Source: Clostridiales bacterium (GTDB lineage Bacteria > Bacillota > Clostridia > TANB77 > SIG350). From it: DNA of 64,000 bases. Positions within the stretch are counted from its first letter, which is position 1. Every line of letters begins with the position of its first letter. Made by a program: the position numbers and the translations under genes. The DNA is taken from NCBI GenBank assembly GCA_015056545.1, contig SVGE01000001.1, positions 219,906 to 283,905 of the forward strand. The letters are read 5' to 3'. The notes under the pieces are model-generated. The model did no database searches. It was not told where the DNA came from and saw only the letters and a program-made list of their open reading frames with translations. This document shows positions 1 through 64,000 of the stretch, in pieces.

Positions 1-2409
1 CATAATTTTGATAGGGTTGCTAAATTTTGTTCAGCAGACAATCAAGATGATTTTGTAATGTTTAAAAAAGTATTAGATGAAGGTCTTTTCTTCCCTGGTG
101 GTAGAACTATGTCTAATGCTGGTATTGGTAAAGATTTAACTTTAAACAATTGTTTTGTTGCACCACAAGTCGAAGACTCAATGGATGATATTTTCACTAA
201 AGTTAAATTAGGTGCTATTACACATCAAAGAGGTGGTGGTATTGGTTATGATTTTAGTCAAATTAGACCAAAAGGCTCGCCTACTTCAAATGATGCTTTT
301 GCGTCAGGTCCAATTAGTTTTATTGAAGTATTTAATCAACAAACAGTAACTATTACACAAGGTGGCCGTAGAGGGGCTAATATGGGGGTATTATCTGTTT
401 ATCATATGGATATTGAAGATTTTATTACTTGTAAGTCACAAGATGCTAATAAATTGCAATTCTTTAATTTATCTGTAATGGTTGATGATGACTTCATGAA
501 AGCTAAAAATAATGATGAAGATATTTACTTACATCACCCAGTTTATGATGATAAAGGTAATATATTAAAAGATGAATCAAAATGGAAATATAAGAAAAAA
601 ATAAGTGCTAAATATTTATGGGATTTAATTACTAAAAATGCTTATGATAATGGTGAACCAGGTGTATTCTTCTATAATAATATGAATAATGATAATAACC
701 TTTGGTATATGGAAAAAATCATTTGTAGTAATCCATGTGCTGAATATTTAGCTGGTACTGTATTTGGTAAACATCCTAAATCAGATAGACCATTAAATCC
801 AACAGATTTCGGTGGTGCTTGTAATTTAGGTAGTTTAATGATGCATAATTTTGTATTAAATCCATTTACAAATAAAGCTACTGTTGATTATGCTAAATTA
901 AAAGAAACAATATATACAGGTGTTAGATTATTAGATAATATTATAGATATAAATAATTATCCAGACAAAATATTTAAAAACTATCAAAAGAACTTTAGAA
1001 CAATTGGGCTTGGAATAACTGGTTTTGCAGATATGCTTACAATGCTTAATTTAAAATATGGAACTCAAGATTCAATAAAATTCAGTGATGAATTAATGAA
1101 TTTTATCGCTAAAAATGTATATAAAGCATCTATAGAATTAGCAAAAGAAAAAGGTCCATTCCCTCTTTTAGATAGAGAAAAATATGTTCAAAGTGGATTT
1201 ATTCAAAAACATGTAAAAAAAGATGCTGAATGGAAAGAAATTATTGAAGATATTAAAACATATGGTATTAGAAATGCAAAAATGATTTCTGTTGCTCCAA
1301 CAGGAACTATGAGTTTAACATATGGTAATAACTGTTCTTCTGGTCTAGAACCAATATTTAGCTTATCTTATGATAGAAAAGTTAAAATTGGTGGACAAGA
1401 TGAAAAGAATATTAAAATAGTTCATATGGAAGACTTTGCTTATGGTTTATGGAGAACTGTTACTGAAGGTAATATTGTAAATCATGATGTATTTGTTACA
1501 GCATTAGATTTACCTGTTTCTGCTCACTTAGAAATGCTAAAAACTATTAACTTCCATGTAGATATGAGTAGTAGTAAAACTATTAATATCCCTAGTGATT
1601 ACAGTTTTGAAGATACTAAATCTGTATATGACTATTGTTGGGAAAATGGTATTAAAGGTTGTACAATATTTAGGCCTAATGAAATTAGAAAAGGTGTTTT
1701 AATAGAAAATGCTGAAAAAGAAAAAGAAATTAATAAAGAAAATATTACTACAACAGAAGAATATGTAGATTATAAAGCTGAATTAAAAAGAGGAGATATT
1801 TTATCTACAGATGATACATTAATTGGTAGAAAGAAAAAATTAATTACAGGTTGTGGTTCTCTTCATTTAACTGCTTTCTTTGATCCTGTTGATGGAGAAT
1901 TCCAAGAATTATTCCTTCAAAAAGGTTCTGATGGTGGATGTAATAACTTTATGATAGCATTGTCTAGAATGACTTCTCTTTGCGCAAGAGCTGGTGTAGA
2001 TATTTATTCAATTGTTGACCAATTAAAGAGCTGTGGTGTATGTCCATCATATGCAGTAAGAAAAGCAACAAAAGGAGATACTTCTATTGGAAGTTGTTGT
2101 CCTGTTGCAGTTGGTAATGCAATATTAGAATTATATAATGAAGTACAAGAAGAAATTCAATATAATGAAGAGGAAGAAATGATTGAACATGCATATTCAG
2201 TTGAAGAAAAAATTGAAAAAGAAATAAATAATGTATGTAATGAAAATAAAGAAAATCATATAATCCGTGAAGTTGCTGCTACAAAGGAAGAAACTTCTAA
2301 GAAAAAAGAAGCTCAGCTTGCAAAATGCCCTGAATGTGGTGAACCTGGATTAATCTTTGAAGGAGGATGCTGCATTTGTAAAAATTGTGGCTATAGTAAA
2401 TGTGGATAA
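1..2409 (+). CDS. nrdJ: Adenosylcobalamin-dependent (class II) ribonucleotide reductase, 5' partial
   Basis: Reduces ribonucleotides to deoxyribonucleotides using a cobalamin-generated thiyl radical, without oxygen. The frame is open from base 1, so the true start lies left of the window; the first ATG seen, at 58, is internal. Counting from base 1, the NNC motif (Cys51), the NPCAE motif (Cys246, expected thiyl-radical Cys) and the CNLGS motif (Cys274, expected redox partner) are visible. So are APTGTMS and a C-terminal Cys-rich tail (CPECGEPG...CCICKNCGYSKCG) typical of NrdJ. Spacing between the NPCAE and CNLGS cysteines is 28 residues, longer than usual in the family. It is followed with an 8-bp overlap by a Cys-rich small-domain gene and then by dut, giving a dNTP-supply operon. 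Any cobalamin riboswitch or promoter would lie outside the window. Assignment as NrdJ is firm. Confidence 0.95.
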   Translation, partial: HNFDRVAKFCSADNQDDFVMFKKVLDEGLFFPGGRTMSNAGIGKDLTLNNCFVAPQVEDSMDDIFTKVKLGAITHQRGGGIGYDFSQIRPKGSPTSNDAFASGPISFIEVFNQQTVTITQGGRRGANMGVLSVYHMDIEDFITCKSQDANKLQFFNLSVMVDDDFMKAKNNDEDIYLHHPVYDDKGNILKDESKWKYKKKISAKYLWDLITKNAYDNGEPGVFFYNNMNNDNNLWYMEKIICSNPCAEYLAGTVFGKHPKSDRPLNPTDFGGACNLGSLMMHNFVLNPFTNKATVDYAKLKETIYTGVRLLDNIIDINNYPDKIFKNYQKNFRTIGLGITGFADMLTMLNLKYGTQDSIKFSDELMNFIAKNVYKASIELAKEKGPFPLLDREKYVQSGFIQKHVKKDAEWKEIIEDIKTYGIRNAKMISVAPTGTMSLTYGNNCSSGLEPIFSLSYDRKVKIGGQDEKNIKIVHMEDFAYGLWRTVTEGNIVNHDVFVTALDLPVSAHLEMLKTINFHVDMSSSKTINIPSDYSFEDTKSVYDYCWENGIKGCTIFRPNEIRKGVLIENAEKEKEINKENITTTEEYVDYKAELKRGDILSTDDTLIGRKKKLITGCGSLHLTAFFDPVDGEFQELFLQKGSDGGCNNFMIALSRMTSLCARAGVDIYSIVDQLKSCGVCPSYAVRKATKGDTSIGSCCPVAVGNAILELYNEVQEEIQYNEEEEMIEHAYSVEEKIEKEINNVCNENKENHIIREVAATKEETSKKKEAQLAKCPECGEPGLIFEGGCCICKNCGYSKCG

Positions 2410-2743
2410 TATACAAAGATTTTTAGAAAGAAAGAATATCAATTTAAAAGATAAATGTAACTACTTTCCTTGTCATAATTTAGATTATGATAAATATGAT
2501 TGTAGAAGTTGTTATTGCCCCTTTTATGATATTTGTTCTAAAAAAGTATTTAACAATGAAGACGTTGTTTTTGGTGGATATTTACTTAAAAATACTGTTC
2601 TTGCCTGTGAAAAATGTACATTTATTCATAATACTGAAATTGTAGATTATATATATTCTGAACTAGAAAAAAATACAGATATTGAAGTTATTTATTCTAG
2701 CTTAGAAAAAATTTATATAGAAAAATATAAGGAGGATATTTAA
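2402..2743 (+). CDS. Cysteine-rich small-domain protein
   Basis: About 113 residues with the signature of the cysteine-rich small domain family (PF04071 type): CNYFPCH, then CRSCYCPFYDIC, then GGY, then CEKCTFIH. Such clustered Cys and His residues probably bind metal. In other organisms this domain occurs fused to cobalamin-biosynthesis enzymes such as the threonine-phosphate decarboxylase, so its place directly behind a cobalamin-dependent reductase is suggestive. The start is uncertain. GTG at 2402 overlaps the nrdJ stop by 8 bp, GTG at 2387 and TTG at 2357 are in the same frame, and no well-spaced Shine-Dalgarno decides between them. Translation is probably coupled to nrdJ. The stop is directly followed by the dut ATG. 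Molecular function is unknown. Confidence 0.75.
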   Translation: MDNIQRFLERKNINLKDKCNYFPCHNLDYDKYDCRSCYCPFYDICSKKVFNNEDVVFGGYLLKNTVLACEKCTFIHNTEIVDYIYSELEKNTDIEVIYSSLEKIYIEKYKEDI

Positions 2744-3256
2744 ATGGAAAAAATTAGAGGTTTTGAAGTATGTAAAGGTTTTGAAGATATGGATATTAAT
2801 CTTCCTATTAGAAAAACAGCTCATTCTGTAGCATATGATATTGAAGCTGCTGAAGATACTGTAATACCATCTATTTGGAAAACTGTATTTTCTAACTTTG
2901 GTAAATTCTTATCTGGAAATGATGAATATAGCTCTATTAAACCTACTCTTGTTAAAACTGGTTTAAAAGCATATTTTGGTCATGATGAAGCATTATTTTT
3001 AGCAAATAGAAGTTCTAATCCTGGTAAAAAAGGATTAATACTTGCTAATAGTTTAGGTGTTGTTGAATCAGATTATTATGGTAATCCAGATAATGATGGA
3101 CATCTAATGTTTGCATACTATAATATCTTCCCTGTTGACTTACATGTAAAAAAACATGACCCAATAGGACAAGCATTTTTTCAAAAATTCTTAATAACTG
3201 ATGATGATAATGCAACAGGTCAAAGAATGGGTGGTTTTGGGTCAACAGATAAATAA
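2744..3256 (+). CDS. dut: dUTP diphosphatase (dUTPase)
   Basis: Hydrolyses dUTP to dUMP and pyrophosphate, protecting DNA from uracil and feeding dTMP synthesis. At 170 residues it has the five trimeric-dUTPase motifs in order: SVAYDIEA (motif 1), NRSS (motif 2), GLILANSLGVVESDYYG (motif 3), GQAFF (motif 4) and the C-terminal RMGGFGSTD arm (motif 5). It is somewhat longer than the usual 140-150 residues because of an extra segment around residues 45-65. An AAGGAGG site sits just before the ATG and the gene starts at the base after the preceding stop, so it is co-translated with the reductase operon. A strong hairpin terminator follows. Confidence 0.93.
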   Translation: MEKIRGFEVCKGFEDMDINLPIRKTAHSVAYDIEAAEDTVIPSIWKTVFSNFGKFLSGNDEYSSIKPTLVKTGLKAYFGHDEALFLANRSSNPGKKGLILANSLGVVESDYYGNPDNDGHLMFAYYNIFPVDLHVKKHDPIGQAFFQKFLITDDDNATGQRMGGFGSTDK

Positions 3257-3268
3257 TATAACCTATTT

Positions 3269-3300
3269 AAAAGGATGCTTATTAAATAGCATCCTTTTTA
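3269..3300. terminator. Bidirectional intrinsic terminator between dut and the beta-helix acetyltransferase
   Basis: AAAAGGATGCT (3269-3279) and AGCATCCTTTT (3288-3298) form a perfect 11-bp stem with an 8-base loop and T-rich flanks on both strands. It lies between two convergent genes. Confidence 0.9.
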
Positions 3301-3306
3301 GTTTGT

Positions 3307-3981
3307 TTAATCTTTTTTATTTTCCTTCATAACAATATTGTTATTTGCTTTTACAATACATCCATGTGGATATACTCCTCTAAGAGGTGTAAGTGGATAT
3401 ACCTGTGTTCCCTTTCCAATAACTGTACCAGGATTTAAAACACACCCACACCCTATATCTGCCTTTTCTCCTAAAATTGCTCCAACTTTTCTAAGACCTG
3501 TTTCATAGTTTGCATCTCCATGTATTACAACATTTTTACCATCAGATTTTAAGTTAGAACATATACTTCCTGCACCCATGTGAGAATAACTACCTAAAAT
3601 TGAATCACCTACATAATTATAATGAGGGACCTGAACTCCATCCATCAAAATACAATTTTTGAGTTCTGTCGAATTACCAATAACGCAATTTTTACCAGTA
3701 ATAACACTGCCTCGTATAAATGCTCCTGGCCTTATTACAGTTCCCCCTCCTATTATAGTAGGGCCTTCAATAACAGCTGTTGGATAGATTTTTACTCTAG
3801 GACCTATTAAAACATCTTTTTTGAGTAAGGTATATTCTCTCATACCTTCATCAATTAAGCTTAAAATATACTCTTTAATATGTGGAAGTACTTCCCACGG
3901 ATATATTTTTGCTTCAAAAAGATTTTTTAAATAAAACGGATAAACTGAGAATAAATCCTTGTTTTTAAGTTGCTTATTCAT
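3307..3981 (-). CDS. Left-handed beta-helix acyltransferase, GlmU C-terminal-like
   Basis: A 224-residue protein built mainly of hexapeptide repeats (for example IGPRVKI, IIGGGTVI, GKNCVIG, IGKGTQV), the left-handed beta-helix fold of nucleotide-sugar acetyltransferases. It resembles the acetyltransferase half of GlmU (N-acetylation of glucosamine-1-phosphate) and has no nucleotidyltransferase domain. Its start codon overlaps the glmM stop by 8 bp (ATGAATAA), with GAGGG as ribosome site, so it is translationally coupled to the enzyme that makes glucosamine-1-phosphate. The inferred role is the second step after GlmM, with the uridylyl step done by a separate enzyme such as the UAP1-like proteins at 24130-26645. 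Exact substrate is inferred from context. Confidence 0.82.
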   Translation of the reverse strand: MNKQLKNKDLFSVYPFYLKNLFEAKIYPWEVLPHIKEYILSLIDEGMREYTLLKKDVLIGPRVKIYPTAVIEGPTIIGGGTVIRPGAFIRGSVITGKNCVIGNSTELKNCILMDGVQVPHYNYVGDSILGSYSHMGAGSICSNLKSDGKNVVIHGDANYETGLRKVGAILGEKADIGCGCVLNPGTVIGKGTQVYPLTPLRGVYPHGCIVKANNNIVMKENKKD

Positions 3982-5368
3982 TTAGATACCCTCTTTCAAT
4001 AATAGCGTTTTCAATTTCAGCTGTATATGCTATTGCCTCTTCTTCACTTTGAACTTCAAGCATTATACGAATAACAGGTTCTGTACCACTTTTCCTAAGT
4101 AATACTCTTCCCTTACCACCTATTTTTTCTTCAATTTCTGAAAGCTTTGCTAAAACTATTTCATCATTCATTACTTCATCCTTATTCTTTACTTTAACAT
4201 TTTTTAAATATTGAGGATAAAGTTTTACAGGACTTGCAAGAGTAGCTAAAGTTGACTTTTTATCACATACTTCTTCTGCAAGCATTATTGCAGTAAGAAG
4301 TCCATCTCCTGTTGTTGCATACTTTTTGAGTATAATGTGACCAGACTGTTCTCCACCAAGAGTATAATTATTTTTTTGCATACATTCATACACAAATCTG
4401 TCACCAACAGTTGTTTGCACACAATTAATTCCTATATCTTTTAATGCAGATATAAAACCCGTATTAGACATTATTGTAGCAACTACTGTATCGTTATTAA
4501 GTATTCCTCTATCCTTTAATCTTTTACCCAAAATATACAGCATTTTGTCACCATCAACAATATCTCCATTTTCATCAACAGCAATACATCTGTCTGCATC
4601 TCCATCAAAAGCAAAACCCATATCCAAATGATTTTCTACAACAAGTTTTTGAAGTTTTTCAATATGTGTAGAACCACATTCTTTATTAATATTAGTTCCA
4701 TCAGGTTCATTACCTATTATCATCAATTTTGCACCTAAAGCACTAAAAACTGATTTTGCTATCATCCATAAAGCTCCATTTGCTGCATCAAGACCTATTT
4801 TTAAGTCTTTGTATGAATGTGATGCAATAGATATTAGATATCCTAAATATCTATTTCTTCCTGATGAATAGTCAATAATACAACCTATATTTTCTTTTTG
4901 TGCATAAGGTAAATCTTCAGAGACTATTCCTAATTCTTCTAAATTACCATCTAGATATTCTTCAATTAATTCAGTAGTATTATCATCAAGCTTTTCTCCA
5001 TATTTATTGATAATTTTTATACCATTATCATAAAAGGGATTGTGTGATGCAGTAATCATAATACCACAATCAAATTCATCCTCTCTTGTTACATATGATA
5101 CACTTGGTGTTGTTGTTACATGAAGCAAATATGCATCTGCACCAGAAGCTGTTAATCCTGCAACAATTGAATATTCAAGCATATAACTTGAACGACGTGT
5201 ATCTTTTCCAATAACAATTTTCGGTCTATATATTTCTCTTTCACAACCTGAAAATTTTGAAGAATAATACCATCCTAAAAATCTTCCTACCTTGTAAGCT
5301 TGAAAAGCTGTTAAATCAATATTAGCTTCTCCTCTAAAACCATCTGTTCCAAAATATTTATTAGCCAT
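3974..5368 (-). CDS. glmM: Phosphoglucosamine mutase
   Basis: Converts glucosamine-6-phosphate to glucosamine-1-phosphate for peptidoglycan and other amino-sugar polymers. At 464 residues it is of normal length for the alpha-D-phosphohexomutase family. It shows the phosphoserine loop ITASHNP (Ser108), the metal loop DGDADR (about 255-260), the sugar-binding GEQSGH loop and the phosphate-binding RKSGTEP motif. The N-terminus KYFGTDGFRG is typical of GlmM. AAGGAGG precedes the ATG by 8 bases. It forms an operon with the overlapping beta-helix acetyltransferase gene downstream. Confidence 0.95.
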   Translation of the reverse strand: MANKYFGTDGFRGEANIDLTAFQAYKVGRFLGWYYSSKFSGCEREIYRPKIVIGKDTRRSSYMLEYSIVAGLTASGADAYLLHVTTTPSVSYVTREDEFDCGIMITASHNPFYDNGIKIINKYGEKLDDNTTELIEEYLDGNLEELGIVSEDLPYAQKENIGCIIDYSSGRNRYLGYLISIASHSYKDLKIGLDAANGALWMIAKSVFSALGAKLMIIGNEPDGTNINKECGSTHIEKLQKLVVENHLDMGFAFDGDADRCIAVDENGDIVDGDKMLYILGKRLKDRGILNNDTVVATIMSNTGFISALKDIGINCVQTTVGDRFVYECMQKNNYTLGGEQSGHIILKKYATTGDGLLTAIMLAEEVCDKKSTLATLASPVKLYPQYLKNVKVKNKDEVMNDEIVLAKLSEIEEKIGGKGRVLLRKSGTEPVIRIMLEVQSEEEAIAYTAEIENAIIERGYLNE

Positions 5369-5428
5369 TTTGGTATCCTCCTTAAAAAATATTTTTTTAG
5401 AATTATTATTTTTATTTAATTCGCTATT

Positions 5429-5457
5429 ACTATATCACAAATTAGTACTTTTTTCAA
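5429..5457 (-). promoter_or_regulatory. Sigma-A promoter for glmM
   Basis: On the minus strand TTGAAA (5452-5457), a 17-base spacer, then TATAGT (5429-5434), about 60 bp upstream of the glmM start. Confidence 0.7.
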
Positions 5458-5538
5458 CTTATGTACAAATACAAAAATAACTTTTTTTCACATTGTCGAA
5501 TTTTGCGATGAAAAGTTTTCTTTTTTGTCATTTTGTCA

Positions 5539-5567
5539 TTTACTTTTGATTTAATTTGTTATATAAT
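5539..5567 (+). promoter_or_regulatory. Promoter of toxin-like mRNA, copy 1
   Basis: TTTACT (5539-5544), 17-base spacer, TATAAT (5562-5567). The same two hexamers and spacing recur in copy 2. The predicted start is near 5574, giving an RNA that begins AGGTAATTGATATG. Confidence 0.75.
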
Positions 5568-5603
5568 CCATTTAGGTAATTGATATGAAAACAGGAGCGG
5601 TTG

Positions 5604-5643
5604 ACCACCGAACAACACAATTTTAATTGAGATTGGAGGTGGT
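5604..5643 (+). promoter_or_regulatory. Ribosome-site sequestering leader element, copy 1
   Basis: ACCACC at 5604-5609 is complementary to GGTGGT at 5638-5643, which overlaps the Shine-Dalgarno site GGAGGTGG. A folded leader would mask translation initiation of the peptide at 5648. Copy 2 keeps the same pairing with 7 bp. Confidence 0.6.
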
Positions 5644-5647
5644 AGCC

Positions 5648-5737
5648 ATGGCAATAATAAGTTACATAGATTTATTAATTCTAATGATTATATTAACTCC
5701 TATTGTTAAATTTATGTTTAAATGCATAAAAAAATAA
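5648..5737 (+). CDS. Small hydrophobic toxin-like peptide, copy 1 (29 aa)
   Basis: A 29-codon ORF (starts MAIISYIDLL) with a strong ribosome site, TTGGAGGTGG, 5 bases before the ATG. The product is one predicted membrane segment (about residues 3-20) followed by a basic tail ending KFMFKCIKK, the usual layout of type I toxins that insert in the cytoplasmic membrane. The stop codon lies in the left arm of a terminator hairpin. A convergent antisense promoter is found at 5815-5843. No named family is recognised. The toxin role is inferred from size, hydropathy and locus architecture. Confidence 0.68.
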   Translation: MAIISYIDLLILMIILTPIVKFMFKCIKK

Positions 5738-5807
5738 TCTCCTGTCCTCTTAACTTTGGAGATTATTTAATTCCCAGGTTAACCGCTCTTGCGGAATATC
5801 TTTTACC
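5727..5807 (-). ncRNA. Candidate antisense antitoxin RNA, copy 1
   Basis: Predicted from the convergent promoter at 5815-5843 to the hairpin at 5732-5768, which on the minus strand is followed by seven T. The RNA would be about 80 nt and fully complementary to the 3' end of the toxin-like mRNA. Its 5' part folds as CCGC-AAGA-GCGG, followed by the palindromic GGTTAACC. Confidence 0.65.
5732..5768. terminator. Bidirectional terminator hairpin, copy 1
   Basis: AAATAATCTCC (5732-5742) pairs perfectly with GGAGATTATTT (5758-5768) around the loop TGTCCTCTTAACTTT. The T tract is strong on the minus strand and weak on the plus strand. The loop is conserved in copy 2 while the stem changes on both sides. 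Confidence 0.8.
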
Positions 5808-5814
5808 TATTTTT

Positions 5815-5843
5815 ATTTTACTTTAATTTTTATTATATGTCAA
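5815..5843 (-). promoter_or_regulatory. Convergent antisense promoter, copy 1
   Basis: Minus strand TTGACA (5838-5843), 17-base spacer, TAAAAT (5815-5820). It is an almost perfect sigma-A promoter reading back into the peptide gene. It is conserved in copy 2. Confidence 0.82.
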
Positions 5844-5908
5844 TATATTTTTAATTTTTTCATTGTCGAATCTTGCGATGAAAAGTTTCCTTTTTTGTCA
5901 TTTTGTCA

Positions 5909-5937
5909 TTTACTTTTAATTTGTTTTGTTATATAAT
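5909..5937 (+). promoter_or_regulatory. Promoter of toxin-like mRNA, copy 2
   Basis: TTTACT (5909-5914), 17-base spacer, TATAAT (5932-5937), identical hexamers to copy 1. Confidence 0.75.
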
Positions 5938-5973
5938 TCATTTAAGGTAATCGATATGAAAGCAGGAGCGGTT

Positions 5974-6022
5974 AACCACCCAAAATACATATAAAAATGT
6001 ACAATACAGATTGGAGGTGGTT
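5974..6022 (+). promoter_or_regulatory. Ribosome-site sequestering leader element, copy 2
   Basis: AACCACC at 5974-5980 pairs perfectly with GGTGGTT at 6016-6022, covering the 3' part of the GGAGGTGG ribosome site of the peptide at 6026. Confidence 0.6.
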
Positions 6023-6025
6023 TAT

Positions 6026-6103
6026 ATGAACATAGACTTTTTTATTGAAGTAATTTTATTAGCTATATTTATAAAGTCATTATTAAATCGAAGAAAAAAA
6101 TAA
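6026..6103 (+). CDS. Small hydrophobic toxin-like peptide, copy 2 (25 aa)
   Basis: A 25-codon ORF beginning MNIDFFIEVILLAIF and ending with the basic tail NRRKK. It has a single hydrophobic segment of about 14-16 residues. TTGGAGGTGG precedes the ATG. The sequence is clearly different from copy 1, although ribosome site, leader and hairpin are retained, as expected if RNA elements and general peptide character are under selection. The stop codon again sits at the base of the terminator stem. Function is inferred, not recognised by family. Confidence 0.68.
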   Translation: MNIDFFIEVILLAIFIKSLLNRRKK

Positions 6104-6180
6104 TCGCCCTGTCCTCTTAACTAACGGGTGATTATTTTTTTCACTAATTGGTTAACCGCTTTTGCGGAATATCTTTTACC
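6090..6180 (-). ncRNA. Candidate antisense antitoxin RNA, copy 2
   Basis: Predicted from the promoter at 6188-6216 to the hairpin at 6098-6137, followed on the minus strand by a run of T. It is about 90 nt, with a 5' hairpin CCGC-AAAA-GCGG followed by GGTTAACC, as in copy 1. Confidence 0.65.
6098..6137. terminator. Bidirectional terminator hairpin, copy 2
   Basis: AAATAATCGCCC (6098-6109) pairs with GGGTGATTATTT (6126-6137) with one G-U pair, around the loop TGTCCTCTTAACTAAC. T tracts follow on both strands. Compared with copy 1, the stem has changed on both arms so that pairing is kept. Confidence 0.83.
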
Positions 6181-6187
6181 TATTTTT

Positions 6188-6216
6188 ATTTTACTTTAAT
6201 TTTAACCATATGTCAA
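6188..6216 (-). promoter_or_regulatory. Convergent antisense promoter, copy 2
   Basis: Minus strand TTGACA (6211-6216), 17-base spacer, TAAAAT (6188-6193), the same hexamers as copy 1. It lies just past the cysS stop codon. Confidence 0.82.
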
Positions 6217-6232
6217 TATTTCTAATATAAAT

Positions 6233-7699
6233 TTACATATCTACAGATATTGAATATAGTTCTTTTATATCCCAAGTAGTACCCTCTTTTGTATCATTAA
6301 GAATAATACCTTTTTCATTTAAACTATTTCTTAATTCATCTGCTTTTGTATAATCTTTATCTGCTTTTGCTTGTTTTCTTTCTTCAATTATATTAGATAT
6401 TTCATCTTCATTCATACCTAAAATATTTAAATGCTTATTTCTTAATTTTTGTATAAACTCACTTGGATTTGTTTTAAATAATCCTAAAACATTAAATACT
6501 TCTACTGTAGCATTTTTAATTTGAGAAAGTTCTTCTATTTTTTCTATTCCATCCTTTTTCTTATCTACTAAAATATTATTTGCATTTTTAAATATTCCAA
6601 ATAACTCAGACATTGCTGCAGATGTATTAAAATCATCATCCATTGCTTCAACAAATTTATCTTTTATTTTTTTAGCTGTTTCTTTTTCTACATATTGAAT
6701 ATCTTTATCTTTTAGATATTCATCAATATTATTTAATGTATTATAGAAATAATATAATTGTTTTTCAGCTAAAGCATATTCTTTATCTGTTAAATCTAAA
6801 TCTGTTGAATAATGCTTAGATAAAAATGTATATCTAATAACTTCTGCATGAAATTTAGCTACTAAATCTTTAATTGTAACTGAATTTCCTAAAGATTTAC
6901 TCATTTTTTGTCCATTAACTTTTATTAAACCATTATGTGTCCAATAATTAGCTAATTTTTTACCTGTTAAACATTCACTTTGTGCAATTTCATTTTCATG
7001 ATGTGGAAATACTAAATCTTTTCCTCCACCATGTATATCTATTGTTTCACCTAATGTATTTAATGCCATAGCTGAACATTCAATATGCCATCCTGGTCTT
7101 CCTTTTCCCCATGGGCTTTCCCAATATATTTCATTTTCTTTTGCAGATTTCCATAATGCAAAATCTATTGGATCTCTTTTTCCTTCTTCTAAATCAATTC
7201 TAACACCATTTAACATATCATCTGGATTTCTATTAGAAAGTTTACCATATCCAGGAAAACTCTTTACTGCAAAATATACATCACCTTTTTCAGTTGGATA
7301 TGCATATCCTTTTTCAATAAGACCTGAAACAAAATTAATTATTTTATCTATATATTCAGAAGCTTTAGGTTTAATATCTGCATCAATTATATTTAATGAT
7401 GCTAAATCCTTTTCCGCTTCTTCAATTTTACTTTTTGAATATTCTAAAGCATTTATACCTTGTTCATTTGCTCTTGCAATTATTTTATCATCTACATCTG
7501 TATAATTTCTTACATATGTAACTTTATATCCTCTATATCTTAAATATTGAGTCATAACTTCATAAGTAAGAGCTTGCCTTGCATGCCCTATATGGCAATG
7601 GTCATATACTGTAATACCACAAGCATACATCTTCACCTCATTTTCGTTTATTGGTACAAATTCTTCTTTTGAGTTAGTAAGCGAATTATGTATTTTCAT
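6233..7699 (-). CDS. cysS: Cysteinyl-tRNA synthetase
   Basis: Charges tRNA-Cys; class I synthetase of 488 residues. Visible motifs are the HIGH signature (CHIGHARQAL, residues about 36-39), zinc ligands including Cys in YACGITVYD and HIECSAMA, GGGKDLVFPHHENE, and KMSKSLGNS. An upstream in-frame ATG at 7717 overlaps the AAAGGAGG ribosome site, so the start is set at the second ATG (7699). There is no T-box leader: the predicted promoter lies only about 55 bp upstream of the start. The 3' end abuts the antisense promoter of the toxin-like unit. Confidence 0.95.
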   Translation of the reverse strand: MKIHNSLTNSKEEFVPINENEVKMYACGITVYDHCHIGHARQALTYEVMTQYLRYRGYKVTYVRNYTDVDDKIIARANEQGINALEYSKSKIEEAEKDLASLNIIDADIKPKASEYIDKIINFVSGLIEKGYAYPTEKGDVYFAVKSFPGYGKLSNRNPDDMLNGVRIDLEEGKRDPIDFALWKSAKENEIYWESPWGKGRPGWHIECSAMALNTLGETIDIHGGGKDLVFPHHENEIAQSECLTGKKLANYWTHNGLIKVNGQKMSKSLGNSVTIKDLVAKFHAEVIRYTFLSKHYSTDLDLTDKEYALAEKQLYYFYNTLNNIDEYLKDKDIQYVEKETAKKIKDKFVEAMDDDFNTSAAMSELFGIFKNANNILVDKKKDGIEKIEELSQIKNATVEVFNVLGLFKTNPSEFIQKLRNKHLNILGMNEDEISNIIEERKQAKADKDYTKADELRNSLNEKGIILNDTKEGTTWDIKELYSISVDM

Positions 7700-7754
7700 A
7701 TTCACTCCTCCTTTCATAAATTAATTTATATTATATTTTTCATACAATATAAAA

Positions 7755-7783
7755 AGTATACACTAAAAAATAGATAAAATCAA
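7755..7783 (-). promoter_or_regulatory. Sigma-A promoter for cysS
   Basis: Minus strand TTGATT (7778-7783), 17-base spacer, TATACT (7755-7760). Confidence 0.72.
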
Positions 7784-7822
7784 ATTCAAATTAATATTTT
7801 ATTCATTTTTTCATAATAAAAG

Positions 7823-7850
7823 GACTTATTACTAAATCCTCTTATATTTT
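7823..7850 (-). terminator. Intrinsic terminator after rho
   Basis: On the minus strand AGGATTTA and TAAGTCCT form a stem with one G-U pair around GTAA, followed by TTTTATT. Confidence 0.6.
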
Positions 7851-7859
7851 TTCAATATT

Positions 7860-9149
7860 TTAATTGATTTTACTTATTATTTGTATTAATTCTTTATTGT
7901 TTTTTGTATTAACTATCTTATTCATTAATTGTTCTATAAATTCTTGATTATTTGTACTACCTAATGTTTTTCTAATTTTCCATACACATTCTAATTCTTC
8001 CTTTGAAAGTAATAATTCTTCTTTTCTTGTTCCTGATTTATATATATCTATAGCTGGAAATATTCTTTTTTCAGATAGTTTTCTATCTAAATGAACTTCC
8101 ATATTACCTGTACCTTTAAATTCTTCAAAAATTATATCATCCATTCTACTACCTGTTTCAACAAGAGATGTTGCAAGTATTGTTAAGCTTCCACCATTTT
8201 CAACATTTCTTGCTGCACCAAAAAATCTTTTTGGTTTATATAATGAGGCTGGATCCAAACCACCAGAAAGTGTTCTACCACTTGCAGGTATTGTTAAGTT
8301 ATATGCTCTTGCAAGTCTAGTAATGCTATCTAAAAGTATTACTACATCTTTTTTATGTTCAACTAATCTTTTTCCTCTTTCAAGAACCATTTCAGCAACT
8401 TTAACATGATGTTCTGGTTGTTCATCAAATGTAGAATAAATAACGTCACCTTTAATTGAACGTTTCATATCTGTTACTTCCTCTGGTCTTTCATCAATTA
8501 ATAATACTATTAATTCTACTTCTGGATGATTTGTTGTTATACTATTAGCAATTTGTTTAAGCATTGTTGTTTTTCCTACTTTTGGTTGAGCAACTATCAT
8601 TCCTCTTTGTCCTTTCCCTATTGGTGCAATTAAATCTACTAATCTCATTGTATAATTTGATGAACTTGTTTCTAATTTTAATCTTTCCTCTGGATATATA
8701 GGTATTAAATCATCAAATTTTCTTCTTTTCATTGCAACATCTGGACTATCTCCATTTACAGAATTAACAAAAATTAAGGCTGGAAATTTTTCTCCTTCTT
8801 GTCCTATCTTACAAATTCCCTTTACTTTATCACCTGTTTCTAATTTAAACCTTCTAATTTGTATAGGTGAAATATATATATCCTTATTAGTAGATAAATA
8901 GTTTTCACCTCTTAAGAAGCCATATCCATCTGGCATAACTTCTAATATCCCTTCACATACTATTCCATCTTCACTCTCTATTTTAATTTCTTCTTTCTTT
9001 TCTATAATATTATTCTCTTTTTCATTTGTTACATTCTCTTGATTTGTTATAGCTTCAATTATTTCCTCTTTCTTCATCTTACCAACATCAATTCCAAATG
9101 TTTGTGCTATAAGTTTTAAATCTGCTAGTTTTTTCTTACTTAAATCCAT
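7860..9149 (-). CDS. rho: Transcription termination factor Rho
   Basis: Hexameric RNA-dependent ATPase that releases transcripts. At 429 residues it carries a Rho N-terminal helical domain (1-37), then a charged linker (about 40-62), an RNA-binding cold-shock-like domain (GILEVMPDGYGFLRG, about 67-125), Walker A QPKVGKTT (188-195) and Walker B VVILLDSITRLARAYN. The ribosome site AGAGGTAG precedes the ATG. It has its own promoter and is separated from the yabR operon upstream by a terminator. Confidence 0.95.
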   Translation of the reverse strand: MDLSKKKLADLKLIAQTFGIDVGKMKKEEIIEAITNQENVTNEKENNIIEKKEEIKIESEDGIVCEGILEVMPDGYGFLRGENYLSTNKDIYISPIQIRRFKLETGDKVKGICKIGQEGEKFPALIFVNSVNGDSPDVAMKRRKFDDLIPIYPEERLKLETSSSNYTMRLVDLIAPIGKGQRGMIVAQPKVGKTTMLKQIANSITTNHPEVELIVLLIDERPEEVTDMKRSIKGDVIYSTFDEQPEHHVKVAEMVLERGKRLVEHKKDVVILLDSITRLARAYNLTIPASGRTLSGGLDPASLYKPKRFFGAARNVENGGSLTILATSLVETGSRMDDIIFEEFKGTGNMEVHLDRKLSEKRIFPAIDIYKSGTRKEELLLSKEELECVWKIRKTLGSTNNQEFIEQLMNKIVNTKNNKELIQIISKIN

Positions 9150-9238
9150 AACCTACCTCTTTTCTTTATTTAATTTATTTTTTTTGGGATACTTTCGATT
9201 TTTATTGATAATATTTTTTAAGACTCTAATATATTTAT

Positions 9239-9267
9239 ATTATATAGATTTTAAATACTGTAGTCAA
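9239..9267 (-). promoter_or_regulatory. Sigma-A promoter for rho
   Basis: Minus strand TTGACT (9262-9267), 17-base spacer, TATAAT (9239-9244). The leader to the rho start is about 80 nt. Confidence 0.8.
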
Positions 9268-9337
9268 CTTGTTTTATAAGATTTGTATATTTTTTAAATG
9301 ATATTCAACATTATTCTACAATTTATTACTTTAAAAC

Positions 9338-9362
9338 AAAAAAGCATAATGAAAAATTATGC
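9338..9362 (-). terminator. Intrinsic terminator of the yabP-yabQ-divIC-yabR operon
   Basis: GCATAAT (9344-9350) and ATTATGC (9356-9362) form a stem, followed on the minus strand by TTTTTTG. The yabR stop codon lies in the stem. Confidence 0.8.
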
Positions 9363-9758
9363 CCTTTTACTAGAATATCCTCTTTTTGATTCAAAAACTC
9401 TCTTTATATCTAATTGTCTTTCTTCACTATCTTTTAAAAATTTAGACAAAATATCTTCAAAAGATTTTCCTTCATTTATATTTGAATTTTTAAAATTATT
9501 ATTTTTCTTTTCTTTATATTGTTCTTTTGGTAATGCTTGTTTTATTGATAATGCTAATTTATTATTATCTTTTGATAAAACTTTTACTTTTACTTTTTGG
9601 TTTAATTCTAACACTTCTGAAATATTATTTACATACTTATTTGATACTTCTGAAATATGTACTAAACCTTTTTCTCCACTTTCAAGTTTTATAAATGCAC
9701 CATAATTAGTAATATTTTCTACTATTCCTTCTAAAATGTCTCCAACTTGAATTGACAT
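9357..9758 (-). CDS. yabR: S1 RNA-binding domain protein, YabR-like
   Basis: A single S1 domain fills residues 1-75 (VGDILEGIVENITNYGAFIKL, LVHISEVS, KVKVKVLS), followed by a Lys- and Asn-rich linker and a short basic C-terminal region. 133 residues matches YabR / general stress protein 13-type proteins, thought to bind RNA or ribosomes. The order yabP-yabQ-divIC-yabR is the same as in Bacillus, which supports the assignment. AAGGGGAAG is the ribosome site. Confidence 0.82.
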   Translation of the reverse strand: MSIQVGDILEGIVENITNYGAFIKLESGEKGLVHISEVSNKYVNNISEVLELNQKVKVKVLSKDNNKLALSIKQALPKEQYKEKKNNNFKNSNINEGKSFEDILSKFLKDSEERQLDIKRVFESKRGYSSKRA

Positions 9759-9779
9759 AAAATTAAACTTCCCCTTCCA

Positions 9780-10079
9780 TTAATATCTTGTTGAATCAAC
9801 ATATATAGTTTCATTTGGCATTACTAATCCTAATTCTTCTCTAGCCATTTTTTCTATAAATTTATCAGAATTAACATTTTCTTTTTGTTCTAATAATGTT
9901 GTATTTCTCTCTTGTTCATTTTGTTTCATTTGTTTATAATATGCCGCTTCAGTAGAATATTTACCTAATGTTACTTGTTGAGATATGAAAATATATGCAA
10001 CATATACAACAGCTATTATTAATAACCATTTAGACAATTTTTTATTATTATTTTTTGCCTTATTATTTTTCTTATTCAT
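9780..10079 (-). CDS. divIC: Septum formation initiator, DivIC/FtsB family
   Basis: Small bitopic division protein of 99 residues. It has a basic N-terminus rich in Lys and Asn, one membrane segment (about residues 15-33, WLLIIAVVYVAYIF), then a coiled coil (about 40-75) and the family C-terminal motif AREELGLVMPNETIYV. It acts with FtsL and DivIB at the septum. A GTG at 10091 is in frame but is part of the ribosome site AAAGGTGAT, so ATG at 10079 is chosen. Its position between yabQ and yabR confirms the family. Confidence 0.88.
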   Translation of the reverse strand: MNKKNNKAKNNNKKLSKWLLIIAVVYVAYIFISQQVTLGKYSTEAAYYKQMKQNEQERNTTLLEQKENVNSDKFIEKMAREELGLVMPNETIYVDSTRY

Positions 10080-10147
10080 TAAAAATATCACCTTTCAACA
10101 ACATTTTATCTTTACATTAATAATTCTACTATTAATGATAAATTATT

Positions 10148-10510
10148 TCAAGTATTTTTTTCAAATTCTTTATTTTTTTTACTATAATTTACAAAAGGTT
10201 TCTTAAATATCGACAAAATACTACTAAAAAAATTAATTATAAATTTACTGATACTTAAAAAATATATAATATTACTTAATATTATTCCCAATAATATATA
10301 TAATCTTATTTGACCATCATTAACTATATATATAATAAAAAATATGTATAAAAAAGTTAACATACTAAATATACTATCTTGAATAATAACTAATATATCT
10401 TTATGTTTAATAGTCTTTCTTAATATTCTAAAAAAATCTAGTAATAAACCAACCCCTATACCCAATAAAGCTGATTTAAAAAATATTGTTACCTCATTTG
10501 CTAAATACAT
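10148..10510 (-). CDS. yabQ: Spore cortex biosynthesis protein YabQ
   Basis: A 120-residue integral membrane protein with about four hydrophobic segments. The YabQ-type N-terminus includes LLGIGVGLLLDFFRILRK. YabQ locates to the forespore outer membrane and is needed for cortex formation in Bacillus. It starts 8 bp after the yabP stop with AGGTGAG as ribosome site. The C-terminal tail is Lys-rich. Its presence indicates a spore-former. Confidence 0.85.
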   Translation of the reverse strand: MYLANEVTIFFKSALLGIGVGLLLDFFRILRKTIKHKDILVIIQDSIFSMLTFLYIFFIIYIVNDGQIRLYILLGIILSNIIYFLSISKFIINFFSSILSIFKKPFVNYSKKNKEFEKNT

Positions 10511-10518
10511 ATTCTCAC

Positions 10519-10800
10519 CTATTTAAATAATTTTTGAAAAAAACCTGATTTAGAATAATTTTCAGAATACATTAAACTACCTATTTGTCCTTCAACTAAT
10601 AATTCTGTATTATCTAAATTTAGTTTATTAACTTTTAACTGTTGTCCTTTTACTGTAAGTAATCCTAGCTCTGTATTAACACATATTGTTTCATCATCAA
10701 AATTAACGACTTCAATAACTCCTGAAATATTAAGTCTTTGCCTATTTTCCATTAAAATATTTTGCATACTATTATTAATTTTCTTTTCTTCTAACATCAT
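10519..10800 (-). CDS. yabP: Sporulation protein YabP
   Basis: A 93-residue protein with the YabP/YqfC fold pattern (RQRLNISGVIEVVNFDDETI, then LGLLTVKGQQLKVNKLNLD). YabP is a spore-coat-associated protein required with YabQ for late sporulation. It is first gene of the yabP-yabQ-divIC-yabR operon. AAGGAG precedes two consecutive ATG codons. In Bacillus the operon is sigma-E controlled; no clear sigma-E promoter could be read by eye here. Confidence 0.85.
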   Translation of the reverse strand: MMLEEKKINNSMQNILMENRQRLNISGVIEVVNFDDETICVNTELGLLTVKGQQLKVNKLNLDNTELLVEGQIGSLMYSENYSKSGFFQKLFK

Positions 10801-10854
10801 AAAACAACACTCCTTATATCAATTAGTCTAATAATATATATTCACTATTGCAAA

Positions 10855-10893
10855 AAAAATACTTATTAATAATAAATATCAATAAGTATTTTT
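10855..10893 (-). terminator. Intrinsic terminator of the 10901-12761 gene cluster
   Basis: AAAAATACTTATT (10855-10867) pairs with AATAAGTATTTTT (10881-10893). On the minus strand it ends in eight T. Confidence 0.8.
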
Positions 10894-10900
10894 TAATATA

Positions 10901-11521
10901 TTAACCTCTGTAAACTTCACCTTTAGGATCTGGCATATATTCTTTATCAATACGAGCATACATTTTTGGATTTGCCAAAGATGATTTTGCTACCTCTGCA
11001 GTAATTAAGCTTTCTGCTCTATGTGCATGTGTATAGCCACAATTTATCCTCTTTTTACACATTGGGCAATCATCAATTCTCAAAAAGAGACCTCCATTTA
11101 CAACTTCAAGTCTTTTTCCTGAAAACTCAATGTGCTGTCCTTCTCTTAGAACAACAATAATCTCTGTTGGCCATCTTCCAAAAAGTTTTTCTCCGTTTGT
11201 TTCTATATCTCTTTCATAATTCATGAAAAGGATATATCCTTCAACATTGTTCGGCTCATAAGAACTTATCCAAAATTCAAGTCTTTTAAAACCATCTCCA
11301 ATATCAACAGCTTTATATGTGCTTGTATAAGAAACATTTAAGCAGTGTTCTTCACCTGCTAATTTTTCCATATCACAATAATCCCCTAACCGGACATCGT
11401 CTTCTCCCCAAAAGTTACCTATCATTGTTAACTTTCTAGGCTGAGTTATAACTGCTGAAATACCACTTTCAATAGTTACACTTCCCTTTTGAGTACTCCC
11501 AACTTGTTTTATTAAATACAT
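10901..11521 (-). CDS. Hypothetical protein with Cys/His motif
   Basis: 206 residues, no signal peptide or membrane segment, not recognised. The middle part looks beta-rich. Near residue 150 there is CPMCKKRINCGYTHAHR, which could bind zinc. Last gene of a three-gene set (with 11537-11797 and 11811-12761) that shares one promoter at 12847-12875. AAGGAG precedes the start by 8 bases. Codon use looks less AT-biased than that of the flanking housekeeping genes. Confidence 0.75.
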   Translation of the reverse strand: MYLIKQVGSTQKGSVTIESGISAVITQPRKLTMIGNFWGEDDVRLGDYCDMEKLAGEEHCLNVSYTSTYKAVDIGDGFKRLEFWISSYEPNNVEGYILFMNYERDIETNGEKLFGRWPTEIIVVLREGQHIEFSGKRLEVVNGGLFLRIDDCPMCKKRINCGYTHAHRAESLITAEVAKSSLANPKMYARIDKEYMPDPKGEVYRG

Positions 11522-11536
11522 AAAAACATCTCCTTA

Positions 11537-11797
11537 TTATGGCTTATCAAAATATTCTCTATCAAAGTCTTCATTGAATTTTTTGCATGCTTCAGCTATT
11601 TGGGTATAATTATCTTCCTGTATTTTTTGGTTCATTTCTTTGAAAAACTTCGAATTGGCAAATTCTTTTACACCTTCTGTTCCAGTTTCATCAGTTTTAT
11701 AATGTAAATATATTATACATTTTTCACTGCAATTTTCCTGGTTAAATTTTTCTTCAAGATGCTTCTTACATTTTTCCATATAAGGACATTTAAACAT
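11537..11797 (-). CDS. Small Cys-containing hypothetical protein
   Basis: 86 residues, mostly charged and probably helical. Four Cys are in the first third (CPYMEKC, then CSEKC), arranged as could suit a metal site. No family is recognised. It begins 13 bp after the stop of the upstream gene, with AAAGGAAG as ribosome site, and is part of the same unit. Confidence 0.7.
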   Translation of the reverse strand: MFKCPYMEKCKKHLEEKFNQENCSEKCIIYLHYKTDETGTEGVKEFANSKFFKEMNQKIQEDNYTQIAEACKKFNEDFDREYFDKP

Positions 11798-11810
11798 ACT
11801 ACTCTTCCTT

Positions 11811-12761
11811 TCATTTAGACTCTTGTTTTCTTAACCATCTTTTATATGAATCATAGAAACCAATTTTGTATTCCCCAGAACTTTCATTATAATGCTCTTT
11901 AAAGAATTCAACTCTTTCTTCATTTAACGGAATATAACTTATTATATATCCATTAATTAAGATAGCTGCTTGCCAAAAAGTAACTTCATCTTCTTTATTT
12001 TCACCTATAAATTTTACTTTCCTTTCCAGTTCATCATTACTAAAACTTTTAATATTATTCACATTATCGTGAATAAGTGCTACTAAAAACTCATTAGTAA
12101 TAATTTCTTTAGGGAAATCTTCCATTACAGGTGTATCATTTTGCATACACATCATAAAATAGTATTCTTCTGTTTTATATTCTTCTGGTGTAATTTCCAA
12201 AAATTTATTTACACCATTTCTCTTAGCAGCAAATATTCTAGCTCCTAAAATCCAAAAATCTTGTGTTAAAACTTCTGGTTTCCTTTTTGCAACTGAATAA
12301 AACCAATCGTCAAAATCTCCTCTACGGTCAATACTATTACCAATGACAGCTTTAATCATTGCACAAGAGATCATTTCTTCATCAATATATTCAAGTGGCA
12401 TATATTCAAAGCAATTCTCTTCAAAATCAATTGAATAATTATCTGTTGCAATATGATCTTTGAAGAATTGTCTGTCAAATTGTTTACCGAGATTTGCTTT
12501 TACATATTCCAATACATCTTTGTGTACACCTGATAATGAATGAAGGAAAAATTCTCTTGTCTGATATTCCTTTGGAATTTCACACAAATCCAATTTACAA
12601 TATCTGATTGCATCAACAAAATGGCCTGGTGTTAATTTCTCTTTAGAAATTTCGGGATAATATGAATATATTGATAAATTACTGGTATTTCCAAGTTCAT
12701 ATTCCCCTGTTTTAAATTTTTCTAAAATCCGTATAAATGCTGGTGTATCTGTCCTTTTCAT
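11811..12761 (-). CDS. Hypothetical helical-repeat protein
   Basis: 316 residues, soluble. It contains loosely repeated units of the type 'P-x-E-Y-x-T-x-E-F' followed by a helix: IPKEYQTREFFLHSL, MPLEYIDEEMISCAMI, ITPEEYKTEEYYFMM and FPKEIITNEFLVALI. This resembles the DUF4116 class of repeats, but the match is by eye only. First gene of a three-gene unit with a GTAGGAGG ribosome site. Function unknown. Confidence 0.72.
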   Translation of the reverse strand: MKRTDTPAFIRILEKFKTGEYELGNTSNLSIYSYYPEISKEKLTPGHFVDAIRYCKLDLCEIPKEYQTREFFLHSLSGVHKDVLEYVKANLGKQFDRQFFKDHIATDNYSIDFEENCFEYMPLEYIDEEMISCAMIKAVIGNSIDRRGDFDDWFYSVAKRKPEVLTQDFWILGARIFAAKRNGVNKFLEITPEEYKTEEYYFMMCMQNDTPVMEDFPKEIITNEFLVALIHDNVNNIKSFSNDELERKVKFIGENKEDEVTFWQAAILINGYIISYIPLNEERVEFFKEHYNESSGEYKIGFYDSYKRWLRKQESK

Positions 12762-12846
12762 CTTTTATCCTCCTACAAAATATTTTTGAAGATTATATCC
12801 ACTCAATTACATTAATAGTGGTTTTTTAAATTATTTTACGGTTTTA

Positions 12847-12875
12847 ATTTTAGCACATTTTACATAATATTTCAA
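12847..12875 (-). promoter_or_regulatory. Promoter of the 10901-12761 cluster
   Basis: Minus strand TTGAAA (12870-12875), 17-base spacer, TAAAAT (12847-12852). The 13456-14277 gene has the same hexamers and a similar spacer. Confidence 0.65.
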
Positions 12876-12891
12876 TATTTTATATAAACTT

Positions 12892-12914
12892 AAAAAAAGA
12901 CGGTTAAACCATCT
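12892..12914 (-). terminator. Intrinsic terminator after tRNA-Leu
   Basis: Minus strand AGATGG and CCGTCT pair (one G-U) around TTTAA and are followed by seven T. Confidence 0.65.
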
Positions 12915-12942
12915 CTTTTCAAGTTTTCTCTATTAATTTTTT

Positions 12943-13025
12943 TGGTGCCGATGGTGGGAATCGAACCCACATGGTTTCCCGAACGATTTTGAGTCGTTTG
13001 CGTCTGCCAGTTCCGCCACATCGAC
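12943..13025 (-). tRNA. tRNA-Leu (anticodon CAA)
   Basis: An 83-nt cloverleaf. The acceptor stem GTCGATG pairs with CATCGGC (one G-U), followed by discriminator A and an encoded CCA. The anticodon stem AACGA/TCGTT encloses the loop CTCAAAA with CAA at 12989-12991, reading UUG. A short type II variable arm (GGGAAACC) and the T arm GTGGG-TTCGATT-CCCAC are present. Confidence 0.93.
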
Positions 13026-13103
13026 ATATTATTTCTTATATAGATTAACATATATATATTTTTTTGTCTAGTAATTTTTTTATTTTTTTTAATTTTATTT
13101 TTG

Positions 13104-13132
13104 TTGACTTTAGATATATTATTTGTTATTAT
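13104..13132 (+). promoter_or_regulatory. Promoter of the 69-residue membrane protein gene
   Basis: TTGACT (13104-13109), 17-base spacer, TATTAT (13127-13132). Confidence 0.72.
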
Positions 13133-13201
13133 ATTAAGGTATTAAAATATTATTTTGATTTTTTATTTGTTTAAAAAATATATTAGGAAGGAGCATATTT
13201 T

Positions 13202-13411
13202 ATGTACTCATTCGGATGTTTTTTCTTTTTATTATTTATAGCATACTTTTTTTATTTAATATTGTATATAGGGATTTCTTTAATACCTATCTTGTTTTAC
13301 GTTTTTATATTTTGGGTTTTGTATAATGTCTTAAAAACATTATTTAAAATAACTATAAACTTTTGGCTTTTTTTACTTATTGCGTTTATAGTTTGTAGAA
13401 TTTTATTTTGA
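13202..13411 (+). CDS. Small, very hydrophobic membrane protein
   Basis: 69 residues that are almost wholly hydrophobic and aromatic (Phe, Leu, Ile, Tyr), with room for two or three membrane segments and very few charges. It has a clear promoter, the ribosome site AAGGAG 8 bases before the ATG, and a downstream terminator, so it is probably a real gene although no family is recognised. Confidence 0.65.
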   Translation: MYSFGCFFFLLFIAYFFYLILYIGISLIPILFYVFIFWVLYNVLKTLFKITINFWLFLLIAFIVCRILF

Positions 13412-13442
13412 TATTATCTCTACCTCCTCCGTATAAACACAG

Positions 13443-13473
13443 AAAAGGGCAGTTCTTAATGAACTGCCTTTTT
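13443..13473. terminator. Bidirectional terminator between convergent genes
   Basis: GGCAGTTC (13448-13455) and GAACTGCC (13461-13468) with A and T flanks. The stop codon of the 13456-14277 gene falls in the loop. Confidence 0.85.
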
Positions 13474-14277
13474 CTGTTGTTTTACCCATTTTTCAAGCAT
13501 TTCTTTTGTATATTCCCCTGGATATGCAAATTCTAATGCTTTAATAGGCGAATTTCCAAACTTATGAGATAAAATACTTTCTAATCCATGGTCTCTAAAA
13601 GTATTTGCACAAATATTTTTGCAAACCTCTTCTTTTGACCATTTAAGTTCTTCTTCTATAAGCCACTTAACAGCTTGCATTGCAATATCATCTGTTATTT
13701 TAGAAATATTTAATTCCCACGGCTTATATTTCCCAGGATATACATAATTAACGTAATTATATAATCCTCCCATAAGTACAACTGCTCTTCCTAAACCGTA
13801 CTTTCGAAATAATTTAACATTCATTTTTTCACAGAATTTTTTTCTTGTATTAATTCCTTCTTTTTTACAAATCCACTTCATTATCTTTTTGCAGTTTTTC
13901 TTGTCAGACAAATAACCATTGTAGCCATCTTTCAATTCCCATGGCTCTATCTCCCATTCAGGAAATGCATCTTTTGTAAGCTTATATACTGAATTGTTAT
14001 ATTGCTTAACTGCACTTTTTAATCTTGCATTTGTAAAAAACTTAATACTTGCTTCATTTAAATAATCTTGTCGAGTAAATTTAAGTTCTTCTAACACATA
14101 GTACCTCACAAGATTAATTGCAACTTCTTTATTCCAAAAACCGTTAGGAAAAGTTTTTACTTGTATTATCTCTCCTCCATATTGAAAATAGCCTTTTCGT
14201 ACTCGATTAAATATTCCTACATAATCCTCCGGATCAATTCCATAAAATATGGATAAATACCGTTTTTTCCGACTCAT
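13456..14277 (-). CDS. Three-repeat protein, DUF4046-like
   Basis: 273 residues. Three units of about 70 residues are visible, each ending in a F/YP-G/E-x-Y/E-x-PWEL-like motif: DAFPEWEIEPWEL (about 110), VYPGKYKPWEL (about 180) and FAYPGEYTKEML (about 255). Each unit carries a helix pair and a 'GL...' turn, as in GLGRAV and GLESIL. The pattern resembles DUF4046 proteins of Firmicutes; helix-rich basic repeats could bind nucleic acid, but that is conjecture. It is a monocistronic gene with its own promoter (14320-14348) and terminator, and GAGGAG as ribosome site. Confidence 0.72.
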   Translation of the reverse strand: MSRKKRYLSIFYGIDPEDYVGIFNRVRKGYFQYGGEIIQVKTFPNGFWNKEVAINLVRYYVLEELKFTRQDYLNEASIKFFTNARLKSAVKQYNNSVYKLTKDAFPEWEIEPWELKDGYNGYLSDKKNCKKIMKWICKKEGINTRKKFCEKMNVKLFRKYGLGRAVVLMGGLYNYVNYVYPGKYKPWELNISKITDDIAMQAVKWLIEEELKWSKEEVCKNICANTFRDHGLESILSHKFGNSPIKALEFAYPGEYTKEMLEKWVKQQKKAVH

Positions 14278-14319
14278 AAAAATTACTCCTCTGTTTAAAA
14301 AATTTTTAAATCTATTTTA

Positions 14320-14348
14320 ATTTTAACATATTTTAAAACATTTTTCAA
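14320..14348 (-). promoter_or_regulatory. Promoter of the DUF4046-like gene
   Basis: Minus strand TTGAAA (14343-14348), 17-base spacer, TAAAAT (14320-14325). Confidence 0.65.
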
Positions 14349-14428
14349 TATTATGTTAACTTCCTTTTTGTATTACATTAAAACCTTCAAATATTGCTCA
14401 TTTTTACCACTTTTGGGTATTAAATTCA

Positions 14429-14457
14429 TTGACAGTTGGCTTATAAAATGATAATAT
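14429..14457 (+). promoter_or_regulatory. Promoter of the activase-like gene
   Basis: TTGACA (14429-14434), 17-base spacer, TAATAT (14452-14457), about 30 bp before the ATG at 14489. Confidence 0.75.
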
Positions 14458-14488
14458 ATACATAGGTTTTTAATAGGAGGAATCAAAT

Positions 14489-17400
14489 ATGGCAAATATA
14501 TTAAATGTTGGACTAGACATTGGTTCAACAACAGTTAAAATCGTGGTTATGGAAAATAAACAAGTTATATATAATAGTTATGAAAGACATTTTTCAGATA
14601 CTAAAAATACAGTATGTAAAGTTTTAGATAATTTATTATCTATGTATCCAAATAATACTTTTACAATTACTTTAACAGGTTCTGGAAGTATGTCTGTTTC
14701 TACTTGGGCAGATATCCCATTTGTTCAAGAAGTAATTGCTTGTAAAACATCTGTTAATGAATATATTCCTAAAACAGATGTTGCTATAGAATTAGGTGGT
14801 GAAGATGCTAAAATAATATATTTCGGTAATTCTGTTGAACAAAGAATGAATGGTACTTGTGCTGGTGGTACTGGTGCTTTCTTAGACCAAATGGCATCAC
14901 TTTTAAATACAGATACAATGGGATTAAATGAACTAGCAAAATCTTATACAACTATATACCCTATCGCATCTCGTTGTGGTGTTTTTGCAAAAACAGATAT
15001 TCAACCATTATTAAATGAAGGTGCAAACAAATCAGATATTGCTGCATCAATATTCCAAGCAGTTGTAAATCAAACAATTAGTGGATTAGCTTGTGGTAGA
15101 CCGATTAAAGGTAATGTTGCTTTTTTAGGTGGTCCACTTAACTATTTATCTGAACTTAGAAATAGATTTATACAAACATTAAATTTAAATGACCAAACAG
15201 CAATTATTGTTCAAGATGCTCATTTATTAGTTGCTCGTGGTGCAGCTATTTGTAGTATTAAAGAAAAAGCAATAACTGCAAAAGAATTAAGTCAAAAAAT
15301 TGAAAAATTAAGAAATACACAAGTATTTGAATCAAATATCTTACCACCACTTTTTGAAACAGATGAAGATTTAAAGTCATTTAAAGAAAGACACGCAAAA
15401 AGTGTTGTTCCAAAAAAAGATTTAGAATCACACAAAGGAAAAATCTTTTTAGGTATTGATGCTGGTTCAACTACTTCTAAATTAGTTTTAACTGATGAAA
15501 ACGCAAATTTGCTATATTCAATATATAAAAGTAATGAAGGTAGCCCACTTATTACAGTTTTAGGAATGATTAAAGAAATATATTCCCTTATTCCAAAAGA
15601 TACATATATTTGCTGTAGTGGTGTTACTGGATATGGTGAAAGTTTAATTAAAACTGCTTTAAATTTAGATACAAATGAAATTGAAACAATTGCACACCAA
15701 ACATCTGCTAAAAAATTTATACCTAATGTAGATAGTGTTATAGATATTGGTGGTCAAGATATGAAATACATACGTATGAAGGACAATGTCATAGATAGTA
15801 TTATGCTTAATGAAGCTTGTTCTTCTGGTTGTGGTTCATTTTTGCAAACCTTTGCAACTAATTTAAATATATCTATGGAGGAATTTATTAATTCAGCTAT
15901 TGAATCTAAAACACCAATTGATTTAGGTTCAAGATGTACTGTATTTATGAATTCAAAAATAAAACAAGCTCAAAAAGAAGGTGCTTCTGTTGGAGATATA
16001 TCTGCTGGATTATCTTATTCAGTTGTTAAAAATGCAATACAAAAAGTTATGAAAATCAGAGATACTAAAAAATTAGGTAAAAATATAGTTGTGCAAGGTG
16101 GTACATTCCTTAATGATGCTGTTTTAAGAGCATTTGAATTAATAGTTGGTACAAATGTTATTAGACCAGATATTTCTGGCCTAATGGGTGCTTACGGTAT
16201 GGCTATTCTTTCAATAAAATATGCTAAAGATAATAATATTGAAAAATCTAGCATATTACCTATGGAAGAAATAAATTCTCTAGAAGTTAAAAACTCACTT
16301 GCTAGATGTCAATTATGCGAAAACCATTGTCAATTAACAATAAATACATTTAGTAATGGTAAAAAATTTATTTCAGGTAATAGATGTGAACGTGGCGCAG
16401 GTAACCAAATACAAAAAAATGATTTACCTGATTTATATAAATATAAATATGAAAAATTATTTGAATATGAATCACTACCTCTTGAAAAAACTACAAGAGG
16501 TACTATAGGTATCCCTCGTGTACTTAATATGTATGAAAATTATCCATTCTGGCATACATTATTTACTACACTTGGCTTTAGAGTTGTTTTATCTGAAAAA
16601 ACGTCAAGAAAAACATATGAAAAAGGTATTGAATCAATGCCTTCTGAATCAGTATGTTATCCTGCAAAACTTGCACATGGACATATTATGAGTTTAATTG
16701 AGCAAGGTGTAGATAAAATATTTTATCCATGTATACCTTTTGAAAACAGAGAATACAAAGGTGCTGAAAATCATTATAACTGCCCTATCGTTATTTCTTA
16801 TTCAGAAGTTATACGTAATAATGTTGAAGATTTAAATACTAAAAACATACAATTCATTAATCCATTTTTACCATTAAAAATTAATGCATTAGCAGATAGA
16901 TTAATGGAAATTGAAGAATTTAAATGTTATAACATTACTAGAAAAGAATTTGTAAAAGCTATTAGAAAAGCTAAAACTGAATATAATAAATTTAAAAATG
17001 ATATTAGGGCTAAAGGTGAAGAAACTATTAAATACTTAAAAGAAAATAACTTAAAAGGTATTGTATTATCTGGTAGACCATATCATTTAGACCCTGAAAT
17101 TAATCATGGTATCAATAGTATGATTACAGGTTTAGGTGTTGCTGTTTTAACAGAAGACTCTATCTCTCACCTAGCTCAGCTTGAAAGACCTTTAAGAGTT
17201 GTTGACCAATGGGCATACCATTCTAGATTATATGCAGCTTCAGAAGTTGTTTCTAGAAATAGTAATTTAGAACTTGTACAATTAACATCATTTGGTTGTG
17301 GTGTTGATGCCGTTACAACAGACCAAGTTGAAGAAATACTTGCTAGTAAATCTAAATTATATACATTAATTAAAATTGATGAAATAAACAACTTAGGTGC

Positions 17401-18811
17401 AATTCGTATTCGTATTAGATCACTTATTTCTAATATGTATAATAGAGAAATTGCTAACCCTAAAAATGATGCCTATACAGTAAATAAAATTAAATTCACT
17501 AAAAAAATGAGGAAAACTCATACAATTTTATGTCCACAAATGGCTCCTATTCAATTTGAATTCTTAGAAGCAGCTATGCAAGCTAGTGGATATAACTTAA
17601 AATTACTTAGACATTGTGATGCACAAACAGTTGAAACAGGTCTAAAATATGTTAATAATGATGCTTGTTATCCATCTCTTCTTGTTATTGGACAATTAAT
17701 AGAAGCATTAGAATCTGGTCAGTATGATTTAAATAATACTTCTGTATTAATATCTCAAACTGGTGGTGGATGTAGAGCAACAAACTATATAGGATTTTTA
17801 AGAAAAGCATTAATAGATGCAGGCTTCCCTAGTGTTCCTGTAATATCTTTCAATGTTGCTGGACTTGAAAAAATGCCTGGATTTAAAATATCTTTACCTA
17901 TGGTACATAAATTGATTATTGGTGTTGCTATTGGTGATTTAATAGCTAGATGTAATAGTAGAAACAGACCTTATGAAATAATTGAAGGTACTTGTGATAA
18001 ATTAACTAAAAAATGGATTGAAAAAGGTGCTGCAGTAGTTAAAAGAGGTAAAATTAAAGAATATAAACAAATTGTTAAAGAGATTATTGCAGATTATGAT
18101 AAAATTCCAATAACAAATACAATAAAACCTAAAGTTGGTATTGTTGGTGAAATATTAATTAAATATCATCCATTTGGAAATAACAATTTAGTTAGACAAT
18201 TAGAAGCAGAAGGTGCTGAAGTTATCTCACCTGACTTAATGGGATTTGTTAAATTTATGGCATCACATAAAGTTACATTAGATAAATATTTGAAGAACAA
18301 ACCATTTAAGAAAAAACTTTATAGAGCTGCTATTAAGATTATAGATAAATATGAAAGCGTTGTTATTAATGAACTTAAAAATGCTAAAAAGAAATATGCA
18401 CATATTTCAGATATATGGCATTTAGCAGATAATGTTGAACAAGTTTTATCTACTGGTAATACTACTGGTGAAGGCTGGTATTTAACAGCAGAAATGCTTG
18501 AATTTATTGAAAGCGGAGTTCCTAATATATTATGTGTTCAACCATTTGCATGCCTGCCTAATCATGTTGTTGGTAAAGGTGTTATTAAAAGAGTTAAAGA
18601 ATTATACCCTACTGCAAATATTTGTGCAGTTGACTATGATCCAGGAGCATCAGAAGCTAACCAAATTAACAGAGTAAAATTAATGCTTTCTATTGCAAAT
18701 GATAATTTAGATAAAGAATTTAAAAAACAAGGTAGAATCCTTTCTGAAAATGCAAATAAAGGAAATAAGAACAAACAGAACAAAAATAGTAAAAAGAAAA
18801 TAAAAAAATAG
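14489..18811 (+). CDS. 2-hydroxyacyl-CoA dehydratase activase-like multidomain protein
   Basis: A 1440-residue fusion. Residues 1-265 and 318-580 are two ASKHA-fold ATPase domains of the BadF/BadG/HgdC activator family (VGLDIGSTTVK and LGIDAGSTTSK), each with the Cys pair that ligates a bridging [4Fe-4S] cluster (NGTCAGGTG Cys124 and SRCGVF Cys163; SSGCGSF and SRCTVF in the second). A four-Cys segment follows near 605-635 (CQLCENHC, NRCERG). The rest resembles the dehydratase-component (HgdB) fold, with YPCIPFENR, NDACYPS, GGGCRATNY and PFACLPNH Cys motifs. The C-terminus is a Lys/Asn-rich tail. Such giant fusions are common in Clostridia but their substrate is not established. AGGAGG precedes the ATG. 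Monocistronic. Confidence 0.88.
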   Translation: MANILNVGLDIGSTTVKIVVMENKQVIYNSYERHFSDTKNTVCKVLDNLLSMYPNNTFTITLTGSGSMSVSTWADIPFVQEVIACKTSVNEYIPKTDVAIELGGEDAKIIYFGNSVEQRMNGTCAGGTGAFLDQMASLLNTDTMGLNELAKSYTTIYPIASRCGVFAKTDIQPLLNEGANKSDIAASIFQAVVNQTISGLACGRPIKGNVAFLGGPLNYLSELRNRFIQTLNLNDQTAIIVQDAHLLVARGAAICSIKEKAITAKELSQKIEKLRNTQVFESNILPPLFETDEDLKSFKERHAKSVVPKKDLESHKGKIFLGIDAGSTTSKLVLTDENANLLYSIYKSNEGSPLITVLGMIKEIYSLIPKDTYICCSGVTGYGESLIKTALNLDTNEIETIAHQTSAKKFIPNVDSVIDIGGQDMKYIRMKDNVIDSIMLNEACSSGCGSFLQTFATNLNISMEEFINSAIESKTPIDLGSRCTVFMNSKIKQAQKEGASVGDISAGLSYSVVKNAIQKVMKIRDTKKLGKNIVVQGGTFLNDAVLRAFELIVGTNVIRPDISGLMGAYGMAILSIKYAKDNNIEKSSILPMEEINSLEVKNSLARCQLCENHCQLTINTFSNGKKFISGNRCERGAGNQIQKNDLPDLYKYKYEKLFEYESLPLEKTTRGTIGIPRVLNMYENYPFWHTLFTTLGFRVVLSEKTSRKTYEKGIESMPSESVCYPAKLAHGHIMSLIEQGVDKIFYPCIPFENREYKGAENHYNCPIVISYSEVIRNNVEDLNTKNIQFINPFLPLKINALADRLMEIEEFKCYNITRKEFVKAIRKAKTEYNKFKNDIRAKGEETIKYLKENNLKGIVLSGRPYHLDPEINHGINSMITGLGVAVLTEDSISHLAQLERPLRVVDQWAYHSRLYAASEVVSRNSNLELVQLTSFGCGVDAVTTDQVEEILASKSKLYTLIKIDEINNLGAIRIRIRSLISNMYNREIANPKNDAYTVNKIKFTKKMRKTHTILCPQMAPIQFEFLEAAMQASGYNLKLLRHCDAQTVETGLKYVNNDACYPSLLVIGQLIEALESGQYDLNNTSVLISQTGGGCRATNYIGFLRKALIDAGFPSVPVISFNVAGLEKMPGFKISLPMVHKLIIGVAIGDLIARCNSRNRPYEIIEGTCDKLTKKWIEKGAAVVKRGKIKEYKQIVKEIIADYDKIPITNTIKPKVGIVGEILIKYHPFGNNNLVRQLEAEGAEVISPDLMGFVKFMASHKVTLDKYLKNKPFKKKLYRAAIKIIDKYESVVINELKNAKKKYAHISDIWHLADNVEQVLSTGNTTGEGWYLTAEMLEFIESGVPNILCVQPFACLPNHVVGKGVIKRVKELYPTANICAVDYDPGASEANQINRVKLMLSIANDNLDKEFKKQGRILSENANKGNKNKQNKNSKKKIKK

Positions 18812-18820
18812 GATAAAATT

Positions 18821-18855
18821 AAGGAATACAGTTTTAAAGCTGTATTCCTTCTTTC
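18821..18855 (+). terminator. Intrinsic terminator of the activase-like gene
   Basis: AAGGAATACAG (18821-18831) and CTGTATTCCTT (18840-18850) form a perfect 11-bp stem, followed by CTTTCC. Confidence 0.75.
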
Positions 18856-18897
18856 CGTAAAAGTTATTCACATTTTATACTCAGTATACATAAAAAA

Positions 18898-19236
18898 CTA
18901 TTTGTATTTTATTGGACTATTTACATTCCAAAAATCTTCTCTATGTTCATGTATTTCTTCTTGTGATATATCATTTATATCATATTTATAGTGGTTTTGT
19001 GAAGAACTATCTTGTAGTTCTTCAAATAAATTTTCATTTTGTTCAATGTCATTTGATGTATATGTGTAATCAGTTTTTATTGTTTTACTAGCATTTTTAA
19101 ATATATAATAAACCATATATATAATTGGAAGCGGTCCTAGAAATACTGATAGTAATAAACATATTCCTATAACTGTACCCATTTTTTCAGCTTGTTTTTT
19201 ATTTGAATCTTTAAATTTATTTGGATCTAATGACAT
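18898..19236 (-). CDS. Hypothetical single-pass membrane protein
   Basis: 112 residues: a polar N-terminus, one long or two short hydrophobic segments (about 20-48), then an acidic, Ser/Asn-rich soluble tail. Not recognised. It starts 2 bp after the end of the preceding 71-residue gene, with AAGGGGGA as ribosome site, and is last in the SpoIID-kinase transcription unit. Confidence 0.65.
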   Translation of the reverse strand: MSLDPNKFKDSNKKQAEKMGTVIGICLLLSVFLGPLPIIYMVYYIFKNASKTIKTDYTYTSNDIEQNENLFEELQDSSSQNHYKYDINDISQEEIHEHREDFWNVNSPIKYK

Positions 19237-19238
19237 AA

Positions 19239-19454
19239 TTATTCCCCCTTATTTATTTCGTCATGTTTTCTCTTAATCTCATCTTTTCTTTTTTTTATAA
19301 CTTTAAATTTTCTAATTTTATTAATGCCTAAATATATTAATAAAACTATACTTATACCATATGTAATTTTTGTTAAAACTAAGCATATTAAAACTAATGC
19401 AATTATTCCTGTAATCTTATTTTTCTTTTCATACGTTTTTAAAAAATCTTTCAT
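19239..19454 (-). CDS. Small hypothetical membrane protein
   Basis: 71 residues with two adjacent hydrophobic stretches (about 14-44) and a strongly basic C-terminal half (KFKVIKKRKDEIKRKHDE), suggesting a membrane anchor with a cytoplasmic basic tail. Lies 8 bp after the kinase gene. Function unknown. Confidence 0.62.
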   Translation of the reverse strand: MKDFLKTYEKKNKITGIIALVLICLVLTKITYGISIVLLIYLGINKIRKFKVIKKRKDEIKRKHDEINKGE

Positions 19455-19462
19455 TTATCTAC

Positions 19463-20335
19463 CTATTTTATACTTCCAAGCATTCCTGCTCCAATAATAC
19501 CTGCACTATTTTCTAACATTGCTTTTTGTATAATTATTTCCTTATTTTTATTATATATTTTTTCTTTTACTAAATTCCTTAAATCTTTTTCAATTAAATA
19601 AAATGACTTTGAAAAACCTCCACCTACAACTATTTTTTCTATATCTAAAATATTATATATATTGCTAATGCCTTCTGCTAGGTTGTTCATCCATTCATTT
19701 TTTATTTTTATTACATCTTTATCTGATGAATTAAATATTTCTTCACATATTTCAAAATTATAACCTTTTTGTAAACATTTTTTCTTTAATGAAGATATTG
19801 ATGCATATTTTTCAAAACAACCTTTTTTCCCGCATCCACAAGTAATACCATCTTTTACAAAAGTTGTATGTCCAAATTCACCAGCTGTATAGTTACTTCC
19901 TCTATATAATTCTTTGTTTAATATAATTCCTCCACCTATTCCTGTTCCAACTGTAATTAGTACTCCATTATTTATTCCTTGCAAATTACCTTTAAAATAT
20001 TCTGCAATTGTAGCACAATTTGCATCATTATCTAAATATACTGGAACATTAAATTCTTTTTCCAATATCTCTGGTATGCATATAGAAGAAAAATTAATAT
20101 TACTAGCTCTTGTAACAATTCTTTTTTTTATATCACAAATTCCTGGAAAACCTATTCCTATATATCTTACACTTTTATCGAAAAACTTTTGTATTCCTTC
20201 TTTTAAAAGATATATTATTTGCTCTACTTCTGTTTGTCTTGTTATTAAAACTTTTTCTTTTTTTATTAATTTAAAACTTTCATCTAATAGTCCAAATCCT
20301 ATATGTGAACCTCCTAAATCAATTCCAATATACAT
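19463..20335 (-). CDS. ROK-family sugar kinase (glucokinase-like)
   Basis: 290 residues. ATP-binding DLGGSHIGFGL at the N-terminus, the ROK catalytic segment DNDANCATIAEY, the phosphate loop GTGIGGGII, and the zinc-binding ROK signature GH-x(9)-CGCGKKGCFEKYAS are all present. Likely phosphorylates glucose or a related hexose (N-acetylmannosamine or another sugar is possible). AGGAGG precedes the ATG; it lies 12 bp after the SpoIID-domain gene, so the two are co-transcribed. Confidence 0.88.
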   Translation of the reverse strand: MYIGIDLGGSHIGFGLLDESFKLIKKEKVLITRQTEVEQIIYLLKEGIQKFFDKSVRYIGIGFPGICDIKKRIVTRASNINFSSICIPEILEKEFNVPVYLDNDANCATIAEYFKGNLQGINNGVLITVGTGIGGGIILNKELYRGSNYTAGEFGHTTFVKDGITCGCGKKGCFEKYASISSLKKKCLQKGYNFEICEEIFNSSDKDVIKIKNEWMNNLAEGISNIYNILDIEKIVVGGGFSKSFYLIEKDLRNLVKEKIYNKNKEIIIQKAMLENSAGIIGAGMLGSIK

Positions 20336-20347
20336 TTTTTCCTCCTA

Positions 20348-22285
20348 TTATTCTACTGTTACACCTGTATAATAGTGTTTAAGTATTTCATCATATGTAA
20401 ATCCTGCATTTGCCATTCCTTTTGCTCCATTTTGACTCATCCCTACACCATGTCCTGAACCATATCCAGTTATCTTTATAGTGTATTCTCTATCTGGATT
20501 ATTATATTCTTCTTTTAAATCTTCTAAAACATCTTCTGCATATTCTACTAATTCAACATATTCAGTTGATACCCAACCTGTTTGCTCTCCTACAATTATC
20601 TTAGCCCATTTACCATCAATTTCAATTACTTCATATAATTCCCCTGTATTTAATTTAGCTAGACTTTCTGAATCAGTTGTATTATTTTCTCTAAAATTTA
20701 AATTTTGTGTTACTACTTTTGCTATTACTACTTCTTCTCCATTTTCTAACTTTTCTATAACTTTTTCAAGTAAATCATATCTATCGTCTTCAAGTTCAAG
20801 AGTAAACATTTGGCTTTTTAAACTAAATAATAATCTAGTTGATTCTTTTGTAAATGTTTTTTCTCCTTTTGTTCCTATAAAAGTCAATTTTAAAACTCTA
20901 CCTGACTCTGTATAATCTGTTTTTATACCTTTTAATATTCCTATATCTACCCCTTTACTTTCAAGTAATTCTTCAATTTCTTGTCTGTTATATGTTTTTG
21001 TCCATGGATCAGTTTTAGGCTCATAAGAATCTTCTACACCTCTTAAATATGGATAATTACCTGACCAAACATTTTCTACATTCTCTGTATGTCCACCACT
21101 TGTTGCGAAATAGAAAGCACTAATTAATTTACCATTATATCTAATTACTACTCCTTCTGTTTCGTCAACAGCTTGATTTGAACGACTTCTTTCCCAACTT
21201 GTCCCTCTATACATTTGACAATGTGTTGTTGCACATAAATCAAATTCATTATCTCTATGTCTATTCATTTGACTTACAGCATATGTTCTTGCTGCAACCG
21301 CTTGTGCTTTTATTGCCTCAATATGTGAATTAGACTCTATTTCAGATGGAACTACTGAATATAAATATTCTTGCATAGATAAAATATTTATTACTCTTAA
21401 ACCACCTGATTTTCTTTGCACTTCAATAATTCCTCTATATTCTGAATTATTAACTGTTAATCTCTGCTCTTTATTTTGATTATATTCTGGTATAATTTGA
21501 ACTACTCCTTCTATACCATCAACTAGTTTTCCATCAACCCATATTTTAATATAATTATTTGAAGCTGCATCTATTTCTAATATAAGAGTACTATTAGGAT
21601 TTATTTCTAATTTTGTTTCAAATTCACCATCTATAACATTTCCCAAATACATTTTTGTTTTTGCTTTTAATGTAACTTTATTTAAGACAGTAGTATCATA
21701 ATATAGTCCTATACGTATACTATCTTTAATTTCATTATTAATATTAATGTTTCCTGTTGGTAATTGCTCTATCTCATTATTCTTTTCTTCAAATATTGAT
21801 ACAGTATATGTTTCTTGGTCCCATTCTACTTTTAAACCTAAGTTTTCCATAACAAATCTTAGTGGTACTATAGTTCTTCCCGCATCACCATTACCATCTT
21901 CATATGCAATACATGGAACTACATCTAATTCAACTTCTTCATTATTAACTTTTGCAATTTTATTACCTATTTGCATTAATATATTAATATCATCTAATTT
22001 TATTGTTATCTCTCTTGTATCATTATTCCATTCAATTGTTCCACCAGCTTTCTCAACTAATGCTCTTATTGGTAATAATGTTCTATCATTATGTATAATT
22101 GGATTAACATCAAATTCCATATTTTCATTTTCGTATTTTATTGTAACTTCTTTTCCTGTGTATTCATGTTCTATATTATCTATTATATAATTAGTACTTG
22201 CAAAAACATTTATACAAGATATTACAAACAATGTAAGTATAAATATTGTGGATAGTATTATTTTTCTTATTTTAAAACTATTCAT
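20348..22285 (-). CDS. Secreted SpoIID/LytB-domain protein with copper-amine-oxidase-like and SH3 domains
   Basis: 645 residues. Signal peptide or anchor at 1-29. A copper amine oxidase N-terminal-like domain occupies about 30-155 (RTLLPIRALVEKAGG, TIVPLRFVMENLGL), then a SpoIID domain from about 285 (ILSMQEYLYSVVPSEIESN, expected catalytic Glu near 313; IKAQAVAARTYA). An SH3-like domain (LNFRENNTTDSESLAKL to GWVSTEYVEL, about 520-580) is inserted before the final SpoIID strand GYGSGHGVGMSQNGAKGMA. SpoIID-type enzymes are lytic transglycosylases acting on denuded glycan during engulfment or germination. AGGAGG precedes the ATG. First gene of a four-gene unit with the ROK kinase. Confidence 0.87.
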   Translation of the reverse strand: MNSFKIRKIILSTIFILTLFVISCINVFASTNYIIDNIEHEYTGKEVTIKYENENMEFDVNPIIHNDRTLLPIRALVEKAGGTIEWNNDTREITIKLDDINILMQIGNKIAKVNNEEVELDVVPCIAYEDGNGDAGRTIVPLRFVMENLGLKVEWDQETYTVSIFEEKNNEIEQLPTGNININNEIKDSIRIGLYYDTTVLNKVTLKAKTKMYLGNVIDGEFETKLEINPNSTLILEIDAASNNYIKIWVDGKLVDGIEGVVQIIPEYNQNKEQRLTVNNSEYRGIIEVQRKSGGLRVINILSMQEYLYSVVPSEIESNSHIEAIKAQAVAARTYAVSQMNRHRDNEFDLCATTHCQMYRGTSWERSRSNQAVDETEGVVIRYNGKLISAFYFATSGGHTENVENVWSGNYPYLRGVEDSYEPKTDPWTKTYNRQEIEELLESKGVDIGILKGIKTDYTESGRVLKLTFIGTKGEKTFTKESTRLLFSLKSQMFTLELEDDRYDLLEKVIEKLENGEEVVIAKVVTQNLNFRENNTTDSESLAKLNTGELYEVIEIDGKWAKIIVGEQTGWVSTEYVELVEYAEDVLEDLKEEYNNPDREYTIKITGYGSGHGVGMSQNGAKGMANAGFTYDEILKHYYTGVTVE

Positions 22286-22423
22286 AATTCCTCCTATATT
22301 TTTTATAAAAATATATTCTACAAAATCAATATAGCATATTTATTTCAAAAAATATATAGTTTTCATAAACTTTCTACAGAATATTACAAATTTAATTATT
22401 CTGTAATAATATTGAAATAAAAA

Positions 22424-22449
22424 AATGAAGAGTCCCTTTACTCCTCATT
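22424..22449 (-). terminator. Intrinsic terminator of the 22461-23471 gene
   Basis: AATGAAGAGT (22424-22433) pairs with ACTCCTCATT (22440-22449), followed on the minus strand by a run of seven T. Confidence 0.78.
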
Positions 22450-22460
22450 TTTGTTATATA

Positions 22461-23471
22461 TTACATATCTTTTTCTTGCTCTAATAATTTTGCATATTCA
22501 GGATATTTACTTGCCATTTCTGTTAATGCTTTTGAATATTTTGAATTTTCAATTCCTTTTGCAGTTCTTTCTTGATATGCTTTTAATTCTTCTCTTTTTT
22601 CTGATTCTGTAAATAAATCTGCTGAACTATATGTATCTCTTGCTTCTATCATTTTTTCATAACTATCTGCTATTTTTATAGGCATTAATATTGCATCTGC
22701 AATATATAAATCTTCTGGATATCTATTATCTATAGTCATAGTAAAACCTATACCACTTTGGCCATATGGAGTCACTCCAGCTTTTTCTATTGTGCAATAT
22801 ATAGAATCAACTCCTTGCCTTGTTCTAGTTAATGTATTTTGGTAAACATTGCCATAAATAGTTCCATCATTAACATTATATGAAGAAAATGTTCCTTCTT
22901 TATCTTCTCTTTTTATTTCTATACCATCTTTATCATATGTAGATACTATTACCTTTTTATTTGCTTCTTTTCCTTCTATAGTAGGTACATAACTATACAC
23001 GTCTCCTTTTATATAATTATCTCCCTCCATACTATAATACATTCCTCTAATAAGTCTTTGTCCTTCTCCTACTTTTTCAGTTTCATAACTAACATTTCCC
23101 TTATTAACTTCAAGCGAAAACATTGCTATACTTCTTGCAGTATCTACAGTTAATTCTTCTCCTGGATTTCTTGCCTCAGAAATTATTTCTACTTGTTTCA
23201 TTATATCCTCTTTAAATCTTGGATTTTCTAATAATCTACTATCAATCCCTTTTTCTTTTAAAACCTCAAAAACTATTTCTTCCTTTGTAGGTTCTTTAGG
23301 TTTAATTTCAACTCTTAAGCTTTCATTAAAATCATCTTTTTTACTTTCAAAAAAATCTACATCTCTTTTTAATGGTTCATTTAATGTTTGACCTTCTATC
23401 ATAGTTTTTTCTTCTTTTATTATTCCGATTTTCTCTAATATTTTTTTCCACCATGGTTTCTTTTCTGGCAT
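22461..23471 (-). CDS. Hypothetical charged cytoplasmic protein
   Basis: 336 residues, rich in Lys and Glu, with no signal peptide or membrane segment. The N-terminus PWWKKILEKIGIIKEEK is amphipathic and might associate with membranes. The central part (150-260) looks beta-rich with many Gly, Tyr and Thr, and the C-terminus is helical. No family is recognised. GGGAGGAG precedes the ATG; monocistronic with its own terminator. Confidence 0.72.
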   Translation of the reverse strand: MPEKKPWWKKILEKIGIIKEEKTMIEGQTLNEPLKRDVDFFESKKDDFNESLRVEIKPKEPTKEEIVFEVLKEKGIDSRLLENPRFKEDIMKQVEIISEARNPGEELTVDTARSIAMFSLEVNKGNVSYETEKVGEGQRLIRGMYYSMEGDNYIKGDVYSYVPTIEGKEANKKVIVSTYDKDGIEIKREDKEGTFSSYNVNDGTIYGNVYQNTLTRTRQGVDSIYCTIEKAGVTPYGQSGIGFTMTIDNRYPEDLYIADAILMPIKIADSYEKMIEARDTYSSADLFTESEKREELKAYQERTAKGIENSKYSKALTEMASKYPEYAKLLEQEKDM

Positions 23472-23593
23472 ATTTATCTCCTCCCATTATTAATTCAATT
23501 TTATACTAACATATCTATTTATAAAATTCAATTCATTTTATATAAAAACATATTTTTTAATATTTTTGTAACATAATTGTAATATTTAATATA

Positions 23594-23622
23594 TTGCATA
23601 TTTTGTTTTTACATTATATAAT
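23594..23622 (+). promoter_or_regulatory. Promoter of smpB
   Basis: TTGCAT (23594-23599), 17-base spacer, TATAAT (23617-23622). Confidence 0.7.
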
Positions 23623-23649
23623 TATATTGAAATGGAGGTTTTTCAAAAC

Positions 23650-24099
23650 ATGAAAACAATATGTAGTAATCCAAAAGCTAGACATGAATATATTATTTTA
23701 GATACAATTGAATGTGGCATTGTATTATATGGTACTGAGATAAAATCAATTAGACAAGGGCATGTTAATATAAAAGATAGTTTTGCATTAATCAAAAATG
23801 GTGAAGTTTTTATACATAATATGCATATTTCGCCATATGATAAAGGAAATATTAATAATAAAGATCCTTTAAGAACAAGAAAACTTTTACTTAAAAAAAG
23901 TGAAATATTAAATCTTTCTTTAGAATTAAAAAAACAGTCCTTAACTTTAATCCCTATTTCACTTTATTTTAATGGTAATTTAGTAAAATTAGAATTAGGT
24001 TTAGCTAAAGGTAAAAAACTTTATGATAAAAGACAAGATATAGCTAAAAGAGAAACTGAAGTTAGATTAAATAAACTTATGAAACAAAATACAAGATAA
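23650..24099 (+). CDS. smpB: SsrA-binding protein SmpB
   Basis: tmRNA partner in trans-translation rescue of stalled ribosomes. About 149 residues with SmpB motifs: NPKARHEYIILDTIECGIVL, GTEIKSIRQG, DSFALIKNGEVFIHNMHISPY, RTRKLLL, and the basic tail ending GKKLYDKRQDIAKRE. An ATG at 23632 overlaps the TGGAGGT ribosome site, so the ATG at 23650 is the start. It is followed by a perfect hairpin shared with the convergent gene. No ssrA RNA was seen in this window. Confidence 0.94.
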   Translation: MKTICSNPKARHEYIILDTIECGIVLYGTEIKSIRQGHVNIKDSFALIKNGEVFIHNMHISPYDKGNINNKDPLRTRKLLLKKSEILNLSLELKKQSLTLIPISLYFNGNLVKLELGLAKGKKLYDKRQDIAKRETEVRLNKLMKQNTR

Positions 24100-24127
24100 A
24101 GTATTTTTCTTTATCTTGTATTTTTCA
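24088..24127. terminator. Bidirectional terminator between smpB and the UAP1-like gene
   Basis: AATACAAGATAAAG (24088-24101) pairs perfectly with CTTTATCTTGTATT (24109-24122); T runs follow on both strands. Confidence 0.9.
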
Positions 24128-24129
24128 TT

Positions 24130-25365
24130 TTATTTATTCCAAAACTCATTATATAATTTTCTAGCTGTTTCTGGACTATCCACACCTTCTGCATTCTTTA
24201 CAGGGGCAAATTCTTCTTCTCTTTTAACTCTTAGAATACTCATTTTCTCTGCCTTTTCAAACGCATCAAATATAAATGATTCAAATTTATATGCATTTGG
24301 CTCATTTGCTATTATAACTTGTCCATTTTCAAAATAATTACTTTTTTTATGTGCTATATGATATGGTAATTTTTCCTTTGAAATCTGGTTTAATATTTCT
24401 ATTGAGAATAAATTACATAAAATATGTGATTCTCCATATGCTAATTCACCATTATTATCTCTCATTTCTGATAATTCCTTTGAAATTTCAGTATATTCAA
24501 TAACACTTGGTTTATTATTCTTTATACAAAATACTCCTACTCTTTCTTCTGGGCATGCTTTAACAACTGATTTTCCAGCTATCAATGTTTTATTTTCAAT
24601 AGATAGTCCTAATAATAATGGATCAACCATTTTTAATAAAACATTATCTACACCACCAATAAATAGCCATTTAATACCTTTTTCTTGCATATCTGCTAGC
24701 ATATTATTCTTATATAATGATTCGAAAACTCCACCATGTCCATCTGCCGCTTCTTTTATACTATATTCATTTTCCATTATTATTTTACCATCATCTAATA
24801 ACATTGGAAGTTCACCTTGAACAAAAAATTTAATATTTTCTTTACCATAATTTAAATAATTATTCTGTTCAAAATATTTAATAGTATCTGCTACATTCTC
24901 TCTACTAGTCATAATATAGCATGGAATTGTTACTTGATAATTTTCATTTGCCCTTTTCATCTCATCAATTAATATCTCAAATAACGTTTTGTCTGGATTA
25001 ATTCCTAGTTTAAATGTTCCCTTAGGAGCATTATGACCAAGTCTTGTTCCTTGTCCTCCTGCCATTATACAAACACCATATTCACCATTTTTAATTGAAT
25101 TAATACCTATATTTTCATAATGTTCATACTCTTGTTTAGATAATTTTAATTTATCTACATAATCAATAGGCTTTAATTCTGCTTTTGGAATTTCTATTTC
25201 ATGTTTTGTCTTTTCATATAATTTATTAATTTGCTCAAAATCTATATTTAATATTTGACTTAATAATTCTTCTTTTTGCTCATCAGTTAGCTCTTCATAA
25301 TATTTAAGTAAATGTTCTTGATTATATTTTTTTAACAATTCTTTAACATTATTTAATTTTTCCAT
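24130..25365 (-). CDS. UDP-sugar pyrophosphorylase, UAP1/UDPGP family, paralog A
   Basis: 411 residues of the eukaryotic-type UDP-N-acetylhexosamine/UDP-glucose pyrophosphorylase family. It has the nucleotide-binding loop GGQGTRLGHNAPKG, the uridine-site region GVDNVLLKMVDP, the sugar-site segment LPYHIAHKK, and FAPVKNAEGVDSPETAR near the C-terminus. It transfers UMP from UTP to a sugar-1-phosphate, most likely GlcNAc-1-P or Glc-1-P. This paralog keeps the family motifs best. It follows paralog B by about 40 bp in one operon with rlmB. Substrate cannot be set from sequence alone. Confidence 0.86.
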   Translation of the reverse strand: MEKLNNVKELLKKYNQEHLLKYYEELTDEQKEELLSQILNIDFEQINKLYEKTKHEIEIPKAELKPIDYVDKLKLSKQEYEHYENIGINSIKNGEYGVCIMAGGQGTRLGHNAPKGTFKLGINPDKTLFEILIDEMKRANENYQVTIPCYIMTSRENVADTIKYFEQNNYLNYGKENIKFFVQGELPMLLDDGKIIMENEYSIKEAADGHGGVFESLYKNNMLADMQEKGIKWLFIGGVDNVLLKMVDPLLLGLSIENKTLIAGKSVVKACPEERVGVFCIKNNKPSVIEYTEISKELSEMRDNNGELAYGESHILCNLFSIEILNQISKEKLPYHIAHKKSNYFENGQVIIANEPNAYKFESFIFDAFEKAEKMSILRVKREEEFAPVKNAEGVDSPETARKLYNEFWNK

Positions 25366-25403
25366 AAATACACTCCCTTTACTATATTATTCCCTATATT
25401 TAA

Positions 25404-26645
25404 TTAATTATTTCCATATTTATTATTATATAACTTTAAAGCAGTTTCTGGACTATCTACACCTTCAGCATTTTTTATTGGAGCAAATTCATCTTCCCTT
25501 TTTACTCTCAATATTTTGTAGTTATCCATTTTTGCAAATGCATCAAATATAAATGCTTCAAATTTATATGCATTTGGAGTTTCTGATTTTTCTTCTTCTC
25601 CATTTTTATTAATATATGTTGCTTTTTTTAAAGCAGTATGATATGGCAATTTTTCACTACCTATCTTTTCTAATCCTCTTATATTAAATATAAATGAACC
25701 TATATTTAAATCACCATAATACAATTGTCCATTTTCATCTCTTTTATCCACAAGTTCTTTAGGCATTTCCATATATTCTATTACACCTAATTTGTCATTT
25801 TTTCTGCAAAATACCCCTACTTTTTCTTCTGGATATGCCTTTACTGCTGATTTTGATAATATTTCTGCATCATTTTTAACTAACATTCCAAGAGCTATTT
25901 CGTCACAAATATTAAATAATATATTATCTATATTTCTAATTTCTAAATATTTAATACTATTTTGTTTCATATGAGAAATAATTTCTTTTTTATGTAAAGC
26001 TTCAAATATTCCTCCATTTCCATCTGCCGCTTCTTTTGCCAAATCTTTTCTTTCTAATAATATTTTTCCATCTAACCCTATCATTGGTAACTTTCCTTGT
26101 TTAAAGAAAATAATATTGTTTTTATTATACCCAAAATAATTATTTTTTTCAAAAAAGTCTACAGTAGAATCGTTATTTTCTTCACTAGTCATAAAATATA
26201 TAAATATATCCTTATTATATTTTTCGCTTTCTATTTTTAATCTATTAATTATTATTTCAAATATTGACATAGGTGGATTAGTATTAACAACAAAAGTCCC
26301 TTTCGGACCATTGTGTCCAAGTCTTGTTCCTTGACCTCCTGCCATCACACATATTGCATATTCACCATCATTTATAGCTTTATTGCCTATTTTCTTTAAT
26401 TCTTCTTGTATTTGCTCATCTAAATTTTCTTTTATTTCATAATCTACTGGCTCTAATTTATTATTTACAATTTCAATATTATCTTTATTTTCATATAAGT
26501 TATTAATTAATTCAAAATCTATATTTGATATTTGTGTAAGCAGTTTTTCTTTTTGAACATTAGATAATTCTTCATAAAATCCAAGTAAATGTTCTTGATT
26601 ATATTTTTTTAAAGTTTCTAATACATCATTATATTGATTATCCAT
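25404..26645 (-). CDS. UDP-sugar pyrophosphorylase, UAP1/UDPGP family, paralog B
   Basis: 413 residues, colinear with and clearly homologous to the adjacent paralog A. The catalytic loop GGQGTRLGHNGPKG is intact and the C-terminal FAPIKNAEGVDSPETA is kept. The uridine-site region has drifted to NIDNILFNICDE and the downstream motif to NIGSFIFNI, where A has the more family-like NVLLKMVDP and CNLFSI. This suggests altered substrate preference or relaxed constraint after duplication. It lies 10 bp after rlmB. Confidence 0.84.
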   Translation of the reverse strand: MDNQYNDVLETLKKYNQEHLLGFYEELSNVQKEKLLTQISNIDFELINNLYENKDNIEIVNNKLEPVDYEIKENLDEQIQEELKKIGNKAINDGEYAICVMAGGQGTRLGHNGPKGTFVVNTNPPMSIFEIIINRLKIESEKYNKDIFIYFMTSEENNDSTVDFFEKNNYFGYNKNNIIFFKQGKLPMIGLDGKILLERKDLAKEAADGNGGIFEALHKKEIISHMKQNSIKYLEIRNIDNILFNICDEIALGMLVKNDAEILSKSAVKAYPEEKVGVFCRKNDKLGVIEYMEMPKELVDKRDENGQLYYGDLNIGSFIFNIRGLEKIGSEKLPYHTALKKATYINKNGEEEKSETPNAYKFEAFIFDAFAKMDNYKILRVKREDEFAPIKNAEGVDSPETALKLYNNKYGNN

Positions 26646-26655
26646 TAAATCACCT

Positions 26656-27414
26656 CTAAAAATTCTTTTTTCTATTTAAATCTCTTTGTCTAACAACTTC
26701 ATAAATACTTATTCCAGCTGATACACTAGCATTTAATGAAGTAATATGTCCTTTCATAGGTATTTTAATTAAAATATCGCAATTTTCTTTAACTAATCTA
26801 CTCATACCTTTTCCTTCACTACCTATAACTAATGCAATACCACCTGATAAATCTGTATTATAGTGTAAATCTCTCGCATCCATATCTGTACCTATTATCC
26901 ATACATTATTCTTCTTTAAGTTTTCTATTGTATTGTTTAAATTACTTACTCTTGCTATTGGTAGGTAATTAGTAGCTCCAACAGATATTTTTTCAACAGT
27001 TTCTGTAACTAACGCTGTTCTTCTTTTTGGAATTATTATTCCGTGAACTCCTGCTATTTCTGCTGTTCTAACAATTGAACCTAAATTATGAGGATCTTCT
27101 ATTCCATCAAGTATTACTAAAAATGGTTGTTCTCCTTTTTCTTCAGCTATTTTCAAAATATCTTCAACTTCAACATATTTTTGTGGAGCGGTATATACAA
27201 TTACACCTTGATGATGTTTAGTTAAAGATATTTGATCTAATTTATTTTTTTCTGTTTCAACTATTACTAACCCTCTATTTTTAGCAAGTTTAATAATATC
27301 ATTTATTGAACCATTTCTTTCACCTTTTTGTATAAGTACCTTATTAATTTCTCTATCTGATTTTAATACTTCAATTACCGTATTTCTGCCTTCTACAATA
27401 TATTCATTTTCCAT
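26656..27414 (-). CDS. rlmB: 23S rRNA 2'-O-ribose methyltransferase, TrmH/RlmB family
   Basis: SPOUT-class S-adenosylmethionine enzyme of 252 residues. An N-terminal substrate-binding domain (about 1-95) is followed by the knotted domain with motif 1 DPHNLGSIVRTAE, motif 2 VIGSEGKGMSRL and motif 3 IPMKGHITSLNASVSAGI. The likely target is the G2251-type site of 23S rRNA, though other TrmH-type rRNA methylases look alike. First gene of the operon with the two UDP-sugar pyrophosphorylases. Confidence 0.88.
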   Translation of the reverse strand: MENEYIVEGRNTVIEVLKSDREINKVLIQKGERNGSINDIIKLAKNRGLVIVETEKNKLDQISLTKHHQGVIVYTAPQKYVEVEDILKIAEEKGEQPFLVILDGIEDPHNLGSIVRTAEIAGVHGIIIPKRRTALVTETVEKISVGATNYLPIARVSNLNNTIENLKKNNVWIIGTDMDARDLHYNTDLSGGIALVIGSEGKGMSRLVKENCDILIKIPMKGHITSLNASVSAGISIYEVVRQRDLNRKKNF

Positions 27415-27453
27415 AAAATTTTCTCCTATTTACCTAAATATTTTTTCATACAT

Positions 27454-27482
27454 ATTTTATTACAAAACACATAAAAAAACAA
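27454..27482 (-). promoter_or_regulatory. Promoter of the rlmB operon
   Basis: Minus strand TTGTTT (27477-27482), 17-base spacer, TAAAAT (27454-27459). Confidence 0.6.
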
Positions 27483-27512
27483 CTAAAAGCAATATATTTT
27501 TACTATATATTA

Positions 27513-27546
27513 TAAAAAACAATTAGAAACATTAAAGTTCTAATTG
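27513..27546 (-). terminator. Intrinsic terminator of the helicase gene
   Basis: CAATTAGAA (27520-27528) pairs with TTCTAATTG (27538-27546), followed on the minus strand by six T. Confidence 0.82.
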
Positions 27547-27558
27547 CTTTTACTTTTA

Positions 27559-30288
27559 TTATTTCCATTCAGATATAACTTTTTGTTTGCTAAAAGCTTT
27601 TTCTGAATATTCGAAACTATTAACTCTTGCATTTAATAATATTTTTCTTCCATCTGCTGTCTTAGTATATATAAGTTTTGATTTTTCAATTTTCTTATTC
27701 CATAATTCAAAGAAATATGTTGCCATTTCTTTATTTTGTGAAAGTAGACTTGGAACAGAATAATACATTTGTAACTTACTAATTCTTCTATTACCTTTAA
27801 CTATAATATATCTTTGCTCTTCTACTTTACTAAATATTTCTATCATACTTGAAACAAATATATTATTTTCATGTGGTGTTGCTCCACATAAATAACATTC
27901 TACTTTTCCTTCATTCTCTTTATTTTCTGGAACCATTATTTTCATATCTTCATAATCTGTTTTAATAAATCCAAATCTATAAAGAGATATTAATGTTATT
28001 TTTGCTATTTGTTTTATAAGCCTTTTTGGTACACCAATTGTAAGAGCTTTTATACATATAATAATACTTCTAAAACTAATTATTATATATGTTATCATTG
28101 ATATTATCCCTATAAATAAGCTAAATCCTAATTTCGAAACTACATTCATATCTGTTTCTGATACACTAACAAATCCTCTTAAACTATCTATAATAAAATA
28201 CATAATTAATGCAAATATAAATGTTTTTATTAAATAACCAAAATCTATTGCACTAAATTTTCCTGTTATTTCTTCTTTTGGCATTTCAATATTTTCAACA
28301 ACTCTCATTTTATTTTGATAATTAGTTGTTAGTCGTTTCCATTTATCATACATCTCATCTCTGTTATTGCTAAATGTTTTTAAATCTTGTTTATATGTTT
28401 CTAAGTTTTGTTTGCTAAATTCTTGTGGGATAATATCTAACCTATCTATTCCATTTTCTATAATATTACGTTTATCTCCTATTCCAACAAAACATTTAAA
28501 ACGTCTTTTTAACATTTCATAATCTGGATTTTTTATAATATCATCTTTAAAATCTAATATTGATACTAAATGCCATACATTTGCTGTTTTACGAGGATTA
28601 TCATTTGTACGTATTGCTCTACCTCTCATTTGATTAGATAACATATATGAACCTACAAAACTTGCTAGTATCAAACTGTTTATACTAGGTTCATCCCATC
28701 CTTCACCAAGTAGTGATTTTGTTCCTACAATTATATTAATTTTCCCTGTTGAAAATAGTTTTGCTATTGCTTTCATTAAACTATTTCTATGTTTATCTAC
28801 TGTTCTTACAATTGTATATCTTTCATTAATAGACAAATCTTCAAATTTAATTTTAGATATATCTATATCTAATTGTTTGCATTCTTCAATTAAATCCTCT
28901 TTTTTTTCTTTTGGAATAGCAAATAAACTTCCTGTAAGTATTGCTAAATTTATATCTGGATATGTTTTTAATATATTTATTACAATTGGGAAAACACCTA
29001 ATTTATTAATTTCAATACTTGCATCTTCTAAATATTCTTTTCTAATATAGTCTGTTAAAATAACCATTCTTAAATCTTGTTTTAAATTGTTATATTCCAT
29101 TTTAACTATTTCATTAATACTATTTAATTTTCCAATACTATTAACAAAATATTTTTGAAGTGCTTTATTGTTAACAAGCATAACTTTTCTTTTTTCAATT
29201 GCACCAATTTTATTTAATTTATCTTCTATTGCTTGTATATATTCTTCATACTCGATATATGATTCTCTATCATCATATATACAATTTTGAAGTAATATTT
29301 CTAGCCATTCAAGAGTTAGTTTAGGAATTTTTTTATTATGTCCTAATACTTTTACTTTATCTTTATCTATTTTCCCTTGTACTTCATTTAAGAATATTAA
29401 CATACTACTATAATATTCAGGATTAGATAATATTTTTTCTTCACATAACTGAGTTCTAATAATATATTCATGATTTAATATCGCATTAACAAAATTAGAA
29501 TCAGCTTTTAATTCATCAATAAATGCTTTTATATCTTTTTTGAAATCTAAAATATGTTTTCTTTCTTCTTCTGTTGGATAATTAAAATATACATAATCTT
29601 GGTGTGGACATAAATTATCTACTTTTATTAGTTCAGGTACAGATATTTCAGCATCTATTGGACCACAAAGCTGACTATATTTTTGCCATTCATTATATTC
29701 AACATCATAAGGTGGCGTTGCAGTTAAAGATATTAATGTAATATTAGGCAAACTTTCTATAACTTTAGTTAAACTTTTCCACCATTCACTTTTTAAATGA
29801 TGTGCTTCATCTAAAACTATTGTTTCTATTTTCTGTTTTTTTAGTTCTTCAATTAAATCATATTCTTTAATATCTACTGTTTCATTTATTTCTTCTTTAA
29901 TTAATTCTTCATCATCTGTATCTTCATTTTTTACATTTCTTTGTTTTACTTTTTTATATGCATAATGAAGTGCTTGATATGTTACAGAATTAAAGAATTT
30001 CAAATCATAAATATCTGTATTTATCCAATCTGGTACATTACTTCCTTCTGGCATAAATAGTGATACAAACCTATCTATCCACTGATTTTTTATTGTTAAT
30101 GTTGGAGATAATATTAAAACTGGTTTGCCTATATATCTTGCAAGTTCTAGTCCTAAAACTGTTTTTCCAGAACCTGGTGCAGCAACTATATGTATTTTTT
30201 TATCTCGTATATGTTTCATTACATCTTTTAGTACTTGCTGTTGATATGGTCTCCAACTATATCTAAATTTTATTGTATTATCAAACAT
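27559..30288 (-). CDS. SF2 DEAD/DEAH helicase with C-terminal membrane segments
   Basis: 909 residues. Superfamily 2 helicase motifs are present: Walker A AAPGSGKT (36-43), DEAH in VLDEAHHL (about 160), LTATPP (about 190), GEGWDEPSI (about 529) and QMRGRAIR (about 554). Beyond the helicase core there are two membrane-spanning segments (about 685-705 and 720-745) and a C-terminal domain with CYLCGATPH and a predominantly polar fold. Membrane anchoring is unusual for this ResIII-like class. An in-frame ATG at 30348 is ignored because AAGGAG stands just before ATG 30288. Monocistronic, with its own promoter and terminator. Role unknown; phage defence or nucleic-acid handling at the membrane are guesses. 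Confidence 0.82.
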   Translation of the reverse strand: MFDNTIKFRYSWRPYQQQVLKDVMKHIRDKKIHIVAAPGSGKTVLGLELARYIGKPVLILSPTLTIKNQWIDRFVSLFMPEGSNVPDWINTDIYDLKFFNSVTYQALHYAYKKVKQRNVKNEDTDDEELIKEEINETVDIKEYDLIEELKKQKIETIVLDEAHHLKSEWWKSLTKVIESLPNITLISLTATPPYDVEYNEWQKYSQLCGPIDAEISVPELIKVDNLCPHQDYVYFNYPTEEERKHILDFKKDIKAFIDELKADSNFVNAILNHEYIIRTQLCEEKILSNPEYYSSMLIFLNEVQGKIDKDKVKVLGHNKKIPKLTLEWLEILLQNCIYDDRESYIEYEEYIQAIEDKLNKIGAIEKRKVMLVNNKALQKYFVNSIGKLNSINEIVKMEYNNLKQDLRMVILTDYIRKEYLEDASIEINKLGVFPIVINILKTYPDINLAILTGSLFAIPKEKKEDLIEECKQLDIDISKIKFEDLSINERYTIVRTVDKHRNSLMKAIAKLFSTGKINIIVGTKSLLGEGWDEPSINSLILASFVGSYMLSNQMRGRAIRTNDNPRKTANVWHLVSILDFKDDIIKNPDYEMLKRRFKCFVGIGDKRNIIENGIDRLDIIPQEFSKQNLETYKQDLKTFSNNRDEMYDKWKRLTTNYQNKMRVVENIEMPKEEITGKFSAIDFGYLIKTFIFALIMYFIIDSLRGFVSVSETDMNVVSKLGFSLFIGIISMITYIIISFRSIIICIKALTIGVPKRLIKQIAKITLISLYRFGFIKTDYEDMKIMVPENKENEGKVECYLCGATPHENNIFVSSMIEIFSKVEEQRYIIVKGNRRISKLQMYYSVPSLLSQNKEMATYFFELWNKKIEKSKLIYTKTADGRKILLNARVNSFEYSEKAFSKQKVISEWK

Positions 30289-30319
30289 AATAATTCTCCT
30301 TAAAATATATTTCAAATTT

Positions 30320-30348
30320 ATTTTACTATTAAGAGATGAAAATAGCAA
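30320..30348 (-). promoter_or_regulatory. Promoter of the helicase gene
   Basis: Minus strand TTGCTA (30343-30348), 17-base spacer, TAAAAT (30320-30325). Confidence 0.6.
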
Positions 30349-30349
30349 T

Positions 30350-30377
30350 AATAAAGATGTAATATTTCTATTACATC
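30350..30377 (-). terminator. Intrinsic terminator of lepA operon
   Basis: GATGTAAT (30356-30363) and ATTACATC (30370-30377), followed on the minus strand by TTTATT. Confidence 0.72.
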
Positions 30378-30388
30378 CTTTTTATCTT

Positions 30389-32194
30389 TTAATCATCTAA
30401 TTTAAGTACACTCATAAATGCATCTTGTGGAAGTTCTACACTACCTACTTGTCTCATTCTCTTTTTACCTTCTTTTTGTTTTTCAAGTAGTTTTTTCTTT
30501 CTTGTTATATCTCCACCATAACATTTAGCAAGTACGTCTTTTCTCATTGCAGAAATTGTTTCTCTTGCAATAATCTTCCCACCAATACATGCTTGAATAG
30601 GTACTTCAAACATTTGTCTTGGAATAACTTCTTTAAGTTTTTCAGCCATTTTCCTACCACGAGAATATGCTTTATCTTTATGAACAATAAATGATAGAGC
30701 ATCTACTACATCTCCATTTAAAAGTATATCTAATTTAACTAAATCTGACTTTTTATATCCTTTTATTTCATAATCAAAAGAAGCATATCCTTTTGTACGT
30801 GATTTTAATGTATCAAAAAAATCATAAATAATTTCATTAAGTGGAAGATTATATACTAATGTTACTCTATTTTCATCTAAATATTTCATATCAATATATG
30901 TTCCTCTTCTATCTTGACATATTTCCATAACATTACCTACATATTCTTTTGGTAACATTATGTGTGCTTCTACAATAGGTTCTTCCATATAATCTATTTC
31001 TTGTTGAACTGGCATATCTGCTGGGGAATACATTGTTAACATCTCACCATCTGTTTTATATAATTTATATATAACTGATGGTGCTGTTGTAATAAGATTT
31101 AAATCATATTCTCTTTCTAATCTTTCTTGTATTATTTCCATATGAAGCAAACCTAAAAATCCACATCTAAATCCAAAACCTAATGCTTGTGATGTTTCTG
31201 GTTCAAATTCTAATGAAGCATCATTTAATTTTAATTTTTCAAGTGATACTTTAAGTAATTCATAGTCTTTACCATCAGCAGGAAATATACCTGAATATAC
31301 CATAGGTTTAACTTTTTGATATCCTGGTAACATTTCATCTGCAGGATTATTGGCCAAAGTAATTGTATCACCAACATGTATATCTGATATGTTTTTCACA
31401 CTTGCTGCAATATATCCAACTTCACCTGCAGATAATTCATCACATGGAACATATCCACCAGGTCTAAAATATCCTAATTCAACAACAGTATATTTTTGTT
31501 TAACACTCATGAATTCTATTTCATCACCTTTTTTAATTGTTCCATCAACTATTCTTGTGTGTGCTAATGCTCCTTTATAATTATCATAATATGAATCAAA
31601 AATCAGAGCTTTTAAAGGCTTGTTTTCGTCTCCTTCTGGAGCTGGTATATTGTTTACTATCTGCTGTAATACATCTTCCATATTTAGGCCTGTTTTTGCT
31701 GATACACATGGTGCGTTGCTTGTATCTATTCCAATAATATCTTCTATTTCTTTTTTTACTTCATCAACTCTTGAATTAGGTAAATCTACTTTATTAAGAA
31801 CAGGTAGAATTTCCAAATCATTTTCTAACGCTAAATACACATTAGCAAGTGTTTGAGCTTCAACACCTTGTGAACTATCTACAACAAGCACAGCTCCTTC
31901 ACATGCTGCTAAACTTCTAGATACTTCATAATTAAAATCCACATGTCCTGGAGTATCTATTAAGTTTAATATATATTCTTCACCATCTTTTGCTTTATAT
32001 ATCATCCTAACAGCTTGTGCCTTAATTGTAATTCCTCTTTCTTTTTCTATTTCCATATTATCTAGCACTTGTGATTCCATTTCTCTTTTTGTAAGTACAC
32101 CTGTAAGTTCTAATAACCTATCTGCAAGTGTTGACTTACCATGATCAATATGTGCTATTATACTGAAATTTCTTATATTTTTTTTGTTATACAT
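30389..32194 (-). CDS. lepA: Elongation factor 4 (LepA)
   Basis: Ribosome-associated GTPase thought to act on stalled or back-slipped ribosomes and on initiation. 601 residues with G1 AHIDHGKST (14-22), switch [13 protein letters not shown]3 [14 protein letters not shown], and the LepA-specific C-terminal domain ending [19 protein letters not shown]. Full length. AGGAAAGGAAGG is the ribosome site. It overlaps the end of miaA by 8 bp, making mutL-miaA-lepA one coupled unit. Confidence 0.96.
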
Positions 32195-33125
32195 TTATGC
32201 CTTCCTTTCCTAAATCTTCACAAATTTTTTGAATCATTTCATCTTGAGATAATTTATCCCAGTCAAGCCAAGTTAAATTATCATAACGTCTAAACCAAGT
32301 TAATTGTCTTTTCGCATATCTTCTTGTTTCTTGTTTTAATATTTCAATCATTTCATCATATGTATATTCATTTTTTAAATATTTTTGAACTTCTTTATAT
32401 CCTATTCCTTGCATAGAAGTTGGAAAACTATTATATTTATTAGTTATTTCCTCTACTTCTTTTATAAGCCCATCTTTTAACATTATATCTACTCTTATAT
32501 TAATTCTTTCATAAAGTTTTTCTCTATCCATTGTTAATCCATAAAGTAGATACTCGTATTTTGCTTCATTTTGTTTTGACATTTCATTATGATAAGTAAT
32601 GTTTTTTCCTGTTTGTTTATATACTTCTAATGCTCTAATAATTCTTTTTGTATTATTTATATGTATTTTTTCACATGCTTTTGGATCCACTTCTTTAAGC
32701 ATATTATATATTACTTCATTTCCTTGCTCTTTTGCAAGTTTTTCTAATTCATTTCTGTACTTTTCATCAATTTCTGTTTCAGCAAATTCAATATTATTAA
32801 TTAAAGCTTCTATATATAACCCTGTTCCACCAACAAGAATTGGTGTTTTTCCTTTTTCAAGAATTTCATTTATGCATTTTTCTGCCATTTCTTTATATAC
32901 TGCAACATTGAATTCTTCATTTGGGTAAACTACATCAAACATATAATGTTTGATACCATCCATTTCTTCTATTGTAGGCTTTGCTGTTCCAATATTCATT
33001 TCTTTATATATTTGCATTGAATCACAAGACACTATTTCTCCATTAATTTGTTTTGCTAATTTTATAGATAATCCTGTTTTTCCTGATGCAGTAGGTCCTG
33101 CAATTATAACTACTTTTGGTTTCAT
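32187..33125 (-). CDS. miaA: tRNA dimethylallyltransferase
   Basis: Adds a dimethylallyl group to A37 of tRNAs reading UNN codons. 312 residues with the P-loop GPTASGKT (10-17), [30 protein letters not shown], and the C-terminal [14 protein letters not shown] motif. It starts directly after the mutL stop (TAAATG) and overlaps lepA; the mutL-miaA pairing is widespread in bacteria. Confidence 0.96.
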
Positions 33126-35108
33126 TTATTTTCTTCCAAATTTCCTTTCTATTTCATATTTACTCATTTTTATAGCTGTTGGTCTTCCATGTGGACAAGA
33201 AAATGGATTTTCTAATTTTAGCATTTCATTAAGCAAATTCTCCACTTCTTCTATTTTTAGATTCATATTAGCTTTAACTGCTGCCTTGCATGCTATTGTA
33301 GATATAAACTTTTCTTCTTTTTCTTCACTTACTGTAGAAGTATATCCTTTTAATCCATCTAATATATCTAAAAACAATTCTTTAACATTTATATCTATAC
33401 ATACATATGGTACACCAACTATTTTAAATGTATTATCTCCGAAGTCTTCTATCTCATATCCTGCTTTATTAAACATTTCTAAATTATTATTTACTATATC
33501 TTTTTCAAAATTTGTTACTGTTACAACTTCTGGAATTAATAACATTTGTGATAAGACTTTATCACTATAATAATTTTGTTTTACTTGCTCATACATAACC
33601 CTTTCATGTGCTGCATGCTGATCAATTATATACATTTCACCTAAATATTCAATAATTATATATGTATTAAAAACAGTTCCAATATATTTATATTGTTTTT
33701 CTTTCTTTTCTTCATCTTCTCTAAATAAACTGTTTTGCTCTGTTTGCACTTCTTCTTGTTTAACTATATCATTTTCAATTATCTTAGCTGTGTCGTTATT
33801 TTCTTTTATTTCATTTCCTTCACTAACATTTGTTGCTGTTACTTCTTCTTTTATATCATCTTCTAAAATATTGTTAACTATTGCAATATATTTTGCTTTA
33901 TCTTCATTAACACCATTTATTTTTGTTTCAGTATGAATATTATACATATCTGATACTATTTCTTGTACTTTTTGTTTTTCAACAGTTATTTCATCTATTT
34001 GTTCATTTAATTTACCAAACATTTCTTTCATTTTATTAATTTGCTCTTTTGGATTTGCAACTACTTCTTTTTTAACTATTTCTTGTTTTTCTGTGCTATC
34101 ATCTATTATTCTAGATAAATCATTTCCTAAAAGTGCACTTTTTACAGCATGATAAATTGCTTTAAATACATCACCTTCGTTTTGGAATCTTACTTCCAAT
34201 TTAGCTGGATGTACATTAACATCAACAGTTTCTGGCGCTATTTTTAAATTTAAAACTGTAAATGCAAATTTTCCATGTGGTATAACTGTTTTATATGCTT
34301 CATCAATAGCAGCTGACATTGTTTTATTTTTAACATGTCTTCCATTAATATATGTTATTTGATTATTTCTATTTGACCTTGCTATTTCTGCTTTTCCAAT
34401 AACACCTTGTACTTTAATCTTTTCATATTCATAATCTACTGGGATTAAAAACATTGATACATCTTTTCCATAAATGCTATGAACTGCTGACTTAAGATCT
34501 CCATTTCCTGTTGTATTAATTATTTCTTTTCCTGAATTAATTAATTTAAAAGAAATATGTGGATTAACTAATGCTATTCTTGTAACTATATCTTCAATAT
34601 ATCCCGCTTCTGTAAAATCTCTTTTTAAAAATTTATATCTAACAGGTGTATTATAGAAAAGATTTTCAACTGTAATTGTTGTTCCTTTTGGACATCCAAA
34701 TTCTTCTTTTTCTAGTATATTTCCACCTTCTACTATTATCTTATTTCCTATATCACTATTTTCGTAGCAAGATATTAATTCTACTCTTGCAATTGATGCA
34801 ATTGATGCTAATGCTTCACCTCTAAACCCCATTGTCATTACTTTTAATAAATCATCACTACTTCTTATTTTAGATGTAGCATGTCTTTCAAAAGCAATTT
34901 CTAAATCATCTTGCATAAATCCTTTCCCATTATCTGTTATACGTATATATGATATTCCACCATTGCGGATTTCAATAGATATTTTTGTTGCACCTGCATC
35001 GATGGAATTTTCGACTAATTCTTTTACTACATTTGCTGGTCTTTCTACAACTTCTCCTGCTGCTATTTGATTTATTGTTAATTCATCTAATAAAACAATA
35101 TTTCCCAT
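33126..35108 (-). CDS. mutL: DNA mismatch repair protein MutL
   Basis: 660 residues. N-terminal GHKL ATPase: LTINQIAAGEVVERPANVVKELVENSIDAG, DNGKGF, FRGEALASI. A low-complexity Glu/Lys/Asn linker (about 350-475) is followed by the C-terminal domain with the endonuclease motif DQHAAHERVMYE (about 490-500), ACKAAVKAN and CPHGRPT. The intact endonuclease motif implies nicking activity, as in organisms lacking MutH. An in-frame TTG at 35123 overlaps the GGGTGAT ribosome site, so ATG at 35108 is chosen. No mutS is seen nearby. Confidence 0.95.
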   Translation of the reverse strand: MGNIVLLDELTINQIAAGEVVERPANVVKELVENSIDAGATKISIEIRNGGISYIRITDNGKGFMQDDLEIAFERHATSKIRSSDDLLKVMTMGFRGEALASIASIARVELISCYENSDIGNKIIVEGGNILEKEEFGCPKGTTITVENLFYNTPVRYKFLKRDFTEAGYIEDIVTRIALVNPHISFKLINSGKEIINTTGNGDLKSAVHSIYGKDVSMFLIPVDYEYEKIKVQGVIGKAEIARSNRNNQITYINGRHVKNKTMSAAIDEAYKTVIPHGKFAFTVLNLKIAPETVDVNVHPAKLEVRFQNEGDVFKAIYHAVKSALLGNDLSRIIDDSTEKQEIVKKEVVANPKEQINKMKEMFGKLNEQIDEITVEKQKVQEIVSDMYNIHTETKINGVNEDKAKYIAIVNNILEDDIKEEVTATNVSEGNEIKENNDTAKIIENDIVKQEEVQTEQNSLFREDEEKKEKQYKYIGTVFNTYIIIEYLGEMYIIDQHAAHERVMYEQVKQNYYSDKVLSQMLLIPEVVTVTNFEKDIVNNNLEMFNKAGYEIEDFGDNTFKIVGVPYVCIDINVKELFLDILDGLKGYTSTVSEEKEEKFISTIACKAAVKANMNLKIEEVENLLNEMLKLENPFSCPHGRPTAIKMSKYEIERKFGRK

Positions 35109-35172
35109 ATTTATCACCCGCAAATATTATACACTATTTTTCATAAAAATACATAGTTTTTTGTTCAATTTA

Positions 35173-35201
35173 TTGAAAAATGATGCATATTTTGCTATAA
35201 T
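35173..35201 (+). promoter_or_regulatory. Promoter of the 35288-36313 gene
   Basis: TTGAAA (35173-35178), 17-base spacer, TATAAT (35196-35201). Confidence 0.75.
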
Positions 35202-35287
35202 TATATCATTGTTAACATAATATGTTAATTTCTCTTTTTTATGAGAAATGGTTAATCAAAAATATTTTATTTTGGAGGTAATAATTT

Positions 35288-36313
35288 ATGAAAACTGTAT
35301 TAAATGCAGAAATGTCATCCTGGTATGACTTATTAACAAGCACGGAAAAAGGAATACTTGAACTTCCTACTCTTGCAAAAGAAAAAGGAATGAAAATTAC
35401 TCTTGAAGGCAAAGAAGTTTTTCCAGAAAGTTTTAATGAATGTGGTGAACCAATTTTTTCAGAAGAATTTGCTGAATTAATGGATTTTAAAAAAGAGGAA
35501 GTAAAACGGGGAATTAATAAAAATAAAAACTCTATTTTATTTAATGTAACATATAATGAGCGTAGTATAATTCCTTCAGATAATTTTGATACAATTGAAG
35601 GTATTGAAAAATACATTACATGTCTTGATGATATTCATTCTTTACTAAAGGTAAGGAAAATGTATTTAAAAGAAAATCCAGAAAATAAATTAAATCAATT
35701 TGTTATCTTTGGCAAATATCTTCTTAATAAATTCGGTGATCTTGACAGATTAACATTTTTCAACCCTTTCGAAAGCCCTATTATTTGTACAGAAAAAGAG
35801 TTCTTACATATGGTTGGTTCATATCACAGACAACATAAAGTTCATATTCCAAAAGACAATACAATTTGCCCTATTTGCTCTCAAAAATTCACAATTGAAG
35901 ATATGAAGGATTCTGAATTTGATTTAATCAATGGGAAGATTTGTCATGAATCTTGTAAAGAAGAATATTATAAGAAAAAGAATACATGGCATATTGTAAA
36001 AGATATTATGGAATATATTTATCCTAATTGCGCATATGAATCATTGGAACATTCTCCAGTTTATGCCAACCCTGCTTTACTTTTTAAAACAGATGATGGA
36101 GATATCCGTATTCGCCGTTTAGGCTCTGAATATTATATTGAATGGCAGAGTAATTTTAAAGAATTTAAACTTGGTCCCAAACATAATATTCACAGTGAAC
36201 TAGATAATACACATCCTGAATGGGAAGAACCTAAATATAAACGTTCAATTTCTGTATCTACTGCAAATGATGCACTTAATATTTTACAACTTGCACATTT
36301 GTATAATATTTAA
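35288..36313 (+). CDS. Hypothetical protein with a treble-clef-like Cys motif
   Basis: 341 residues, soluble, not recognised. Around residues 198-228 it has CPICSQKF and GKICHESCKEEYY, a CxxC...CHxxC arrangement that would suit a zinc-bound treble clef. Flanks are charged and mixed helix/strand. It has a strong promoter, GGAGGT as ribosome site and a long bidirectional terminator, so it is a real monocistronic gene. Its codon use looks less AT-skewed than neighbours such as mutL. Function unknown. Confidence 0.75.
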   Translation: MKTVLNAEMSSWYDLLTSTEKGILELPTLAKEKGMKITLEGKEVFPESFNECGEPIFSEEFAELMDFKKEEVKRGINKNKNSILFNVTYNERSIIPSDNFDTIEGIEKYITCLDDIHSLLKVRKMYLKENPENKLNQFVIFGKYLLNKFGDLDRLTFFNPFESPIICTEKEFLHMVGSYHRQHKVHIPKDNTICPICSQKFTIEDMKDSEFDLINGKICHESCKEEYYKKKNTWHIVKDIMEYIYPNCAYESLEHSPVYANPALLFKTDDGDIRIRRLGSEYYIEWQSNFKEFKLGPKHNIHSELDNTHPEWEEPKYKRSISVSTANDALNILQLAHLYNI

Positions 36314-36316
36314 AAC

Positions 36317-36356
36317 AAAAACTACTATTTTGAATTATTTCAAAGTAGTAGTTTTT
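36317..36356. terminator. Bidirectional terminator between convergent genes
   Basis: AAAACTACTATTTTGAA and TTCAAAGTAGTAGTTTT form a 17-bp stem with one G-U pair around TTAT. Confidence 0.88.
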
Positions 36357-36359
36357 CTA

Positions 36360-36647
36360 TTATTTTAATATTCCTAATCTTTCTAAATTTTTATATCCCC
36401 CTATATCAAATACATTTGTATATCCTAAATCTCTTAATATAATTGTTGCAACTTTACTACGTTTTCCACTATCACAAAAAACTATAATTGGTATACATTT
36501 ATCTATTTTTAAACATCTTATTTTCCTTTCTAATTGTTTTAAAGGAATATTAATTGTATTTTTAATTATCTTTGAGTCACTTTTTAAATGTTCTTTTTCA
36601 TCTCTTACATCAATGATTAACTTTTTAGTGTTTATACATTTAAACAT
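36360..36647 (-). CDS. Single-domain rhodanese-like protein
   Basis: 95 residues with the rhodanese fold pattern: LIIDVRDEKEHLKSD, INIPLKQL, and the active-site loop VFCDSGKRS holding the catalytic Cys. Likely a persulfide or sulfur-transfer protein. The GTG at 36656 belongs to the GGGTGAT ribosome site, so ATG at 36647 is chosen. A 14-bp hairpin (36649-36679) covers this ribosome site. It lies about 40 bp after ctpA. Confidence 0.83.
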   Translation of the reverse strand: MFKCINTKKLIIDVRDEKEHLKSDSKIIKNTINIPLKQLERKIRCLKIDKCIPIIVFCDSGKRSKVATIILRDLGYTNVFDIGGYKNLERLGILK

Positions 36648-36648
36648 A

Positions 36649-36679
36649 ACAATCACCCATATATTATATGAGTGATTGT
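36649..36679 (-). promoter_or_regulatory. Hairpin masking the rhodanese ribosome site
   Basis: On the minus strand ACAATCACTCATAT pairs with ATATGGGTGATTGT along all 14 positions (one G-U) around AAT. The right arm contains the GGGTGAT ribosome site, 5 bases before the ATG. There is no T tract after it, so it suits translational control better than termination. Confidence 0.5.
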
Positions 36680-36688
36680 TTGTTTATT

Positions 36689-37933
36689 CTACTTTTTCAA
36701 TATTTCTATTGCTTTTTGCAATTGATTATCCTCTTTTTTTTCAATTATTATCTTATTTTTTAATTCTTCACTTAATTCAACTTCAACATCAGGTTTTACA
36801 CCTATTTTGTTTATCTTATTACCATTTGGTGTAAAATATTCAGATGTAGTTAATTTAATTGCTGAATTTTCACCTAATATATCTAAACTTTTTACTGTTT
36901 GAACTAACCCTTTACCATAAGTATTAGTTCCAACAATAGTACCAACTTTATAATCTTGAACTGCTGCAGATAAAATCTCTGAAGCACTTGCACTACCTTC
37001 ATTTACTAATATAACTAATGGAATTTCTATTCTATCTTTATTTGATTTTAAATCAAATCTTTGACCTTTATTATCTATTGTATACACTACTGTTCCTTCT
37101 GGAACTAACATGTCTGCTATTTTTACTACTTCTGTTAAAAAGCCACCTGGATTATCTCTTAAATCTATTATTAATCCTGATATATTTTTAGATAATAATT
37201 CATCATAAACTTCTTTAAATTCTGTTGATACATTCTCGTCAAATAAACTAATTGCAATATATCCTATGTTTCCATCCAATATTTCATATTCCATTTTATT
37301 TATATCTATAAGCTCTCTTGTTAAAGTTTTTTGTAATTGTTCATTTCCTCTAATAATTGTTAGATTAACTGTAGTCCCTATTTCCCCCTTCATTTTATTA
37401 ACAGCTGTGCTAAGTTCACTACCTTTATATTCTACTCCATCAACAGCTATAATGTAATCCCCAGAACGAATATCTGCTTTATATCCAGGAGTATCTTTTA
37501 ATGGAGATATTACTTGTATAACATCTAACTGAGTATTATTTTGTAGATATAATCCTATACCACCAAATGTCCCTTCCATTTCTTCATTAAAGCTAGCAAA
37601 TTCTTCTTCATCCATATAATATGAATATTGATCTCCCAATCCATCAACTAATCCTCTAATAGCTGCTTGCTCTAATGTAGCATAATCTACATCTTGATAA
37701 TAATTTCCTTTTACTAATTGATATACTTTTTTTAGTTTAGAAAAATCTTCTGCTTCTGTTAATTCAGCTGAAAACATAGCCAAACCTTCTTTATTTACAG
37801 TATATCTTACATATTGTATTGTTACAACAAAAGTAATTGTTATAGTTATTAAAATTATTAATAATTGTTTTAAAAATTTATCTCCTTTTGTTGGTCCGTT
37901 TTCTCTTCTTTTGTTTTCTTCTATTACTTCCAT
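36689..37933 (-). CDS. ctpA: Carboxyl-terminal processing protease (S41 family)
   Basis: 414 residues. A cytoplasmic N-terminus, one membrane anchor (about 25-45), then a PDZ domain (IGLYLQNNTQ, SGDYIIAVDG, about 105-190) and the S41 catalytic core with DLRDNPGG, EGSASASEIL (Ser about 312) and YGKGLVQT (Lys about 337), the Ser-Lys dyad. Cleaves extracytoplasmic proteins; related to CtpA/CtpB, where CtpB cleaves SpoIVFA in sporulation. An ATG at 37945 overlaps the ATGGAGGT ribosome site, so ATG 37933 is used. It follows the FtsEX-M23 genes, as in many Firmicutes. Confidence 0.92.
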   Translation of the reverse strand: MEVIEENKRRENGPTKGDKFLKQLLIILITITITFVVTIQYVRYTVNKEGLAMFSAELTEAEDFSKLKKVYQLVKGNYYQDVDYATLEQAAIRGLVDGLGDQYSYYMDEEEFASFNEEMEGTFGGIGLYLQNNTQLDVIQVISPLKDTPGYKADIRSGDYIIAVDGVEYKGSELSTAVNKMKGEIGTTVNLTIIRGNEQLQKTLTRELIDINKMEYEILDGNIGYIAISLFDENVSTEFKEVYDELLSKNISGLIIDLRDNPGGFLTEVVKIADMLVPEGTVVYTIDNKGQRFDLKSNKDRIEIPLVILVNEGSASASEILSAAVQDYKVGTIVGTNTYGKGLVQTVKSLDILGENSAIKLTTSEYFTPNGNKINKIGVKPDVEVELSEELKNKIIIEKKEDNQLQKAIEILKK

Positions 37934-37983
37934 AGTTACCTCCATTTTTATTTATATGTATAATCTTTTTAAATATTCAAAAT

Positions 37984-38011
37984 TTAAAAGAAGGGACTTC
38001 CCTTCTTTTAA
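37984..38011 (-). terminator. Intrinsic terminator after the M23 peptidase gene
   Basis: TTAAAAGAAGGGA (37984-37996) and TCCCTTCTTTTAA (37999-38011) form a perfect 13-base inverted repeat; T-rich on the minus strand. Confidence 0.78.
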
Positions 38012-38020
38012 TATGTAGTT

Positions 38021-39145
38021 TTATTGAATATATGATAATGGATTTACTGTTGAACCATTTTTTCTAACTTCAAAATGAAGGTGTGGTCCAGTAGAATATC
38101 CTGTTGTTCCTACTTTAGCAATTGTTTGACCTCTTGTTACAGTATCTCCTTTTTTAACTAATAATTTAGATGCATGTGCATATAATGTTGTAATACCACC
38201 ACCATGGTCAATTATTACATAATTACCATACCCTGAACTAAATGTTGCTGTAATTACTTTACCTGAATTAGCTGCAACTATACTTTTACCATTACAACCT
38301 GCACCAGCTATATCTACACCTGTATGCATTTTATATACATGAAGTGTTGGATGCATTCTCATACCATATTGTGAAGTTATTTTTGTATATCCAGGTAGTG
38401 GCCATGCCATTACTCCACCTGCATAACTACCTGTTCCTTGAAGTGCTCTAATTTGTGCCTCTAAAGCATTTGACTCTGCTAATAATTTATCTATAGATGC
38501 ACTTAATGCTTTTTTATCTGATTCTAACTTACTATTTTGAGCATTTAATTGTTTCTTTGAAACTTCTAAAGAATCTGATTTTTCTTCTACTGCTTTTTTA
38601 TCTTCTTCAATTTTAGCTTTATTTGCTTCTAATTCTGTTTTTATTTCTTCTATTTTATTTTTTTGCTCTACAACAACTTGTATAAGTTCATTATCATATT
38701 CAGTAACTTGTGACATATAGTAATACCTTGAAAGAAAATCTGAAATACCTTCTGAACCAAGTAATACATCAAGCATTGATACATTACCTGCTTTATACAT
38801 TGCAACTAATCTAGTTTTTAATAAATCTTCTTTTTCTTCTATTTCTGCTAATTTTTCTTCTAATTCTTGTTGTTTAATTTCAATATCTGTTTCTAATGAA
38901 TTTATTTCTGAATCTAAACTATCTATTTCTGCTTCTAAAGCATTAATTTCTCTACTTATCCTTTCTATACTTGCTAATAAATCTTCTTGTTCAGCTTTAA
39001 TTTCATTTAATTCATCTCTTTTATCATCAATACTATCTTGTTTGTTATTAAGTTGGTTTTTTAAATCTGATAAATTTGTAGCATAAACTAAACTAACAGA
39101 AATTATTAATATAATCGATATTAACCCTATAATTCTTTTTTTCAT
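38021..39145 (-). CDS. Coiled-coil M23 (LytM) peptidoglycan hydrolase, EnvC/PcsB-like partner of FtsEX
   Basis: 374 residues: signal peptide (1-22, ending VYATN), then a long coiled coil (about 25-240) with heptad Glu/Lys/Leu pattern and a break near 115-150 (VSMLDVLLGSEGISDFLSRYYYMS). The C-terminal LytM domain has MHTGVDIAG and HLHFEV zinc ligands. Placed 9 bp behind ftsX, it is very likely the hydrolase activated through the FtsE-FtsX complex at division sites. It is followed by a terminator. Confidence 0.92.
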   Translation of the reverse strand: MKKRIIGLISIILIISVSLVYATNLSDLKNQLNNKQDSIDDKRDELNEIKAEQEDLLASIERISREINALEAEIDSLDSEINSLETDIEIKQQELEEKLAEIEEKEDLLKTRLVAMYKAGNVSMLDVLLGSEGISDFLSRYYYMSQVTEYDNELIQVVVEQKNKIEEIKTELEANKAKIEEDKKAVEEKSDSLEVSKKQLNAQNSKLESDKKALSASIDKLLAESNALEAQIRALQGTGSYAGGVMAWPLPGYTKITSQYGMRMHPTLHVYKMHTGVDIAGAGCNGKSIVAANSGKVITATFSSGYGNYVIIDHGGGITTLYAHASKLLVKKGDTVTRGQTIAKVGTTGYSTGPHLHFEVRKNGSTVNPLSYIQ

Positions 39146-39154
39146 ATTTCCTCC

Positions 39155-40066
39155 CTATACGTCTAAATATTTCTTTATAGACATTGAACTACCAATAACA
39201 CCAATACCAACACCTAATGCAACATATATTATTAATAAGTTATCTAATATATCTCTAAAAGGAACCATCGCGTTTTTGTATGTTGCACTAATTATATTAT
39301 CTGATATATTTTGCATACCACCATATATGTTAGAATATAATCCCCATATAACTAATGTTGCAATCGCTGCACCTACAATTCCTATTATTATACCTTCAAT
39401 TATAAATGGCATTCTAATAAATCCATCTGTTGCCCCAACATATTTCATTATAGAAATTTCTTTTCTTCTAGCATACATTGTTATTTTAATTGAATTTGAA
39501 ATAATAAATACTGATATTGCTAACAATACAACTAATAGTGCAAATATTCCATAATTTATATATTTACCAATCATAATTAATTTTTCAGTTGTATCATCAC
39601 CACTATATACTTCTTCAACATGTTCTAACAATTCTAGTTGTTTCTTAATATTATTGCTTTGTTCTAAATCATTTAATTTAACTATAAATGATGCTGGAAA
39701 AGGATTTTCTCCTTCTTCATAACCTTCAAAAATTATTTGTGATTCTTCACTTAATCTTTCTTTTTGACTTTCAAGAGCTTGCTCTTTTGATATATATTCA
39801 ACTTCACTTACTGAATACATATTTTCAATTTTAGCTTTTAATTCATTTGTTGTTTGCTGATCTATATCTTCTAAAAATACTGATATTCCTTGTTCACCTT
39901 CAACTGTTTCAATTAAACTTTCAACATTATTTGCTATTAACATAAATATACCTAATATTAACATTGTTGCAAGAATAATTACAAATGATGCAATAGCTGT
40001 TTTTCTACTAGTCCATAAGTTTTTACAACCCTCTTTAAATAAATAAATAAATGTATTAAATTTCAT
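39155..40066 (-). CDS. ftsX: Cell division protein FtsX
   Basis: 303 residues with four membrane segments: one near the N-terminus (about 22-45), a large extracytoplasmic loop (about 46-165), then three. The topology and the final GVIGSSMSIKKYLDV match FtsX. It transmits ATP hydrolysis by FtsE to the extracytoplasmic hydrolase. The start is ATG 40066, inside the ftsE end and preceded by AAGGGTGG; a longer in-frame start at 40090 lacks a site. Overlap with ftsE implies coupled translation. Confidence 0.93.
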   Translation of the reverse strand: MKFNTFIYLFKEGCKNLWTSRKTAIASFVIILATMLILGIFMLIANNVESLIETVEGEQGISVFLEDIDQQTTNELKAKIENMYSVSEVEYISKEQALESQKERLSEESQIIFEGYEEGENPFPASFIVKLNDLEQSNNIKKQLELLEHVEEVYSGDDTTEKLIMIGKYINYGIFALLVVLLAISVFIISNSIKITMYARRKEISIMKYVGATDGFIRMPFIIEGIIIGIVGAAIATLVIWGLYSNIYGGMQNISDNIISATYKNAMVPFRDILDNLLIIYVALGVGIGVIGSSMSIKKYLDV

Positions 40067-40739
40067 AGTTATAACCACCCTTTTCATCACGATAAATTAC
40101 ACCATTTTCAATAGCTATAACTCTTTTTTGCATTTTATCAACTATGTCTTTTGCATGTGTTGCAATAATTACCGTTGTACCTCTCATATTAATTTCATTT
40201 AATAATCCCATAATTTCATTTGCTGTCTCAGGATCTAAATCACCTGTTGGTTCATCTGCTAATAATATTGTAGGATTATTAACAATTGCTCTAGCAATAG
40301 CAACTCTTTGTTGCTCTCCACCAGATAATTGGTCTGGTAGCATTTTTGCTTTGTGACTTAATCCAACTAATGATAACACTATTGGAACTTGTCTTCTTAT
40401 TTGTCTTGGACTAGCTTCTATAATTCTCATAGCATAAGCTATATTTTCATAAACATTTCTGTCTGGTAATAATCTAAAATCTTGGAAAACATATCCCATA
40501 CTTCTTCTTAAATATGGAATTTTGCTTTTTTTCATATCTGTTATATCAAAACCATCTATTATTATTTTACCTTCTGTAGGTTCTTCTTCTTTCATTAACA
40601 TTTTTATCATAGTAGATTTGCCTGAACCACTCTTACCTACTATAAATACAAATTCACCTTTATCTATTGTAACATTAGCATTTTTTACTGCTTCTGTACC
40701 TTGATCATATGTTTTACTTACATTTCTGTATTCTATCAA
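40056..40739 (-). CDS. ftsE: Cell division ATP-binding protein FtsE
   Basis: ABC ATPase of 227 residues with Walker A GKSGSGKST (35-43), Q-loop YVFQDFRLLPDRNVYEN, signature LSGGEQQRVAIARAI and Walker B LLADEPTGDLD. The DFRLLP segment is characteristic of FtsE. It is first gene of ftsE-ftsX-M23, with AAGGAGG as ribosome site and a promoter at 40777-40805. Confidence 0.95.
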   Translation of the reverse strand: MIEYRNVSKTYDQGTEAVKNANVTIDKGEFVFIVGKSGSGKSTMIKMLMKEEEPTEGKIIIDGFDITDMKKSKIPYLRRSMGYVFQDFRLLPDRNVYENIAYAMRIIEASPRQIRRQVPIVLSLVGLSHKAKMLPDQLSGGEQQRVAIARAIVNNPTILLADEPTGDLDPETANEIMGLLNEINMRGTTVIIATHAKDIVDKMQKRVIAIENGVIYRDEKGGYNYEI

Positions 40740-40776
40740 AATTATATCCTCCTTATTTATAAAGATATTCAGTAGT

Positions 40777-40805
40777 ATAATATCAGTTTATTAGCAAAAA
40801 TGCAA
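40777..40805 (-). promoter_or_regulatory. Promoter of the ftsE operon
   Basis: Minus strand TTGCAT (40800-40805), 17-base spacer, TATTAT (40777-40782). Confidence 0.68.
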
Positions 40806-40899
40806 CATTAAAATACAAAGAAATTTAAGGAATATTTAAAAAAATTAAAGAAAATTAGATTATTTTAGTTTATTTAGAAAAATACAAGAAATTTTCAAA

Positions 40900-40932
40900 A
40901 AATAGAGTTATGCTAGTTTCCTAACACAACTC
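40900..40932 (-). terminator. Intrinsic terminator after the split transketolase
   Basis: On the minus strand GAGTTGTGTTAG and CTAGCATAACTC pair (two G-U) around a short loop, followed by TATTTTTTG. Confidence 0.75.
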
Positions 40933-40949
40933 CGCAAAAACTTTTTATA

Positions 40950-41876
40950 TTATTTTCTTATTATCTCCATAGCCTTATTTGCAATTGAATTTCCATCTAA
41001 ACCATAGTAAGTAAGTAATTCATTCCATTTTCCAGATTTACCAAATTCGTCATTAATCCCTATTTTATATATCTTAGTTGGATATTCTTCAGCAAGTACA
41101 TCTGCTACTATTGAACCTATACCACCAATTATATTATGGTCTTCAACTGTTATAATGTGTTTAACTTGTTTTGCAGTTTCTATTATTGTTTGTTTATCTA
41201 CTGGTTTAATTGTATGCAAATCAACTATTCTTGCATTTATTCCTTTTTCTTTTAATATATCTTTTGCTTTGATACATTCATGCATTGTAATTCCATTTGT
41301 TATAAATGCAATATCTCCTCCATCTCCAATTACTTTTGCTTTATCTAATTCAAATATTTCATTTTCATCATATACATTTTCTACTTTTGGTCTAGTAAGA
41401 CGTATATATACAGGTCCATTTATTTCTGATGCTTTTTTTATTGCCCATTTAGTAGATATATCATCACACGGACATAATACTGTCATATTTGGAAGTGCTT
41501 TCACAATATTAATATCCTCTAATGCTTGGTGTGTAGCTCCATCTTCTCCTACTGTTATTCCAGCATGTGTTGCTGCAATTTTTACATTTAAATTAGGATA
41601 ACATATACTATTACGTATTTGGTCATATGCTCTACCTGTTGCAAATACTGCAAAAGTAGAAGCAAAAGGTATTTTCCCACATGTAGCAAGTCCTGCCGCT
41701 GTTGCCATCATATCTTGTTCAGCTATTCCTAAATTTATAAATTTATCTGGAAATTTAGTGGCAAATTCCTTTGTTTTTGTTGCACTAGATAAATCTGCAT
41801 CTAAAACTACTATATTTTTATTTTTTTCTTCCAACTCAGCTAATGCTTTTCCATAACTTTCTCTTGTAGCTATCAT
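40950..41876 (-). CDS. Transketolase, C-terminal subunit
   Basis: 308 residues containing the pyrimidine-binding and C-terminal transketolase domains: DADLSSATKTKEFA, FINLGIAEQDMMATAAGLA (with the catalytic Glu of the PYR domain), THAGITVGEDGATHQALED. It pairs with the N-terminal subunit to form the thiamine-diphosphate enzyme of the non-oxidative pentose phosphate pathway. Its start overlaps the stop of the N-terminal subunit (TAATG). Split transketolases are usual in Clostridia and archaea. Confidence 0.92.
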   Translation of the reverse strand: MIATRESYGKALAELEEKNKNIVVLDADLSSATKTKEFATKFPDKFINLGIAEQDMMATAAGLATCGKIPFASTFAVFATGRAYDQIRNSICYPNLNVKIAATHAGITVGEDGATHQALEDINIVKALPNMTVLCPCDDISTKWAIKKASEINGPVYIRLTRPKVENVYDENEIFELDKAKVIGDGGDIAFITNGITMHECIKAKDILKEKGINARIVDLHTIKPVDKQTIIETAKQVKHIITVEDHNIIGGIGSIVADVLAEEYPTKIYKIGINDEFGKSGKWNELLTYYGLDGNSIANKAMEIIRK

Positions 41877-42706
41877 TAAATAACACCTCCAATTTCTAAC
41901 TCACTTTTTGCTATTTTATAATCTTCTTCTTTTGGTGCTTCTCCATGCCATTTTGCTACATCTTCCATAAAAGATATTCCTTTACCTTTTATTGTTTTTG
42001 CTATAATTATACTTGGTTTTTCCTTTTCTTCTTTAGCTTTAATTATTGCTTTATCTATCTGCTCAAAATCATGACCGTCTATTTCAATTACATTAAAATT
42101 AAATGCTTTAAATTTATCTGCTATATCTGCTATATTCATTACATCTTCAACTTTTCCATCAATTTGAAGATTATTATAATCTAAAAAAGCGATTACATTA
42201 TTTAATTTATAATGAGCTGCTGTCATTGCCGCTTCCCAAATTTGTCCTTCTTGAACTTCTCCATCCCCTAATATACAATAAACTTTATAATTTTTTTTAT
42301 CCATTTTACCAGCTATAGCCATACCATTTGCAACAGATAAACCTTGTCCTAACGAACCTGATGACATATCTACACCAGGTATATTTTTCATATCTGGATG
42401 TCCTTGCAAAATACTATCTAACTTTCTAAAAGTTTTTAATATTTCTTTATCTATAAATCCTTTTTCAGCTAATACTGCATAAAAAGCTGGTGAACAATGC
42501 CCTTTAGATAATATTACTCTATCTCTATCTTCCCATTTAGGATTATTTATATCTATGTTTGCATGTTTAAAATATATTGTAACTAATATATCTATACAAG
42601 AAAGAGAACCTCCAATATGTCCTGAACTTGCTAAATATACTTGCTCTAATATATTTTTTCTACATTCATTAGCTATCTTTTTTAAATCATTATAACTATA
42701 CTCCAT
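41876..42706 (-). CDS. Transketolase, N-terminal (TPP-binding) subunit
   Basis: 276 residues with HIGGSLSCIDILVTIYF, SKGHCSPAFYAVL, and the thiamine-diphosphate motif GDGEVQEGQIWEA ending near NNLQIDG. First gene of the pair, with GGAGGT as ribosome site. A predicted promoter (TTGTAT-17-TATAAT) lies at 42745-42773. Confidence 0.92.
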   Translation of the reverse strand: MEYSYNDLKKIANECRKNILEQVYLASSGHIGGSLSCIDILVTIYFKHANIDINNPKWEDRDRVILSKGHCSPAFYAVLAEKGFIDKEILKTFRKLDSILQGHPDMKNIPGVDMSSGSLGQGLSVANGMAIAGKMDKKNYKVYCILGDGEVQEGQIWEAAMTAAHYKLNNVIAFLDYNNLQIDGKVEDVMNIADIADKFKAFNFNVIEIDGHDFEQIDKAIIKAKEEKEKPSIIIAKTIKGKGISFMEDVAKWHGEAPKEEDYKIAKSELEIGGVI

Positions 42707-42744
42707 ATATTTACCTCCAAATATATTATATACTTTCCATACAA

Positions 42745-42773
42745 ATTATATATTTAAGTTTTTAAAAATACAA
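42745..42773 (-). promoter_or_regulatory. Promoter of the transketolase genes
   Basis: Minus strand TTGTAT (42768-42773), 17-base spacer, TATAAT (42745-42750). Confidence 0.65.
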
Positions 42774-42810
42774 TATATTTTTCATATATTGTTAATTCAT
42801 TTTATAAGCA

Positions 42811-42850
42811 GAACAAAAGTGATGACAAAAATTTGTCATCACTTTTGTTC
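42811..42850 (-). terminator. Intrinsic terminator of the 42853-43098 gene
   Basis: Perfect inverted repeat of 19 bases at each side (GAACAAAAGTGATGACAAA and its complement), directly after the stop codon. Confidence 0.8.
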
Positions 42851-42852
42851 TT

Positions 42853-43098
42853 TTAAAAATATTTTGTTCCTACAAAACCTGAATTTGTGCAGTGTCCTTC
42901 AACCCTTTCCATTCTACCATTAGAATCAAAGTACACATCATAGGTGTCATGTAATTTGCTATTGTCCATGGGAACAAGCATCTGAACATACCCCCCCATG
43001 TCTTTTATAATAACACCATCGTTTTCGTCCTTGATAGCATCATACTTGATCATATCAAGAATTGTAAGTTCCGCATTTCGCACATCATAATTAGCCAT
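42853..43098 (-). CDS. Small orphan protein
   Basis: 81 residues, soluble, starting MANYDVRNAELTILDMIKYD. A predicted beta-rich middle (GVIIKDMGGYVQMLVPMD, YDVYFDSNGRMERV) is followed by HCTNSGFVGTKYF. No family is recognised. An in-frame TTG at 43116 precedes the GAAAGGAG ribosome site, so ATG at 43098 is the start. It has a consensus promoter (43214-43242), about 110 nt of leader and a long-stem terminator, and may therefore be strongly expressed. Confidence 0.72.
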   Translation of the reverse strand: MANYDVRNAELTILDMIKYDAIKDENDGVIIKDMGGYVQMLVPMDNSKLHDTYDVYFDSNGRMERVEGHCTNSGFVGTKYF

Positions 43099-43213
43099 AT
43101 TGTTTTCTCCTTTCAAAATTTGAAAATTAAAATTTATATTATTACGATAAAAATCGTATATAATATTCCAAAATTAATACATAATAATTTTTTACCTTTG
43201 TTTATTTTTCTAA

Positions 43214-43242
43214 ATTATACTATCCAGTTCCTTTTGTGTCAA
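43214..43242 (-). promoter_or_regulatory. Consensus sigma-A promoter of the 42853-43098 gene
   Basis: Minus strand TTGACA (43237-43242), 17-base spacer, TATAAT (43214-43219), a perfect match to consensus. Confidence 0.88.
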
Positions 43243-43303
43243 CTGTTTTAGAGTTTTTTAAATATACATATTCTTTATACTTAATATAAATGCATTTTAT
43301 ATC

Positions 43304-43341
43304 AAAAAAGACTAAGATAAATATTACTTTATCTCAGTCTT
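43304..43341 (-). terminator. Intrinsic terminator of rpoBC
   Basis: On the minus strand AAGACTGAGATAAA and TTTATCTTAGTCTT form a 14-bp stem (one G-U), followed by TTTTT. Confidence 0.87.
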
Positions 43342-43347
43342 CGGTTT

Positions 43348-46300
43348 TTATTCTTCTATGTTTTCTTCTTGGTTATTTAATACATTTGAAACAGCTTCAT
43401 TTATTTGTTCTTCATCTAATTCATGTGTATTTTCAGCTATTTCTTCAGCTTGATTTCTAACAGTTGTAACATCAACATCTCTGTAACGTTTCATACCTGT
43501 ACCAGCTGGTATTAATTTACCAATGATAACATTTTCTTTTAATCCTATTAATGGATCAACTTTACCTTTAATTGCCGCTTCTGTTAATACTTTTGTAGTT
43601 TCTTGGAATGATGCAGCAGATAAGAAAGATTCCGTAGCAAGTGATGCTTTTGTAATACCTAGTAATATTCTTTCACCAGTTGCTTCTTGTTTTCCTTCAG
43701 CTTTAGCTGCTTCATTTTTAGATATAAATTCATTAACATCAACCATATTACCAGATAACATATCTGTATCTCCAGGATTTTCAACTTTAACTTTTCTAAG
43801 CATTTGTTTAACAATTATTTCAATATGTCTATCATCTATATCAACACCTTGGCTTCTATAAACTTTTTGAACTTCTGCTGTTAAGTATCTTTGAACTCCT
43901 GTGTATCCTTTGATTCTCATAATATCATGTGGATTTACTGAACCTTCTGTGATTTCATCACCAGCTTCTAATACATCTCCATCATTAACTTTTAATCTTG
44001 AACCAAATGGTATTAAATATGTTCTAGCATCATCTTTTCCAGTAATAGTAACTTCTCTTTTCTTTTTGTTATCACTTACAGATACTGTTCCATCGATTTC
44101 AGTAATTACAGCTAATCCTTTTGGCTTTCTAGCTTCAAATAATTCTTCAACCCTTGGAAGACCTTGAGTGATATCTCCACCAGCTACACCACCAGTATGG
44201 AAAGTTCTCATTGTAAGCTGTGTACCAGGTTCACCAATTGATTGTGCAGCTATAATACCAACTGCTTCACCAATATCTACTTCTTGACCTGTTGCTAAGT
44301 TCTTACCATAACATTTAGCACAAATACCATGTTTTGTTCTACATGTTAATGTTGAACGTATATATGCACTTGTTATACCAGCTTCAACTACTGCCTTAGC
44401 TTTTTCTTCAGAAATTAATTCATTTCTTTCTACTAAAACTTCACCTGTTTCTGGATGAACAATATCTTTTGCAGCATATCTACCAGATAATCTATCTGAT
44501 AATTTTTCTATTACATTATTTCCTTCTTTTATTTCAGAAACTAATGCACCTTCTTCTGTTCCACAATCTTTTTCTCTAATAATTATATCTTGTGAAACAT
44601 CAACTAGTCTTCTTGTTAAGTAACCAGCATCGGCTGTTCTTAACGCTGTATCTGCAAGACCTTTTCTAGCACCATGGGCAGATACGAAATATTCAAGTAC
44701 ATCAAGTCCTTCTCTGAAGCATGATTTAACTGGAATTTCTACCGCTTTACCTGATGTATCAGCCATAAGTCCTCTTATACCAGCAAGTTGTCTTACTTGG
44801 TTCATATTACCTCTGGCTCCTGATTGTGCCATCATGAATATTGGGTTTAATTCATCAAAGTTATCTATCATTGCTTTAGTTATATCTTTAATTGCTGCTT
44901 CCCAAACTTTAATAACTTGTTCATATCTATCATTATCTGTTAATTCACCACGTCTAAATCTCTTAGCAATTTCATCAACTTGTGCTTCAGCTTGAGCTAA
45001 TAAGTCTTTTTTAGCTTCTGGTACTATAACATCTGAAATAGAAACTGTAATAGCACCTCTTGTAGAATATTTAAATCCTAATGATTTAATTTCATCTAAA
45101 ACTTCTGCTGCTCTAACCATACCATGTTTTTTAATAGTTCTATCTACTATTTCACCAAGATTTTTCTTAACAACTGGGAATTCAATTTCTAGTTTGAATA
45201 AGTTATCTGGGTTGCTTCTATCTACATATCCTAAATCTTGTGGTATATTTCTATTAAATATTATTCTACCAGCAGTTGTTTCAACTATTTTTGTTATTAC
45301 TTCTCCATCTATTTCTTTTGACATTCTTACTTTTATTAAAGCATGAAGTCCAATTACACCTTCATTATATGCAAGCATAACTTCATCAACATCTTTAAAT
45401 ACTTTTCCTTCACCTTTTTCTCCATCTCTTTGGATAGTTAAATAATAACTTCCTAAAATCATATCTTGTGAAGGTACTGCAACTGGTTTACCATCTTGTG
45501 GTTTAAGTAAGTTATTTGAAGAAAGCATTAAAAATCTTGCTTCTGCTTGTGCTTCTGGTGATAATGGAACGTGTACTGGCATTTGGTCACCATCGAAGTC
45601 AGCATTGAATGCTGCACAAACTAATGGATGTAATTTAATTGCTCTACCTTGAACTAATACTGGTTCAAATGCTTGAATACTTAATCTATGTAATGTAGGA
45701 GCACGGTTAAGCATAACTGGGTGATCTTTTATTACATATTCTAATACATCCCATATTTCTGGTTTTAATCTTTCTACCATTCTTTTAGCATTTTTTATAT
45801 TATGTGCTAAACCTCTTGCAACTAATTCTTTCATTACAAATGGTTTGAATAATTCTATTGCCATTTCTTTAGGTAAACCACATTGATACATTTTTAGTTC
45901 AGGACCAACAACGATAACTGAACGTCCAGAATAGTCAACCCTTTTACCTAATAAGTTTTGTCTAAATCTACCTTGTTTACCTTTTAATAAATCTGATAAA
46001 GATTTTAAAGGTCTATTTGTAGGTGTCATTACAGGTTTTCCTCTTCTTGAATTATCTATTAATGCATCAACTGCTTCTTGTAACATTCTTTTTTCATTTC
46101 TTACAATTATTTCAGGAGCACCTAATTCTAATAATCTTTTTAATCTGTTATTTCTATTAATAACTCTTCTATATAAATCATTTAAATCTGATGTAGCAAA
46201 TCTACCACCATCTAATTGAACCATTGGACGTAATTCTGGAGGTATTACAGGTAATACTTCTAGTATCATCCATTCTGGTTTATTTCCAGATATATAGAAT

Positions 46301-46947
46301 GATTCTATTGTTTCTAATCTTTTAATTATTTTAGCTTTCTTTTGCCCTGTTGCTGTTTCTAAATCTTTTTTAAGAGATTTTGTTAATGCTTCAACATCTA
46401 TTTCTTGAAGTAATTCAAGTAATGCTTCTGCACCCATTCTAGCAACAAATCCTTTTTCACCATATTGTTCAACAGCATCTCTGTATTCTTTTTCAGATAA
46501 TACTTGTGTTTTCATAAGAGCTGTTTCTTTTGGATCTGTAACAATATATGATGAAAAATATACAACTTTTTCTATAGCTCTTGGTGATACATCTAGCATA
46601 AGACCTATTCTATTAGGAATACCTTTAAAATACCAAATATGAGCTATTGGAGCAGCAAGTTCGATGTGACCCATTCTTTCTCTTCTTACTTTTGCTTTTG
46701 TTACTTCAACACCACATCTATCACAAACTATTCCTTTATATCTAACTCTTTTGTATTTACCACAATGACATTCCCAGTCTTTTGTTGGTCCAAATATTTT
46801 TTCACAAAACAACCCATCTTTTTCAGGTTTTAAAGTTCTATAGTTTATTGTTTCTGGTTTTTTAACTTCTCCTTTTGACCATTCTCTTATTTTCTCAGGT
46901 GAAGCTATACCTATTTTAATACTATTAAAATTTTCAAAATCTGCCAT
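43348..46947 (-). CDS. rpoC: RNA polymerase beta' subunit
   Basis: 1199 residues. N-terminal zinc site [19 protein letters not shown], the catalytic magnesium motif NADFDGDQM, bridge and trigger-helix regions ([31 protein letters not shown]) and the second zinc site with [13 protein letters not shown] are intact. Catalytic subunit with RpoB. It is 15 bp behind rpoB, with GGGAGGAAG as ribosome site, and ends the operon. Confidence 0.98.
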
Positions 46948-46962
46948 CTTTCTTCCTCCCTT

Positions 46963-49900
46963 CTACTCTTCATCATCTATAAAGTCATCATCAAAAACAT
47001 CTGTAAATGATTCATCTAATACATCTGATAAATCTTCATCATCTAGATTTTCTTCTATCATTTCATCTGCTAATAAGTCGTTTTTATTCAAATCTCCAAT
47101 AATGTTTTCATTAGATAGATTTAATTCTAAATCTTCTCCATCATCAACACTTTCTTTGATTTCAATTTCTTCATCTTCATCAGATAATATTTTAATATCT
47201 AAACCTAAACTTTGTAGTTCTTTAATTAAAACTTTAAATGATTCAGGTATACCAGGTTCAGGAATATTATCTCCTTTTACAATAGCTTCATATGTTTTTA
47301 CTCTACCTACAACATCATCTGATTTAACTGTTAATATTTCTTGAAGTGTATATGCTGCACCATATGCTTCTAATGCCCAAACTTCCATTTCACCAAATCT
47401 TTGTCCACCAAATTGAGCTTTACCACCTAATGGTTGTTGTGTAACTAATGAGTATGGACCAGTTGAACGAGCATGTATTTTTTCATCAACTAAGTGGTGA
47501 AGTTTTAACATGTACATTACACCAACTGTAACATCTTGATCAAATGGTTCACCAGTTCTACCATCAAATACTTTTCTCTTACCTGTTCTTGGAAGTCCAG
47601 CTAATTCTAATGTATTAAATACATCTTCTTCATTTGCACCATCAAATACTGGTGTAGCTATTTTCCAGCCTAATGTTTTAGCAGCATAACCTAAGTGAAC
47701 TTCTAATACTTGCCCTATATTCATACGAGAAGGAATACCTAATGGATTTAATACTATTTGAAGTGGTGTTCCATCTTCCAAAAATGGCATATCTTCTTCT
47801 GGTAATACTCTTGAAATAACACCCTTGTTACCATGACGTCCAGCCATTTTATCCCCAACAGATATTTTTCTCTTTTTAGCTATATATACTCTAATTACTT
47901 CATTAACACCTGGTGCTAATTCGTCACCATTTTTTCTAGAAAATACTTTAATATCTACTATTGTTCCACCTTCTCCATGTGGTACTCTAAGTGAATTATC
48001 TCTAACTTCTCTAGCTTTTTCACCAAAGATTGCTCTTAATAATCTTTCTTCAGCTGTTAAGTCTGTTTCACCTTTTGGAGTTACTTTACCAACTAATATG
48101 TCACCTGGTACAACTTCTGCACCTATTCTAATTACACCTCTTTCATCAAGGTCTTTTAACATATCTTCACCAACATTTGGTATGTCTCTTGTAAACTCTT
48201 CAGGCCCTAATTTTGTATCCCTACATTCACAATCATATTCTTCAATATGAATTGATGTAAATACGTCTTCTTTAACTAATCTTTCATTTATTAATATAGC
48301 ATCCTCGTAGTTATATCCTTCCCAAGTCATGAAACCTATTAAGATATTTTTACCTAATGCTAATTCACCATTATGTGTTGAAGGACCATCTGCTATTATA
48401 TCCCCTGCTTTAACTTTTTCATTCTCAACAACAATTGGTTTTTGATTTACACAAGTTCCTTGGTTAGATCTCGCAAATTTATGTAATGGATATTTTTCTA
48501 ATCCTTTTTTAGTTTTAATTGTTATTTCATCTGCTGTTACTTTTTGTACAGTACCATCATTTTCAGCTATAACACAAACACCACAGTCTTTTGCAGCTCT
48601 GTATTCAATACCTGTTCCAACTATTGGTGAATCAGTTTTGATTAGTGGAACTGCTTGTCTTTGCATGTTTGCACCCATAAGAGCACGGTTAGCGTCATCA
48701 TTTTCCAAGAAAGGTATCATTGCTGCAGCAACAGATACTAATTGCTTTGGTGAAATATCCATGTAATCTACCTTTGAAGGTGGAACTTGAAGTATTTCAT
48801 CTTGATATCTTACTTTTATTTTTTTGTTTACTAATTTACCATCTTTATCCATTGGTTCATATGCAGGAGCTATTATGTATTTATCTTCTTCTTCTGCATC
48901 CATGTATATTATTTCATCTGTTACTATACCAGTTTCTTTATCTACTTTTCTATATGGTGATTCAATAAATCCATATTCATTAATAATTGCAAAACTTGGA
49001 AGTGATGAAATAAGTCCTATGTTTGGTCCTTCTGGAGATTCAATTGGACATAATCTTCCATAATGTGTATGGTGAATATCTCTAACTTCGAAACCAGCTC
49101 TTTCTCTAGATAAACCACCAGGTCCTAATGCTGAAATTCTTCTTTTATGTGTAAGTTCAGTTAATGGATTTGTTTGATCCATAAATTGAGATAATTGGCT
49201 ACTTCCAAAGAATTCTCTAATTGCTGAAGAAATAGGTTTTGTATTAATTAATGTTTGTGGTGTTACAACATCTAAGTCTTGAATTGTCATTCTTTCTCTA
49301 ATAACTTTTTCAAGTCTTGCTAAACCAATTCTAAATTGGTTTTGTAAAAGTTCACCAACACCTCTAATTCTTCTGTTTGCTAAATGGTCTATATCATCTG
49401 TAGAACCTAAACCATATATTAAGTTATTTAAATAGTTAATAGATGCAAATACATCTTCAACTGTAACATGTGATGTTACTAAATCATGTATATTTTGCTC
49501 TATTTTTTTATTTAAATCTTTTGCTGGAGTTTCTTCCATTAATTTTTTAAGCACTGCATAATTAACATATTGTTTAATACCTGCTGGAGCTTTTGGTACA
49601 AATTCGTATATATCTACTGTACCATTACCTATTATTTTTACTTCATTTTCTCCAACTTTAACAAATACTTCATTTAATCCACTATTTTGGATATCTTTTG
49701 CAACTTCTTTTGAAATTACTTCACCAGCTGTAACTAATATTTCACCTGTTTCTAAACTTACTACATCTTTTGCAGCAATTTTCCCTTCGATTCTATTAGC
49801 TAAACTTAATTTTTTATTATATTTATATCTACCAACTTTAGATATATCATATCTTCTATCATCAAAGAACATTGCATTAAATAAGTTTCTTGCAGCTTCT

Positions 49901-50640
49901 TCTGTTGGTAGCTCTCCTGGTCTTAATTTTTTATATATTTCAACTAACGCTTCAGCTTGAGTTCTTGTTGTATCTTTTTCTAATGTTGCTTTAATTTTTT
50001 CATCATAATTGAATAATTCTAATATCTCAGAATCTTTAACAACACCTAATGCTTTGATTAAAGTAGTAACTGGTAATTTTCTAGTTCTATCTACTCTAAC
50101 ATAGAAAATGTCATTAACATCTGTCTCATATTCTAACCATGCACCTCTGTTTGGCATAACAGTAGCTGAATATAACTCTTTACCTGTTTTATCATGTGTC
50201 ATTTCATAATAACAACCTGGAGAACGAACTAATTGGTTAACTATAACTCTCTCTGCACCATTTATTACAAATGTACCACTTGGTGTCATTAATGGAATTT
50301 CCCCCATAAATATTTCTTGTTCCTTAATTTCACCTGTTTCTTTGTTAATTAATCTTACTTTAACTTGTAATCTGTCTGCATAAGTAGCATCTTTTTCTTT
50401 TGATTTATCAATATCGTATTTTGGATTATTTTCCATATAGTAATCAACAAACTCTAATATTAGATTACCTGTGTAATCAATAATTGGAGAAATGTCTTTT
50501 AATGCTTCACCTAATCCTTCTTTTAAAAACCATTCATATGAGTCTTTTTGAACAGCAATTAAATTAGGTATTTCTAACATATCACCTATTTTTGAATAAG
50601 TTTTACGTGTAGCCTTACCTTGTACCAAATCTTTTACCAA
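46963..50640 (-). CDS. rpoB: RNA polymerase beta subunit
   Basis: 1225 residues, starting with TTG (MVKDLVQGK) after AGAGGTGAT. The rifampicin-binding region [20 protein letters not shown] and [20 protein letters not shown] carries the usual sensitive-type residues. GRHGNKGV and the C-terminal [21 protein letters not shown] are present, followed by an acidic tail rich in Asp and Glu. It is not preceded by rplJ-rplL here, unlike the common bacterial order. It has a long leader with a hairpin and a possible leader peptide (50824-50859). Confidence 0.98.
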
Positions 50641-50771
50641 TTAAATCACCTCTTAAATAAAATTTTAAATATCTGCGAAATTGCAATAGAATGTTACAAT
50701 CCCTAAGAAAAAATATATATTAAACCAAGTTATTAGAAATAGAATGTTTCTAATCTTGCTTTAGACCTTTG

Positions 50772-50812
50772 TAGACAAACAAAACAAGAGGGTAAGCAAT
50801 TTTATCCTCTTG
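50772..50812 (-). terminator. Terminator-like hairpin in the rpoB leader (possible attenuator)
   Basis: On the minus strand CAAGAGGATAA and TTACCCTCTTG pair with a single mismatch around AATTGC and are followed by TTTTGTTTG. It lies about 130 nt before rpoB. Confidence 0.5.
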
Positions 50813-50823
50813 AATTATTATAT

Positions 50824-50859
50824 TTATTTAACATTTTTTATATATATATACTTTATCAT
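50824..50859 (-). CDS. Candidate 11-residue leader peptide of rpoBC
   Basis: ATG to TAA encoding MIKYIYIKNVK, with AGGAG five bases upstream, between the rpoB promoter and the hairpin at 50772-50812. Very short and without a family, so only its placement (ribosome site, ORF, hairpin, T run) supports it. It could couple translation of Ile/Tyr/Lys codons to readthrough, or be chance. Confidence 0.3.
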   Translation of the reverse strand: MIKYIYIKNVK

Positions 50860-50971
50860 ACCCACTCCTAATAAAGTTAAATTTCTACTAATATATATTA
50901 ACATAATTATTAGGTACTTGTCAACCAGTTTTGATAAAGTTTTTTATTATTTTAGTCTTTAAATATTATAC

Positions 50972-50999
50972 AAAAGGAAACTAATCTAATAGTTTCCTC
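50972..50999 (-). terminator. Intrinsic terminator of the ftsK-J-domain operon
   Basis: On the minus strand AGGAAACTA and TAGTTTCCT pair around TTAGAT, followed by TTTTG. It lies directly after the 51002 gene. Confidence 0.8.
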
Positions 51000-51001
51000 A
51001 T

Positions 51002-52084
51002 CTATAACATACTAGTTCCAAAAATATCATTAAAATTAAATATTACTTTCCATTCCCCTTCTACATTTAAAACAGTAATTGTAATTTCTCTTTCAACTTT
51101 TTCATTAACATTTTCTTCTAAAAATTCTACTATCTTATTTAAATTTTCTTGATATACCTTTTCCCTCTCTTCTTGTGAAGTATAAGCTAATGAACCTGTA
51201 GAATATTTATCTTTTTTCCATTTATTATATTCAGATATTGCATTTGCAACATCAAAAGTTTCAACCGTAACACTAACTTTTGCCTGTTTATTCGTTACAA
51301 TATAATCTTCTATTGTATAATCAGTATTATTTAGTATATAACTATATACAATTTTATCTTTATTTAATGTATTAATATTATAAGCATAAATTTTTGAAGA
51401 TTTTGTTAAATATTCATTTATTCTTTCAAAATCATATTCTTTTAAATCTTCAAATAATTCATTTACTAAATTAACAGGCGTTAAATCATCAATTTCATGT
51501 TCTTCATCTTGTTTTTGTTCTGGTTGAGTTGTAGTTGAAGATGAATTGTTATTATTTATTTGATGTTGATTATTATCTGTAAATAATGAACCAATTAATG
51601 AAAATAATCTTATTATAGCAAATATTATTATAAAAAATATAATAATCAATATGGCTTTTGACGTTCTATCAAGTTGAACATTACGAATTCTTTTTAATAT
51701 ATTTAGGTTATTTGCATAATCATCTTCTTGTACATAATAATTATTATACATGTTTGTATTAATATTTTGTTTCATATTTTCATAACTAATATTATCTTGT
51801 TTTTGTTCTTCATAATATTCTTTATATTTCATACTATTGTTTTGTTCATCTTGAACTTTTTTAGATTTATCTTCTTGCTCTAAATTATAGTCATATTCTT
51901 CCCTTTTTTGTGTATTAGATAATATTTCATATGCACTATTAAGCTTTTTCATCATTTTTTCTGCTTTTTCTTTATCTTCTGCCACATCTGGATGATACTT
52001 TTTAGCAAGAGTTTTATACGCTTTTTCAATTACTTCTGGTGAAGCATTTTTGCTCACTTCTAAAATTTCATATAAGTTTTCCAT
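51002..52084 (-). CDS. J-domain protein with one membrane segment, paralog A
   Basis: 360 residues. J-domain at 1-68 with the HPD loop (KKYHPDVAED), so it can stimulate DnaK. A Gln/Asn/Tyr-rich linker and one membrane segment (about 142-165, ILIIIFFIIIFAII) follow, then a low-complexity acidic stretch and an exported or cytoplasmic C-terminal domain (about 205-355). It lacks the zinc-finger and substrate domains of true DnaJ. Paralogous to the next gene upstream (52099-53007), 14 bp away. A membrane-tethered Hsp70 recruiter of unknown client. Confidence 0.8.
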   Translation of the reverse strand: MENLYEILEVSKNASPEVIEKAYKTLAKKYHPDVAEDKEKAEKMMKKLNSAYEILSNTQKREEYDYNLEQEDKSKKVQDEQNNSMKYKEYYEEQKQDNISYENMKQNINTNMYNNYYVQEDDYANNLNILKRIRNVQLDRTSKAILIIIFFIIIFAIIRLFSLIGSLFTDNNQHQINNNNSSSTTTQPEQKQDEEHEIDDLTPVNLVNELFEDLKEYDFERINEYLTKSSKIYAYNINTLNKDKIVYSYILNNTDYTIEDYIVTNKQAKVSVTVETFDVANAISEYNKWKKDKYSTGSLAYTSQEEREKVYQENLNKIVEFLEENVNEKVEREITITVLNVEGEWKVIFNFNDIFGTSML

Positions 52085-52098
52085 TAAACACCTACCTA

Positions 52099-53007
52099 TT
52101 ACATCCCTAATAACTCTATTCTTTTTTCTTCTGGAAAATTAATTTTCCACCCATCATTAGTTTCTAGTACTTCTAAAAAAACTGTAGTTTTTTCCTTATT
52201 GTAAGTTTTTCCATTTAAAAATTTATAAAAATCCCATATTGGCATTTTATTATTTTCTTCTAAAAATTCTGCTATTAATTCTACAGACATATCATCTCTT
52301 TCAATCTCTATTTGAACAATTAACTTGTCTCCTTGATTTATACTTTTAATTATTTTACATTCTGAATTCATTGCTATATATTTATACATTAAGCTATGTA
52401 AAACTATTATATCATTTTCATTTCCATAATTCTCATGATTTATTGTATAACTTTCAACATTTGACATACCCATTTTAAAATTATCAAGAAATTCTTCTAC
52501 AACATCTATTCCTGGATGTTCCATACTCATTAACCAATCAAGCTTATAAAAAACTAATAAAATTATAAATGAAATAATTAATAGCTTTATTTTTCTTTTT
52601 ATTTCATTCACACTTATATTATTATTCCTTTGATTATACGATGTTTCTGACTTATTAGAATAATATGTATATGATTGGTTATATGTATGTTCAGTATTAT
52701 AATAATCTCTTTGTTTTTTTATATTTTTTCGAAGATTATAATAATACTCTGGATCTTTTTTCACTCTATAATCTTTTGCATTAACTTTTCTTTCTTGTAC
52801 CTCTATACTTAAATCATATTTTTTTCTTTCCTCTATATTAGATAAAATATCATATGCAACATTTATTTCTTTCATTTTTTCCTCTGCTTTTATTCTATCT
52901 TCTGCTATATCAGGATGATATTTTTTTGCTAAATTTCTATATGCCTTATTTATTTCTTCATCTGTTGCATTTTTATTTATTTCTAATATTTCATACAAAT
53001 TTTTCAT
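52099..53007 (-). CDS. J-domain protein with one membrane segment, paralog B
   Basis: 302 residues, same plan as paralog A: J-domain (1-66, HPD in KKYHPDIAED), Asn/Tyr/Lys-rich linker, membrane segment (about 140-158, LLIISFIILLVFY) and a C-terminal domain with WKINFPE near the end, comparable to WKVIFNF in paralog A. The pair arose by tandem duplication. It lies 8 bp behind the beta-CASP gene. Confidence 0.8.
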   Translation of the reverse strand: MKNLYEILEINKNATDEEINKAYRNLAKKYHPDIAEDRIKAEEKMKEINVAYDILSNIEERKKYDLSIEVQERKVNAKDYRVKKDPEYYYNLRKNIKKQRDYYNTEHTYNQSYTYYSNKSETSYNQRNNNISVNEIKRKIKLLIISFIILLVFYKLDWLMSMEHPGIDVVEEFLDNFKMGMSNVESYTINHENYGNENDIIVLHSLMYKYIAMNSECKIIKSINQGDKLIVQIEIERDDMSVELIAEFLEENNKMPIWDFYKFLNGKTYNKEKTTVFLEVLETNDGWKINFPEEKRIELLGM

Positions 53008-53015
53008 AATTTTTC

Positions 53016-54659
53016 CTACATTTTAACTATATCTAGTATTTGATCTTCTAATTCTAAAATCTTACCATTAATAGCTTTAATCTTTTCATCATTTTGTTCT
53101 TCTTTTAAATCTTTTCTAATATAATCTGACATTTCTTGAAGTTCTTCTTTTAATGTTTCTAATCTATCTAATAATTCTAATCTTTCATATCTATATACAT
53201 CTTTAGCAACCATTTCACCAATTTTATGAACTCTATCTGCTGTTACTTCAAACACATCACCTAATTGTGGTATTTCAGTATTTATATAATATTTTTCTTT
53301 TATTAAATCAGATAATGCTTTTTGACTATCATATTCACCATGTACAATAAATATTTGTTTTACTTTATCTTTAAATTCACTTACAAATTCTAATAATCCT
53401 TCTTGGTCAGCATGACATGAAAAGCCTTCTATTTTTTCAATTCTAGCATTAACACTTATTTCTTCACCAAAAATTCTAACTTTTTTAGCTCCATCTAATA
53501 TTCTTCTTCCTAGAGTTCCTTCTGCTTGATATCCAACAAAAAGTACTGTTGAATTTTGTTTCCATAAATTATGTTTTAAATGATGTTTAATTCTACCTGC
53601 TTCACACATTCCACTAGCAGAAATTATTATACATTGCTCAGTACTTTCATTTAAAGCTTTTGATTCTTCTGCTGTTTTAGTAAATTTTAAACCTGGAAAT
53701 TCTATTGGAATTTGACCATCTTTTATAAATGCTTGTGCTTCTTCATCAAAAATATCTATATTTTCCTTAAATATTTCTGTTGCAGATATTGCAAGTGGAC
53801 TATCTACATATACAGGAATGTTTAATACTCTTTCTATTTTCTTTTTATATTCTTCATCAGAATTTGTTCTGCATTTAAATAACTCAAATAATATTTCTTG
53901 TGTTCTACCGACTGCAAATGAAGGAATAATTAAATTACCCCCTGCTTCTAATGTTTCTATTGCTATATCTAAAAATCTTTCACCTTTAGGTTTTGTTCTA
54001 TCATGATTTCTATCACCATATGTTGATTCCATTATTATATAATCTGCTGATTCTATTTTTTCTCTATCTCTAATTAATGGATGATTATCTTGACCAATAT
54101 CTCCTGTAAATAATAATTTTTGTTCTTTTCCATCCTCATATACCCATATTTCTACCATACTAGAACCAAGCATATGACCAGCTTCATTAAATCTAATTTT
54201 TATACTTTCATCTATTTCAATTATCTCATCATATTTAACTGGATTAAATAATTTCATACAATCTATACCATCTTGTGCAGTATAAATTGGTGGAATTGTA
54301 TGTTTTCCTTCTCTTCTTCTTTTTCTATTTAACCATTCAATTTCTAATTCTTGTATATGTCCACTATCTGGAAGCATTACTCTACACAAATCTGTTGTTG
54401 CTTCTGTTGCTATTACAGGATTTGAATATCCCTCTTTATATAATTTAGGTATTCTACCTGAATGGTCTATATGTGCATGTGTAAGTATTATAAAGTCTAT
54501 TTCAGTAGGATCATATTGGAATTCTTCTGTATTAAGCATGACTTCTTTAGATTTTCCTTGAAATAGTCCACAATCTACCATAAATTTTTTAGTTTTAGTC
54601 TCTACTAAAAAGTTTGAACCTGTAACTGTTCTTGCACCACCTAAGAAACTAATTTTCAT
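53016..54659 (-). CDS. Metallo-beta-lactamase/beta-CASP RNA-specificity protein
   Basis: 547 residues. Metallo-beta-lactamase motifs: HAHIDHSG (61-68), GHMLGS, FTGDIG. Beta-CASP motifs: VDSPLA, SASGMCEAGR, and GFSCHADQ, with IVHGE near the C-terminal side of the domain. A coiled-coil tail ends the protein. Related to archaeal/bacterial CPSF-like nucleases and RNase J relatives, so probably a ribonuclease or RNA-binding hydrolase; the substrate is not known. The first ATG (54665) is too close to AAAGGGGG; the second (54659) is used. It is 12 bp from ftsK. Confidence 0.86.
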   Translation of the reverse strand: MKISFLGGARTVTGSNFLVETKTKKFMVDCGLFQGKSKEVMLNTEEFQYDPTEIDFIILTHAHIDHSGRIPKLYKEGYSNPVIATEATTDLCRVMLPDSGHIQELEIEWLNRKRRREGKHTIPPIYTAQDGIDCMKLFNPVKYDEIIEIDESIKIRFNEAGHMLGSSMVEIWVYEDGKEQKLLFTGDIGQDNHPLIRDREKIESADYIIMESTYGDRNHDRTKPKGERFLDIAIETLEAGGNLIIPSFAVGRTQEILFELFKCRTNSDEEYKKKIERVLNIPVYVDSPLAISATEIFKENIDIFDEEAQAFIKDGQIPIEFPGLKFTKTAEESKALNESTEQCIIISASGMCEAGRIKHHLKHNLWKQNSTVLFVGYQAEGTLGRRILDGAKKVRIFGEEISVNARIEKIEGFSCHADQEGLLEFVSEFKDKVKQIFIVHGEYDSQKALSDLIKEKYYINTEIPQLGDVFEVTADRVHKIGEMVAKDVYRYERLELLDRLETLKEELQEMSDYIRKDLKEEQNDEKIKAINGKILELEDQILDIVKM

Positions 54660-54671
54660 AAACATCCCCCT

Positions 54672-57332
54672 TTATTCATAATCACCATCAACTGCATAAA
54701 CATTAATATCATCTTCATCTTCTGTATCCTCATTATTTGCTATTTTATTCAAATGAAAACTAAATACATTATTTTTCTTTTCTTCTTGCTCAACATTTTC
54801 TTCTATTTTTAATTCATCTATTTTTGTTTCATCATTATTGTTTATTGTAACTGTTTCATTTACTACAGTATTATCTACTTGCTCTTCAACATTATTTGTA
54901 TTATTACTTCCCATCTTAATTTCTTGAAGTTCTTGTCTTGAAATTAATACTTGTCTTGGTTTACTTCCATCATATCCAGATATTATACCTCTTGCTTCCA
55001 TTTGATCAATTATTCTACCTGCTCTTGCATAACCTACTTTAAATTTTCTTTGTATCATTGAAGCAGAAGCTTGCCCCATTTCAACAACTAAATCTATAGC
55101 TTGTGGCAATAATTGATCAGCATCACTTGCTTCCTCTGGATCTGGAGCTTTTTGATCAGCTTTTTCAATCTTATCTATTATTGTATCATCATAAACAGCT
55201 GTTGAATTAGATTTAATAAATTCAACTATACTTTCAATTTCTTTTTCAGATACAAAAGCACCTTGCAGTCTTACAGGTTTTGATTTACCAGTTGGATAAT
55301 ATAACATATCTCCTTTACCTAATAATTTTTCAGCACCTGTTGTATCTAAAATTGTTCTTGAGTCTATTTGTGAAGAAACTGCAAATGCTATTCTTGATGG
55401 AATATTAGCTTTAATTATACCTGTAATAACATCAACAGAAGGTCTTTGTGTAGCAATAACTAAATACATACCTGCTGCTCTTGCCATTTGTGCTAATCTA
55501 CAAATTGCATCTTCAACTTCATTTGCTGCAACCATCATTAAATCTGCTAACTCATCTATAATTATAACTATTTGAGGAAGTGTACCTTCTTCATTTTCTC
55601 TTTTTAATGCTTCATTATATCCTTTTATATCTTTTACTCCTCTTTGAGCAAATAAGTTATATCTCATTACCATTTCTTGTACTGCCCAATTTAGAGCACC
55701 AGCTGCTTTTTTAGGATCTGTTACAACAGGAATTAATAAATGTGGAATTCCATTATATATACCTAATTCAACAACTTTTGGATCTATCATTAACAATTTT
55801 ACTTCATTTGGTTTAGCTTTATATAGTATACTTGTAATAATTGTATTTATACATACACTCTTACCAGAACCTGTTGCACCAGATATTAACATATGAGGCA
55901 TTTTTGCAATATCTGATATTTCTATATCACCTGCAATATCTTTACCTAATGCATAAGATAATTTAGATTTTGCATCTCTAAATTTATCTGTTTCAATAAG
56001 TTCTCTTAATGTTACCATATCTGTTGCTTTATTTGGAACTTCAATACCAACAGCTGCTTTGCCTGGTATTGGAGCTTCAATACGAATATTAGATGCTGCT
56101 AAATTAAGTGCTATATCATCTGCTAAATTAACTATTTTACTTACTTTTACGCCTGCATTTGGTTGTATTTCATATCTAGTAACAGATGGACCTCTTGCAA
56201 CATCAACAACTTTTGCATCAACACCAAAGCTATCCAATGTTGATTGAAGTTTTTCAGCTGTTTTCTTCATTTCTTCAGTAGCATTTTGACTATTATTATT
56301 CATTCCCATATTAAGCAAGTCTATTGATGGGAATACATATTCTTCATCATGTCTTTCTATTTCATTATGACTAATCTTTAATTCTTCTTTTCTATTTAAT
56401 TCTTCTTTTTCTTCTTGAATTTGTTCTTTTGTTTTAGTTTTAAATATTTCATTTAAATCCCCTACTTTATCTTCAACAGTTTTAGAAATATTATTAACTT
56501 GCTGAGTTATATTATTATTTACTTCTTTATTTATTTCTTCATTTACTTTATTAATTGTATTAACCTTTTTCTCTTCATCTTTATTATCTAAAAAATCAAA
56601 AGTTAATTGTGAACTAATAAATGTATTTTTTCTCTTTTCTCTTTTTTGTTCCTCTATACTTTCGTTATTTTGTCTCATATTTTCTTTTCTAACATTATGC
56701 TCTCTATGTGGCACTTCTCTTTTTATTTCATTATTATTTATTAAACCAAATATATTTCCAAAGAAAGTTCTTATTCCTTCTAATATTACATTTGGCATTA
56801 TACCAGTTGTTAAAACAAACATAATAGATAATAATGCAATAAGAATTATTAATGTTGGTATTTTTCCAAACATTTCATAAAATGGCATTGTTATAAGGCC
56901 ACCTATAAGTCCTCCATCTTTTAAGTTTATTCCATTTTCATATAATAATGATACATTATGTGAAAAATCTAAGTTAGTATCAAACGAATAATTCATCCAA
57001 GATAACACACCAGATAAAATCATTATTAATATAACAGACTGAACTAGTTTAGGTTTTAATACTTCTTTCCCATTCATCATTCCATATATACCTATAATAC
57101 TTATAACTATTGGTATAACAAACTTAATATTGCCAAATAACCCACCTAAAATATTAGACAATATTAAACTTAACTTTCCATCAGTTGTCATAAATACTAT
57201 TACCCCTAAAAAAACACCAATAAAACAAGTAACAACACTTGAGATATTTTTACTTTCATAATTTGTATGTGTTTTTCTAGAATTCTCTTTTGCAATAGTA
57301 GATTTATTTTTACTACCTTTTCTTCTTCCCAT
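54672..57332 (-). CDS. ftsK: DNA translocase FtsK/SpoIIIE
   Basis: 886 residues. Four N-terminal membrane segments (about 30-190), a long acidic and Asn-rich linker (about 205-340), then the RecA-like motor with Walker A GATGSGKS (about 484-491), Walker B VIIIDELADLMM and QRPSVDVITGIIKANIP, and the C-terminal winged-helix gamma domain (QASASMIQRKFKVGYARAGR). It pumps DNA across the septum in division and, in spore-formers, into the forespore. The extreme C-terminus is another acidic tail. GGAGGT precedes the ATG. Confidence 0.95.
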   Translation of the reverse strand: MGRRKGSKNKSTIAKENSRKTHTNYESKNISSVVTCFIGVFLGVIVFMTTDGKLSLILSNILGGLFGNIKFVIPIVISIIGIYGMMNGKEVLKPKLVQSVILIMILSGVLSWMNYSFDTNLDFSHNVSLLYENGINLKDGGLIGGLITMPFYEMFGKIPTLIILIALLSIMFVLTTGIMPNVILEGIRTFFGNIFGLINNNEIKREVPHREHNVRKENMRQNNESIEEQKREKRKNTFISSQLTFDFLDNKDEEKKVNTINKVNEEINKEVNNNITQQVNNISKTVEDKVGDLNEIFKTKTKEQIQEEKEELNRKEELKISHNEIERHDEEYVFPSIDLLNMGMNNNSQNATEEMKKTAEKLQSTLDSFGVDAKVVDVARGPSVTRYEIQPNAGVKVSKIVNLADDIALNLAASNIRIEAPIPGKAAVGIEVPNKATDMVTLRELIETDKFRDAKSKLSYALGKDIAGDIEISDIAKMPHMLISGATGSGKSVCINTIITSILYKAKPNEVKLLMIDPKVVELGIYNGIPHLLIPVVTDPKKAAGALNWAVQEMVMRYNLFAQRGVKDIKGYNEALKRENEEGTLPQIVIIIDELADLMMVAANEVEDAICRLAQMARAAGMYLVIATQRPSVDVITGIIKANIPSRIAFAVSSQIDSRTILDTTGAEKLLGKGDMLYYPTGKSKPVRLQGAFVSEKEIESIVEFIKSNSTAVYDDTIIDKIEKADQKAPDPEEASDADQLLPQAIDLVVEMGQASASMIQRKFKVGYARAGRIIDQMEARGIISGYDGSKPRQVLISRQELQEIKMGSNNTNNVEEQVDNTVVNETVTINNNDETKIDELKIEENVEQEEKKNNVFSFHLNKIANNEDTEDEDDINVYAVDGDYE

Positions 57333-57349
57333 TTATTTACCTCCATATA

Positions 57350-57402
57350 TTAAAAAAGTTATGCTAATTTAGGAGTATATAAAACCCTTAAACAACATAA
57401 CT
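57350..57402 (-). terminator. Probable terminator between the coiled-coil gene and ftsK
   Basis: On the minus strand AGTTATG and CATAACT close a stem extended by mostly G-U pairs and followed by six T, just before the ftsK ribosome site. Confidence 0.55.
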
Positions 57403-57416
57403 CTTAAATCGCTTTT

Positions 57417-57857
57417 TTATCTTAATTCTCTTCTGTTACTTTGAACAATTTCTAAATTAGTAGCTAATGCTTCTTCTATTTTAGCTAATATCTCATCAGC
57501 ATATTCTTTTGTTCCTTGAGATATTTCTCTAGCCATTGCATTTGCACTATCTATTATAGCTGCTTTTTGTTCATATGCTTTTCTTGTAATTTCATGTTCA
57601 TCTATCATAGATATAATTCTACTTTCAGCTTCTTTAACAATTTCACCAGCTTCTTTTTGTGCATCTAATAAAATTCTTTGTCTTTCTTCTTTTACCCATT
57701 TAGCTTGTTTTATTTCATCTGGTAATTTTATTTTTATATCTCTTATAATTGATAATAATTCTTCTTTATCATATAGACATTTACTTGTAAATGGCAATCC
57801 ATTTCCTTTATCTAAAATATCTTCTAATTCATCTAATAATGATAATACCTCGTTCAT
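57417..57857 (-). CDS. Coiled-coil protein of unknown function
   Basis: 146 residues, almost all helical, with a heptad-like Glu/Lys/Ala-rich stretch (about 50-135) including RQRILLDAQKEAGEIVKEAESR. This looks like ATP-synthase subunit b/H or DivIVA-type coiled coils, but no specific family can be claimed. It lies 12 bp behind rsmD and before ftsK; homologous small coiled-coil genes are often found beside rsmD in Clostridia. Confidence 0.72.
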   Translation of the reverse strand: MNEVLSLLDELEDILDKGNGLPFTSKCLYDKEELLSIIRDIKIKLPDEIKQAKWVKEERQRILLDAQKEAGEIVKEAESRIISMIDEHEITRKAYEQKAAIIDSANAMAREISQGTKEYADEILAKIEEALATNLEIVQSNRRELR

Positions 57858-57869
57858 AAACTACTCCTT

Positions 57870-58418
57870 TCAATTGAATATAGATATCTTAACTATTCCA
57901 TATTCTCTTTCATCACATAAATTAAACTTTCCAATATTATGTGGTATATTTTCTTCTATATTTGTTTCTAAAATTATATAACCATTTTCATTTAGTAAAT
58001 TAAATTTACTTATTAACTCTATAGCATCCACACCAAATCCTTTATTATATGGTGGGTCTAAGAATATTATATCAAATTTTATATTTTCATTAACTAATTT
58101 TTCTAAAGCTTTTTTATATTCTAAATTTAAAACTTTAGATTTATCAGAAAACTTGCACTTTTCTATGTTTTCTCTAATAACTTCACATGCTTTTGAAGAA
58201 TTATCACAAAAAACTGCAAATTCTCCACCTCTGCTTAATGCTTCTAATCCAAGATTACCACTACCTGCAAATAAATCTAATATATTTTCATAATCTACAC
58301 CTTTAGCCATTAATATATTAAATAATGACTCTTTTACTCTATCTAGTGTTGGTCTTGTATTTTCACCTTCTAATGTATTTAGTTTTAAACCTCTTCTTTG
58401 TCCTGAAATAATTCTCAT
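57870..58418 (-). CDS. rsmD: 16S rRNA (guanine(966)-N2)-methyltransferase
   Basis: 182 residues. RsmD N-terminus (RIISGQRRGLKL, TRPTLDRVKESLFNIL), SAM-binding motif ILDLFAGSGNLGLEALSRG and the catalytic LDPPYNKG (DPPY near residue 120) are all present. Methylates G966 of 16S rRNA. AGAGGT precedes the ATG. Confidence 0.94.
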   Translation of the reverse strand: MRIISGQRRGLKLNTLEGENTRPTLDRVKESLFNILMAKGVDYENILDLFAGSGNLGLEALSRGGEFAVFCDNSSKACEVIRENIEKCKFSDKSKVLNLEYKKALEKLVNENIKFDIIFLDPPYNKGFGVDAIELISKFNLLNENGYIILETNIEENIPHNIGKFNLCDEREYGIVKISIFN

Positions 58419-58487
58419 AACTACCTCTTACACTTATATTTTAATACTTTTTTAAAAGATGTCAATAGTATTTTACTAAATTTAATA

Positions 58488-58543
58488 TTTTCGTAATATA
58501 TCTGTAATATATATTACGTAATATTACAGTTTTTTTACGAAAA
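58488..58543. repeat. Compound inverted repeat
   Basis: Outer arms TTTTCGTAA (58488-58496) and TTACGAAAA (58535-58543) enclose inner arms CTGTAATAT (58502-58510) and ATATTACAG (58521-58529). It lies upstream of rsmD and downstream of the pilin-like gene's terminator. Function unknown. Confidence 0.6.
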
Positions 58544-58585
58544 GTAAAAAAAGAAACAGTATGTAAATACTTTCATACTGTTTCT
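58543..58585 (-). terminator. Intrinsic terminator of the pilin-like gene
   Basis: AGAAACAGTATG (58552-58563) and CATACTGTTTCT (58574-58585) form a 12-bp stem, followed on the minus strand by TTTTTTTAC. Confidence 0.88.
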
Positions 58586-58621
58586 GCATAAAATTTCTTT
58601 TATATATTAAATTCTAAAATA

Positions 58622-59839
58622 TTATTGTAATTGCCAAGCAGAAGATGCACTAGATCCATCCCCTGTATTTGTCGCTGATAGTGCTACATTTGAATTTAGT
58701 ACAACTATAGGACGTCCTGGATGTCTTAGACTTTCTTGATAACCATCTGTTGCATTAAAGATACCCCCATCACGATCTATATATTTATTATTTATAATTT
58801 TTAAACCTGTTATATCAAATGAATCTACTAAAGTTGTATAACCATATGTTGAAGAAAGCCAATAAACACCATTAAATATCAACTCATATTCTTTTTCATG
58901 TCCTTCCTTAAAATTTTCTCCATTATAACTATAATATGTCACGGGTACAGCCCTAATAACTGTTCCATATTCTATTTCTATACCAGTATTTTCTTCACTC
59001 TCATCATAATATATTTTTACATCGTCTCCTATTACTACTTCCATTGCTTCATTAACATCATCTTCATTAAGATTTCTAGCTGTTCCTACTCCAGATTTAC
59101 TATATAATGTATCATATATTTCATCTAATTTTGCTGGACCATTAGTATACCCTAAGTCACCACCTAAACCAATATTATCTATTGGTGTTTCACTAATCAA
59201 TGTTACTTGATTTCCATCATTTTTTAATACTCTCCAATTTACTGTCTGTCTTGTTATTTCTTGATCTATAAAAGCAACATTATCACCTAGCATATAACTA
59301 GTTTGTCCGTCTTCACTTATATAATATCCACTATCTGTTCCTAATAATGTATATGTTAATTCATCATTACCTGGATTATATGCTACATAATGCCCTACTT
59401 CTAGCCCCTCTACCTTTGCTAATAAAATGCCAGTTCCTGCATTTTCTCCTATCCCTAATTCTGAAAGCCATGTGCTATAGGGTGCTTCAGTTCTACTTCC
59501 TAATACTATCTCTCCATTACTTATTGCTATTAAATCTTTATATTCTTCTTTAAATTCGGGGATTATTTCTTTGATTTTTTCATATTCTGTTTCATTATAT
59601 AATCCGCCTTCTCCATTTCCGGTTGCTAAATTAATCATATTTTCTGCATTCTTTACTGCTAGTATTTCTTGATATGTTCTTATATCACTTTTAAATACTG
59701 CCTCTTTTGCCTTTTCTATTATTCCACCTTCCATAAATGTAACAATTACTGCTGCTGTTAATATTATTAACACAATTATTGTTACAATTAGTGCAACTAA
59801 GCTTATACCTGATGTTTTACTATTCTTTAAATTTTTCAT
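58622..59839 (-). CDS. Pilin-like surface protein with a type III signal
   Basis: 405 residues. The N-terminus KTSG|ISLVALIVTIIVLIILTA matches a prepilin (class III) signal: a basic leader, a Gly before the cleavage point (residue 11) and a long hydrophobic helix. Unlike canonical type IV pilins it has no Glu at mature position 5. The large C-terminal region (about 170-405) is beta-rich, with NWRVLKNDGNQVTLISE and GVYWLSSTYG as in DUF6273-like surface modules, ending in a Ser/Thr/Gly-rich piece and AWQLQ. Probably an exported, cell-surface protein. Strong SD (AAGGAGGAG) and own promoter and terminator. Confidence 0.8.
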   Translation of the reverse strand: MKNLKNSKTSGISLVALIVTIIVLIILTAAVIVTFMEGGIIEKAKEAVFKSDIRTYQEILAVKNAENMINLATGNGEGGLYNETEYEKIKEIIPEFKEEYKDLIAISNGEIVLGSRTEAPYSTWLSELGIGENAGTGILLAKVEGLEVGHYVAYNPGNDELTYTLLGTDSGYYISEDGQTSYMLGDNVAFIDQEITRQTVNWRVLKNDGNQVTLISETPIDNIGLGGDLGYTNGPAKLDEIYDTLYSKSGVGTARNLNEDDVNEAMEVVIGDDVKIYYDESEENTGIEIEYGTVIRAVPVTYYSYNGENFKEGHEKEYELIFNGVYWLSSTYGYTTLVDSFDITGLKIINNKYIDRDGGIFNATDGYQESLRHPGRPIVVLNSNVALSATNTGDGSSASSAWQLQ

Positions 59840-59887
59840 AATCTTTTCTCCTCCTTAAAATTTAATCTTTTGTTATTACACAATTTT

Positions 59888-59916
59888 ATTGTATAACACT
59901 TTTAGTTTTAGTTCAA
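59888..59916 (-). promoter_or_regulatory. Promoter of the pilin-like gene
   Basis: Minus strand TTGAAC (59911-59916), 17-base spacer, TACAAT (59888-59893). Confidence 0.65.
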
Positions 59917-60019
59917 CTGTTTTGTTGTAGTTTTTTTATTTTTCTTTTTACTACCTCCTTCCTCGGCTCTTTATTTTATTATTGCCAAAATATATTTTTA
60001 TATAATTGGGCAAAACAAA

Positions 60020-60067
60020 AGAACCTAAGACTACATTACGTTTTCTCGTAATATATTCTTAAGTTCT
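60020..60067 (-). terminator. Hairpin terminating the G-tract transcript
   Basis: Imperfect 21-bp inverted repeat with a six-base loop (60041-60046), followed on the minus strand by TTTTGTTTTG. Confidence 0.6.
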
Positions 60068-60105
60068 CTATGTTTTTTGGCATGTCAATTAAAGATGTTT
60101 TTATA

Positions 60106-60171
60106 CTATAAACATCCCCCCCCCCTAGTATTTAGCACTTTCTGGCACTTTTGTTTAGGTTTATTTGACAT
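60106..60171 (-). CDS. Small ORF interrupted by a ten-G homopolymer
   Basis: ATG at 60171 with AGAGGTG upstream encodes MSNKPKQKCQKVLNTR, then Gly codons made by ten consecutive G (60116-60125 on the plus strand as C), ending at TAG after 21 codons. With nine or twelve G the frame would run on through DVYSIKTSLIDMPKN to a TAA inside the terminator hairpin, giving 44 or 45 residues. The frame-extending sequence is codon-like. Homopolymer length could also be an assembly error. Confidence 0.35.
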   Translation of the reverse strand: MSNKPKQKCQKVLNTRGGGCL

Positions 60172-60197
60172 TTTTTTACACCTCTTTTCTGTTTGTA

Positions 60198-60226
60198 ATA
60201 TTATCATAGGTGGTTTAACTTTTCAA
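60198..60226 (-). promoter_or_regulatory. Promoter of the G-tract transcript
   Basis: Minus strand TTGAAA (60221-60226), 17-base spacer, TAATAT (60198-60203). Confidence 0.6.
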
Positions 60227-60264
60227 GTACTTTTTCTCTTTAATCTACAAATTTCGCTAAATAG

Positions 60265-60293
60265 TTGATTTTCAGCTAAAAAAATTATATAAT
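60265..60293 (+). promoter_or_regulatory. Promoter of the GH26-like gene
   Basis: TTGATT (60265-60270), 17-base spacer, TATAAT (60288-60293). Confidence 0.78.
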
Positions 60294-60325
60294 TTGTGTG
60301 CTAAAAATAGTTTTGGAGGTTATTT

Positions 60326-62155
60326 ATGAAAATACAATATATACAATATAACTCAAGTAATTTTAAGAAAGTAAAAAAACGCAAAAAACATTCTTTTCTT
60401 AGAATATTAATAACATTATTTATTATACTAATTATATTAGCTATTGCTGGATATATAGTATTAGGAAATATGTATACTTTTGAAAAATTAAATAATAAAA
60501 TATATTCAACTGTTAATACTGTTATTTCTAAAATAGTTAATAAAGCAAGTTTAACTTTTAAAGATATTAAAGGTGAAAATGATATATATTTAGGAATTAA
60601 TAAAGAAAGTTGCAGTGAATATCATTTTGTTGATGGAAATTGGTATGAAAACGAAAGTTTTACTAATTTAACTGTTAATAATGAAAGTGATGTAAAAACT
60701 ATAATTGAATATGATAATAAACAAAGATTAGTAAATTATCCAGATGGATATTATGTGGATTTTCAAAATATATTAGATTATGATTTTTCATTATCTCTAG
60801 ATTATATTGTTGGATATAAAGATAACTATAATGTTACATTATCTATTGAACACTCACCATATGATGATGTTACATGGTATATAAATCATTATCAAAATAG
60901 ATTTTATTTAAGTGAAGAATATAGAAATGAAAATAATATAACATTGGTTAATAATGAAACAAAAGAAATTAATGGTAAACAAGTAATTTTGCTTACTTTA
61001 ACAAGAAATACAGATAGTAATGAATATCCATATAAAACATATACATATGCATATATTCTTTTACATGATAAAACATATGCTAGATTTATGTTTAAGACAG
61101 ATAGTTATTCTGAAGAATATATGAATAGCTGTATTAATACATTAAACTCTTTTAAAGAAATATCTAAAAAATATACAGCTAATTATCATATAAATTATGA
61201 ACCTACTCCAAATCCTAATTGGGGACCAAAAACAACAGAGTTATATAATAAATATTTAAATAGCAATGAAATAGATTTCGGTATTTTTTCTGGAAATAAT
61301 GGTATCTATTCCTCTATTCCAGATATTGAATACAAATTAGAAAATGATTTTGATATAGTTTTAATATATAATCATTTTGGTAATACTTTAGATTTAGATA
61401 CCATCGATGAAATTACTTATGATGATAAAGCAGTGGAATTAACAGTTCAAACTTGTGTAAGTAACAATGAAAAACTATTTGGCTATACTCCTATCTTTGA
61501 TATTATTGATGGTAAAAAAGATGATGAAATTAGAGAATTAGCTTTTGAACTTACATGTTGTAATTGTCCAATATTGTTTAGATTAAATAATGAAATGAAC
61601 TCTGATTGGACAAGTTATTCTGGAATACTCGGTTTAAGTGATCCAGATATATATAAAGCTGTTTGGAAAAGAATATATAATATATTCCAAGAAGAAGGTG
61701 TAAAAAACTGTATTTGGATATATAACCCAAATGATAATAATTATCCACCAAATAAATGGAATAACTTTTTAGCATATTATCCTGGTAATGAATATGTTCA
61801 AATGATAGGTGTTACAGGATATAATACTGGGACATATTATGCTGAGCAAAATGCTGAAAAATGGAAAGAATTTAAAGATATCTATAATGAAATACAAGAA
61901 AAATATCAGCCACATTTTAGTAAATTCCCATGGATAATAACTGAATTTGCTAGTAGTTCAGTTGGTGGAGATAAAGCTAAATGGATAGAAAATATGTTTA
62001 ATAATATATCTAATTATCCAAATATAAAAGCTGCTGTTTGGTTTAATTCTGCTGACTATAATCCTGAAAATGGTGAAGTATCTAGACCATATTGGTTAAC
62101 TGAAACAAATGAAACTTTAAATGCATTTAAAAATGGATTAAAAAATTTTAAATAA
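60326..62155 (+). CDS. Membrane-anchored GH26-like glycoside hydrolase
   Basis: 609 residues. Basic N-terminus, a membrane segment (about 26-50), an uncharacterised extracytoplasmic domain (about 70-290) and a C-terminal TIM-barrel-like domain (about 305-605). This contains RLNNEMNSDW (Glu423, expected acid/base) and WIITEFASSS (Glu540, expected nucleophile), 117 residues apart, as in family GH26 (beta-mannanase/xylanase). The RxxHE motif of GH26 has Asn in place of His here. Likely acts on an extracellular polysaccharide outside the membrane. GGAGGT precedes the ATG; divergent from the pilin-like gene. Confidence 0.8.
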   Translation: MKIQYIQYNSSNFKKVKKRKKHSFLRILITLFIILIILAIAGYIVLGNMYTFEKLNNKIYSTVNTVISKIVNKASLTFKDIKGENDIYLGINKESCSEYHFVDGNWYENESFTNLTVNNESDVKTIIEYDNKQRLVNYPDGYYVDFQNILDYDFSLSLDYIVGYKDNYNVTLSIEHSPYDDVTWYINHYQNRFYLSEEYRNENNITLVNNETKEINGKQVILLTLTRNTDSNEYPYKTYTYAYILLHDKTYARFMFKTDSYSEEYMNSCINTLNSFKEISKKYTANYHINYEPTPNPNWGPKTTELYNKYLNSNEIDFGIFSGNNGIYSSIPDIEYKLENDFDIVLIYNHFGNTLDLDTIDEITYDDKAVELTVQTCVSNNEKLFGYTPIFDIIDGKKDDEIRELAFELTCCNCPILFRLNNEMNSDWTSYSGILGLSDPDIYKAVWKRIYNIFQEEGVKNCIWIYNPNDNNYPPNKWNNFLAYYPGNEYVQMIGVTGYNTGTYYAEQNAEKWKEFKDIYNEIQEKYQPHFSKFPWIITEFASSSVGGDKAKWIENMFNNISNYPNIKAAVWFNSADYNPENGEVSRPYWLTETNETLNAFKNGLKNFK

Positions 62156-62168
62156 ACCAAAAAAAATA

Positions 62169-62197
62169 TTGACTTGTTAGCTCATAAGTGATAATTT
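62169..62197 (+). promoter_or_regulatory. Promoter of the 62224-62751 gene
   Basis: TTGACT (62169-62174), 17-base spacer, TAATTT (62192-62197). Confidence 0.6.
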
Positions 62198-62223
62198 ATA
62201 TACTGTAATTGAGGTGAAAATAA

Positions 62224-62751
62224 TTGAAAAAAAATATAAAAATAAAACCATTTAAACTTGGTTTAAATATATGGTTTTCTGAACTTATAAATATGTTAGT
62301 ATTTTTTGCACTAGCATTTATAGTAATTCTTATATCAGTAAATATTCTAAAAATAGATTTATTATCTATTTTGGGAACATATGTAAAAATATTTATTATT
62401 GGACTTGGATATATTGGGATAGCAATGGGAGCATATAATTCATATAGATCTTACTCAGAATATGAAACTTATATTCCTAAGTCTACCAAATATTATTGCG
62501 CCCTACTTCAATTAATAATATTCGGTCTAATTGGATATGTATTTTATACATTTTCTGTTGATGTAATATTATTTATTGGTATATATTTAACAATATTTGT
62601 AGCATTTGCATTTAATACATTATTAATAGGTTTAAATAATAAAAAATATCCTAAAGAAACAAGGAAAAAGAAAACAAATAAAAATTTAGAACATAAAGAA
62701 ACAAACAGTGATAACAATTCTCATATGATAGATATTGATTTATTAAAATAA
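62224..62751 (+). CDS. Hypothetical membrane protein with TTG start
   Basis: 175 residues with four hydrophobic segments (about 25-45, 52-70, 88-108, 110-132) and a polar, Lys/Asn-rich tail ending MIDIDLLK. TTG start with GAGGTG eight bases upstream. No family is recognised. Monocistronic, with its own promoter and a strong terminator. Confidence 0.7.
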   Translation: MKKNIKIKPFKLGLNIWFSELINMLVFFALAFIVILISVNILKIDLLSILGTYVKIFIIGLGYIGIAMGAYNSYRSYSEYETYIPKSTKYYCALLQLIIFGLIGYVFYTFSVDVILFIGIYLTIFVAFAFNTLLIGLNNKKYPKETRKKKTNKNLEHKETNSDNNSHMIDIDLLK

Positions 62752-62754
62752 ATC

Positions 62755-62793
62755 AAAAGTAGTAAGTAAAATTAATCTTTACTTACTACTTTT
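62755..62793. terminator. Bidirectional terminator between convergent genes
   Basis: AAAAGTAGTAAGTAAA (62755-62770) pairs perfectly with TTTACTTACTACTTTT (62778-62793). Confidence 0.9.
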
Positions 62794-62797
62794 TTGT

Positions 62798-63550
62798 TTA
62801 TTGTTCTTTTTCTTTTAAACAGTATTCCTGAAAATTTGCATTTTCTTTAATTGTTTTTTTAGTTTTCCATAATGGAACTATTTCGTATGCAACTTTTGCA
62901 TATACTGGCTTAAATTTAAACTTCCCATCAAGAACACCCATAAAAAGTTTCATTTTTTCTTTTTCAGTTCTTTCTTTTTTGGTGTGTCGTAACACTGCAT
63001 CAAAATCATCAATAACTCTTATATATACAAAACCTCTTGATAAAAGCTCTTCCCACTCATCATTGATACGCTTTATAACCTTATACAAATCTTCATAATC
63101 TTCAAACATCATAGCTTTACGAATTTTATCATAATTTAAATCTTTAGATGATCTAAAATTACGACATATTTGATTTGTTTCCAAAATTCTTTTTATACAG
63201 CACATTTTTGTCTCATCATGAAACATTTTTCTTTGTGTAACATCATCAAACCAATCATATAGCAAATTAAAAATTGCTTCAATAGCTTTTAACTCTCTCT
63301 TACCTATTTTTCTTCCTTCTATAGTATTCATAGATAGATAATATATCATTTCTGTAATACGAAATAGTTCATAATCTACTTTACTATTTGTAATATTATC
63401 TGTCGTAAAATTTTGCTCCCGAAATTTTTTAAAATATTTTCTAATAAATGGTTCAATTTCCTTAGCACATCTTACGTAATAATATCTATTACTTCCAAGA
63501 ATGCACTCAGTCTCTCTTCCTAAAATATGATGATAAGTATTGCTATTCAT
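62798..63550 (-). CDS. Hypothetical protein
   Basis: 250 residues, soluble, mostly helical, rich in Lys/Arg/Glu. A Cys pair (MCCIK) lies near 117 and no domain is recognised. CTAGGAGG precedes the ATG. Its own promoter is TTGAAT-17-TATAAT (63628-63656). Codon use again looks a little less AT-extreme than the housekeeping genes, like the other orphan genes at 10901-12761 and 35288-36313. Confidence 0.72.
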   Translation of the reverse strand: MNSNTYHHILGRETECILGSNRYYYVRCAKEIEPFIRKYFKKFREQNFTTDNITNSKVDYELFRITEMIYYLSMNTIEGRKIGKRELKAIEAIFNLLYDWFDDVTQRKMFHDETKMCCIKRILETNQICRNFRSSKDLNYDKIRKAMMFEDYEDLYKVIKRINDEWEELLSRGFVYIRVIDDFDAVLRHTKKERTEKEKMKLFMGVLDGKFKFKPVYAKVAYEIVPLWKTKKTIKENANFQEYCLKEKEQ

Positions 63551-63627
63551 TCTCTTTCCTCCTAGTTTTATAATACATTTCTTCTTAATACAGAATAAGA
63601 AGTTATATAAAATTTTTTTGCTTTAAT

Positions 63628-63656
63628 ATTATACAATAATAATTATGTAAATTCAA
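63628..63656 (-). promoter_or_regulatory. Promoter of the 62798-63550 gene
   Basis: Minus strand TTGAAT (63651-63656), 17-base spacer, TATAAT (63628-63633). Confidence 0.68.
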
Positions 63657-63687
63657 CTAGATAATGAATAAATATTTATAATTGTTT

Positions 63688-64000
63688 TTATTTTGGATTT
63701 TTTCTCATAGAGAATTTTTGTAATAGATTATTTGAATTAAAATTTGATTTGAAATTTTTTTTATTATGAATAATTGAATAGATAAGTATAATATCTTTTG
63801 AAATACTATATAGTATTCTATAATTTTTATAGAGGAGTTCTTTAAATTGTTTGCCAGTTTGTTCAGGAACATATCTTCCTATATATGGGAACTCTTTTAA
63901 AAAGTTTATTTTTATATATAAATTCTTTATCGTTTCATTAGCATATCTTATTGAATCTTTAGATATATAATTAAATATATCTAAAATATTACTTCTAAAC
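63688..64000 (-). CDS. ParE/RelE-family toxin, 5' partial
   Basis: An open frame from the right edge to TAA at 63688-63690 encodes about 103 residues. It has ParE/RelE features: DIFNYISKDS, INFLKEFPYIGRYVPEQ, KQFKELLYKNYRILYSIS, and KDIILIYSIIHNKKNF. The C-terminal tail after that is longer than usual. This is the toxin of a type II toxin-antitoxin pair; the start and any antitoxin lie beyond the window. It acts as a gyrase inhibitor (ParE) or ribosome-dependent RNase (RelE); the sequence favours ParE. Confidence 0.75.
   Translation of the reverse strand, partial: FRSNILDIFNYISKDSIRYANETIKNLYIKINFLKEFPYIGRYVPEQTGKQFKELLYKNYRILYSISKDIILIYSIIHNKKNFKSNFNSNNLLQKFSMRKNPK

Follow-up and report, generated by a model that had tools for sequence, protein, structure and literature searches.

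This locus raises the question of what a run of ten G residues is doing inside a very small open reading frame in AT-rich DNA. The window, meaning the whole stretch of 64,000 nucleotides analysed here, carries ten consecutive C on its plus strand at 60116-60125, exactly where the original prediction had put them. The claim that such a run is improbable also holds, because the window contains no second run of at least eight C or G, and its three matches to an eight-base C or G word compare with a mean of 0.08 in dinucleotide shuffles. We consider it likely that the element around this run is a phase-variable, translation-coupled transcription attenuator of a prepilin-like gene.

The window leader and its proposed function

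On the minus strand the element begins with promoter-like boxes (60198-60226), TTGAAA (60226-60221) and TAATAT (60203-60198) separated by 17 nt, which were found by consensus scan in a region conserved among the aligned copies of the element. They are followed by an alignment-conserved ribosome site, GAGGTG (60179-60184), and by a leader ORF of 21 codons and a stop (60171-60106; MSNKPKQKCQKVLNTRGGGCL), so that the predicted minus-strand ORF with its ribosome site is present. The G10 tract (60116-60125, minus strand) lies within it. Translation of the window and its paralogues gives the products that had been forecast, 21 residues with ten G and 44 residues ending in the hairpin with nine, and an altered tract of eleven G gives 23. 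The short frame is the predicted OFF frame; the long frame, open at 9 or 12 G, reads the spacer and part of the hairpin (60036-60105, minus strand), comprises 44-45 residues and stops just beyond the hairpin loop. The terminator-like hairpin itself (60020-60067, minus strand; -22 kcal/mol on folding), with a T-rich tail behind it (TTTTGTTTTG), is conserved in all full copies and starts 38 nt after the short-frame stop of the window copy. It is absent from the output of a strict terminator scan, and an Rfam scan of 57000-63000 returned no match, even at E = 1. Behind it lies a minus-strand ORF for a prepilin-like protein of 405 amino acids (58622-59839; N-terminus SGISLVALIVTIIVLIILTAAVIVTF), the predicted switched gene. 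The consensus scan also gave a promoter-like match at 59916-59888, between the hairpin and this gene, which could therefore have a transcription start of its own. On the other side, the leader promoter is adjoined by a divergent gene (60326-62155) with a glycosyl hydrolase family 26 domain.

The 21-residue peptide is not the switched product but a leader predicted to gate the terminator before the prepilin-like gene, and the key point of the original prediction is its remark that one frame ends in the terminator stem. The simplest reading of the arrangement is ribosome-dependent antitermination set by tract length. What was obtained directly is the anatomy of the leader, the number of its copies, their tract polymorphism, the frame rule and the association with genes; to these we add a model in which termination, ribosome-dependent read-through, switching within the population and surface display are proposed steps. 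RNA polymerase would start at the leader promoter, followed by a ribosome that starts the leader ORF; in most copies, the window copy with its ten G included, the ribosome should halt about 20-40 nt before the hairpin, whereupon the terminator would fold and the prepilin-like gene would be off. Slipped-strand mispairing at replication would bring the tract to a length that selects the third frame, for most copies 9 or 12 G; in that frame the ribosome would enter the hairpin, stop in it or just past it and cover its 5' arm, so that the terminator would stay unfolded and the prepilin-like gene would be transcribed. With about 30 loci switching independently, each cell lineage may display its own small subset of pilin-like proteins. 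According to PMC4824070, repression of an intrinsic terminator is almost complete when it lies a few bases downstream of a gene that is translated, in line with the proposed antitermination.

Copies of the leader, tract length and reading frame

The view from one tract was too narrow, since the window tract is one of 31 leader copies in the genome from which it comes (G000, 1.45 Mb in 17 contigs). A scan with FtsK places the organism in the Clostridia, the relatives at 61-62% identity being MAGs classified in that group. Runs of at least ten G or C occur there at about 20 places, all in the same sequence context, and inclusion of shorter tracts brings the family to 31. A single search of this genome and its relatives found no run of nine G in 50 of 57 genomes. 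The only remaining runs of nine G in G000 are at two sites in different sequence, both on contig C14 (L132 at 978 and L133 at 8556); these are two copies of another element outside the leader family, in which the run (C9 on the opposite strand) sits in a possible hairpin (ATGTCCCC/GGGGACAT). The aligned leader copies have in common the promoter-like boxes, the ribosome site, the ORF, the hairpin and, behind it, the first part of a prepilin-like gene; the leader start, the ribosome site and KVLNTRGGG are kept in all of them. The prepilin-like N-terminus has 31 matches in the genome, 29 of which form the main family; a leader stands before all 26 main-family genes with upstream DNA, the remaining three (L036, L037, L040) being at contig ends. 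Five leaders (L014, L015, L018, L021, L043) are likewise at contig ends, with the gene cut off. A pattern search found no leader for the two divergent prepilin-like matches (C9:185393 and C13:27428). Exact-pattern scans of GTDB and IMG/VR contigs found the leader core in no other species, and the DNA matches in relatives are to unrelated genes and cover only their promoter and start region.

Upstream of the tract the ORF measures 46 nt in 31 of 31 copies, with no indel. The tract has 7 G in one copy, 8 in five, 9 in four, 10 in 19, 11 in one and 13 in one, lengths that come from the assembly and could in part reflect homopolymer errors (L023 is counted at 10 G; an A-to-G change lengthens its run and leaves the frame unchanged). 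Judged from sequence, a variable tract beside an indel-free 46-nt ORF is a slippage signature, as left by replication slippage, although the copies compared are paralogues within one assembly and paralogous variation is not population variation. Of the two possibilities originally raised, phase variation or programmed frameshifting, the slippage expected under the former is supported by tracts of 7-13 G between near-identical paralogues and by a G9 to G8 difference between loci L199 and L201 (see below). Frameshifting is unnecessary, and low-level slippage at the G tract during transcription or translation is conceivable.

The tract-to-hairpin spacer is 46-49 nt long in the G000 copies. Each of the 30 full copies has one frame that continues past the tract and across the 5' arm of the hairpin, with its stop in the hairpin or behind it, which generalizes what had been noticed for the window copy; the other two frames stop before the hairpin, after 20-26 residues. 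The long, predicted ON frame is set in four of the 30 (L026, L029, L035, L043), fewer than one third (P = 0.012 assuming independent copies, which they are not), and the window copy is predicted to be OFF. Shuffling of the G000 spacers leaves one frame open by chance in 32% of cases, so that it is the features taken together, and the same design in other genomes, that carry the weight. The G000 spacer has no codon-position bias.

The same design does recur elsewhere in Clostridia. In G003, from another family of the order, there is a leader family without similarity to the window leader, with tracts of 7-10 G, in about 11 copies before secreted proteins (L121-L129 and L146-L156); the genes behind mostly have a secretion-signal-like start. 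The N-termini of these leaders are widely divergent and the design is kept. Their tract-to-hairpin distances take the values 40, 43, 46, 49 and 52, with L153 and L156 corrected for one T that is missing next to the tract. All 11 copies agree modulo 3; as the distances differ by multiples of three, the long frame is in step in every copy. This constancy argues more strongly than any other observation for translation of the long frame. One copy in G003, L126/L152, is in that frame. Two leaders of this design with G9 (L130, L131) in G007 precede canonical type IV pilin-like starts (KGFTLVELIIVIAIL), and further such leaders (L199, L201, L202, L206, L207) occur in g64, a genus from another family of the class. 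Here apparently one locus in two species has G9 in L199 and G8 in L201, with two frames passing the hairpin and one stopping early; L199, L201 and L207 lie upstream of large secreted proteins. These unrelated leaders of the same design suggest that such attenuators may have arisen repeatedly and may be a general control of surface protein families.

Most class-level pattern matches are without leader architecture. A candidate in G121 (L141) was dropped and carries no weight, because all three of its frames are open. In two candidates from related genomes (L139, L140) the G runs are inside long ORFs, by eye glycosyltransferase-like and membrane acyltransferase-like, and these are probable classical contingency loci.

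In another version of the attenuator, RNA polymerase or the ribosome would slip on the G run, in a programmed or leaky manner, with a fixed low read-through at each locus and no heritable switching as the outcome. A hairpin behind a G run makes a plausible slippery site, and 19 of the 31 copies have exactly 10 G; a programmed site would, however, be expected to hold one length, and tract length varies both between copies and between two species, so that we regard this version as improbable. We give little credit to the idea that the product is the conserved 21-residue peptide, a signal or small functional peptide with the G run as its glycine codons: the conservation of the start, the ribosome site and KVLNTRGGG in all copies would suit it, but 9-10 of 31 copies have a broken frame behind the tract, the leaders of G003 keep the design while their N-terminal parts diverge freely, and the copies are located upstream of prepilin-like genes. 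It is equally hard to credit that homopolymer length errors in a repeat family produced the pattern as an assembly artefact. The tracts are long homopolymers and contigs break at several copies, yet the 31 prepilin-like matches have no internal stop, the indels are concentrated at the tract with none in the 46-nt ORF, and the pattern recurs in independent genomes (G003, g64).

The prepilin-like proteins and a diversity-generating retroelement

Heritable switching by the attenuator would act on a family whose pilin character is so far indicated by a prepilin-like N-terminal motif (GISLVALIVTIIVLIIL), seen by eye in an alignment of 15 paralogues. No Pfam or NCBIfam family matched the window protein, and the curated pilin model N_methyl matched L035 with an E of no better than 3.7. 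Structure prediction from the single sequence gave the window protein a mean pLDDT of 35, with only the N-terminal helix usable. The genome encodes, at L212 (contig C13, 18500-30500), two T2SSE-family ATPases, a PilC-like protein, an A24-type peptidase and minor-pilin-like proteins, the components of a type IV pilus machine, whose genes adjoin a leader-pilin copy; assembly of the prepilin-like proteins into pili is putative. Many of these proteins have a hypervariable domain at their end. In two members, L161 and L169, BspA-type leucine-rich repeats (Pfam LRR_5) replace the lectin-like end.

The genome has one reverse transcriptase, on contig C1, together with a template repeat and a bAvd-like protein whose score is just under the Pfam cut-off. 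This diversity-generating retroelement (L211, C1:70500-78500) comprises the leader-pilin target L035, a MutS_I-like ORF, the bAvd-like ORF, the template repeat (4943-5039, minus strand) and the reverse transcriptase, and the leader-pilin copy beside it, L035, is in the long frame. Compared with the template, the dispersed genes L031, L033 and L035 have changes at 24-27 of 44-46 adenines; away from the adenines each has a single change. Four further genes (L034, L158, L167, L173) match the template less cleanly, as older targets would. The window protein is 51-54% identical to the targets L031, L033 and L035; alignment of its gene with the template repeat is at noise level, with no detectable variable repeat. 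Retroelements with a single template repeat and many variable repeats are known (PMC6642488), and the one found here resembles known systems in its reverse transcriptase, accessory protein, template repeat and adenine-specific target changes; unlike in those, its targets are dispersed paralogues that also bear a phase-variable leader.

This arrangement also bears on the last alternative, in which the G run would form a quadruplex, as in the Neisseria pilE-type system, and serve as a recombination signal for antigenic variation by gene conversion. The position of the tract, before a multigene pilin-like family whose members have a constant 5' part and a variable 3' part, recalls such a system, but there is a single run of 7-10 G in place of four separated runs, each complete copy has a promoter and a leader of its own and so is not a promoterless silent cassette, and the variation in the best-preserved tips is made by the retroelement, which leaves this reading with next to no credibility. 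Returning to phase-variable attenuation, we see an even chance that a two-layer system exists, in which the retroelement would hypermutate the tips of some prepilin-like members and about 30 poly-G attenuators would randomly choose the members displayed, the unrelated leaders of the same design pointing to repeated origin and general control. The link to the retroelement would unite two kinds of diversity generation in one protein family.

Relation to known phase-variation systems

As in classical poly-G contingency loci, slippage in a homopolymer is proposed to shift a reading frame, and the genes concerned are surface-related. Unlike in those loci, the tract is in a separate leader, neither in the coding sequence nor in the promoter spacing of the regulated gene, and the regulated protein is never frame-shifted. 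In Mycoplasma gallisepticum the multigene vlhA surface family has a switch upstream of each copy that depends on the length of a GAA repeat, located in the promoter region and working through protein binding. The family described here resembles vlhA in that each member has its own repeat-length switch upstream, and differs from it in the use of leader translation and a terminator.

The terms looked up for a leader-attenuator mechanism do not occur in a 2025 review of phase variation (PMC11868660). About 30 loci in a single genome, and leaders of like design but unrelated sequence in other Clostridia, suggest that leader attenuators may be a common and overlooked means of surface variation in uncultured bacteria. 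The model predicts that leader tract lengths vary and that expression of the gene behind follows the length modulo 3.

The closest parallel is Streptococcus gallolyticus, in which leader-peptide phase variation was shown with mutants for the pil1 pilus locus and reported for pil3 (Danne et al. 2014, PMC3894217). There the short frame stops 39 and 49 nt before a premature terminator, similar in geometry to the 38 nt of the window copy, and the long frame has its stop in or near the terminator, with the pilus gene behind (PMC3894217). In both cases a short ORF with its own ribosome site lies between the promoter and a surface gene, a simple repeat inside it changes the frame and is polymorphic in unit count (here between paralogues), and the short frame ends upstream of the hairpin, the long one in or beyond it. 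The leaders have no sequence relation, and the GCAGA repeats of S. gallolyticus are absent here, implying a shared working principle and not common descent. Further differences are a G mononucleotide tract in place of GCAGA units, about 30 loci per genome against the two pilus loci of one Streptococcus, and prepilin-like proteins, in a system known from sequence only, against sortase pili. The kind of mechanism is already known; what is new is its proposed operation through a mononucleotide tract, its predicted presence at about 30 loci in one genome, its association with prepilin-like proteins and the action of a diversity-generating retroelement on some of them.
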